Of a stretch of 35,894 nt of DNA, positions 1-35,894 are shown piece after piece. Positions within the stretch are counted from its first letter, which is position 1, and every line of letters starts with the position of its first letter. Made by a program: the position numbers and the translations under genes. The notes under the pieces are model-generated. The model saw nothing but the letters and a program-made list of their open reading frames with translations, was not told the DNA's origin and did no database searches. Source of the DNA: a virus; IMG/VR virus record IMGVR_UViG_3300022902_000042, positions 1 to 35,894 of that record; one strand, written 5' to 3'.

Positions 1-1002
1 ATTAAGTTTACTCAAGATGGCGGCAACACTGGAACTGTCTTGGGACTCTGCCCTAATTCGGCATCCAAGGACCCTGAAGGTACCGCCTACACGGGTGCGC
101 TCGGGAGTAGCTTCTTGATTGGCACAACTACGAGTACTCCAATTCAATTCGGAACAAACGATAATGTAAGGATGACCATCAAGCAGGCAGGCAACGTCGG
201 AATAGGAATTACGAACCCATCCCACCTATTAGAGGTGGATGGGACAATTAAGGGGGACTATTACGTCACTGCCCCCACCGCTACGGATTTAGGATCGGGC
301 ACCTCCACCACCTTGACACCCAGCACCAGCCTACACTTTTTAGACGCAGATTCCGTCACTCTCGGTTCGGGAAAAGATTATTTTGAGATTACCTTGGCAG
401 ACGGAACCACTGCCGGACAACATCTACAGCTTGCTATCACCAACACTCCCAATAAACCCGTTAAGATAATGGGCGATACCGGAGGCTCAAACGCATCAGC
501 CACTATAACATTCACAGGAACCCCAGCATCGGGTGAGGCACTCACCGTGACGGATACCGACTCAAACACTTATACCGTTACCTACTCTGACGCCGAAGCT
601 TGCGGAACCGTTGTAGCGGTTGGCGAAAGGGCAATCACCGCCGGAGTATTCGGTTGCACAACCGCCGCCGATGGCGCTGGTCAGTTATATGCTGCCTTTG
701 ATACTGGTGTTGGTAACGGATGGCCGTTTACTATTGGGAGCTTTGACTGGGGAGTCGATACTGAAGTTACTCTCACCCAAAACACAGCGGGCACCGCCGG
801 AAACAACACCATTTCCGAGAACTTGTCTAATGCATCGGCGACCGGCTTCTCCGGCGGCACTGCGTTAGTCGAAGGATCAATCAACTCCACCTATGGGGTC
901 GAATTGTCTAATGCTGGCGGCATGACACAAGGCGCACACTTTGTCTGGGACGCCACTAGTGAACAATGGCAGATAATTGCGGGAAATCAACTAACCTCAT
1001 AA
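1..1002 (+). CDS. Tail-fibre-like structural protein, 3' part
   Basis: The reading frame is open from base 1, so the gene begins upstream and 333 C-terminal codons are present. A TTG at 40 is in frame but sits inside coding sequence. Around residues 60-80 there is a VRMTIKQAGNVGIGITNP stretch. This 'GNVGIGTTNP' repeat signature is typical of phage fibre and appendage proteins, where it often precedes beta-helical or S74-type tips. The rest is Thr/Ser/Gly/Ala-rich with few charged residues, as in beta-structured fibres, and carries a TFTGTPASGEALTVTDTDSN segment like surface-protein beta modules. I see no S74 chaperone domain at the end. The likely role is host recognition or virion decoration. 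Fibre-like character is fairly sure; the exact position on the virion is not known. Confidence 0.6.
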   Translation: MKFTQDGGNTGTVLGLCPNSASKDPEGTAYTGALGSSFLIGTTTSTPIQFGTNDNVRMTIKQAGNVGIGITNPSHLLEVDGTIKGDYYVTAPTATDLGSGTSTTLTPSTSLHFLDADSVTLGSGKDYFEITLADGTTAGQHLQLAITNTPNKPVKIMGDTGGSNASATITFTGTPASGEALTVTDTDSNTYTVTYSDAEACGTVVAVGERAITAGVFGCTTAADGAGQLYAAFDTGVGNGWPFTIGSFDWGVDTEVTLTQNTAGTAGNNTISENLSNASATGFSGGTALVEGSINSTYGVELSNAGGMTQGAHFVWDATSEQWQIIAGNQLTS

Positions 1003-1013
1003 GAAAGAGAACA

Positions 1014-1409
1014 ATGAAAAAATCGGAACTCAAAAATATAATTAAAGAATGCGTGAAGGAGGTCATCTTTGAGGAAGGAGTACTATCTGGGATCGTTTCC
1101 GAGGTCGCGCTCGGAATGGCAGGTGTACAAACCCTCCAAGAAAATAAGTCTTTGCGCAGCCCTGTTCAAACAACTCAGCCCGACTTTGCCCGAAAGAAGG
1201 TCTTGTCGGCAATCGCTAGTGACGCATATGAAGACGCCAAGAATAGATTCTCAAACCCAGAACTCTTTGAGGGGACCACCCCAATCCCTGATAGCTCTTC
1301 ACGCGCCAGCGCTCTTGCTGGAGTTGCCTCCGGCGACCCCGGCGTAAGTTTAGATAACATACCTGGCGCAGCCACCTGGGCTCAGGTCGCTGCCGGAAAC
1401 AGAAAGTAG
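1014..1409 (+). CDS. Small protein with capsid-targeting-like N-terminus
   Basis: 131 aa. ATG 1014 is preferred over the in-frame ATG 966 because 966 lies inside the fibre gene, and an AGAAAGAGA ribosome-binding site stands just before 1014. Residues 1-22 form a charged amphipathic helix (MKKSELKNIIKECVKEVIF, then EEG). Similar MKKSEL/MKTL-type N-termini occur on T4-group proteins that are packed in the prohead and trimmed after Glu. The middle and C-terminus are Ala/Ser/Pro-rich and of low complexity, with no enzyme motif. It lies between the fibre-like gene and bS21, six bases before the latter. Function is unknown; an internal or minor head protein is an inference. Confidence 0.55.
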   Translation: MKKSELKNIIKECVKEVIFEEGVLSGIVSEVALGMAGVQTLQENKSLRSPVQTTQPDFARKKVLSAIASDAYEDAKNRFSNPELFEGTTPIPDSSSRASALAGVASGDPGVSLDNIPGAATWAQVAAGNRK

Positions 1410-1414
1410 GATAT

Positions 1415-1723
1415 ATGAGAGACAGAAATTTCAACAAAGGTCGCTTCGGCAGAGAGAAGCCAATGAGCGGTGTTATAACAGTTACTGCTGAAGAGTGTGC
1501 CGGCAACCCGGATAAAATGGTTCGGAGGTTCACCAAGAAGGTTAAAAACGAGGGGTTACTGGAAGAGTTCCGGGATCGCCTGCACTTTACTAAACCTTCT
1601 GATAAAAAAAGAGTAGCAAAACAGAAAACAAAAAGAATGATTGAAAAGGCGAATAAGAAGATGGAAGAACTACTTAAACCCAGGGACCGCCGTTTAAAAA
1701 GGTCTCTGAACAGGAGACAATAA
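1415..1723 (+). CDS. rpsU: Phage-encoded ribosomal protein bS21
   Basis: 102 aa and strongly basic. Residues 20-75 match the bS21 family: VITV at the start, MVRRFTKKV (35-43), GLLEEFRDR (47-55) and FTKPSDKKR (58-66), followed by a Lys/Arg-rich helix. E. coli S21 shows the same order (LRRFKR, AGVLAEVRRR, FYEKPTTERKR). bS21 binds the 30S platform near the anti-Shine-Dalgarno end of 16S rRNA and helps translation initiation. The phage form has a 16-residue basic N-terminal extension and a longer C-terminus than the roughly 70-aa bacterial protein. ATG 1463 would remove the extension but has a weaker ribosome-binding site. The gene abuts the next start with no gap. Exchange with host bS21 to favour phage mRNA is an inference from reported viral bS21 genes. 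Confidence 0.88.
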   Translation: MRDRNFNKGRFGREKPMSGVITVTAEECAGNPDKMVRRFTKKVKNEGLLEEFRDRLHFTKPSDKKRVAKQKTKRMIEKANKKMEELLKPRDRRLKRSLNRRQ

Positions 1724-2170
1724 ATGGCCGGATACACAATACCCAAGGATACTACGAACTACTTTGGATATAACTCCCCCGGCATCGGTGCGGTAGGCTC
1801 ATATCAAGTATCTGGATACCCGTTCCTGACGGGAACAATAAATATGGCTGACACAACCGAAGAGAGAGTATCCTTTCCGGGAGTAACAAAATCCATAACA
1901 ATCAGAAACCATAGTCCCGCCACCTATCTCAAGGTGCACTTTGCCAGCGACGCTGGCGGCACTGCAGCCGTAATAGGTGCACACCATTATATAACGGTTT
2001 CCGGGTCGGCAGCGAAATCAGATGGCGAAGAAACCTTGAACGTAAAGTGCAACGAAATATATTTGACAAATGATTGTGGTACGCCACTAACTTATGAGTT
2101 ACACGCCGAAATTACAACAATAGCCGTCAGCGAGATGTTTGAATTAACAGGCTCCGGCATTAGCGCATAA
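1724..2170 (+). CDS. Putative head-associated structural protein
   Basis: 148 aa. The ATG follows the bS21 stop directly, and an AGGAGA ribosome-binding site lies inside the end of bS21. The protein has a Gly/Tyr/Ser-rich N-terminus (residues 1-35), then alternating beta-type segments (ERVSFPGVTKSITIRNHS, YLKVHFAS, HHYITVSG, YELHAEIT). This reads as one compact beta-sandwich with no catalytic motif, signal peptide or membrane segment. Size, fold type and a position two genes before the capsid gene fit a capsid decoration or vertex protein, or a small fibre. I do not recognise a named family with certainty. Confidence 0.55.
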   Translation: MAGYTIPKDTTNYFGYNSPGIGAVGSYQVSGYPFLTGTINMADTTEERVSFPGVTKSITIRNHSPATYLKVHFASDAGGTAAVIGAHHYITVSGSAAKSDGEETLNVKCNEIYLTNDCGTPLTYELHAEITTIAVSEMFELTGSGISA

Positions 2171-2212
2171 GACTAACCCATAAAGAATGTTGGCGTTTGC
2201 CTCAGTAAATAA

Positions 2213-2221
2213 CTATTTAAT
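2213..2221 (+). promoter_or_regulatory. Putative late promoter element, site 1
   Basis: CTATTTAAT lies in the 95-base gap before the scaffold gene, 44 bases from its ATG. It matches the motif CTAYWTARK found at six gap positions in this window and resembles the AT-rich -10 of T4-type late promoters (TATAAATA). No TTGACA-like -35 is seen at the right distance. The assignment is by repeated occurrence only. Confidence 0.45.
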
Positions 2222-2265
2222 CTTGAGAAACCTCGCATGACTACACGGCGAAAAGGGGATGATTT

Positions 2266-3309
2266 ATGTCTACTATGCTAGAGCAAGCAATTATAGATGC
2301 TCGTATACTCCGCGAGGTGGCGCTTAAGAGCGCTGAGGAGACCGTTGTTGAAAAGTATGCTGGCGAAGTAAAAAACGCTGTTGAGAAACTTTTAGAGGCA
2401 CCGTTGGAAGATGAAGCAGAGCTTGATCTAGACCTCGGCGCAGGCATGATGCCCGGAGAAGAGGAAGAGCTAGAGCCTTCTTCTGTGATGGGAGATGTTC
2501 CTTTCGCCCACGACCCCGCCGACGACGATGATGAAATTGTAATAATAGACTTAGACCAAATCATAGCTGCTGCTGAAGCAGATGAAGGCGTGGAAGACGA
2601 GTCATTTGAGTTAGACGTCGCTGAAATCGCCGACGAGGTTGGCATTCCTGAGATCTCGCCAGCCCCCCATGGCGAGGAACTCGACCCACCGGCAGCCAAC
2701 CGCTCAGACTCCGACGAGGAAGACGACGAGATTGACATTAATGAATCCGATTTACTAAAAGTGTTTAAAGAGATGCTGACCGTTGACGTAGACGAAAGAG
2801 ACGTTGCCCTGGCGGAAGAGGAAGCAGAGGAAGAGAAAAAAGAAGAGCCTCGTATCGCCAAAGCCCCCACCGACGGTATGGATAAGAAAGATATTGAGGC
2901 TCGCACTCGCTTAAACGCACAGCTAGAGTCTACCCAAAAAGAAAACAAGAACCTTAAAAAGATCTTAGCGCATGTCAAGGGAAGGTTAGAAGAAATTAAC
3001 CTCTCAAACGCTAGGTTGTTATACACAAATCGTGTCCTTAGAGATTCCTCCTTGAATGAGCAGCAAAAGAAGAAAATTGCTGATATGATCAATAAGACGC
3101 AAACCGTGGATGAAGCGAAGATGATTTTTGAAACTCTTCAAAAGACAATGGCGAGTACTTCTTCTAAGAACTCTCCGAAATCATTGTCTGAGGCCGTATC
3201 AAGAAGCTCTACAATCATCCTCAGCGGGCAAAGAAGGCAAGAAAATGCTGAAGAGTCTCCGGTCACTAACCGGTGGGCTAAGCTCGCAGGAATTAATAAT
3301 AAAAACTAA
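2266..3309 (+). CDS. Prohead core scaffold protein (gp22-like)
   Basis: 347 aa. The ATG has a strong AAAAGGGGA ribosome-binding site. The start (MSTMLEQAIIDARILREVAL, residues 1-20) is a helical segment of the type seen in scaffold proteins of marine T4-like phages. Residues 45-205 are extremely acidic (many runs of Asp/Glu). Residues 215-280 form a predicted coiled coil (LNAQLESTQKENKNLKKIL). The C-terminal part has SLSEAVSRSSTIIL and ends NRWAKLAGI, like the RMxxLAGI ends of gp22-type proteins. It lies directly before the capsid gene, as gene 22 does in T4. Its role is the internal core on which gp23 assembles, later degraded by the prohead protease. That protease is not encoded next door. 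Confidence 0.8.
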   Translation: MSTMLEQAIIDARILREVALKSAEETVVEKYAGEVKNAVEKLLEAPLEDEAELDLDLGAGMMPGEEEELEPSSVMGDVPFAHDPADDDDEIVIIDLDQIIAAAEADEGVEDESFELDVAEIADEVGIPEISPAPHGEELDPPAANRSDSDEEDDEIDINESDLLKVFKEMLTVDVDERDVALAEEEAEEEKKEEPRIAKAPTDGMDKKDIEARTRLNAQLESTQKENKNLKKILAHVKGRLEEINLSNARLLYTNRVLRDSSLNEQQKKKIADMINKTQTVDEAKMIFETLQKTMASTSSKNSPKSLSEAVSRSSTIILSGQRRQENAEESPVTNRWAKLAGINNKN

Positions 3310-3330
3310 TCTTAAGGAGATTATAATATC

Positions 3331-5100
3331 ATGTCTATGATCGAAACACTAACAGAAGGCATCAGAGCACGCTCTCTTGCCAACGAGGGCGACGCCCTTC
3401 TCTCAAAGTGGGAGAAGACTGGACTCTTAGAGGGACTTGACGACCAAGGTCGTTCAACTATGTCTCGCCTATTAGAGAACCAGGCTGCTCAACTACTCAA
3501 AGAGTCCACCACCATGGCGGCTGGTGACGTTGAAGGCTTCGCCTCAGTTGCATTCCCAATCGTTCGTCGCGTATTCGGCGGACTACTAGCACAAGATCTT
3601 GTATCTGTGCAACCAATGAGCCTCCCCTCGGGACTCATTTTCTTCCTAGATTTCGTGTTCAGTGCCGATGGTGCTGCCAACCCAAGACTAGGTAACTTAG
3701 CAGACACCTCCCTTTATGGTGGTGGTGTCGTAGGCAGGAACATTACGGATCGTGGTGTTCAGCTTGATGGCATTTCTGGCTCTAAGGGCTTCTATGACCT
3801 TAACCATGGCTATTCTTCACCTACAGCTAGCTACGTTGCCGCAGGCAATGTTGCTACTTTAGGTTCTGGAACTTACGGTGACGCACAGTCACTTCCAGGT
3901 GGCGGTTTTGACGTAGCCCTACGTTCTGATCCTCGCTTGGTTTCGGGAACTAGTACTTACCACGTCGCGTCTTATGACCTAGCAACCTTGACCGCTCGCG
4001 GCTTTGCTTGCGCCTCTGGCTCTCGCACCGGCGACCTCATCTCTGTTGCCATGCAAGGCGCAAACGGCGATGGACTCGTTCAACCGCTCCAGAGCGATAG
4101 CGCTTTCTTCGTGCCTGCTCTTACCCAGTTCTCTGGGTCTAGCACGAGCACACTGCTCATGGTTGCCATTGATACAGACGGAACTCTTGAGCCGACTGCC
4201 CTCAAGACTGCAGCAATAAATGCTGATAGTTCTTCGGTCAGTTTCCCGGTTGCTGACAGCTTCGTTGCTGCTGGCGACCCCTTTGGTGCTGTCGCTGGTT
4301 CAACCACGGAAGGTGGTTGGGGCTTGGAAGCCAATGTATCGATCCCCGAGATTGATATCAAGGTGGACAGCCTAGCTGTCACCGCTGTCACTAAGAAGCT
4401 CAAGGCAAAATGGAGCCCCGAGCTTGCCCAGGATCTGAATGCTTATCATAACCTCGACGCCGAAGTTGAGCTTACAAGCATCCTGTCTGAGCAGATCGCT
4501 CTTGAAATTGATCAAGAGATCCTCTCTGATCTGATTGCCGGCGCTAGCGCTGGTACTCTTCACTGGTCTCGTCGTCCTGGCAAGTTTGTCAATCGCGACA
4601 ACGGTGGGACGATTACTGTCTCTAACGGCGCTCCTGATTTCACGGGTACCGTTTCTGAGTGGTACGAGACTTGCCTTGAGACCATCAACGACCTGAGCGC
4701 TCGCTTGCACCGTAAGACCCTCCGGGGTGGTGCTAACTTCGTAGTCTGCGGACCCGAAGTAGCTGCGGTTCTTGAGTTCACTAGTGGATTCAAGGCTAGC
4801 GTTTCTGGCGACGAAGACAAGGGTAGCTGGGGTGCCGTCAATATTGGCTCGCTGAGTCGTAAGATGGAAATCCATGTAGACCCCTACTTCATTCGGAATG
4901 TAGTGCTGGTCGGTCGTAAGGGCTCTAGTTTCCTAGAGAGTGGCTATGTCTACGCTCCTTATGTGCCACTGCAGGTGACACCCACTATCTTCGGGATAGA
5001 GGATTTTGTGCCTCGTAAGGGAGTAATGACCCGTTACGCGAAGCAAATGACTCGTCCGGATATGTACGGGCTAGTTATCGTGCACGATCTCACTGGCTGA
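3331..5100 (+). CDS. Major capsid protein (gp23-like)
   Basis: 589 aa, somewhat longer than T4 gp23 (521). An AAGGAGA ribosome-binding site lies 10 bases before the ATG. Family hallmarks are the helical N-terminus, FPIVRRVFGGLLAQDLVSVQ followed by PMSLPSGLIFFLDF (about residues 75-110), and the C-terminal GVMTRYAKQMTRPDMYGLVIVHDLTG. A T4-type maturation site, LKE before Ser-Thr, occurs at residues 56-59, so cleavage after Glu58 would remove a roughly 58-residue propeptide. Regulation fits high output: a late-type promoter motif lies before gene 22 and a strong terminator comes 40 bases after the stop. Identity as a gp23-type capsid protein is nearly certain; the cleavage point is inferred. 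Confidence 0.93.
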   Translation: MSMIETLTEGIRARSLANEGDALLSKWEKTGLLEGLDDQGRSTMSRLLENQAAQLLKESTTMAAGDVEGFASVAFPIVRRVFGGLLAQDLVSVQPMSLPSGLIFFLDFVFSADGAANPRLGNLADTSLYGGGVVGRNITDRGVQLDGISGSKGFYDLNHGYSSPTASYVAAGNVATLGSGTYGDAQSLPGGGFDVALRSDPRLVSGTSTYHVASYDLATLTARGFACASGSRTGDLISVAMQGANGDGLVQPLQSDSAFFVPALTQFSGSSTSTLLMVAIDTDGTLEPTALKTAAINADSSSVSFPVADSFVAAGDPFGAVAGSTTEGGWGLEANVSIPEIDIKVDSLAVTAVTKKLKAKWSPELAQDLNAYHNLDAEVELTSILSEQIALEIDQEILSDLIAGASAGTLHWSRRPGKFVNRDNGGTITVSNGAPDFTGTVSEWYETCLETINDLSARLHRKTLRGGANFVVCGPEVAAVLEFTSGFKASVSGDEDKGSWGAVNIGSLSRKMEIHVDPYFIRNVVLVGRKGSSFLESGYVYAPYVPLQVTPTIFGIEDFVPRKGVMTRYAKQMTRPDMYGLVIVHDLTG

Positions 5101-5136
5101 TAGCCTCTGAGTGATAGAGTGTGCGAATAAGCACAG

Positions 5137-5170
5137 CAAAACCCTGCCTTCTGGCGGGGTTTTGTTTTTT
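5137..5170 (+). terminator. Intrinsic terminator after capsid gene
   Basis: AAACCCTGCC, loop TTCT, GGCGGGGTTT, then TGTTTTTT. The stem is 10 bp with one mismatch, and the T tract follows. It ends the scaffold-capsid transcription unit. Confidence 0.9.
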
Positions 5171-5459
5171 AAGGAACAGAATGCAGGACACATAGTTGAC
5201 AATATATTTAGCAACGTGTTTAGACGAGTTTTAGAACGACAGAGAGAAAAGGGATACACCAGAGTACTTACTTACACCAACCGCCGTTTGGGGGAGGGAA
5301 GTGGTCGTGAGAATGTCACGTCGCTACCTTACAAATGCGCCAGTAAAGAGGGTTTATGGATCCGGATACAATTTCTAGAGAATGATGAAGGAATAAACCA
5401 CTCCCCGCCGCCTATTTAGTAAAGGTCAACTTTATGTATAACAACAGGAACTCTCCGAA
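5171..5459 (+). other. Non-coding gap between capsid and neck genes
   Basis: With the terminator region this is the longest stretch without a convincing gene (5101-5459). It holds a possible TTGACA (5196-5201) with a poor -10 (TTTAGA, 5219-5224), a short hairpin CGTGA-GAATG-TCACG (5306-5320), and the late-type motif at 5412. An open frame from 5111 to 5419 exists, but it starts before the terminator, has no ribosome-binding site and an ordinary composition for a random frame. I see no tRNA T-loop or other RNA signature. Confidence 0.5.
5412..5420 (+). promoter_or_regulatory. Putative late promoter element, site 2
   Basis: CTATTTAGT lies 39 bases before the ATG of the neck gene and downstream of the capsid terminator, so transcription of the neck block needs a new start near here. 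It matches the shared CTAYWTARK motif. Confidence 0.45.
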
Positions 5460-6710
5460 ATGCCCGCTAACTTAAATCCTGAGAGCCAAGTCAGCGCTCT
5501 TGTACTTCCATCTACCGGCACACATGCCGATGTTGTAACCGTTTTAGCATATGGTATCTATAGCTCTAGCGCCTTTGTCAGCGGTGCCGTGGACCAAGTA
5601 AAATATACCTACAACAAACTCGGCGGGAATATCCTTGACCTAGAGATCACGGCAGACAACGTATATAACTCATATGAAGAGGCATGCTTAGAGTATTCCT
5701 ATCTCATCAATACTCATCAGGCGAAAAACGTCTTGTCTGATATGCTGGGGAACTCTACGGGATCCTTTGACCAAGATGGCGAACTTTCCGGGTCTTACAC
5801 AACGAAGGCAAACCTGAAGTTCCCGAGATTCCAGCTTGGCTATGCAACCCATATCGGTCGCGGCGCTGGAGTTCATGTAGGCATTGGGGCGTCCCAACGA
5901 ATATTCTCAGCGTCATTTGACACAGCGAAGGATCAGCAGGACTATGATCTACAGAATCTGATATACAGCGCTTCTGTAGATGCTGACAACTCTAGTTCTC
6001 CATTTTACAACAAGGTCGGCAAAAGCGCTATCTCAATTCAAAAGGTATATTATAAAACCCCAAGAGCAGCCTGGAGATTCTTCGGTGGATCTGCAGTTGG
6101 CACTGTCGGCAACTTGTCAACCTACGGGATGTATGCCGATGATAGCACTTTCCAGTTAGTACCGGCTTGGCAAAATGTTTTACAAGCATACTCCTATGAA
6201 GAGTCTATGAAGGTCCGCGCCTCACACTATTCTTTTAGGATCAACGACAACCGTCTAAGACTCTATCCAATCCCGAACGGCAACTATCCTAGCAAGTTCT
6301 GGGTAGAGTTCCGAGTTTCAGAAGATGCATTTGATGAGGCATCTGATAGAAAGTTCGGAGCGGATGGTGTGAACAATCTGAATACGCTTCCCTTCCCGAA
6401 CGTTCCCTATCTCAATATCAATAGTATAGGAAAACAATGGATCCGCCGTTTCGCTCTTTCCTTGGCTAAAGAGACCCTCGGGCAGGTCCGCTCAAAATTG
6501 GGATCAATCCCTGTTCCGGGCAACGAGATTACACTAAACGGTCCAGCGCTTGTTTCGGAGGCCAAAGAAGAGCAGTCATCGCTGAGGGACGAATTAAAAG
6601 CAGTCCTTGACGAACTAGTCTACGGTAAGCTAGCAGAAGGTGACGCCCAGTTACAAGAAAGTGTCAACCAGGCGATCGGGAAGATACCTCACGGTATTTA
6701 TGTAGGGTAA
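5460..6710 (+). CDS. Neck or head-completion protein (gp13-like position)
   Basis: 416 aa. A CAGGAA ribosome-binding site lies 9 bases before the ATG. Residues 55-95 contain LEITADNVYNSYEEACLEYS, a helical adaptor-like segment. The C-terminal third has IGKQWIRRFALSLAKETLGQ and then SIPVPGNEITLNGPALVSEA and a long helix (SSLRDELKAVLDEL). Comparable helical ends occur in marine T4-like neck proteins. It follows the capsid gene and precedes gp14- and gp15-like genes, which is the T4 order 13-14-15. It would join the portal vertex to the tail. T4 gp13 is shorter (309 aa), so the name rests on position and C-terminal pattern rather than overall match. Confidence 0.5.
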   Translation: MPANLNPESQVSALVLPSTGTHADVVTVLAYGIYSSSAFVSGAVDQVKYTYNKLGGNILDLEITADNVYNSYEEACLEYSYLINTHQAKNVLSDMLGNSTGSFDQDGELSGSYTTKANLKFPRFQLGYATHIGRGAGVHVGIGASQRIFSASFDTAKDQQDYDLQNLIYSASVDADNSSSPFYNKVGKSAISIQKVYYKTPRAAWRFFGGSAVGTVGNLSTYGMYADDSTFQLVPAWQNVLQAYSYEESMKVRASHYSFRINDNRLRLYPIPNGNYPSKFWVEFRVSEDAFDEASDRKFGADGVNNLNTLPFPNVPYLNINSIGKQWIRRFALSLAKETLGQVRSKLGSIPVPGNEITLNGPALVSEAKEEQSSLRDELKAVLDELVYGKLAEGDAQLQESVNQAIGKIPHGIYVG

Positions 6711-6714
6711 ATAA

Positions 6715-7215
6715 ATGGCAAAATGGACTCAACCGGCCGCTCCGCCGCCACCTTTATTCGTAGGCAAAGCCGAACGAAATTTTGTTAAGCAGCTTAGTGA
6801 TGAACTCGTTGAAAAGATCGTCGGTGAACAGGTCATCTATTATCCAATAGATGTTGAGCGCACAAACTATCATGATCTATATGGCGAAGCAATTAACAAA
6901 ACGTTCTTGCCCCCAATAAGGACATACGCCCTTATAGAGTTCAACGGCTCAGATAGAGTACAAGAGCAAAACGGGTTTGACAGTCTGTACAACCTGACAA
7001 TACACTTCCACAAGAGAAGGCTTACGGAGGATCAAAATCTGTTTGTACGTTTAGGTGATTTCGTGGCATATGACGACATGCATTTTGAGATTGTAGATAT
7101 CTCCGAACCGAAATATCTTTTCGGACAGGATAACTCGTTTACTTCAGACGAGACAGCGTTAGAGATTACAGCCATTGCCAAGCAGGCAAGACGAGGATTC
7201 TTCAATGCCAATTGA
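6715..7215 (+). CDS. Neck protein (gp14-like)
   Basis: 166 aa, starting 4 bases after the previous stop. The pattern is ERNFVKQLSDELVEKIVGEQ, YYPIDVERTNYHDLYGEAIN, a beta-rich core with TIHFHKRRLTEDQNLFVRLGD, and VAYDDMHFEIVDISEP. The order of elements, with helix, YYPxD then DLYGEA, fits the gp14 family of T4-like phages, though T4 gp14 is longer (256 aa). Gp14 together with gp13 closes the filled head and forms the tail attachment site. The last 11 bases overlap the next start. Confidence 0.62.
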   Translation: MAKWTQPAAPPPPLFVGKAERNFVKQLSDELVEKIVGEQVIYYPIDVERTNYHDLYGEAINKTFLPPIRTYALIEFNGSDRVQEQNGFDSLYNLTIHFHKRRLTEDQNLFVRLGDFVAYDDMHFEIVDISEPKYLFGQDNSFTSDETALEITAIAKQARRGFFNAN

Positions 7216-8086
7216 TACAAAACTGGACGAAAAGAAAGAAGTAGCTTATTCGCTAGCATCTTCGGGGCTAGAGGATGTAGACTACGCCGTATACGAGTAT
7301 ATTAACGATGAGCTAAATATCTTCGTAGACACAAACACGGGCTTCAAAAAGATCCCAGTGTTATATGCAATCCCGGAGAGAGCCTACCAAATAAAGGCTG
7401 ATCCTACGCTACGCCCAAACGGAAGAACGTTAGAATATCCACTAATCTCAATATTGCGGGAGAACATAACCCAGAACCCAGAGAACAAGGGTCGCTACGG
7501 AGTATATATCCCACCCTACTTAGATTATTATAATCGCGGTGGGTCCCTAGAGGTTGCAAGAGTTGTCAACCAAGAGAAGACAAGAAACTTTGCAAACTCC
7601 GCTGCGATTAAGAAGTCAAACTCTGGCACTGCCAGTAACTATAAGACGTTTCCGGGGGAAAACAAGCAGATAGTATATGAAACCTTGGTGATTCCAATGC
7701 CAAGCTTCGTGGAAGTAGAGTATAACGTCTTAATAACAACCTCATATCAGCAGCAGATGAATGACGTGCTGGCCATGTTTTCAACCAAGACCAGCACCCC
7801 AAGCACTTTCTCCATTCGCCACGGTGGAAATAGGTATGAAGCATTTATTGAGCCATCGTATACTTTAGATAACAATTCGGCAGCGCTTGGCACAGACGAA
7901 AGGCTGTTTAAGACTGGGATCAAGATAATGGTACTTGGCTATATAATCGGCGCAGGCAAAAACCAAGAAACGCCAAATGTTGTACGATACCAATCTGCGG
8001 CAAAAATAGAAATACAAAGAGAGCGCACGATATTAGGCGACCTACCAGACAATAATGTAGGAAGGAAGGACAAATATCGCCCCTAA
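7205..8086 (+). CDS. Tail completion / sheath terminator (gp15-like)
   Basis: 293 aa from ATG 7205, which has GAGG 9 bases upstream. The earlier in-frame TTG 7175 lacks a site and would overlap the neck gene deeply. The protein has a beta-rich core with VLYAIPERAYQIK, RGGSLEVARVVNQEK, ETLVIPMPSFVEVEYNVLIT and YQQQMNDVLAMFSTK. In T4 gp15 a similar strand-helix pair (YELSIFTRYEDDMFQIVEQI) sits in the middle. Gp15 caps the last sheath ring and docks the tail to the neck. The length is near that of T4 gp15 (272). Placement right before the sheath gene supports the call. The name is by pattern and order. Confidence 0.6.
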   Translation: MPIDTKLDEKKEVAYSLASSGLEDVDYAVYEYINDELNIFVDTNTGFKKIPVLYAIPERAYQIKADPTLRPNGRTLEYPLISILRENITQNPENKGRYGVYIPPYLDYYNRGGSLEVARVVNQEKTRNFANSAAIKKSNSGTASNYKTFPGENKQIVYETLVIPMPSFVEVEYNVLITTSYQQQMNDVLAMFSTKTSTPSTFSIRHGGNRYEAFIEPSYTLDNNSAALGTDERLFKTGIKIMVLGYIIGAGKNQETPNVVRYQSAAKIEIQRERTILGDLPDNNVGRKDKYRP

Positions 8087-8127
8087 GGCACCAACGGCAT
8101 TTAAACGGAGTTTGGAATATTGAGTTA

Positions 8128-8136
8128 CTATTTAAT
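8128..8136 (+). promoter_or_regulatory. Putative late promoter element, site 3
   Basis: CTATTTAAT lies in the 112-base gap before the sheath gene, 62 bases upstream of its start. It matches the shared motif. A separate TATAAT at 8156-8161 has no -35 partner. Confidence 0.45.
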
Positions 8137-8198
8137 AGTGGTGTAAACCAGCGCATATAATACTCTATAGTGCAGATTTATAAGAGGAGAACAAGGCT

Positions 8199-11100
8199 TT
8201 GTCGGAAAACCCTTCTAGAAAATTTAAGTTCATATCTCCGGGGGTCTTTATCGATGAGATAGACAACTCCCAATTACCCGCGGGTCCTGCTGATATAGGA
8301 CCATTAGTGATTGGTCGTGCCCAACGGGGGCCAGCCATGACGCCGGTAACAGTTACTTCATTCTCCGATTTCGTAGAAACATTCGGTGAACCTCTTCCCG
8401 GTGGCGAAGGCGGCGACGTTTGGAGAGATGGTAATAAAACCGCTCCAACCTATGGCGGCTATGCTGCTCAGGCGTGGTTAAAAAATAACCCAACTCTGAC
8501 CTATGTTCGCCTTCTTGGCGAAGAGCATCCTGCAAAGACGACAGATGCTGGTGAAGCTGGCTGGAAAGTTGGAAGCATGACTTCCGGCGACTTGACAGAT
8601 TCTTCTAAGGGCGGCGCTTGGGGACTCTATGTCTGGCCTTCTGCTTCTTTAGCCGCTGACGGCGGACCTGCTACAACCGGCTCTTTGGCAGCCGTTATGT
8701 ATCTCAAAAATTCTGGTGGTCGTGTATTCATTTCCGGCACAACCTGGGATGGTGTCTCCAACGGAAACACTACTGGCAGCGCTTGCACATTATTCCAGTC
8801 AAACTCCGACGGTACCTTGACCCTCTCAAGTGTCTTGGACGCCGCTCTCACTTCAGAAGAGAAGTACAGAGTTAGTGTTGATCCAGATCGCTCGGACTTT
8901 ATCCGGAAGGTCTTGAATACAAACCCAACAGTAACAAACAACACAATCACCGCAGCCTCAGGACAGAAGCGCCTCTGGGTCGGTGAGACCTTTGAACGTT
9001 CCCTGACGATCACCGGATCTACTTCGGTCGGCGTTCTTGGGACTGATGGCTCCACCGCCGGTAACAAGCTCGGCAACACATATTGGGCTACAATCCTTCC
9101 GATGCGCAACCAGGCCGATACAGCCGATGTGCAGAACGATATGCGGATAGCTAGCCAGAAAGCAACCACAGGTTGGTATTTCTCGCAAGATCTTAGCACT
9201 CTGGCTTCTTCCTATGACCCTGCCCAAATGCAGAAACTGTTTCGTTTTGAAGCGCTTTCTTCTGGGGAGTCAATACAAAGAGACATCAAAATCTCTCTTA
9301 CCAAGATCAAGGCACCCGCGGGTGCTCATGAGAAATATGGTACATTTTCGGTAGTAGTAAGAAAGATCTATGATACAGATAACTCTCCAGTAGTGGTCGA
9401 GCGCTGGGATGGCTTAAGCCTAAACCCAGCATCGCCAAACTACATTGCTGTACAGATTGGTGATAAGTATGAAAAATACGACTCAACCACAAAATCAAAT
9501 CGGGAATATGGCGAATATCCTAACACATCTAAGTACATTCGTGTAATAATGGACGAGAACGTTAGCCGTGCGACCACAAACGCAGCGAACCTACCCTTCG
9601 GTGTTTATGGTCCCCTTAAGTATCGCGATTGGTCATGGACAAGTGGTTCCGGCGGATTTAGTTCCATCGGCACTTACGCCAGTGCCAGCCATGGCACCCA
9701 TCAGACGATGGCCGACGGTGGCAGCGAAACAAGCTTTGCTGTCTGCGGCGGATATCCGGCTGGGGTCTACGGCGATAACGGCGAGTGCATCGCGATATCG
9801 TCCGGCACCGCATTGACGTCAGAACTCAGGTTGAGTGCGATTCATGCCTCTATCCCTCTTCGTCAAACAGATGTTTGGGGCAGCCCCAAGAATCCTAAAA
9901 ACGTATACTGGGGAGCTTGGACTCACAGAAGTGACACGAATACGGCATTGAACGAGTCGTTGCCTGATATGCTCCGTGTGCGTTGTGCTAATCTTAACCC
10001 AACAAATCCTGCGGCTTCGCACGATTTGGCGTTGCCTCTGGCAAGTGGCACTCTCGGCGGCACTGACCCACTGCAAATCGCATGGGCGTTCAGTCTTGAC
10101 AATGTGTCTGGAACGTTTGACACGGCAAACAACAATGTTGTCGTTGATGGCTCGGGCGTATATAACGCTCAATTCCGAACTGCCGGACTGAGCTTGACTG
10201 CTCAGTCTCAGTCTTCTAATGGAATATCCTACCGAAACATCCTTGATGCAGGGTATGATCGGTTCACCACGATGCTGCATGGCGGCTTTGACGGCTTTGA
10301 CGTCACAGAACGTGACCCACTCAGAAATAGTGCCATCTCGGCAACTGCCACAGAGAAGACAAGTTACGCTCTAGCTTCTCTTAAGCGTGCCATCAACATT
10401 ATTTCGGACTCTGATCAGGTACAATTCAATCTCGCAACAATCCCAGGTGTAACAAACACCCAGGTGACACAGCATCTATTAGATATTGTGGAAGATAGAG
10501 GAGACGCTCTGGCAATCCTGGATATTGAGAATGTATATGATGCGGATACTGAAAGCGCTGCTGCAGCAGATAGCAGAAATGCGTATACCATAAAGCAGGC
10601 AGTAAATGCGCTCAAAGATAGAAATATTGATAGTAGCTACGCCGCAACTTATGCCCCATGGGTACGTATACAGGATACAACAACCGGCAGAACCTTGTGG
10701 TCACCACCTTCGGTTGCTGCTTTAGGTGCGCTATCTACGACTGACAGAAGCGCTGCACCGTGGTATGCTCCTGCTGGATTTGCACGTGGCGGACTTAGTG
10801 AGGGCGCTGGCGGGATTCCGGTACTAGACGTATCACGCAGGCTTAGTTCTGATGATCGCGATCTTCTATATGAGTCTAACATCAATCCGATTGCCAAGTT
10901 CCCAGCCGAGGGCATTGTGATCTTCGGTCAGAAGACCTTGCAGCAAACACGCTCGGCGCTTGATCGGATCAACGTTCGCAGGCTCATGGTGTACTTGAAG
11001 CGAGAGATTTCCTTCATCGCCTCACGACTACTCTTCGCACCCAACACAAGAGATACTTGGACCAGATTTATTGGACAAGCAACTCCGGTGCTGGACACAG

Positions 11101-11279
11101 TAAGAGCACAGTTTGGTATTGAGGATTTCCGCTTGATTCTGGATGAGACAACAACTACTCCTGACTTGATTGACCGGAACATTGTCTATGCAAAGCTTCT
11201 TGTCAAACCAACCCGTTCAGCAGAGTTCTTCGCTATTGACTTTGTCATTACAAATAGCGGCGCATCTTTTGAGGACTAG
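8199..11279 (+). CDS. Contractile tail sheath protein (gp18-like)
   Basis: 1026 aa. The start is TTG 8199 with AGGAGA 9 bases upstream; no ATG or GTG fits. The N-terminus FISPGVFIDEIDNSQLPAG, followed by GPLVIGRAQRGPAMTPVTV, is the sheath signature. The C-terminal third has the conserved sheath fold: YAATYAPWVRIQDTTTGRTL, SPPSVAALGAL, APWYAPAGFARGGL, NPIAKFPAEGIVIFGQKTL, RINVRRLMVYLKREI and a beta-handshake end. T4 gp18 has 659 aa; the extra 370 or so residues lie between about 110 and 640, in Ser/Thr/Gly-rich surface-type sequence with few conserved motifs. Sheath subunits polymerise around the tube and contract on infection. Identity is secure. Confidence 0.93.
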   Translation: MSENPSRKFKFISPGVFIDEIDNSQLPAGPADIGPLVIGRAQRGPAMTPVTVTSFSDFVETFGEPLPGGEGGDVWRDGNKTAPTYGGYAAQAWLKNNPTLTYVRLLGEEHPAKTTDAGEAGWKVGSMTSGDLTDSSKGGAWGLYVWPSASLAADGGPATTGSLAAVMYLKNSGGRVFISGTTWDGVSNGNTTGSACTLFQSNSDGTLTLSSVLDAALTSEEKYRVSVDPDRSDFIRKVLNTNPTVTNNTITAASGQKRLWVGETFERSLTITGSTSVGVLGTDGSTAGNKLGNTYWATILPMRNQADTADVQNDMRIASQKATTGWYFSQDLSTLASSYDPAQMQKLFRFEALSSGESIQRDIKISLTKIKAPAGAHEKYGTFSVVVRKIYDTDNSPVVVERWDGLSLNPASPNYIAVQIGDKYEKYDSTTKSNREYGEYPNTSKYIRVIMDENVSRATTNAANLPFGVYGPLKYRDWSWTSGSGGFSSIGTYASASHGTHQTMADGGSETSFAVCGGYPAGVYGDNGECIAISSGTALTSELRLSAIHASIPLRQTDVWGSPKNPKNVYWGAWTHRSDTNTALNESLPDMLRVRCANLNPTNPAASHDLALPLASGTLGGTDPLQIAWAFSLDNVSGTFDTANNNVVVDGSGVYNAQFRTAGLSLTAQSQSSNGISYRNILDAGYDRFTTMLHGGFDGFDVTERDPLRNSAISATATEKTSYALASLKRAINIISDSDQVQFNLATIPGVTNTQVTQHLLDIVEDRGDALAILDIENVYDADTESAAAADSRNAYTIKQAVNALKDRNIDSSYAATYAPWVRIQDTTTGRTLWSPPSVAALGALSTTDRSAAPWYAPAGFARGGLSEGAGGIPVLDVSRRLSSDDRDLLYESNINPIAKFPAEGIVIFGQKTLQQTRSALDRINVRRLMVYLKREISFIASRLLFAPNTRDTWTRFIGQATPVLDTVRAQFGIEDFRLILDETTTTPDLIDRNIVYAKLLVKPTRSAEFFAIDFVITNSGASFED

Positions 11280-11295
11280 GAACCAGTTCCGTAGA

Positions 11296-11304
11296 CTATA
11301 TAAT
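11296..11304 (+). promoter_or_regulatory. Putative late promoter element, site 4
   Basis: CTATATAAT lies in the 46-base gap between sheath and tube, 21 bases before the tube ATG. It matches the shared motif and would give the tube gene its own start with a very short leader. Confidence 0.45.
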
Positions 11305-11325
11305 GAAACGAGGAGAACATAACTA

Positions 11326-11868
11326 ATGGCTGCAGAACTTTTCTGGTCTAATGTCAACGCCGATCCAAAGAGACAGTATCGTTTTACCCTAAATATTGGT
11401 AATATACCTGTTTGGACAGTGAAGACAGCGACAAAACCAAAGTCAAATATTAATGTTGAAGAGCATTCATTTATTAACCACACTTTCAAGTATCCTGGCC
11501 GAGTTAGCTGGGACAACATCACGGTGACTCTCGTAGATCCCGTAGATCCAGACTTAGCAATGACTTTCCTTGAGGCGCTTAGGCGGTCGGGATACCAATA
11601 TCCCACTGACTCTAACGTCCGCGGAAGCATCAGCAAGGCGAAGTCGGTAAGAGAGGGACTCGGGAGCATTGTTCTACGTCAGATTGACGCCGAAGGTCGC
11701 CCTGTAGAAGAGTGGTTCCTTAAGAACCCCTGGGTTGTTAGCGTTGATTACGGCGGCACCCTTGATTACAGTTCTGATGCAATGAACGAAATCACAGTAG
11801 AAATTGCTTATGACTGGGCGGAACTCAAACAGGGACTCCAGGCATCTGGCGGACCAGTAAAGTCATAG
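11326..11868 (+). CDS. Tail tube protein (gp19-like)
   Basis: 180 aa, close to T4 gp19 (163). An ACGAGGAGA ribosome-binding site precedes the ATG. The protein shows the tube fold pattern: RQYRFTLNIGNIPVWTVKTA, FKYPGRVSWDNITVTLVDPV with a helix (AMTFLEALRRSGY), then WFLKNPWVVSVDYGGTLDY and NEITVEIAYDWAEL. Hexameric rings of this protein build the inner tube. A long perfect hairpin terminator follows 46 bases after the stop, so tube mRNA can be made as a short, abundant unit. Confidence 0.88.
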   Translation: MAAELFWSNVNADPKRQYRFTLNIGNIPVWTVKTATKPKSNINVEEHSFINHTFKYPGRVSWDNITVTLVDPVDPDLAMTFLEALRRSGYQYPTDSNVRGSISKAKSVREGLGSIVLRQIDAEGRPVEEWFLKNPWVVSVDYGGTLDYSSDAMNEITVEIAYDWAELKQGLQASGGPVKS

Positions 11869-11913
11869 CCCCGACCGAGCCCATCTGGGCGAAAGAAAGT
11901 GAATATTTTATAC

Positions 11914-11970
11914 AACTAAGCGTATCCATGTTATAAAGATAATATGACATGGATACGCTTAGTTTTTTTT
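11914..11970 (+). terminator. Strong terminator, 18-bp perfect stem
   Basis: The arms 11914-11931 and 11947-11964 (AACTAAGCGTATCCATGT and its exact complement) enclose a 15-base AT-rich loop and are followed by a T8 tract. The stem is unusually long and perfect for a phage terminator. The ribosome-binding site of the next gene (GGAGG, 11971-11975) comes right after the T tract. Confidence 0.9.
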
Positions 11971-11984
11971 GGAGGTTATAAAAG

Positions 11985-12848
11985 ATGAATAGAAATAATG
12001 GACGAGCAGGGATTCCTGAGGATTTTCTGGAAGATTCCAGCCCACCCACACCCCATACACAAGGCACAGACTCAACAGCATTCTCCTGGACCACACCGAC
12101 CGAGTTTGTGGACCTGCCATCAGGGGGAGCTTTTTACGGTCCGGGCCACCCGCTACATGGGCAGCACACCGTTGAAATCAATTATATGACGGCGAAAGAG
12201 GAAGATATTCTTACCTCAAAAGCCCTGATTAAGCAAGGCGTAGTTATTGACAGGCTGCTGCAGAGTGTTCTAGCAGATAGATCTATCAACGTTAACAGCT
12301 TACTGGTTGGTGACAAAAATGCTCTCTTGGTAGCTACCCGAATCACTGGATATGGCGCAGAATACCTTACAACGGTTACTTGCCCTTCCTGCGCTGCCGC
12401 ATCGGATTATGAGTTTGATCTGTCCGAAGGGATAAACAATGATTTCGCTGCGATGGCAGAAGAGCACAGCGTGACCTTTTCAGAGGAGGGAACGTTTACC
12501 GTTGATCTACCCCTGACTAAAGCGACAGTAGAATGCAGGATGCTCACTGGGGCAGACGAGGCAAAGATAACGAGAGAAGCAGAGAGAAAGGTCCGTCGTA
12601 AGCTAGAAGAATCAAACCTTACGGATCAATTCCGAGCGTTCATTGTGTCTGTCAACGGCGACAACTCCCCCTTCATCATTGCTTCCTTTGTTCAGGCTAT
12701 GCCGGCAAGAGATTCAAGACTCTTGAGGAAGGTATATTCCGATGTTGTTCCGGGCATTGATATGACACAAAATTATGAGTGTGGTTCCTGTGGCCATTCT
12801 GCGGATATGGAGGTTCCGCTCACGGCGGACTTTTTTTGGCCTAGATGA
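11985..12848 (+). CDS. Zinc-ribbon baseplate/tail assembly protein (gp26/51 type)
   Basis: 287 aa. A GGAGG ribosome-binding site lies 9 bases before the ATG. Family pattern: FVDLPSGGAFYGPGHPL, then NYMTAKEEDILTSKALIKQG and LLVGDKNALLVATRITGYG (residues 41-125). This matches the T4 baseplate assembly family (gp26/gp51), proteins needed to build the hub but not clearly part of the final virion. Two zinc knuckles, CPSC (133-136) and CGSC (266-269), bracket the C-terminal half. The reading frame ends just after a T7 run at 12831-12837, where a second frame continues (see next entry). It sits between tube and tape measure, the classic place of tail assembly chaperones. Confidence 0.75.
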   Translation: MNRNNGRAGIPEDFLEDSSPPTPHTQGTDSTAFSWTTPTEFVDLPSGGAFYGPGHPLHGQHTVEINYMTAKEEDILTSKALIKQGVVIDRLLQSVLADRSINVNSLLVGDKNALLVATRITGYGAEYLTTVTCPSCAAASDYEFDLSEGINNDFAAMAEEHSVTFSEEGTFTVDLPLTKATVECRMLTGADEAKITREAERKVRRKLEESNLTDQFRAFIVSVNGDNSPFIIASFVQAMPARDSRLLRKVYSDVVPGIDMTQNYECGSCGHSADMEVPLTADFFWPR

Positions 12849-13020
12849 AGAATATAAACTAAGCATTTACGAAGAGTTTTTTGCTCTAAAATATTATGGG
12901 GGGTGGAGTTTCTTTGAAGCCTACAACCTGCCAGTAATGATCCGAAAGTGGTTCTTAAACCGGCTCATCAAGCAGAAGAAGGACGAGAACGACGCTAACA
13001 CTAAGGCTGCTAGCAAATAA
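12838..13020 (+). CDS. Frameshift extension of the tail assembly protein
   Basis: This 60-codon frame (GLDEEYKLSIYEEFFALKYY, then GGWSFFEAYNLPVMIRKWFL) lies +1 relative to the gene above. It has the look of a real protein: aromatic- and charge-patterned helices and a basic tail (NRLIKQKKDENDAN). It has no ATG, GTG or TTG before its conserved core except at 12775-12781, where the frame is only an out-of-frame reading of the zinc ribbon. The T7 run at 12831-12837 is where a +1 or -2 slip would join it to the upstream protein and give a product of 344 or 345 aa. A GGAGG 17 bases upstream could act as stimulator. Other options are an ATT start near 12859 or a sequencing error in the T run. Confidence 0.6.
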   Translation, partial: GLDEEYKLSIYEEFFALKYYGGWSFFEAYNLPVMIRKWFLNRLIKQKKDENDANTKAASK

Positions 13021-13064
13021 TCTCCTTCAGAAATATTGAAGATACAAGAAATACGACCATACAA

Positions 13065-13073
13065 CTACTTAGT
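13065..13073 (+). promoter_or_regulatory. Putative late promoter element, site 5
   Basis: CTACTTAGT lies in the 84-base gap before the next gene, 31 bases from its ATG. It is the most divergent copy of the shared motif. Confidence 0.35.
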
Positions 13074-13104
13074 AGGCAGAGGTTTTGCCTAGCAGGAGAG
13101 CTAT

Positions 13105-13440
13105 ATGAAAAGCGATAATGAACTAGAAGAGATGGTGTTTGACTTGGGATCAGCCCGAAGAGGCGAGATAAATGAGAATATTCTGCATGTTTTTGCAGCC
13201 TGGATATCGTATCTGCTGTCTAAGATGTTCAAGGGACGCCGGATTCCTGTGCGAGTTCGAGGGAACAAAATAGAAGTTGAAAGATTCACAGATGCGCTTG
13301 TCAATGAAAAGCGGTACATGAACTTCATTAAGAAATACGGGCTAGACGACCCAATGACCTACAAGCAGAAAGCAAAGCTTGATGTTGCCATAAAGAGGTT
13401 CGAGCGAGAAGCCGGTATAAACTGGCCAATCCGGAACTGA
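13105..13440 (+). CDS. Conserved protein before the tape measure
   Basis: 111 aa, GCAGGAGAG ribosome-binding site. Mostly helical and basic. Features are ELEEMVFDLGSARRGEINEN at the start, a hydrophobic helix (HVFAAWISYLLSKMF, about 28-42), RIPVRVRGNKIEVERF, and an end of YGLDDPMTYKQKAKLDVAIK then FEREAGINWP. I recall the same pattern in other marine T4-like phages, always of unknown function. It lies between the assembly protein and the tape measure and ends 11 bases before the latter, so a tail or baseplate assembly role is likely. There is no catalytic motif and no signal peptide; the hydrophobic helix is too weak for a confident membrane call. Confidence 0.6.
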   Translation: MKSDNELEEMVFDLGSARRGEINENILHVFAAWISYLLSKMFKGRRIPVRVRGNKIEVERFTDALVNEKRYMNFIKKYGLDDPMTYKQKAKLDVAIKRFEREAGINWPIRN

Positions 13441-13451
13441 GGTAAGGCCCG

Positions 13452-15725
13452 ATGGCTGATGGAAACGATAAGACCGAACAGCAAAAGAAAGCGCTTGAAG
13501 CGCAGAAGCTAGAGTTCGAAGCACAAAAAGAAAAGATCAAGCTTGAGAAGGCGCAGGAAGCCTCGCTAGAGAGGATCATCCGAGCGCAACAGCGCTACAC
13601 AAAAGCCCAGCTTGATGGCGCTGAGTCCACAGCAGCGCTCAAGGAGGCACTAAAAGAAACTCTCATTCAAGAACAGAGCCTTCTCGCGACCCATAAAGAG
13701 CACGTCACCTCCATGAGAGACCGTGCAAAGTCCATTGAAGAGAACACAAAGCTTTTAGAACTTCAGGAAATCGCCCTTGCCGACGCAGCGAAAAGAACCG
13801 AAGAACTAAAGAAGGCAGGCGAGGGCGCTAAAAAGGCACTAAGCGGCATGAACGACGCCGTTGCCACATTCACGGGGCTCAACTTTCCGACTTCTATTGG
13901 CGGAATAGTAAAAGAGCTTGTAGGCTTTGCGAACAGTCTAGACTCTGCCAGAGCAAAGCTTGCCCAGACTACTGGTTTTACTAGCAAGTTTACCGGAGAC
14001 CTTAACCAAGCAGCCAAGGCTGGTTTTCGCTTCGGGATGTCCATGGAGGAGGCACAAGGCGTCCTCGGCGGTGTTAACCAACAGTTTACGCTCTTCGCTA
14101 CTCTTGGTACAAACGCAAGAAGGACGGTGCTTGATACATCCATCACGCTTAGTAAGATGGGGGTCTCGGCTGAAAATAGCGGCAGGGCACTAGATGTTCT
14201 AACTCGCGGCATGGGACTCAGTGCGCTCGGCGCAGACGCAGCGGTTAAGAACTTTGATCAACTAGCTCAATCGGTCGGTATGCCGACTTCACAGATTGTT
14301 TCTGACTTTGTTGAGATGGGTCCAACTCTTTCCAAGTTTGGTCGCGACGGCGCAAGACAATTTGGTAAATTGACAAAAGAGGCTCGCCGTCTTGGGATTA
14401 CGACCAAGCAGGCATTTGATATAACCGAGCAGTTTGAGACATTTGAGGGTGCTGCTAGCGTTGCCGGTAATCTGAACGCTCAACTAGGAACGCAGCTAAA
14501 CTCAATCAAGATGATGAAGGCCAACGACGCCGACCGAATCACGATGATGCGCGAAGAATTCAAACTTCGCGGGTTGAACTTCAAAAGCATGAACCGCTGG
14601 CAGCGCCGAGCAGTCGCCGACATTATGAAGGTTGATGTTAACGTTGCCGAAAAGCTGTTTGGAAGTTCAACCGACTTATCCAAATATCAAGCGGAACAAA
14701 AAACAATGAAGGAACGTGCGGACGCCATGACGACTGCTGTTGATAAGTTTAAGGGAGCCTGGGAACAGACCTTTATCAAGCTCGAGCCGCTCATAACCAA
14801 GTTCCTGGGATGGCTCAGAGGTATTGCGGAGAGCTTGGGTAAGAGCATTGAAAAGGCTGCCGGTATTGGCGCTGCGCTTATGAAGTGGCTGCCACTCGCT
14901 GGTCCAGCGTTTGTGCTATTGGGAGTGCATATATATACTAGCATAATGAGAGCAGTCAGCGCAGTAACAACCCTTGCCGGCGCTTTTAGCAGAGCCTCAG
15001 CATCAGCCGCACAACTGGCAGCAGTATCTAGCACTATTTCCCCCGGCGGCCGTGCCGGAGGGATGGGCTGGAATGCATTCCGGACTGCCAACAAGGGCAA
15101 AGGCATGTCCAGTAGCGCAATGTCGGCGGCGTATAAGGCACAAAAGGTTGGTGGCGCGATCCCCGGCGCATCGCGCATGAGCGGTGGGATGAAGGGCGGC
15201 ATCGCAGCTATGGCAGGCATGGGCTTGGGCATGGCCGGCGACGCAATCGGTGGCGACGCTGGTTCCTATATAAAGGTCGGAGGATCTGCTCTCGGCGGCG
15301 CTGGTACTGGAGCTATGCTGGGATCCATGATATTGCCAGGAATCGGAACAGCCATTGGTGCGGTAGCCGGCGGACTTTATGGTCTATGGAGCGGGATAAA
15401 TCAGATGTCTCCTGCGCCCACTACCCGCCCAAGAATGAATGATTTTATCTCCACAGGTGGCAAGGTACGGGAATTCCGTCCCGACGACGTTGTAGCCGGC
15501 GGAACCAGCCTGACAACGAGCCCTCGCGACCGCAAAAAGGATAATGAGGAGTTGGCAGAGACTTTGGCAAAGCGCCTTGGTGCAGTCATGGCAGAGAACA
15601 GCAAAAGTCAGGCACAACAAGCACCTCAAACAATTAAGCTAATGCTTAATGATAGAGAGCTTGGAGAAGCGATCACCGGCAATAACGGGTTTATTAATCA
15701 GAGATACGGACTGACGTCGGTATAA
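13452..15725 (+). CDS. Tail tape measure protein (gp29-like)
   Basis: 757 aa. GAGGTAAGG precedes the ATG and overlaps the previous stop. Residues 1-120 are a highly charged coiled coil. The middle is a long Ala/Gly/Leu-rich helical region with repeated helical motifs (GMSMEEAQGVLGGVNQQFTL, RALDVLTRGMGLSALGADAA). At about 470-500 there is a hydrophobic segment (ALMKWLPLAGPAFVLLGVHI). Residues 570-660 are glycine-zipper-like (GMGLGMAGDAIGGDAGSY, then AIGAVAGGLYGLWSG), suited to membrane contact during DNA entry. The C-terminus is short and polar. Location after the assembly protein and the overall composition identify a tape measure, which sets tail length. T4 gp29 is 590 aa, so a longer tail is possible. 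Confidence 0.82.
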   Translation: MADGNDKTEQQKKALEAQKLEFEAQKEKIKLEKAQEASLERIIRAQQRYTKAQLDGAESTAALKEALKETLIQEQSLLATHKEHVTSMRDRAKSIEENTKLLELQEIALADAAKRTEELKKAGEGAKKALSGMNDAVATFTGLNFPTSIGGIVKELVGFANSLDSARAKLAQTTGFTSKFTGDLNQAAKAGFRFGMSMEEAQGVLGGVNQQFTLFATLGTNARRTVLDTSITLSKMGVSAENSGRALDVLTRGMGLSALGADAAVKNFDQLAQSVGMPTSQIVSDFVEMGPTLSKFGRDGARQFGKLTKEARRLGITTKQAFDITEQFETFEGAASVAGNLNAQLGTQLNSIKMMKANDADRITMMREEFKLRGLNFKSMNRWQRRAVADIMKVDVNVAEKLFGSSTDLSKYQAEQKTMKERADAMTTAVDKFKGAWEQTFIKLEPLITKFLGWLRGIAESLGKSIEKAAGIGAALMKWLPLAGPAFVLLGVHIYTSIMRAVSAVTTLAGAFSRASASAAQLAAVSSTISPGGRAGGMGWNAFRTANKGKGMSSSAMSAAYKAQKVGGAIPGASRMSGGMKGGIAAMAGMGLGMAGDAIGGDAGSYIKVGGSALGGAGTGAMLGSMILPGIGTAIGAVAGGLYGLWSGINQMSPAPTTRPRMNDFISTGGKVREFRPDDVVAGGTSLTTSPRDRKKDNEELAETLAKRLGAVMAENSKSQAQQAPQTIKLMLNDRELGEAITGNNGFINQRYGLTSV

Positions 15726-15740
15726 CGAGGAAATATTTAA

Positions 15741-16613
15741 GTGACTAGCGATAGCAGAAAACCAGTCAAGAGAAGAACAATGCAGGCATATAAGGTCAAA
15801 GACGGCCCGATGACAAAGCCTGCGAAAAGTTATAGAACTCCGCAAAGGGGCGACGCTTTCGCCGGCAGGATACAACAAACCGAAGTTGGGGTGACAAACC
15901 TTACCAATGCCGGACTGGTCTTATATATTGAACATGTTCCTACGGAATACATTGTAGAGTTTCCGGCATTTCTAGACGGATTTTCAGATGCATACAACTC
16001 AGAATGGATCGGGGAGCAGGTTTATGGCAGAATGGACCCAATCGCAACGTATGCCCATACCCGCCGAGCATTGTCTTTGGCGTGGATAGTGCCGGCTGCT
16101 AGCGAGGACGAAGCAAGAGCCAACATGGCCAAGATTAACGGGATTGTATCGTTCCTCTATCCGCTGTACGACAACCAGGGTGGAAAAAATGAAGGAGCGA
16201 TAATGAATATGGGTCCTCTGTGGAGGGTGAAGTTCGGCAGCCTAGTCCAGGATGCCGCCACCGGCGGTCCACTTTTAGGATATGTTAACGGCATAACCGT
16301 AGATCCAATGCTAGAGGCAGGGATGTTCACCACCCCCGGCACCGGTGGAATGGAATACCTGCCAAAGACTATCCGGCTCAATGTGGAACTCACAGTACTT
16401 CATGAGCATAGCATGGGCTGGAGCAAGCAGGGCGAAGTATATGTGTTCCGTGGTGGACAGCGGGGATTTCCCTATGCCTCCAGCGAGAATCTTGCTACCG
16501 GTCCAGGTCTCGCGGAACAGATCACGAACAGCCAAGCCAGAAACAGAGAAAACTTTGACCCCAATAGCCCCGCCTACGCGAACATGACCACGATAATGGG
16601 TACCAACGAGTAA
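15741..16613 (+). CDS. Baseplate-tube junction protein (gp48/54 region)
   Basis: 290 aa from GTG 15741, with GAGGAAA 8 bases upstream. ATG 15780 is an alternative that loses 13 residues. The core has YIVEFPAFLDGFSDAYNSEW, YGRMDPIATYAHTRRALSLA, NGIVSFLYPLYDNQGG, GPLWRVKFGSLV and GYVNGITVDPMLEAGMF. The C-terminal 50 residues are polar and Asn/Ser-rich. The order of strands (membrane-independent, tube-like beta core with a helix after the RMDPI motif) and the place just after the tape measure fit the tube-initiating baseplate proteins gp48/gp54 of T4. This is by analogy; sequence identity with T4 is not evident to me. Confidence 0.5.
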   Translation: MTSDSRKPVKRRTMQAYKVKDGPMTKPAKSYRTPQRGDAFAGRIQQTEVGVTNLTNAGLVLYIEHVPTEYIVEFPAFLDGFSDAYNSEWIGEQVYGRMDPIATYAHTRRALSLAWIVPAASEDEARANMAKINGIVSFLYPLYDNQGGKNEGAIMNMGPLWRVKFGSLVQDAATGGPLLGYVNGITVDPMLEAGMFTTPGTGGMEYLPKTIRLNVELTVLHEHSMGWSKQGEVYVFRGGQRGFPYASSENLATGPGLAEQITNSQARNRENFDPNSPAYANMTTIMGTNE

Positions 16614-16630
16614 TAGAAAGGATAATATAA

Positions 16631-16975
16631 ATGGCATATTCAAGATATTCTGGCAGAGAGACATTTGTCAACGAAGACGAGGGCTACCAGAAGGAGTTCC
16701 TAAGCCAAAGGGACCTAAAAAAGATAATTCAATTTAAGACAGCAAAGATAGGATATCCGTCAAACGAAGAGATTGCTTCCCTGACCGTGGGAACAAAGAC
16801 CTGGGGAGCTACTGATAAACTTTATAACCTAGCTAACGACGCATATGGCTCACCTGAACTATGGTGGATCATAGCCTGGTTTAACAAGAAACCCACCGCC
16901 GCCCACTTCAAGGTAGGAGACACGGTGTATATTCCACAGCCGGTCCAGCGCTTGCTAGAATACTTCGAGGGATAG
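16631..16975 (+). CDS. Baseplate wedge protein with LysM-like fold (gp53-like)
   Basis: 114 aa. An AAAGGA ribosome-binding site lies upstream of the ATG. After a short N-terminal arm the pattern IGYPSNEEIASLTVGTKTWG, DKLYNLANDAYGSPELWWII, AWFNKKPTAAHFKVGDTVYI, PQP is clear. This is the LysM-like domain seen in phage wedge proteins related to T4 gp53, which is used here for protein contacts rather than peptidoglycan binding. T4 gp53 is 196 aa; this one is little more than the domain. It is followed after 3 bases by the large baseplate gene. Confidence 0.75.
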   Translation: MAYSRYSGRETFVNEDEGYQKEFLSQRDLKKIIQFKTAKIGYPSNEEIASLTVGTKTWGATDKLYNLANDAYGSPELWWIIAWFNKKPTAAHFKVGDTVYIPQPVQRLLEYFEG

Positions 16976-16978
16976 AGG

Positions 16979-19900
16979 ATGAGTGCGACCGTCACCCTGG
17001 AGGGTACAGACTACACTCGCGATAACAACGGGGCATTGATACTCAATATTGCCAATTGGCCCAAGTTCTTCCTCCTCGCGACCAATAACGGCACAATCCC
17101 CACCCACCACTCCCTCGCGGAATGGCTTGCCCAGTTCACTACCGTGAGTACTGTTAGCGGCATGAGGATATCGCAAGGCGGAGGCGACGCCGAACGAGAT
17201 ATCGGCGGCGCTAGCGTCCCAGAAACTGCTGGCTGGCGCAAACGCCCTCGGGACGGTGGCGCTGGTGTTGATGGTACTTGGACCGGGAATAAGGTCATCA
17301 AGCCTGACGGCAAATTTTCAACGCTGTTCACCGCAACTTATGATGCCTCTGTAAAGAGGTTTGATATGGTTAGAATAAGCGTCGGCGGTGGCCGTCAAGA
17401 GACCTTTAGGGTGTTCTCTGATAAAGACTATAAATCTTTTAGAGCCGGACTTGAGAAAGTAACGGATAGGTGGAAAAAGAACCTCGCGGCAGGCTCCCAC
17501 TTTAATGAGAATGCTTGGTCAGAGCCTGGCGCTGACGCCGAACCGAGGACCCTTGATCGGACGACCGGGCGAAGCAGAAGAGCCGCCGCCGCCAAGGCGG
17601 TGGCCGCTAAAATGCCCAAAAGAATGGACATGTCCGAAGAAGACATCGCTGCGTTTAAGCTCATAGACACGCAGAATGTCTTATTCATGAACATGGTATC
17701 AATTGCTGAGCGAAGCGGGATAACCAAAGGAAAAACAAAACTTAAGAACGCTAGCTCTTACACCGGCCGCCCCGAAGGGCTAATGTCAAGAACTGCATCT
17801 CCGACCGATGTTGGCGCATTTGTACACGCGACCACGGACCAGCTAGGCTCGCTCGCCCCGTTGATTAGATTCTTTTACTCTACCCGAACCGGCGCTGGGA
17901 AAGAAAGGGATGAGGAAGTTTTCTTTAGCGACCATATCCATGGGAAAAAGGTCGTGGAACTTGCCAAGGCAAGAAGTAACAACGATGCGTCAGTATTGAG
18001 CGATCGGAGCACTGACGGTACCAATGCGGGCATTAGGAGTTTTGAATGGGTATACGAAAACCGTCACTTTGGCGAAAACATACTCACTGCAAAGGTGGCG
18101 CTTTATTTTTCTTCTGTTGCCGATCTTGCGAATTCAAAGTATCATCAGTTTCTGTTCCTAACGGGCGACCGCCCTCGTCGCGCTGTTGCCGGCTTTGGCG
18201 AAGTCCCAGCCGCCGACGAAGACCTCATCGACATTATTAAAGCCGAAGATCAAGTTGTTCGCCGGAAGTTCAACATGAAGAAGTTGAATGAAGCAGCATG
18301 GAGTAAAAAGACGCCAGCCCCTAAAAGCTCGAAATCATACCGGGAGTTGAAAGCCGTGGTCGGCTGGAGCGTGCCGCAGCGCAAAACAGGAAGAATGACA
18401 AAAGATTTTATAGATTCTGTCAGGAAGACCCAGAAGACAATAAAGCTAAATCTTATTAAGTTTGACGTTAATTTTATGCAAGAGGGGCAGGTCATGTTAA
18501 ACATGCAGTTCGCCGGCAGCATTGGCAACTTCTTGGCGGATGAGGGCAAGACAGATGTCTTGGGCATGAGTGTGGTAGAGAAAAATCTCAGGACTACTCC
18601 AATTGATGTTCCAGTTGCGATCGGTGACCTGTATTTGGGTGACGGACGAAGACTTCTGCCGAGAGGATATATTGCTAGAACAACCAGGTTTAAAATAGGG
18701 AAGAACTTATCTAAGAGGTTTAACACGGACTTTAATCGGGGCATCCTGGGGCGCATAGGAACCTACACTGTCCCGCTGACGATCGCCGGCGTTGAGTATG
18801 AGATAGAAACCCTTAGATTAGAACATGATATATGGCTAGCAAAACTTGGGACAGCGGATACCGCCAAAAAGAAAAAAGAGATTCCTGCGATAATCGCAAG
18901 GATAAGGAAACGCCTCAAGTCGGCACAGCTAGTCAGAGAGAACATGGATAATCTTTTGCAGAAGGTGAAATACTCATCCTTCCTTACCCGGATAATGGCT
19001 AATAAAAAGATATATTATTCTACTATTCGCAAGACTGCGATAGGATCAGAGTTTGATCAGACTGGTAAAAAACAATCATCCGCCGCACCCAAGACTGCTG
19101 CCAAGGTAAGGTCGGCGTCTGACTCTGCGAAAAAGAACAAGGGTGGGTTTGAGCTACATGGCACGGCGTTCGTTGACCCAGTCGCAGCCTTCAGCGCTAG
19201 CGATATGCAAGTTGAGAATGCCGGAGAGATAACTGCCTACTTTATTAGGCTTGGGGACATTCTTGACGCAGCACTATTGGCAGCCAGAGACAGGAAAGAT
19301 ATCGGCATGATCATAGGATCATTTGACCCTAGGGAATTCGGTATCTTGACCCCGCAGACGTCACTTTCCCTAGCTGATATCCCAATTTCTATAGAAACCT
19401 TCGGAGAGTGGTTCCGGGAAAATATAGTATCACCCGGCATAGCAAAAATATCGTTTAGACGGTTTACGACACTTCTCATCAATGAGCTTGTAACGCCCTT
19501 GATAAATAACATGTACGGACCAGGAACAAATGTAAAAATGTTGTTTGATGTGTCAATCTTGCAGACTTCCGCAAACTTTGTTGGCGGCGGGGTTTATAAC
19601 GAAGACGACATAGGGACTAAAATGGCGATGGCATCCTCCGGACCGAATGTAAAGACCAACCAATATTTTATAATTACTTGCGACCAGATATCTACACGCC
19701 TCAGGGGAAGACAGTCGGAGGACGAAAAACGAGGCATATATCATCTGGTGTTGGGGGCGGATAGAGGTCTGGTAAAGTCATTTAGCTTCTCCGAGAAGCG
19801 TGTTCCCTATCTTCGGGCAATGAATTTAGCCAACGCCAACCTGGAGGGCGCACTGGTAATCCCGCAAGATGCGGAGTTGACCATGGTGGGCAATAATCTA

Positions 19901-20071
19901 TTTCAGAATGGACAAATGGTGTATATCAATGCCGACCTAGGCTTCGGCTCTGTTGTGGCTCAGAAGCTTGGTCTCGGAGGATATTACCGGGTATATAAAT
20001 CTGAGAACTTTATAGAATCTGGTAAATACGAGACAAAAATATCATGTATGTGGGAGCGAGGACCTAAATAG
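16979..20071 (+). CDS. Large baseplate protein, possibly hub
   Basis: 1030 aa. GAGG touches the ATG, close behind the wedge gene's stop. The N-terminal 100 residues are polar and Gly/Thr-rich. Residues 190-215 are Ala/Arg-rich. Around 480-560 a beta-rich part (LIKFDVNFMQEGQVMLNMQF, AGSIGNFL) resembles hub domains. The C-terminal 120 residues have HLVLGADRGLVKSFSFSEKR, DAELTMVGNNLFQNGQMVYI, FGSVVAQKLGLGGYYRVYKS and a final strand TKISCMWE. This end pattern occurs in large baseplate proteins of marine myoviruses and is like gpD/gp27-type hub barrels, where a 'LGLGGYY' turn precedes the last strands. I see no lysozyme motif. Hub assignment is tentative; baseplate location is likely. Confidence 0.55.
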   Translation: MSATVTLEGTDYTRDNNGALILNIANWPKFFLLATNNGTIPTHHSLAEWLAQFTTVSTVSGMRISQGGGDAERDIGGASVPETAGWRKRPRDGGAGVDGTWTGNKVIKPDGKFSTLFTATYDASVKRFDMVRISVGGGRQETFRVFSDKDYKSFRAGLEKVTDRWKKNLAAGSHFNENAWSEPGADAEPRTLDRTTGRSRRAAAAKAVAAKMPKRMDMSEEDIAAFKLIDTQNVLFMNMVSIAERSGITKGKTKLKNASSYTGRPEGLMSRTASPTDVGAFVHATTDQLGSLAPLIRFFYSTRTGAGKERDEEVFFSDHIHGKKVVELAKARSNNDASVLSDRSTDGTNAGIRSFEWVYENRHFGENILTAKVALYFSSVADLANSKYHQFLFLTGDRPRRAVAGFGEVPAADEDLIDIIKAEDQVVRRKFNMKKLNEAAWSKKTPAPKSSKSYRELKAVVGWSVPQRKTGRMTKDFIDSVRKTQKTIKLNLIKFDVNFMQEGQVMLNMQFAGSIGNFLADEGKTDVLGMSVVEKNLRTTPIDVPVAIGDLYLGDGRRLLPRGYIARTTRFKIGKNLSKRFNTDFNRGILGRIGTYTVPLTIAGVEYEIETLRLEHDIWLAKLGTADTAKKKKEIPAIIARIRKRLKSAQLVRENMDNLLQKVKYSSFLTRIMANKKIYYSTIRKTAIGSEFDQTGKKQSSAAPKTAAKVRSASDSAKKNKGGFELHGTAFVDPVAAFSASDMQVENAGEITAYFIRLGDILDAALLAARDRKDIGMIIGSFDPREFGILTPQTSLSLADIPISIETFGEWFRENIVSPGIAKISFRRFTTLLINELVTPLINNMYGPGTNVKMLFDVSILQTSANFVGGGVYNEDDIGTKMAMASSGPNVKTNQYFIITCDQISTRLRGRQSEDEKRGIYHLVLGADRGLVKSFSFSEKRVPYLRAMNLANANLEGALVIPQDAELTMVGNNLFQNGQMVYINADLGFGSVVAQKLGLGGYYRVYKSENFIESGKYETKISCMWERGPK

Positions 20072-20089
20072 TCCGGAGTAAAAAACAAA

Positions 20090-21529
20090 ATGGCACAAGG
20101 TAGAACACCACTCGCGGAGAATCAAAAATCTTTTGGGGCCAACGACCTCGGCTCAGAAGTGCTTTTTCAGCAGCGGCTGAGATATGAGTTTCTTGTATAC
20201 CCTCTTTTCGAGACCACAAAATCTTTTGATTTCTGGAGACAAGACCGCTATTACGGGAGGATATCTACAAGCGGCAACTCGGTACAGGCCCTAGAGTCTA
20301 ACCTTAAGCCCCTAAGATATGCCGGCAGCGAGCCAATTTTTGCAGTCAACTTCGTCGCCGACGCCTGGAGAGACTTTGTGGAGAAGGTCCGGGAACTTAC
20401 CGCTCGCGGGGTTCTATACTCTGACGGCGCATATGCAGACTTGCAAGCAAAAAAGGGGTGGCAATCTCCAACAGAAGAATATCACGAGTATATGACAGAG
20501 ACTATCTATCCAGTTTTTGCAGAATCATTTCTCGGAGATTACGAGAACCGAAAGAGACTCAAGAACCTAAAGGGGTTTCTTGATGTGTTCATGGATTTTT
20601 GCCAGGAAATAATCAGCACTGGCGGACCAGTAACTATGTCTGGCTACTTGGAGAGTGTTCTTTGCTCTGTGATGAACACGGGTTTAGTCATAGAAATAGA
20701 TTCCGCGGATCACGGAGATGATTATGCAAAGGTTCGCGATTTCCTATCAGACAAGAACTTCAACCTAATCACAAACCTTGCCTCTCACTATGGCTTCTCT
20801 CTGGACAAAAATGCACCTTGGCGATTTGTTGCTGATATTTCTTCCGCAGCAATGCAGGAATATATGGTCGGCGTTTATATGTTCTCTCCCTTGATTGACT
20901 TTCGTAACGGAGTGGGGGTATGCCGCAAACCAACATTGAACGAAATAAATGCCCAGCCAGAGCCATACGGCTTTTCCACAATACCAGGATTGCTGTCAAC
21001 TATTCGCCACGCCACCGGATATCCAGGATATTCTGGTGTTCTTGCATCTCGTTCTAATATGGGGGTTTTTGATATTCTCTTCAATACCGCCTTCTTGGAG
21101 ACTTGGAGAAACGACATTGATCTCCTTAAGCTTTATCTAGTAGACATGTACAATCGGTATGTTCTAGACAATCCACACCTTGTCCAGTACCGCCACAATA
21201 CTGACGGATGTGTTGAGAGAAGGAACGAGGTAACGACAAGGACTGTCACAAGCACAGAGGTGTTTGATAATGTCCTTGGCGCTTACCGTGACAAATGGCA
21301 CCTTCGGACATTCTATGTTTTGCGCTTGCTTGAAAGACTATCGGACAAAACAAGGCAGCAAAAGGAAAAAGATATCAGAGACGCATATAACATGTACGAC
21401 GCACTTCCAGGCTCCTCCGACCAAAAGTACTATGCCGCCTTGAGCCACATGCAGTCAGAAGCTTTAGGACCAGTCAACACGGGTAACTTGACGTTTGACA
21501 CTGTTGGTGGTATACTGAGAAAAGACTGA
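20090..21529 (+). CDS. Structural protein of unknown function (baseplate block)
   Basis: 479 aa, CCGGAG upstream of the ATG. It is rich in aromatic residues with mixed helix and strand. Notable segments are RLRYEFLVYPLFETTKSFDF, FLDVFMDFCQEIISTGGPVT, MSGYLESVLCSVMNTGLVIE, YAKVRDFLSDKNFNLITNLA and FSLDKNAPWRFVADISS. Similar 'GFxxDKNxPWRLVAD' segments occur in unassigned structural proteins of marine T4-like phages. It has no signal peptide, transmembrane helix or catalytic motif. It closes the tail/baseplate block, 18 bases before the polymerase gene. A peripheral baseplate or neck role is an inference. Confidence 0.5.
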   Translation: MAQGRTPLAENQKSFGANDLGSEVLFQQRLRYEFLVYPLFETTKSFDFWRQDRYYGRISTSGNSVQALESNLKPLRYAGSEPIFAVNFVADAWRDFVEKVRELTARGVLYSDGAYADLQAKKGWQSPTEEYHEYMTETIYPVFAESFLGDYENRKRLKNLKGFLDVFMDFCQEIISTGGPVTMSGYLESVLCSVMNTGLVIEIDSADHGDDYAKVRDFLSDKNFNLITNLASHYGFSLDKNAPWRFVADISSAAMQEYMVGVYMFSPLIDFRNGVGVCRKPTLNEINAQPEPYGFSTIPGLLSTIRHATGYPGYSGVLASRSNMGVFDILFNTAFLETWRNDIDLLKLYLVDMYNRYVLDNPHLVQYRHNTDGCVERRNEVTTRTVTSTEVFDNVLGAYRDKWHLRTFYVLRLLERLSDKTRQQKEKDIRDAYNMYDALPGSSDQKYYAALSHMQSEALGPVNTGNLTFDTVGGILRKD

Positions 21530-21547
21530 CGAGAAAGGCGACTCCTG

Positions 21548-22762
21548 TTGTTATTCCAAACCTTAGACGATAAATCTGAATGCGTTGGCATGTATGCCGA
21601 CGGCAAGATCATGTTTGATGCTGGGGATTTCCCCACCGACCTAACCGGATCCTGGAAATATACAGAACATATGAAGGACACTGACGGCGTAGAGTATGCC
21701 AACTTATACGTGCAAAACCAAACAATATCAGAGTGTGCCCCAGAGTATCTCCGCGATGATTGGGCACGAGTCTCTTCTAAGCTCAAAGCATTCTCCCGAG
21801 CCTGCGCATTGTCACGGGTAGATATGACCGGCAATTGCATTTACGATGTTGTCCCGGAGAGGTTCTTGGCAGACATGTGTGAAGTGAAAAATCAGATAAC
21901 ATCTCATGTTCTAAGCAACTACGAGAAACCACAGAGATACCGTTTCCTCCTCAAGACTTGCCAGCTTTTAGAATCCATCTCAAACCGCCGGCTACACATT
22001 GACCGTCGTGAACTAGAGGTGATAAGACAAGCAAACGATGTGCCGGCTACTGCAGCTTTGGCGGCGGCGGCACCGTACATCCGTTATAATCAGTTCGGCA
22101 CTAAGACCGGCAGGCTCACAACCGTGCCAAGCTCGTTTCCGATACTTACGATGAAAAAGGAATACAGAAGAGTTGTCTTGCCCGATAACGATAAGTTTAT
22201 TGAACTAGACTTTAATGGCGCAGAGGCAAGAGTCGTGCTTGGAATACTCGGCAAGACACAGCCAGATTATGATATCCACCAATATCATATGGACTCTGTA
22301 TTCCCCACCGGTACTACCCGATCTCAGGCAAAGACCGCATTTTTTGCATGGCTTTACGGGGCAAAAACAAAAGAAATACAGAAGTACACGCCAGAGCTAG
22401 AGAAAGTCTACGACAAAGAAGCTATTCTGGACAAGTGCTGGGACGGCAAACAAGTAGTCACAGAATACCGGAGAAGAATTTTGTGCCCAGATGCTCATCA
22501 CGCCTTGAACTATGTCGTCCAGGCAACGGCGGCAGAATTAACTATTTTGCAGGCGCTCAAGATAAAGCATTTCCTAGACAGCCGGCAGACAAAGACACAA
22601 ATAGCCTGCCTCATCCATGACGCAGTCGTGCTGGACTTCTCAAACGAGGATGAAAAGTACTTGCCAGAGATTAATAAGCTCATGTCTTCAACTAATTTTG
22701 GCACTTTCAAGATAAATACTAGCGAAGGTCTAAATCTGGGCCAACTACGGGATATAAAATAG
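21548..22762 (+). CDS. polA: Short family A DNA polymerase, no exonuclease domain
   Basis: 404 aa. TTG 21548 has AGAAAGG 9 bases upstream; ATG 21590 is the alternative. Family A motifs are complete: TGRL (187-190), motif A ELDFNGAEARVV with catalytic Asp221, motif B RSQAKTAFFAWLYG with Arg258, Lys262, Phe266 and Tyr270, then YVVQATAAEL (322-331) and motif C LIHDAVV with His357-Asp358. Phe266 matches Phe762 of E. coli Pol I. The Glu that follows the motif C Asp in most relatives is Ala359 here. The first 135 residues are too short and lack DxE/DxxD motifs for a 3'-5' proofreading domain, and the 5' nuclease is a separate gene at 26668. Beside the DnaE polymerase this enzyme may serve gap filling and primer removal. 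Confidence 0.85.
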   Translation: MLFQTLDDKSECVGMYADGKIMFDAGDFPTDLTGSWKYTEHMKDTDGVEYANLYVQNQTISECAPEYLRDDWARVSSKLKAFSRACALSRVDMTGNCIYDVVPERFLADMCEVKNQITSHVLSNYEKPQRYRFLLKTCQLLESISNRRLHIDRRELEVIRQANDVPATAALAAAAPYIRYNQFGTKTGRLTTVPSSFPILTMKKEYRRVVLPDNDKFIELDFNGAEARVVLGILGKTQPDYDIHQYHMDSVFPTGTTRSQAKTAFFAWLYGAKTKEIQKYTPELEKVYDKEAILDKCWDGKQVVTEYRRRILCPDAHHALNYVVQATAAELTILQALKIKHFLDSRQTKTQIACLIHDAVVLDFSNEDEKYLPEINKLMSSTNFGTFKINTSEGLNLGQLRDIK

Positions 22763-23611
22763 ATGGATAAAGTCGTGGGAATTGGAAAGTTTGGGTGTAT
22801 GGTCGCAGAGGAGTTTACGACATACCCAGAATACAGGATATACCAAATTGGACCGGCAAACCCTGGCAAAGCCGACCTTGAAGTACCACTCCAGGCAAGC
22901 ATAGAAGACTATGAGAGCACTGCCAACTCTGATGAGATCGCAATATATTTGCGGAGCATTAAGAAAAAGGACGGTGTTCTAGTAATCTTATCCGGCGGCG
23001 ATCCAATTAATGGAATCGCCCTAAGGGTCTTGGAACAAATAAAAGATTCTAAAGTAACCGTCCTATATGTGGCACCTGACCGGCAAATTATGTCGGATAT
23101 TCAAAAGCGAGATGACAAGATAGTCTTTGGGATTCTACAGGAATATGCCCGCAGCGGAGTTATCGCCGAGGTTTTATTACTTGGACGCCCAGCGGTTGAG
23201 AATTTAGTCGGTGACGTTCCGATAAGTGAATATGAGAAAAGCACAAACCACTTCATCGCATATATCGTAGCGATGGTTAACTATTTTAAGAATACGGAGT
23301 CTGTTTTTGAAAGCCGAGCAGAGAAGGCCAACATCTCCAGAATCGCGACTTACGGGGTTGCCTCCCTGGAACCCTCAGCGGACATAAACTATTTATTTCC
23401 ATTGAGTGATTGGCAGGACGCTCACTTTTATTATGGGATCCCAGAAGGCGAACTCTCAAAAAATGCGAGCCTCATGAGAGAGATTAAGGATCAGGCAAGG
23501 AGGTTTTCAAAAGAGGGGATCAACACGGGCTTTTCAGTGCACTCCACAACTTTTGAAAATATAATGGTATTGTGCACCGCCGGCACAAAGGACGTCCAAG
23601 AAGCACAGTGA
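22763..23611 (+). CDS. Divergent tubulin/FtsZ-like protein (candidate)
   Basis: 282 aa. The ATG follows the polymerase stop with no gap. The order of elements follows the FtsZ/tubulin GTPase fold: strand and glycine loop VVGIGKFGCMVAEEF (4-18), strand RIYQIG (25-30), strand and loop GVLVILSGGDPINGIALRVL (71-90) where FtsZ has its GGGTGTG loop, strand VTVLYVAPD (98-106), helix IVFGILQEYARSGV, strand AEVLLLG followed by AVENLVGD (144-151), and the core-type helix FIAYIVAMVNYFKNT (164-178). A C-terminal half of strands follows (RIATYGVASLEP, FYYGIPEGEL, GFSVHSTTFENIMVLCTAGT). The usual GGGTGSG is weakened to SGGDPING. Filament formation for positioning of DNA or capsids, as for PhuZ of jumbo phages, is speculative. 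A Rossmann-type regulator is the alternative. Confidence 0.45.
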   Translation: MDKVVGIGKFGCMVAEEFTTYPEYRIYQIGPANPGKADLEVPLQASIEDYESTANSDEIAIYLRSIKKKDGVLVILSGGDPINGIALRVLEQIKDSKVTVLYVAPDRQIMSDIQKRDDKIVFGILQEYARSGVIAEVLLLGRPAVENLVGDVPISEYEKSTNHFIAYIVAMVNYFKNTESVFESRAEKANISRIATYGVASLEPSADINYLFPLSDWQDAHFYYGIPEGELSKNASLMREIKDQARRFSKEGINTGFSVHSTTFENIMVLCTAGTKDVQEAQ

Positions 23612-23631
23612 AGTTACTACATTCTGTAACT
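23612..23631 (+). promoter_or_regulatory. Operator-like inverted repeat
   Basis: AGTTAC, 8 bases, GTAACT: a perfect 6-bp inverted repeat that overlaps the first bases of the late-type motif at 23630. It is placed where a repressor or activator could act. It starts one base after the upstream stop. Confidence 0.3.
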
Positions 23632-23638
23632 ATATAAG
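23630..23638 (+). promoter_or_regulatory. Putative late promoter element, site 6
   Basis: CTATATAAG in the gap before the 23687 gene, the only copy of the shared motif found in a gap outside the head/tail region. Confidence 0.35.
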
Positions 23639-23650
23639 GAGAGCACTTTT

Positions 23651-23680
23651 ATGTGTATTCTTTTATATAGAGGTAAGTGA
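23651..23680 (+). CDS. Possible 9-codon leader peptide
   Basis: ATG 23651 has an ideal AGGAGA site 8 bases upstream and reads MCILLYRGK before a TGA at 23678. The stop is 6 bases before the start of the next gene and in the same frame. It may be a leader peptide coupling translation to the downstream gene, or the remnant of a longer N-terminus. Only the ribosome-binding site and spacing support it. Confidence 0.3.
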   Translation: MCILLYRGK

Positions 23681-23686
23681 GTCTTG

Positions 23687-24175
23687 ATGAATAACCACAA
23701 CCCCCGACGCGGCGTCCTCCTAGCCTCCTTTCTGGCTTCTGCCACGGAAGACGCCGTCATGGTAGAGGTACAGGCCATCGCCGATACCATGGACCTGACG
23801 AACAATCTGATATTTTTGTTGCAGGACAAAGAGAACCCAGAAAATAAGATACTAACTTATAACGCTGCCGTTGAAAGAGGGCAGGCGTATAACCCACGCT
23901 TGTTTACTATGCGAGTCCATCGTAAAAAGCAGACAGCAACTCTTTATACGATCAATGCACTAAACCTTGCTGTCGCCCAAGACCACGAGGGACAGACGGG
24001 GAAGCACCTAAAGCTAGATTGGGAAAAGTATGCCAATTGTATCCTGCTAGCAACCTCCGGGAAACTTAATGTTTGCCCGGTAGAGGTAACGAAGGTCTTT
24101 AAGATAGAGCCCGAAGAACCGGTGCCCGCCACCGAAGACCCAGCGCCCGTCGCTGAAGACAAAAAAGAAGAGTAG
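23687..24175 (+). CDS. Conserved hypothetical protein with acidic tail
   Basis: 162 aa from ATG 23687; TTG 23684 in the same frame adds one residue. GAGGTAAGTGA lies upstream. The folded part (residues 5-135) is mixed alpha/beta: RRGVLLASFLASATEDAVMV, NNLIFLLQDKENPENKILTY, RLFTMRVHRKKQTATLYTIN, LKLDWEKYANCILLA, LNVCPVEVTKVFKI. The last 25 residues are Pro/Glu/Asp-rich and disordered (EEPVPATEDPAPVAEDKKEE). Acidic tails of this sort are common on phage DNA-metabolism proteins that contact partners. It stands directly before SSB. I recall similar proteins in marine T4-like phages without known function. Confidence 0.6.
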   Translation: MNNHNPRRGVLLASFLASATEDAVMVEVQAIADTMDLTNNLIFLLQDKENPENKILTYNAAVERGQAYNPRLFTMRVHRKKQTATLYTINALNLAVAQDHEGQTGKHLKLDWEKYANCILLATSGKLNVCPVEVTKVFKIEPEEPVPATEDPAPVAEDKKEE

Positions 24176-24212
24176 TTCTCCCTTTAGGACGTAGAGCACC
24201 CCTAAGCTCCTC

Positions 24213-24241
24213 TTAATCTTGCTGGAACGAAAAAAGATTAA
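24213..24241 (+). other. AT-rich inverted repeat before SSB promoter
   Basis: TTAATCTT and AAGATTAA are perfect 8-bp arms around 13 bases, followed by TTATTTACT. It could be a weak terminator for the upstream unit or a protein-binding site next to the SSB promoter. Confidence 0.35.
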
Positions 24242-24268
24242 TTATTTACTATAAACCAAGCTAGCTTG

Positions 24269-24277
24269 TGCTATAAT
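24269..24277 (+). promoter_or_regulatory. Extended -10 promoter for SSB
   Basis: TGCTATAAT is a perfect extended -10 (TGnTATAAT), 36 bases before the SSB ATG, in a 138-base gap. No good -35 is seen, as is usual for extended -10 promoters. It points to early or middle expression by host sigma70 RNA polymerase. Confidence 0.75.
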
Positions 24278-24313
24278 AGATACATGGTCAACTAACCAGT
24301 AAAGGAGAAATAA

Positions 24314-25096
24314 ATGGGTATTGATCTTACCAAGATGCGGGAGAAGCACGCTGCTTTAACCAACAAGGGCTCTAGTAGTTCCGAGGACTATTGGAAACCG
24401 GATGAGGGAACTCATCAAATTCGTTTAGTGTGTCCACCGAGTGGAGATCCATTCTTTGAGGCATACTATCACTACGGCATGGGAGCCGAGGGCAAGACTA
24501 CTGTTTTGAGTCCTCGTACTAGCGGTCAACCTGACCCAATCGCAGAATGGGGTACCCGCCTCTGGAATGAAGGCACCGAGGCATCGAAGGAAGCTGCCAA
24601 GCGCTTTTGGCCCAAGATGCGTGTCTTCGCTCCGATCGTCGTTCGCGGCGAAGAAAATAAGGGCGTTCGCTGGTGGGGCTTCTCACGCACCACCTATCAG
24701 GCACTACTCGATGTAGTCCTGGACCCAGAATATGGGGATGTCACTGATGTTGACGCCGGAACAGATATCCGTATTGACTACGGAAAGAAGTCCGGTCAAC
24801 AGTTCCCAACTACTGATGTACGCCCAATGCGCCGCACCAGTAAGCTAGCGGAAACTGATGCCGAGGTTACCACTATGCTCGCGAGCATCAAGACTGCCGA
24901 TGAGCTTTTTGAGGTAGCAACTTATGAGGCATGCGAAAAGGTATTGAATGATACTTTAGGGGAGTCTGATACCGAATCCGGCGAAGAGACTACTCGGTAT
25001 GCTAGCACTGATGGCAATACCGGCAATAAGGGAGGCACCAACAGCCTCGAAACCGTGTCGGATATTGAGACAGCGTTTGATGATCTACTGGCGTAG
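24314..25096 (+). CDS. Single-stranded DNA-binding protein (gp32-like)
   Basis: 260 aa, AAAGGAGAAAT ribosome-binding site. Features are a basic N-terminal arm (LTKMREKHAAL), a core with YWKPDEGTHQIRLVCPPSGD, FFEAYYHYGM, WPKMRVFAPIVVRG, VRWWGFSRTTYQALLDVVLD, DIRIDYGKKS, and a Ser/Thr/Asp/Glu-rich C-terminal tail ending ETAFDDLLA. Basic arm, OB core and acidic tail are the gp32 layout; the DDLL end is where replication partners bind. Only two cysteines are present, far apart (about 40 and 208), so the zinc site of T4 gp32 is absent. It is expressed from its own extended -10 promoter and is followed by uvsX, making a recombination pair. Confidence 0.85.
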   Translation: MGIDLTKMREKHAALTNKGSSSSEDYWKPDEGTHQIRLVCPPSGDPFFEAYYHYGMGAEGKTTVLSPRTSGQPDPIAEWGTRLWNEGTEASKEAAKRFWPKMRVFAPIVVRGEENKGVRWWGFSRTTYQALLDVVLDPEYGDVTDVDAGTDIRIDYGKKSGQQFPTTDVRPMRRTSKLAETDAEVTTMLASIKTADELFEVATYEACEKVLNDTLGESDTESGEETTRYASTDGNTGNKGGTNSLETVSDIETAFDDLLA

Positions 25097-25105
25097 TTGG
25101 CCGCC

Positions 25106-25139
25106 TAACCCGCAGGGAGGCACGGGGTTACAGGTGCCT
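25106..25139 (+). promoter_or_regulatory. Possible RNA pseudoknot before uvsX
   Basis: Stem 1 pairs TAACCC (25106-25111) with GGGTTA (25125-25130); stem 2 pairs AGGCAC (25118-25123) with GTGCCT (25134-25139). The arms interleave, so they form either an H-type pseudoknot or two exclusive hairpins. The element ends 8 bases before the GGAG of uvsX. No T tract follows, so it is not a normal terminator. The loop over stem 1 is only 3 bases, which is tight. Confidence 0.4.
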
Positions 25140-25156
25140 CTCCTTATGGAGACAGA

Positions 25157-26230
25157 ATGACTAAGAAAGCTACAAGCAGTCTTGTAAGCGATTTGCGCAG
25201 CGAATTAAACAAGGCAGCCAAAGAAAATATAGCTTACGATCTTCACGGAGATAATCCGACGGATGTGAAGACCTGGATATCAACCGGATCAACACTTCTA
25301 GATTACATCGTTTCTAACAGACGAAATGGTGGAATCCCGGTAGGGAAGCTGACAACCATCGCCGGTGAGTCGGCGAGCGGTAAAAGCCTCGTCGTTACTC
25401 AAATATTGGCGAACACTCAGAAGATGGGAGGGCTTGCGGTATATATTGATACTGAAAACGCCGCAAGCCCGGACTTCATGGAGCAGCTTGGGCTGGACAC
25501 GAAGAATAACTTCATGTACGTTCAGCCGGGAACGATTGAGGAAGTGTTTGAGACAATTGAGCGACTAATCTGCCTCATCCGGGAGAAAGCTCCGGACCGC
25601 CTTGTCTGCATCGCTTGGGATAGCGTTGCCGGCACTCCTGTCCGGGCAGAAGTTGAGGGCGATTATGATCCTAACAGCCGAATCGGCTTGACGGCGAAAG
25701 CTCTTGCAAAGGGAATGAGAAAAGTAACTGAGACCCTCGGCAAAGCACAGATTGCTCTGGTCTTCACGAACCAACTCAAGACCAACATCGGGGTTATGTT
25801 CGGGGATAATCGTGTTGAGCCTGGCGGCAAAGCACTCCCCTACCACGCCTCTACTCGCATTTGGATGACCCAGCATAAGGGAAAAGCCAACGGCGAGATC
25901 CGAAACGAGAAGAAGCAAGTCATCGGGTTTAGGACATCTGCCAAGACAATCAAGTCTAGATTTGGACCATCCCCAAGAACCTGCGAGTTTGATATCTTGT
26001 TTGATTTGGCGAATGACCGGGTTGGGATTCGCGATGAATCCTCTTGGTTGCAAGCCATTGCCGGCACCCCTGCCTGCTTACGTTCCGGATCTTGGTACAC
26101 TATTGAAGTCAAGGGCGAAGAAAAGAAATTCCAAAGCAAAGAATTTGAGATGCTCTTGGAAGATAAACCTTTTCGGAAAAGAGTTCTTGACATTCTAGAA
26201 GAAGAGTGTAGAATAGGGAAGAAGCAATAG
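25157..26230 (+). CDS. uvsX: RecA/UvsX-like recombinase
   Basis: 357 aa. GGAG lies 5 bases before the ATG. Walker A GESASGKS is at residues 70-77, with the preceding GGIPVGKLTTIA as in RecA/UvsX. The Walker B strand is RLVCIAWDSVAGTP. After it come the mobile-loop region (EGDYDPNSRIGLTAKALAKG) and LVFTNQLKTNIGVMFGDNRV, corresponding to RecA motif VFINQ and loop 2, then PGGKALPYHAS. The length is near UvsX (391) and RecA (about 350). It assembles on single-stranded DNA with the gp32-like SSB and drives strand exchange and recombination-dependent replication. No UvsY-like loader gene is evident nearby. Confidence 0.93.
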   Translation: MTKKATSSLVSDLRSELNKAAKENIAYDLHGDNPTDVKTWISTGSTLLDYIVSNRRNGGIPVGKLTTIAGESASGKSLVVTQILANTQKMGGLAVYIDTENAASPDFMEQLGLDTKNNFMYVQPGTIEEVFETIERLICLIREKAPDRLVCIAWDSVAGTPVRAEVEGDYDPNSRIGLTAKALAKGMRKVTETLGKAQIALVFTNQLKTNIGVMFGDNRVEPGGKALPYHASTRIWMTQHKGKANGEIRNEKKQVIGFRTSAKTIKSRFGPSPRTCEFDILFDLANDRVGIRDESSWLQAIAGTPACLRSGSWYTIEVKGEEKKFQSKEFEMLLEDKPFRKRVLDILEEECRIGKKQ

Positions 26231-26243
26231 GGATGTCCGGATT

Positions 26244-26681
26244 ATGGAGAGCGACCCGAGCCGGAAGATAAACAAATATCTACGTTTAGCGCTGCGGCGC
26301 ATTGATGGTGAAGAATATAGTAACGCCATGCAGTATAGGCACTCTGCCGTAATCGTAAAAGGCGGCAGGGTGCTGTCTGTGGGTCGGAACCGTAACAAGA
26401 CTCATCCAGACTCAGTAAGTCTAAACACTAACGGCGAACTCTATTGCCGGTCTATCCATGCGGAGATGGATGCCATTTCTCGGGTAAAAAACAAAGATAT
26501 CCTTCGTGGTGCCATAATCTATGTTGCACGCAAAAGCAGAACGGGCTTACCCGGAATGTCATGTCCTTGCAAAATGTGCCAGGGACAAATTAATAAATAC
26601 GGCCTCAAACGAGCGGTCTTTACGACTGACTACGGGACAGGTACACTAGAGTTTACAGGAGAACAGGATGACCCCAACTAA
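26244..26681 (+). CDS. dCMP/cytidine deaminase-family enzyme
   Basis: 145 aa. The zinc-dependent deaminase motifs are present: HAEMDAI (His ligand and catalytic Glu, about residues 72-78) and PCKMC (two Cys ligands, about 108-112). The N-terminal helix SRKINKYLRLALRRI and strand HSAVIVKGGRVLSVGRNRNK complete the fold. T4 dCMP deaminase is longer (193 aa); this form lacks the extra allosteric segment. With the RNR gene downstream, conversion of dCMP to dUMP for dTTP synthesis is the likely role, although substrate cannot be fixed from motifs alone. The gene overlaps the next start by 14 bases. Confidence 0.78.
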   Translation: MESDPSRKINKYLRLALRRIDGEEYSNAMQYRHSAVIVKGGRVLSVGRNRNKTHPDSVSLNTNGELYCRSIHAEMDAISRVKNKDILRGAIIYVARKSRTGLPGMSCPCKMCQGQINKYGLKRAVFTTDYGTGTLEFTGEQDDPN

Positions 26682-27639
26682 GCTAAAGCGCTTGCTGATT
26701 ATAGACGGCGCTAATATGTTTATCCGAAATTATGTTATGAGTCCTCAACTGGATTCTAACGGGAAACCAATCGGCGGTCTCGTTGGCTTTATGAGATCAC
26801 TTCAGAAGGAGATTCGCCGGACCAACCCCGACCGTGTAGCGATCGCCTGGGAAGGACCAGGGGGATCCCAGTCTCGCAAAGATAAAAACAAAAACTACAA
26901 AGCCGGCAGAAAGCCTCCGAAACTTAATCGGGAATATGAGTTCGCTTCTACGGAAGAAGAGACAGATAACAAGTACGAACAAATGCTCCGGCTTACAGAG
27001 TATTTAGAAAACTTGCCGGTTTTTCAACTTATGTTGGAGAATGTTGAGGCCGATGATATCATCGCCTGGTTGTGCCATTGCCACGAGTACTCAAGTTGGC
27101 AGAAGGTTATTATATCCTCTGATAAGGATTTTTTACAACTTTGTGATGATAAGACCGTGCTTATTAGACCCGGCAAGAACGAAGAGATACTAAATAAGCA
27201 TAAAGTTCTTGAAGACTATGATATTCACCCACGCAATTTTGCGCTTGCTCGTGCCATCGTTGGGGACAAGTCCGACAACCTTGATGGGGTGAGAGGTATG
27301 GGGCTGAAGACAGTTGCAAAAAGGTTTTCTTTCCTTTCAGAGGACAGAGACTATGCACTGAGCGATGTTTTGCAGCATGCAAAAGATAATAAAAATAAAG
27401 TCAAGGTATTTCAAAAAGTTCTTGAAAGTGAAGAAGTTATTGCTCTAAATTATGAAATCATGCAGCTATATATAAGCACAATATCGTCGCAAGGTATACA
27501 CAAACTGAAGTACGCGATAGAGAATGACGGGCTCATACTCAATCGCACAAATATTAGGACAATGCTCCTTAGCGACGGTATTGCCACACTCAATATAAAT
27601 GAGTTGCTGCTGCTGCTCCAAGGCCATATAAAAAAGTGA
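26668..27639 (+). CDS. 5'-3' exonuclease / flap nuclease
   Basis: 323 aa. ACAGGAGAACAGG precedes the ATG inside the deaminase gene. FEN/Pol I 5' nuclease motifs appear in order: LLIIDGANMFIRN with the first metal Asp, RVAIAWEGPGGSQSRKDKNK and YKAGRK (arch region), NVEADDIIAWL, VIISSDKDFLQLCDD, and GDKSDNLDGVRGMGLKTV (metal ligands and helix-3-turn-helix). T4 RNase H (305 aa) and T5 D15 have the same layout. The protein removes RNA primers and flaps. Together with the separate polymerase gene at 21548 it amounts to a split Pol I without proofreading domain. Confidence 0.9.
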   Translation: MTPTKLKRLLIIDGANMFIRNYVMSPQLDSNGKPIGGLVGFMRSLQKEIRRTNPDRVAIAWEGPGGSQSRKDKNKNYKAGRKPPKLNREYEFASTEEETDNKYEQMLRLTEYLENLPVFQLMLENVEADDIIAWLCHCHEYSSWQKVIISSDKDFLQLCDDKTVLIRPGKNEEILNKHKVLEDYDIHPRNFALARAIVGDKSDNLDGVRGMGLKTVAKRFSFLSEDRDYALSDVLQHAKDNKNKVKVFQKVLESEEVIALNYEIMQLYISTISSQGIHKLKYAIENDGLILNRTNIRTMLLSDGIATLNINELLLLLQGHIKK

Positions 27640-27648
27640 ACACGAGGC

Positions 27649-27677
27649 TTCACAGATTTATTTATTTGGGTTATAGT
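27649..27677 (+). promoter_or_regulatory. Sigma70-like promoter for the helicase-RNR unit
   Basis: TTCACA (27649-27654), 17 bases, TATAGT (27672-27677), in the 64-base gap before the helicase gene. Spacing is ideal and both hexamers differ from consensus by one base. Confidence 0.65.
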
Positions 27678-27703
27678 AAGAGCATCGCAACTAGGAAGAA
27701 AAC

Positions 27704-29209
27704 ATGACCGGTCCGCAATATGAAACCTTCAGCAAGTTCGGAAAATCCTTTCAAGAAAAACTAGTAAAGATAATTCTGTTTGATCGCAACTTTGCAAATC
27801 AGATGGAAGAGGTCCTGGATACGAGTTATCTGGAGCTTAAGTATTTACAGGTATTTGTTGACTTGCTTTTCCAGCATAAGCAGGATTACCCCCACCCGAC
27901 CTATGATGCCATGGTATCTGTCATCCGAACACAAACGGAAGACTATTCTAACAGCGTCATCAAGCAGGTCGTTGACTTCCTTGCCCGTATCAAGAGTAAT
28001 GCCATTGACGACGATGACCAAGAGTATATTAAAGAAAAGTCAATTGATTTTTGTAAGAAGCAGAAGCTAAAAGAAGCAATCTTGAAATCTGTTGACCTGC
28101 TCCAGTCACAAAGCTTTGAGGAAATACAAAAAGTTATCAACGAGGCGATGAACTTGGGAGCAGATAATAACTGCGGGCACGATTATCATAAGGACGTTCT
28201 TGATCGCTTTGAGTTGACGATGCGCAGCCCCATCTCTACCCACTGGGAAGAGATTGATAATATTACCAAGGGAGGTCTGGGCAAGCGGGAACTCGGCGTG
28301 GTCATCGCTCCAACTGGTGCAGGGAAAAGTATGGCGCTCGTTCATCTTGGTGCCATGGCGGTTGTCAAGGGGAAGACAGTTGTTCACTATACCCTAGAGC
28401 TTGCGGACACCGTAGTAGGTCAGCGTTACGATTCCTGTATCACCGGAATTGACCTAGGAAAACTAATGCACATGAAAGATTCTATTGTAGAGGTTGTGAA
28501 ACATATCCCTGGCACACTAGTTATCAAAGAGTATCCCTCAAAGTCAGCCTCCACTCGGACCATCTCGGCTCACCTTGAAAAGCTCAAACAGAAAGGCGTT
28601 AACCCAGACATGATTATTGTAGATTACGCCGACCTTCTGCGCCCAACTGAATCTGGATTCAAGACTCAAGAGCTTCGCCACTCACTCGGAAACACCTACG
28701 AAGAGCTTCGGGCTATCGGACAGGTTTGGGATATTCCCGTATGGACCGCTAGCCAAACAAATCGCAGCGGACTGAGTGCCGAGGTCATTACGATGGAGTC
28801 CATCAGTGAGTCTTTCAACAAGTGCTTTGTGGCAGATTTCATCTGTTCAATCTCGCGAACGATTGAAGACAAGACCCAAAATCGTGGCAGGATGTTTGTG
28901 GCGAAGAACCGTAATGGCATTGACGGCATCGTTTACCCGATGGAGATGGATACAGCAAAGGTCCATCTCAAGGTCCTCCCTCCGGATGAGCACTCAACGA
29001 TCGATGCCGTTGTGATGAAAACAAAACAAGAGCAGGACGCTCACTTGCGCAAGCAATATAAGAAGTATAAAGCAGAGCGTAGGCAGAAGCAAGACGACAC
29101 CACGCCAGAAGAAGAGAATAAAAAAAAACAACTGAACTTTAGAGAACTTAAGAAAACTCTTAAAACCCTCAAAAAGACCACGACAGAACAGGAGAAAATA
29201 GCACAATGA
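27704..29209 (+). CDS. Replicative DNA helicase (DnaB/gp41-like)
   Basis: 501 aa, near T4 gp41 (475). AGGAAGAAA stands before the ATG. The N-terminal 150 residues are helical (FGKSFQEKLVKIILFDRNFA and onward), fitting the primase-binding domain. Walker A APTGAGKS is at 202-209 within GLGKRELGVVIAPTGAGKSM, followed by VVHYTLELADTVVGQRYDS as in DnaB H1a, Walker B MIIVDYADLLRP (303-314), PVWTASQTNRSG (H3 sensor), and the arginine finger region GRMFVAKNRNG. The last 75 residues are Lys/Glu-rich coil. It unwinds DNA ahead of the phage polymerase. No primase is in the window. The stop overlaps the RNR start (ATGA). Confidence 0.92.
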   Translation: MTGPQYETFSKFGKSFQEKLVKIILFDRNFANQMEEVLDTSYLELKYLQVFVDLLFQHKQDYPHPTYDAMVSVIRTQTEDYSNSVIKQVVDFLARIKSNAIDDDDQEYIKEKSIDFCKKQKLKEAILKSVDLLQSQSFEEIQKVINEAMNLGADNNCGHDYHKDVLDRFELTMRSPISTHWEEIDNITKGGLGKRELGVVIAPTGAGKSMALVHLGAMAVVKGKTVVHYTLELADTVVGQRYDSCITGIDLGKLMHMKDSIVEVVKHIPGTLVIKEYPSKSASTRTISAHLEKLKQKGVNPDMIIVDYADLLRPTESGFKTQELRHSLGNTYEELRAIGQVWDIPVWTASQTNRSGLSAEVITMESISESFNKCFVADFICSISRTIEDKTQNRGRMFVAKNRNGIDGIVYPMEMDTAKVHLKVLPPDEHSTIDAVVMKTKQEQDAHLRKQYKKYKAERRQKQDDTTPEEENKKKQLNFRELKKTLKTLKKTTTEQEKIAQ

Positions 29210-31077
29210 GCGATCCCAATCTTTCCACTGAAATACTATCAGATGTAACGGTGTATATGAAGTACTCCCGTTACCTTCCGGAGAAAAGCCGCCGAGAGAC
29301 TTGGGATGAACTAGTCGCCCGGAATATGGCGATGCACATCAAGAAGTACCCCAATCTCAAAGAGGAGATCACGGAGAATTATTCTTATGTGAGGGAGAGG
29401 AAGGTCTTGCCGTCAATGCGATCAATGCAATTTGCCGGCAAGCCAATTGAGATCAGCCCAAACCGCATTTTTAATTGTGCCTACACACCAGTTGATGACT
29501 GGCGGTCTTTCGGTGAGATTATGTTTTTGCTTTTAGGCGGCACAGGTGTCGGCTATTCTGTACAGAAACATCACGTTGACGAACTGCCAGAGATTCGGAA
29601 ACCAAGCACTAGCCGCACCAGGCGATATCTTGTAAATGATAGTATTGAGGGCTGGGCAGATGCAGTTAAGTATCTTGTCCGTAGCTACTTCTTCGGCGGT
29701 GATCGCCTGCGCTTTGACTTCAGTGACATCCGACCCAAAGGCGCACGTCTAGTAACTTCTGGCGGAAAGGCACCGGGACCTCAACCTCTTCGTGAATGTC
29801 TCGTTAAGGTTGAGGGTGTTCTGAACGAAAAGTCAGACGGTGAACACCTTACCCCAATTGAAGTACACGATATCGTTTGCTATGTTGCTGATGCAGTGCT
29901 TGCAGGCGGCATCCGCCGAGCAGCCCTCATCTCACTTTTCTCGGCGGATGACAACGAAATGATTGCATGCAAGTCTGGGAATTGGTGGGAGAAGAACCCA
30001 CAACGTGGCCGTGCTAACAATTCTGCTGTACTTTTGCGGCACAGAGTCACAAAAGAATTCTTTCTAGGATTATGGAAGCGTGTTGAGGCGTCCAACGCTG
30101 GAGAACCAGGGATCTATTTATCAAACGATAAGGACTATGGTACCAACCCGTGCTGTGAGATCGGACTGCGCCCATTCCAGTTCTGCAATTTAGTGGAAGT
30201 GAACGTCAGTGACATTCAGGACCAGGAAGATCTAGAAGGTCGTGTTCGCTCTGCATCATTTATCGGGACACTTCAGGCTGGCTATACTGACTTTCATTAC
30301 CTTCGCCCAATTTGGCAACGCACCACAGAGAAGGAGGCGCTGATCGGCGTTTCCATGACGGGCATCGCCTCTGGCAGGGTGTTGGAAGAGGGTATTGACT
30401 TGGCTGCTGCAGCCAACGTTGTCAAGGAGGAGAACGCTCGCGTCGCCCAGGTTCTTGGCATTAACAAGGCTGCTCGTACCACCTGTGTTAAACCTGCTGG
30501 AACAACTTCTCTAGTCCTGGGGACATCTTCTGGGATTCATGCATGGCACGCAGAGTATTATATCCGCCGTATCCGTGTTGGGAAGAATGAACCAATCTAT
30601 TGGCATCTTGCGGTCCACCACCCAGAATTAGTAGAAGACGAGTACTTCCGGCCGCACGACACCGCCGTTATTTCCGTACCGCAAAAGGCACCTGCCGGCG
30701 CGATCTTGCGGGATGAATCTGCGTTCCAACTGCTACGCCGTATTAAGAAGATTTCAATGGAGTGGGTCCGCCATGGCCACCGCTCCGGTCAGAACGGTCA
30801 CAACGTCTCGGCAACAGTTTCGCTACACGATAACGAGTGGGTGGATGCCGGCGAATGGATGTGGGATAATCGTAAGCACTATAATGGTCTTGCTGTATTG
30901 CCCCAATCGGGCGGCAGCTATCAGCAGGCACCATTTGAAGAATGCTCAAAAGAAAAGTATGAGGCGATGATGAAAAGCCTTGTTGATATTGACATGACGA
31001 AGGTGGTTGAGGAAGACGACAACACAGACCTCAAGGGTGAACTTGCCTGCGCTGGCGGTGCCTGCGAAGTGGTATAA
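29206..31077 (+). CDS. nrdJ: Cobalamin-dependent class II ribonucleotide reductase
   Basis: 623 aa. Key residues fit monomeric B12-dependent ribonucleoside-triphosphate reductase: Cys91 in FNCAYTPV, NPCCEI (314-319) with radical Cys316 and Glu318, Cys327 in FCNLVEV, and a C-terminal CAGGAC (Cys615, Cys620) that re-reduces the active site. The 316-to-327 spacing equals that of Cys408-Cys419 in the Lactobacillus enzyme, and so does the spacing of the C-terminal pair. GVGYSVQKHHVDELP and CVKPAGTTSLVLGTSSGIHA are family blocks. It lacks about 115 residues relative to the 739-aa Lactobacillus protein. It makes dNTPs without oxygen or a small subunit but needs host adenosylcobalamin. Confidence 0.93.
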   Translation: MSDPNLSTEILSDVTVYMKYSRYLPEKSRRETWDELVARNMAMHIKKYPNLKEEITENYSYVRERKVLPSMRSMQFAGKPIEISPNRIFNCAYTPVDDWRSFGEIMFLLLGGTGVGYSVQKHHVDELPEIRKPSTSRTRRYLVNDSIEGWADAVKYLVRSYFFGGDRLRFDFSDIRPKGARLVTSGGKAPGPQPLRECLVKVEGVLNEKSDGEHLTPIEVHDIVCYVADAVLAGGIRRAALISLFSADDNEMIACKSGNWWEKNPQRGRANNSAVLLRHRVTKEFFLGLWKRVEASNAGEPGIYLSNDKDYGTNPCCEIGLRPFQFCNLVEVNVSDIQDQEDLEGRVRSASFIGTLQAGYTDFHYLRPIWQRTTEKEALIGVSMTGIASGRVLEEGIDLAAAANVVKEENARVAQVLGINKAARTTCVKPAGTTSLVLGTSSGIHAWHAEYYIRRIRVGKNEPIYWHLAVHHPELVEDEYFRPHDTAVISVPQKAPAGAILRDESAFQLLRRIKKISMEWVRHGHRSGQNGHNVSATVSLHDNEWVDAGEWMWDNRKHYNGLAVLPQSGGSYQQAPFEECSKEKYEAMMKSLVDIDMTKVVEEDDNTDLKGELACAGGACEVV

Positions 31078-31082
31078 CATCC

Positions 31083-31111
31083 TTAACAAAATCGCATGCA
31101 TAAGGTAAAAT
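31083..31111 (+). promoter_or_regulatory. Sigma70-like promoter for the GroES-MetK cluster
   Basis: TTAACA (31083-31088), 17 bases, TAAAAT (31106-31111), in the 58-base gap before the 31136 gene. It would drive five tightly linked genes up to the terminator at 33545. Confidence 0.65.
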
Positions 31112-31135
31112 ACAGGAACAAGAAAGGAAAACAGT

Positions 31136-31369
31136 ATGGCTACTTTAAACTTTATTATGCCCAAGGCACTAAGCGAAGGATTCTGCGACCGGGAGGCGAA
31201 ACAGAACAAGATACTACATGCGTGGATGCCGTCCGGGCAAACGAAGGCCATCGCAGCCGACCAGATAGCTATTGAGTGTTACTGCCGGCACTGTAAGCTT
31301 CGTGAATGGTCCCATACCTCGCGAGCAGACTTTGCCAAGCTTCAGGCAGCTTGGAGCGAATTACAATGA
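31136..31369 (+). CDS. Small hypothetical protein with Cys cluster
   Basis: 77 aa. GAAAGGAAA precedes the ATG. The C-terminal half contains ECYCRHCKLREW, where CYC..C could be half of a metal site, and a helix (SRADFAKLQAAWSEL). The stop overlaps the co-chaperonin start by ATGA, so the two are translationally coupled. No family is recognised. Confidence 0.55.
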   Translation: MATLNFIMPKALSEGFCDREAKQNKILHAWMPSGQTKAIAADQIAIECYCRHCKLREWSHTSRADFAKLQAAWSELQ

Positions 31370-31617
31370 GACCACTAAATCGTAGACTACTTATAGAAGT
31401 AATTGATAATGAGCCTCAACAGGGAGCGTTCTTTATTCAGACTGAAGAGAAGCTCCAGGAGTTTTTAGTTGCTCGTGTTATCTCTTGTGCTTCGGACTGT
31501 GTTGAGGATATGACCGACAAGACTGTGATATTTCATAGTTTCGGCAAAGAAGAAGTTACTCTAGGATCAGACAAGTATGTATTTATCGGGGAGAACCACT
31601 TAGTTTGCGTAAAATGA
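31366..31617 (+). CDS. GroES-like co-chaperonin
   Basis: 83 aa from ATG 31366; the longer frame from 31306 only repeats the end of the previous gene. MRPLNRRLLIEVIDNEPQQG matches the GroES start (IRPLHDRVIVKR), FLVARVISCAS matches the 'GxVLAVG' strand, KTVIFHSFGKEEVTLGSDKY matches 'DIVIFNDGYG', and YVFIGENHLVCV matches the last strands. The mobile loop (about 15-32) is QQGAFFIQTEEK. Host GroES is about 97 aa and T4 gp31 111 aa; the roof loop is short here. By analogy with gp31 it would replace GroES on host GroEL so that the large capsid protein can fold. It overlaps both neighbours by 4 bases. Confidence 0.8.
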   Translation: MRPLNRRLLIEVIDNEPQQGAFFIQTEEKLQEFLVARVISCASDCVEDMTDKTVIFHSFGKEEVTLGSDKYVFIGENHLVCVK

Positions 31618-32129
31618 AAACACTACTTCAGGGTTTCAAGGGCTTCCTCGCCGAGGGACAGAAGTCAGATTATGTCAAGGCTGACACAATGGACCTATAC
31701 CACTACGCCGCAGCAGACAGCGATAGCATAGTAGTGGACCCAAAGTATTTTTCAGACCGTGCTAAGAGAAGCTCTTTTTCTAGAAACGAGTATGCGATCA
31801 GCACTGTTCCTAGAACTTTTTGGTACGTAGACCCAAAGCAGAGAGAACGCTTTGTCGCAACCGGACGCAAGCTATATGTGGCAAAGATATCTGCAAATAG
31901 TATCTACGACTTTCGTAACGATCCACAGGGATACCGGGAAAAGCACCGGCACGAAACTTATGGCTTAAGAAAAGGGATGGAATGGAATACAATGCTAGAA
32001 GATATCAGTGAAAGTTATGAAGGCATTTATTATAGTTTAGGATTTGATGTAGTTTCCTTGTTCGTGCCGTTTACTGCGGCACGAGTACCAGAAGAAGAAC
32101 GTGCCAATATTGAAGGCGGAAAGAAATAA
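31614..32129 (+). CDS. Putative packaged/injected head protein
   Basis: 171 aa from ATG 31614, which overlaps the co-chaperonin stop; TTG 31605 is less likely. MKTLLQGFKGFLAE (1-14) followed by Gly resembles the capsid-targeting sequences of T4 internal proteins (MKTYQEFIAE, cut before Ala) and fits the prohead protease rule (L/I)xE before G/A/S. The rest has LYHYAAADSDSIVVDPKYF, FSRNEYAISTVPRTFWYVDP, KLYVAKISANSIYDFRNDPQ, GIYYSLGFDVVSLFVPF. This 'LYHYS...DP..F' pattern, with PRTFWY, recurs in unassigned marine phage proteins and could be an ADP-ribosyltransferase-like fold, but I cannot identify a catalytic triad. Packaging is inferred from the N-terminus. Confidence 0.55.
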   Translation: MKTLLQGFKGFLAEGQKSDYVKADTMDLYHYAAADSDSIVVDPKYFSDRAKRSSFSRNEYAISTVPRTFWYVDPKQRERFVATGRKLYVAKISANSIYDFRNDPQGYREKHRHETYGLRKGMEWNTMLEDISESYEGIYYSLGFDVVSLFVPFTAARVPEEERANIEGGKK

Positions 32130-32133
32130 AATA

Positions 32134-33099
32134 ATGTTTATTCGTACAGCAGAATGTATCACCCCACACCACCCAGACAAGATTTGCGATAGGATATCTG
32201 ACGCGATTCTGGACGCCTGCCTAGAGCAGGATGCAAACTCCAGAGTAGCAGTTGAGACTATGGGCGGTCATCGCCGCATTGCGATTATGGGAGAAATCTC
32301 CACAAATGCCGAAGTAGATATCGCTGCGATTGTTCGCTCGGTCTATGACGACGTTGACGAGGTTGATGTACATGTCGTAAAGCAGAGTAACTTCATCGCT
32401 CAAGGTGTAGATACCGGCGGTGCAGGCGATCAAGGAATCATGGTCGGCTATGCCTGCGCAGAGAACGACTCTCTAATTCCTCAAGAGTTGTTCCTTGCTC
32501 GCGATCTTTGCAAGCGGCTGCACAAAAGATTCCCCTTTGACGGGAAGACCCAGGTGACCCTTGATCGTGGAGAGATCTGTGCTGTGGTGGCGAGCTTTCA
32601 GAACGCCCCTGCCGCGGAACTCCGGGGAATGATCGGGGAATGGCTTACTGAACTTGGAGAAGATGCTTATGCAGCGGACCTTGCCATCCATGCCAACCCC
32701 GCCGGAGATTGGTCTATCGGCGGATTTGATGCCGATACCGGATTAACTGGCAGGAAGCTTGTCGTAGACAACTACGGCCCTCGCGTTCCAATCGGTGGTG
32801 GCGCATTTAGCGGCAAGGATCCGAGCAAGGTAGACCGTTCCGCAGCATATATGGCACGTAGGGTAGCTGTGGATTATTTGAACAAACGTAACGCCCAAGA
32901 GGTATATGTATATTTGGCATATGCCATCGGACACCCGGCACCAGTTCAGGCAACAGTCATTATTGATGGCAACGCTGAAGAAGTGCAGGGGTATGACCTT
33001 TCCCCTACTGGGATCATAGACTTGTTAGAACTTAAGAGCCCCCGCTATAAGCAAACCGCTGAGTGGGGACATTTTGGCAACGGCTTCAATTGGGGCTAG
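32134..33099 (+). CDS. metK: S-adenosylmethionine synthetase
   Basis: 321 aa from ATG 32134; the frame extends to 32101 but overlaps the upstream gene. Bacterial MetK motifs are intact: HPDKICDRISDAILDACL (13-30, ATP/Mg site), GAGDQGIMVGYA, FDADTGLTGRKLVVDNYG, the P-loop-like GGGAFSGKDPSKVDRSAAYM, and GHFGNGF near the end. Host enzymes have about 384 aa; the shortening is between the first two domains and at the C-terminus. The reaction is methionine plus ATP to SAM. No DNA methyltransferase is in the window, so the user of the extra SAM is unknown: modification of phage DNA or polyamine synthesis are options. Confidence 0.92.
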   Translation: MFIRTAECITPHHPDKICDRISDAILDACLEQDANSRVAVETMGGHRRIAIMGEISTNAEVDIAAIVRSVYDDVDEVDVHVVKQSNFIAQGVDTGGAGDQGIMVGYACAENDSLIPQELFLARDLCKRLHKRFPFDGKTQVTLDRGEICAVVASFQNAPAAELRGMIGEWLTELGEDAYAADLAIHANPAGDWSIGGFDADTGLTGRKLVVDNYGPRVPIGGGAFSGKDPSKVDRSAAYMARRVAVDYLNKRNAQEVYVYLAYAIGHPAPVQATVIIDGNAEEVQGYDLSPTGIIDLLELKSPRYKQTAEWGHFGNGFNWG

Positions 33100-33114
33100 A
33101 TTGCGGAGAATAAG

Positions 33115-33495
33115 ATGATAGACGAGATCAAAGAGCCTGTTCCCGAAGAGGGCAGCACAACTTCTGAGGCGCTTAAGCCAAAGCCTCCTGCCCATCTGGC
33201 ACCGCAAGGCATCCGAACCTTTACGGTTTGCCGGAGATCGGATGAAACGGGCATCAGCGGAGACGGTATTGTAATTGAGGGGATTGAATTGGCAACAGGA
33301 CAGGCAGTAGTTCATTGGCTCTGGCCACGACCTCGCGGCAGCATTGCTATTTTTGACTCCTTCTCCGATTTTGTCAAGGTACATATCCAGCCACACCCAA
33401 AGAACGGCACTATCATTACCTTTGAAGATGGTGAGCAGCAGTTTTTTGGTATGCCTGCCCCTGTTACTGGAGATGAAGCTGATGCCGAAGAGTAG
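33115..33495 (+). CDS. Conserved hypothetical protein
   Basis: 126 aa. GGAGAATAAG precedes the ATG. Residues 1-32 are Pro/Glu/Thr-rich and disordered. Residues 33-115 form a small beta-rich domain: IRTFTVCRRSDETGISGDGI, VIEGIELATGQAVVHWLWPR, GSIAIFDSFSDFVKVHIQPH, NGTIITFEDGEQQFFG. The 'DETGISGxG' plus 'HWxW' pattern occurs in uncharacterised bacterial and phage proteins. The C-terminus is acidic. It ends the operon before the terminator. Function unknown. Confidence 0.6.
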   Translation: MIDEIKEPVPEEGSTTSEALKPKPPAHLAPQGIRTFTVCRRSDETGISGDGIVIEGIELATGQAVVHWLWPRPRGSIAIFDSFSDFVKVHIQPHPKNGTIITFEDGEQQFFGMPAPVTGDEADAEE

Positions 33496-33544
33496 GCTAG
33501 CCACTATCTATAGATAATCGGAGTTCCCCATTAGGTTGGGTGGC

Positions 33545-33580
33545 GAGCAGGGTTCGGGATACCCTACTCATTTTTTTCTT
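33545..33580 (+). terminator. Intrinsic terminator before dnaE
   Basis: GAGcAGGGT, 7-base loop, ACCCTaCTC, then ATTTTTTTCTT. The stem has one internal mismatch. The T tract touches the -35 of the next promoter. Confidence 0.88.
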
Positions 33581-33606
33581 GACTATACCTAAATATCTGC
33601 TATAAT
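33579..33606 (+). promoter_or_regulatory. Sigma70 promoter of dnaE with extended -10
   Basis: TTGACT (33579-33584), 16 bases, TATAAT (33601-33606) with TGC directly before it. It is the best promoter in the window and has a 31-base leader to the GTG start. Confidence 0.85.
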
Positions 33607-33637
33607 GATATCACACCAAGACAGAAAGGTCTCTTTC

Positions 33638-35894
33638 GTGACCAAACGTATTGAATCTTCTATCCCTTTTGTAGGGCTCCACGCACACTCTGGACTCTCA
33701 CCGTTTGACGGGCTAGGAATGCCCGGTGAACATATGGACTTCGCCTTTGAAAACGGGATGAACGCCCACGCTCTCACCGATCATGGACACATGAACGGCT
33801 TGCCATATCAGGTGGAACACTTGAAACAAATGAAGGCAGCCGGCAAAGAGTTCAAAGCCATCTACGGATGCGAATCCTACTTCATCAAGTCCCATCGTAA
33901 ATGGCGCACGATGTACGAGGAGCACAAGGCTAACTCCAAGAAGCAGAAAAAAGAAGAGTATGGAATGGTCATTGAGGATGAGGACCGCCAAAAGAAGTTC
34001 AACCCTCTCAACAAGCGCCACCACCTTGTGATGGTCGCACAGAACCAAGTAGGCCTCAATAATCTTTTCCAGTTAATATCGGATAGTTATCAGCCCGAAA
34101 ACTTTTATCGTTATCCTCGTATGGATTTTGAGATGCTGGACAAATACAACGAGGGGCTCATCATCAGTAGCGCCTGCATGTCCGGACCCCTCTTCGAGGA
34201 CTTTTGGCGGAACAAAGATAAGAGCCCGGATCATGTGCTCTCCGCTATGCGAGATACGATCGCCCAGTTTAAAGAAATCTTCGGCGATAGGTTCTACGGT
34301 GAAGTCCAGTGGAATGATATCCCTGACCAGCATCTCGGCAACAATTATATTATCCAAGCCTGTATGGAAATGGGAGTGGAGATTATCAGCACAGCCGACA
34401 GCCACTACCCGCGACCAGAACTTTGGAAAGACCGAGAGATGTATAAGCGTATCGGCTGGGGCGGTAAGATTCCAGCATACGCCGAAGGTGACAACGGTCT
34501 ACCTGAATCAGTAGATGAGGTTGGCTACGAACTCTATCCCAAAAACGGTGACCAGATGTGGGAGAGTTACAAACGATACTCTGCTAAACACCGGATTGAG
34601 TATGACGACACTGCTATCCGTGATAGCATTGAGCGCACTCATCACATCGCTTTTGATCGGTGCGAAGACTTCCTCCCCGCTGACGATATCCGCCTCCCGG
34701 AGTTCGTGATTCCGGAAGGCAAGACAGCCATCCAAGCCCTGACCCAAGACGCTTTAGCGGGCATGAAAGAAAAGAAGATCACAGACCCCGAGTATGTGGA
34801 CCGTCTTAAATATGAGCTAGGCATCATCAAGGACCGAGGGTTCGCCCAGTACTTCCTGACGATGAAAGCCATTAGCGACAAAGCCCAAGAGGAAATGCTC
34901 GTGGGACTTGGACGAGGTTCAGCAGCAGGCTCACTCCTCTCCTACGTCTTAGACATTACCCAGATTGATCCTATCAAGTACGGGTTACAGTTCGAGAGGT
35001 TCCTGACCAAGGACGGCAAAGGCTATCCAGATATTGACTTTGATGTTGAGTACCCTATGGAACTTAAGACACAGCTTGCTGAGGACTGGGGCAAGACAAC
35101 CGTCGTCCCCATCAGCAACTTCAACACACTCCAACTCCGTTCTCTCATCAAAGACATAGGCAAGTTCTATGACGTTCCGTTTATGGAAGTCAACAAGGTT
35201 ACTGGCGTGATGATGAGCGAAGCCACACCTCTAGCCAAGAAAGCGCACGGTCAGACTGCCGGCGTTTACACCCCAACATTTACGGAGGTAAAGAAATACA
35301 GTGAAACTCTTCAAGAATTCTTCAAAAAGTATCCTCATATTGAGACTCACGTTGATAACCTGTTCGGCAATATGCGGAGCATATCACGACACGCTGGTGG
35401 CGTGGTGGTAGCAGAGAACCTTGATCGGCATATGCCGCTCATTAACTCTGGCGGAGTCATCCAGACTCCGTGGAGTGAGGGTCAGAACGTTCGCCACCTA
35501 GAACCGCTGGGCTTTATCAAGTTTGATCTTCTCGGACTATCAACTCTCCGGATGATTTCGGGAGCCATTCGACACATCCTCAAGCGTCATAGCGGTGGCT
35601 ACGACCACAACGAAGAGCCGAGCTTTGAGGACGTCAAGGAATATTATAATCTCCACCTCCATCCTGATTCACTGGACTTTGATAACCAAGAAGTCTGGCG
35701 AGAGGTTTTCCACAAAGGCAAGTGGGCCGGCATCTTCCAGATGACCAACGGCGGAGCCCAACGGTTCTGCCAGGAAGCTGAACCTGAATCGCTTCTAGAC
35801 TTTGCTGCGGTCACGGCTATCTTCCGCCCTGGTCCACTTAGCGCCAAGGCTCACAGCCTGTACGTCGCAAACAAGGACAACCCTAGCCAAGTAC
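33638..35894 (+). CDS. dnaE: DNA polymerase III alpha subunit (DnaE, family C), 5' part
   Basis: GTG 33638 has AAAGGT 8 bases upstream. The frame runs off the window after 752 codons. The PHP domain is first: GLHAHSGLSPFDG (13-25), ALTDHGHMNG, YGCESYF, SSACMSGPL, STADSHYPR. Then come the polymerase blocks: GLGRGSAAGSLLSYVLDITQ, IDPIKYGLQFERFL, the catalytic PDIDFDVE (464-471), RHAGGVVVAE, KFDLLGLSTLRM with the third acidic residue, GIFQMTNGGAQRF and AVTAIFRPGPL. All match bacterial DnaE/PolC-class enzymes and not the family B polymerase of T4. The PHP metal residues look intact, so a proofreading or phosphatase activity in this domain is possible. Clamp and exonuclease contacts would be past the window end. 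Confidence 0.95.
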   Translation, partial: MTKRIESSIPFVGLHAHSGLSPFDGLGMPGEHMDFAFENGMNAHALTDHGHMNGLPYQVEHLKQMKAAGKEFKAIYGCESYFIKSHRKWRTMYEEHKANSKKQKKEEYGMVIEDEDRQKKFNPLNKRHHLVMVAQNQVGLNNLFQLISDSYQPENFYRYPRMDFEMLDKYNEGLIISSACMSGPLFEDFWRNKDKSPDHVLSAMRDTIAQFKEIFGDRFYGEVQWNDIPDQHLGNNYIIQACMEMGVEIISTADSHYPRPELWKDREMYKRIGWGGKIPAYAEGDNGLPESVDEVGYELYPKNGDQMWESYKRYSAKHRIEYDDTAIRDSIERTHHIAFDRCEDFLPADDIRLPEFVIPEGKTAIQALTQDALAGMKEKKITDPEYVDRLKYELGIIKDRGFAQYFLTMKAISDKAQEEMLVGLGRGSAAGSLLSYVLDITQIDPIKYGLQFERFLTKDGKGYPDIDFDVEYPMELKTQLAEDWGKTTVVPISNFNTLQLRSLIKDIGKFYDVPFMEVNKVTGVMMSEATPLAKKAHGQTAGVYTPTFTEVKKYSETLQEFFKKYPHIETHVDNLFGNMRSISRHAGGVVVAENLDRHMPLINSGGVIQTPWSEGQNVRHLEPLGFIKFDLLGLSTLRMISGAIRHILKRHSGGYDHNEEPSFEDVKEYYNLHLHPDSLDFDNQEVWREVFHKGKWAGIFQMTNGGAQRFCQEAEPESLLDFAAVTAIFRPGPLSAKAHSLYVANKDNPSQV

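Follow-up and report, generated by a model that had tools for sequence, protein, structure and literature searches.

The question raised by this locus is whether a protein of 282 amino acids, encoded within 35,894 nucleotides of viral DNA (the window, that is, the whole stretch analysed), belongs to the tubulin/FtsZ superfamily and, if so, what such a protein does in a phage. A sequence-only reading had proposed a cryptic member of this family in a T4-like phage, possibly a filament protein organising DNA or capsids. The open reading frame is confirmed on the plus strand, starting with ATG, and on the antisense strand there is no open frame, with stops occurring throughout. The median dN/dS over 32 pairs of close homologues is 0.07, and the gene is under strong purifying selection. 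We refer to its product as TUB2, whose features are the following.

22763..23611, plus strand: TUB2, divergent tubulin/FtsZ-superfamily protein of 282 residues (open reading frame, syntenic homologues, AlphaFold2, Foldseek)
22775..22807, plus strand: T1 (glycine) loop, residues 5-15, VGIGKFGCMVA (conservation in 79 non-redundant homologues)
22988..23020, plus strand: equivalent of the T4 loop, residues 76-86, LSGGDPINGIA, a degenerate tubulin signature (conservation)
23177..23191, plus strand: equivalent of T6, residues 139-143, LLGRP, with Arg in place of the guanine-contact Asn (clade comparison, alignment to TUB1 N204)
23222..23290, plus strand: core helix H7, residues 154-176 (helix in the AlphaFold2 model; segment matching TUB1 by sequence)
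23291..23341, plus strand: equivalent of T7/H8, residues 177-193, without the catalytic aspartates and helix H8 (conservation, DSSP)
23342..23608, plus strand: C-terminal domain in reduced form, with strands S7-S10 and H10 but lacking H9, and a conserved terminal Gln279 (DSSP order E-E-H-H-E-E; Q279 96%)

Direct sequence searches with TUB2 returned nothing acceptable in Pfam, PHROGs, NCBIfam, the PDB (phmmer and profile) or plasmids, tblastn with three different members as query detected no relative among 50,697 phage records, and two scans of genome contigs gave no acceptable match. The weak Pfam matches (TraF, DUF4147 and others, E∼0.1) were not the same between members and were rejected as chance. 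Since a viral-contig scan with the single sequence yielded no relative, homologues were reached through the neighbouring uvsX gene, resulting in 80 related IMG/VR loci, 39 of which (40 counting the window) have a TUB2 homologue at the same place. The 36 distinct sequences, window included, formed the alignment used for AlphaFold2 and for a viral-contig scan, which confirmed at least 586 relatives in IMG/VR. Among these 36 members none has a Pfam tubulin domain over the cut-off, which does not exclude membership of the superfamily, as the fold does not require detection by a sequence model; the TubZ-like C-terminal domain (PF22453) is also absent from all 36.

The AlphaFold2 model obtained from this alignment has a mean pLDDT of 91.7 and a pTM of 0.90, and its comparison with the PDB using Foldseek gave 428 matches at E≤0.001. 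Apart from one TubZ, the best 50 of these 428 all belong to FtsZ (best E 7.3e-13), and within them the TMq is mostly 0.60–0.72 and essentially the whole chain is aligned, comprising both domains. Against predicted viral proteins, three of the best four matches bear the annotations FtsZ, cell division protein and tubulin, respectively. The model and the Foldseek alignments place an N-terminal GTPase domain, a central H7 and a C-terminal domain in one chain, and the order of elements (S1-T1-H1, S2, H2, S3/S4-T4-H4, S5-H5, S6-H6, a long H7, then strands with H10) is that of the tubulin/FtsZ superfamily. The proposed succession of glycine loop (GIGKFGC, residues 6-12), SGG loop (77-79), strand and helix is indeed the one observed. 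The tubulin fold itself also withstood the structure prediction that could have refuted it, as no other Rossmann family occurs among the best 50 of the 428 matches and the C-terminal domain is present.

A link at the level of sequence came from a second gene, found over the PF00091 cut-off in 4 of 9 long relatives and in six more records when its protein was used as query.

L160-L173; L186:5001-6134: TUB1, canonical TubZ-like tubulin of ∼378 aa, upstream of the terminase and portal genes

TUB1 passes the cut-offs of both PF00091 and PF22453 (TubZ-like_C), matches FtsZ at 5e-9 in a phmmer search of the PDB, and carries the motifs GAGQGGGR (T1), GAGKDQ (T3), GVSGGSGGGT (T4), VDN (T6), INN (H7) and FDATDYDSVM (T7/H8). 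When the TUB2 profile was run over whole genomes it reached TUB1 at E 6e-7 to 3e-4 through the T6-H7 segment, being this the sole match in several genomes, and in two further genomes TUB1 was matched at 3e-6 and 4e-6. Using hhalign the two families align with a probability of 93–94 and a score of 55.6; the highest score among 60 column shuffles was 26.4, and the reversed control gave 18.7. No signal was obtained between TUB2 and single sequences of E. coli FtsZ or phiKZ PhuZ (PhuZ probability 0.6), so that the sequence link of TUB2 rests on TUB1; of the suggested comparison with FtsZ, TubZ and PhuZ, the structural part held, with matches to FtsZ and TubZ, and the hhalign part, on FtsZ and PhuZ, gave no signal. 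The profile and hhalign matches to TUB1 show that the homology of TUB2 to a recognised tubulin is found in its sequence and not only in its fold, and they form a line of evidence independent of structure prediction. The AlphaFold2 model of TUB1 is poor (pLDDT 55.6, from 11 similar sequences only) and, while it still matched TubZ/FtsZ, it was left out of residue claims. On the predicted model together with the match to TUB1, we regard it as near certain that TUB2 has the tubulin/FtsZ fold; its function is only inferred.

Analysis of 79 non-redundant TUB2 sequences evidences which of the nucleotide loops have been maintained. In the T1 loop G6 and G8 are invariant (100%), and G11 and C12 are kept at 96% and 93%. 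In T4 the first and last glycines (G78 and G84) are conserved at 94% each, the central glycine of GGGTGTG is Ile/Val in 94%, and the tubulin signature [SAG]GGTG[SAT]G is not met. The expectation of conserved residues in a Gly77-Asn83 region is therefore borne out for the glycines but not for its end points: the loop is Ser77-Gly78-Gly79, the numbering having been off by one, and at residue 83, Asn in the window protein, 77% of the family have Ser. The T3 G-loop insert is missing, none of the 79 sequences, also when split by clade, reveals a conserved T7 Asp, and DSSP assigns to the model neither a helix between H7 and the next strand (H8) nor the helix after S7 (H9). At the C-terminal end, Q279 is kept at 96%. 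TUB2 has lost its catalytic loops, as well as helices H8 and H9. The sequence-only reading was right in describing a degraded GGGTGTG that standard searches overlook; the loss extends further, to T3, T7, H8 and H9 and, in the clade of the window, to the guanine-contact Asn.

The genes that surround TUB2 in the window are the following.

20090-21529: 479-aa core gene, located upstream of polA at the inspected loci, with no family match
21548..22762, plus strand: short family-A DNA polymerase (polA), 404 aa (PF00476, E 5e-14)
23684..24175, plus strand: acidic open reading frame of 163 aa between TUB2 and SSB (synteny; in window-clade loci, not in sister-clade loci)
24314..25096, plus strand: gp32-like single-strand DNA-binding protein, SSB (PF08804 over cut-off; phrog_1192)
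25157..26230, plus strand: UvsX/RecA recombinase (PF00154, E 3e-43; phrog_97)
26244-26681: dCMP deaminase, between uvsX and the exonuclease, in the window and some relatives only
32101-33099: S-adenosylmethionine synthetase, metK (three Pfam domains over cut-off)

Genes for a T4-type capsid protein and for the tail sheath, the baseplate hub and the tape measure lie upstream in the window, and downstream of TUB2 the order is the 163-aa frame, SSB, UvsX, dCMP deaminase, 5'-3' exonuclease, DnaB-type helicase, ribonucleotide reductase and metK, the last being an auxiliary metabolic gene in a phage. The polA stop codon, TAG, ends on the base directly before the TUB2 ATG, in agreement with the described position beside a polymerase; SSB, given as the other neighbour, is one gene further, with the 163-aa frame in between. 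The order polA-TUB2-SSB-uvsX is observed in 25 of 25 loci inspected, in both clades and down to ∼30% identity. The distance from the polA stop to the TUB2 start falls between −13 and +49 nt in 59 of 92 homologous pairs, and most of the remaining pairs have an insert of ∼300 nt between the two genes; TUB2 is thus often arranged for translational coupling to polA. The ∼300-nt insert marks one subgroup (L107, L110, L120, L131, L154 and other sister-clade loci). The median identity to the window is ∼48% for TUB2, ∼48% for PolA, 76% for SSB and 88% for UvsX, and the distances of TUB2 correlate with those of PolA at 0.88 and with those of SSB at 0.11; linkage alone may explain the correlated divergence of PolA and TUB2. 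The window polA is unusually divergent (48% median identity where UvsX has 88%) and its motif C is HDA, the usual one being HDE, and the 479-aa gene diverges fastest of the set (36% median identity).

By the T4-type gp23 capsid protein, and without a tree, the nearest phages are Rhodothermus phage RM378, Flavobacterium phage immuto, Microcystis phage Mel-JY01 and an uncultured 484-kb phage record. From this proximity to RM378, immuto and Mel-JY01 the window is taken to derive from a Far-T4-like phage, a group described previously (PMC4360716) whose proposed hosts are Bacteroidetes or Flavobacteriales (PMC7198788, PMC13037479); 'T4-like' was therefore correct in a broad sense. The TUB2 profile found no member in the cultured immuto, Mel-JY01 and RM378 or in the uncultured record LR756508. 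In a large clade of marine phages of the Far-T4-like type, which is uncultivated, TUB2 belongs to the core of the replication module.

The distribution of TUB1 separates the two clades. All ten window-clade contigs that extend far enough have TUB1, and in locus L186 three small genes lie between it and the downstream terminase and portal genes. In the sister clade it is absent at the syntenic spot in four of four genomes (95–184 kb), in which the flanking genes are there. As the 35.9-kb window stops short of this place, the presence of TUB1 in the window's own genome is only inferred. Relatives of TUB1 also occur in other marine virus contigs (L255-L264) at 65–69% identity (91% in L259), with mostly different neighbours: a uvsX-like gene (L264), a terminase nearby (L258, L262), or neither.

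The clades differ as well in the nucleotide pocket of TUB2. In the tubulin/FtsZ family the guanine base is contacted by the T6 Asn and by the H7 Asn/Asp. Residues 142, 162 and 170 of TUB2 align to the invariant N204, N224 and H232 of TUB1. In 48 sister-clade sequences these residues are Asn142 in 93%, Asn162 in 95% and His170 in 97%; in 31 window-clade sequences Asn142 is found in 0% and Asn162 in 12%, and position 170 is Ala in 90%. The window protein itself retains N162. Erosion of the TUB2 pocket, with the T6 Asn lost and the H7 Asn mostly lost, thus occurs only in the TUB1-bearing clade, a contrast of one clade against another that possibly amounts to a single evolutionary event. Near the T7 position, residue 190 is Glu/Asp in 74% of sister-clade TUB2, and this acidic residue might partly replace the lost T7 Asp.

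We propose that TUB2 is a pseudo-tubulin that serves, where the phage replicates its DNA, as a structural subunit without GTP hydrolysis (a cap, seed or anchor), a function inferred without biochemistry or microscopy and to which we give an even chance of being right. Of its two parts, the lack of an intrinsic GTPase is probable, although inferred without biochemistry, and the structural role at the replication site remains a tentative suggestion, inferred without microscopy. According to this proposal TUB2 would not hydrolyse GTP nor form dynamic filaments on its own, and would offer one tubulin-type face with which to cap, seed or anchor a filament where phage DNA is synthesised. With a single such face and no T7, it would be unable to trigger hydrolysis in an adjacent subunit and ought to be static; a role as cap, seed or anchor at replication sites is the most likely one in view of a static, one-faced protein and of the position beside polA. 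A caveat to this role is that in phages the genes for replication are also found grouped with genes that serve other purposes. The filament partner would be TUB1 where present and, in the clade without TUB1, TUB2 itself or the host FtsZ. An extension of this inference, which we consider improbable, is a two-tubulin system in which a TUB1 filament, encoded beside the packaging genes, and a replisome-coupled TUB2 cap or anchor would link replication to packaging, with no detected nucleus shell.

Overlapping with the pseudo-tubulin explanation is the possibility of a two-component filament, in which TUB2 would serve TUB1 as a dedicated heteropolymer partner or end-cap. The co-occurrence of both genes in all ten adequate window-clade contigs and the wear of pocket residues only where TUB1 exists speak for it, but the sister clade has TUB2 without TUB1, other contigs (which may be fragments) have TUB1 without detectable TUB2, and TUB1 is ∼92% identical between phages against ∼48% for TUB2. 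We consider this reading unlikely. In its strict form, that of an obligate pair, it is rejected, since the occurrence of TUB2 without TUB1 in the sister clade means that TUB1 cannot be an obligate partner.

Active filament formation by TUB2, driven by GTP as in PhuZ or TubZ and serving to position or move phage DNA or capsids, would agree with a fold of the same type, with the conserved T1 loop and with the retention of the T6 and H7 Asn in sister-clade TUB2. Against this, the T7 Asp, H8 and H9 are missing and the tubulin signature is gone, and the guanine-contact Asn has been lost in the window clade. Also, no chimallin match to the phiKZ gp54 query was found in eight relatives, a weak negative without a positive control; the idea of a nucleus-forming phage has no support from these eight genomes. 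Considering that the losses extend beyond the GGGTGTG loop and that close relatives carry a canonical tubulin gene, a dynamic PhuZ-like filament is less likely than had been supposed, and we judge it improbable.

Alternatively, TUB2 could be an inhibitor of host division, one face of which binds the host FtsZ so that, early in infection, the Z-ring is capped or poisoned. FtsZ filaments would be capped by a one-faced FtsZ-like protein, TUB2 evolves faster than UvsX or SSB, and phage proteins that bind FtsZ are known, for example T7 Gp0.4 (PMC13423816). Unlike typical accessory genes of host takeover, however, TUB2 belongs to the core genes and keeps its place between polA and SSB at every inspected locus, and by sequence it resembles the phage TUB1, with no hhalign signal to E. 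coli FtsZ; this explanation has little probability.

A non-cytoskeletal polymerase accessory, such as a processivity or loading factor reusing the tubulin fold, would fit a gene that adjoins and often overlaps polA and that diverges along with PolA. Yet we know of no tubulin-fold protein that acts as a polymerase accessory and, to our knowledge, this fold otherwise almost always serves filament contacts, which makes the proposal very doubtful. Finally, a different Rossmann-like protein with no relation to tubulin, conceivable only in that direct sequence searches place TUB2 in no known family, is practically ruled out by the fold search and by the match of the TUB2 profile to TUB1.

In the literature on phage tubulins (PhuZ, TubZ) no description was found of a two-tubulin system or of an eroded second tubulin, and no mention of tubulin/FtsZ was found in that on Far-T4 phages, preprints and most subscription papers being in both cases outside the search. 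As far as found, TUB2 is new as an eroded, replication-coupled phage tubulin that in one clade is paired with a canonical one, priority not being proven. The phage tubulins described in the literature covered are single active GTPases, namely PhuZ in nucleus-forming jumbo phages and TubZ in plasmid-like phages and plasmids; here, abundant uncultivated marine T4-like phages have a tubulin-fold gene in the core replication module, and one clade has two tubulins with complementary wear. If TUB2 is a working pseudo-tubulin, it would illustrate how a cytomotive protein turns into a cap or scaffold, and would suggest that phages organise their replication by cytoskeletal means far more often than PhuZ implies. 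The family is worth adding to annotation libraries, as it is invisible to the current ones.

Among the known systems, PhuZ of the phiKZ-like nucleus-forming phages shares with TUB2 the phage-encoded tubulin superfamily and a small size class (327 aa in phiKZ). It forms dynamic filaments in chimallin phages (PMC4244570); TUB2 differs from it in having no T7/H8, and the hhalign match between them is not significant. TubZ of Bacillus plasmids and phages resembles TUB2 in fold (match to 2xka, TMq 0.69), whereas TUB2 has no TubZ-like_C match and is ∼100–140 aa shorter. FtsZ is the best fold match (E 7e-13) and has in common the T1 loop and the order of domains, but identity is only 10–15% and TUB2 is devoid of the T3 G-loop, GGGTGTG, the T7 NxDxxD motif, H8/H9 and the C-terminal peptide. 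TUB1, present in the genomes of the window's closest relatives, belongs to the same superfamily, with homology to TUB2 strongest in T6-H7. In contrast to TUB2 it retains the whole set of T1-T4 and T6, the Asn of H7 and, in T7, the motif FDxxDYD, and its gene lies upstream of terminase and portal, whereas that of TUB2 is part of the replication module.
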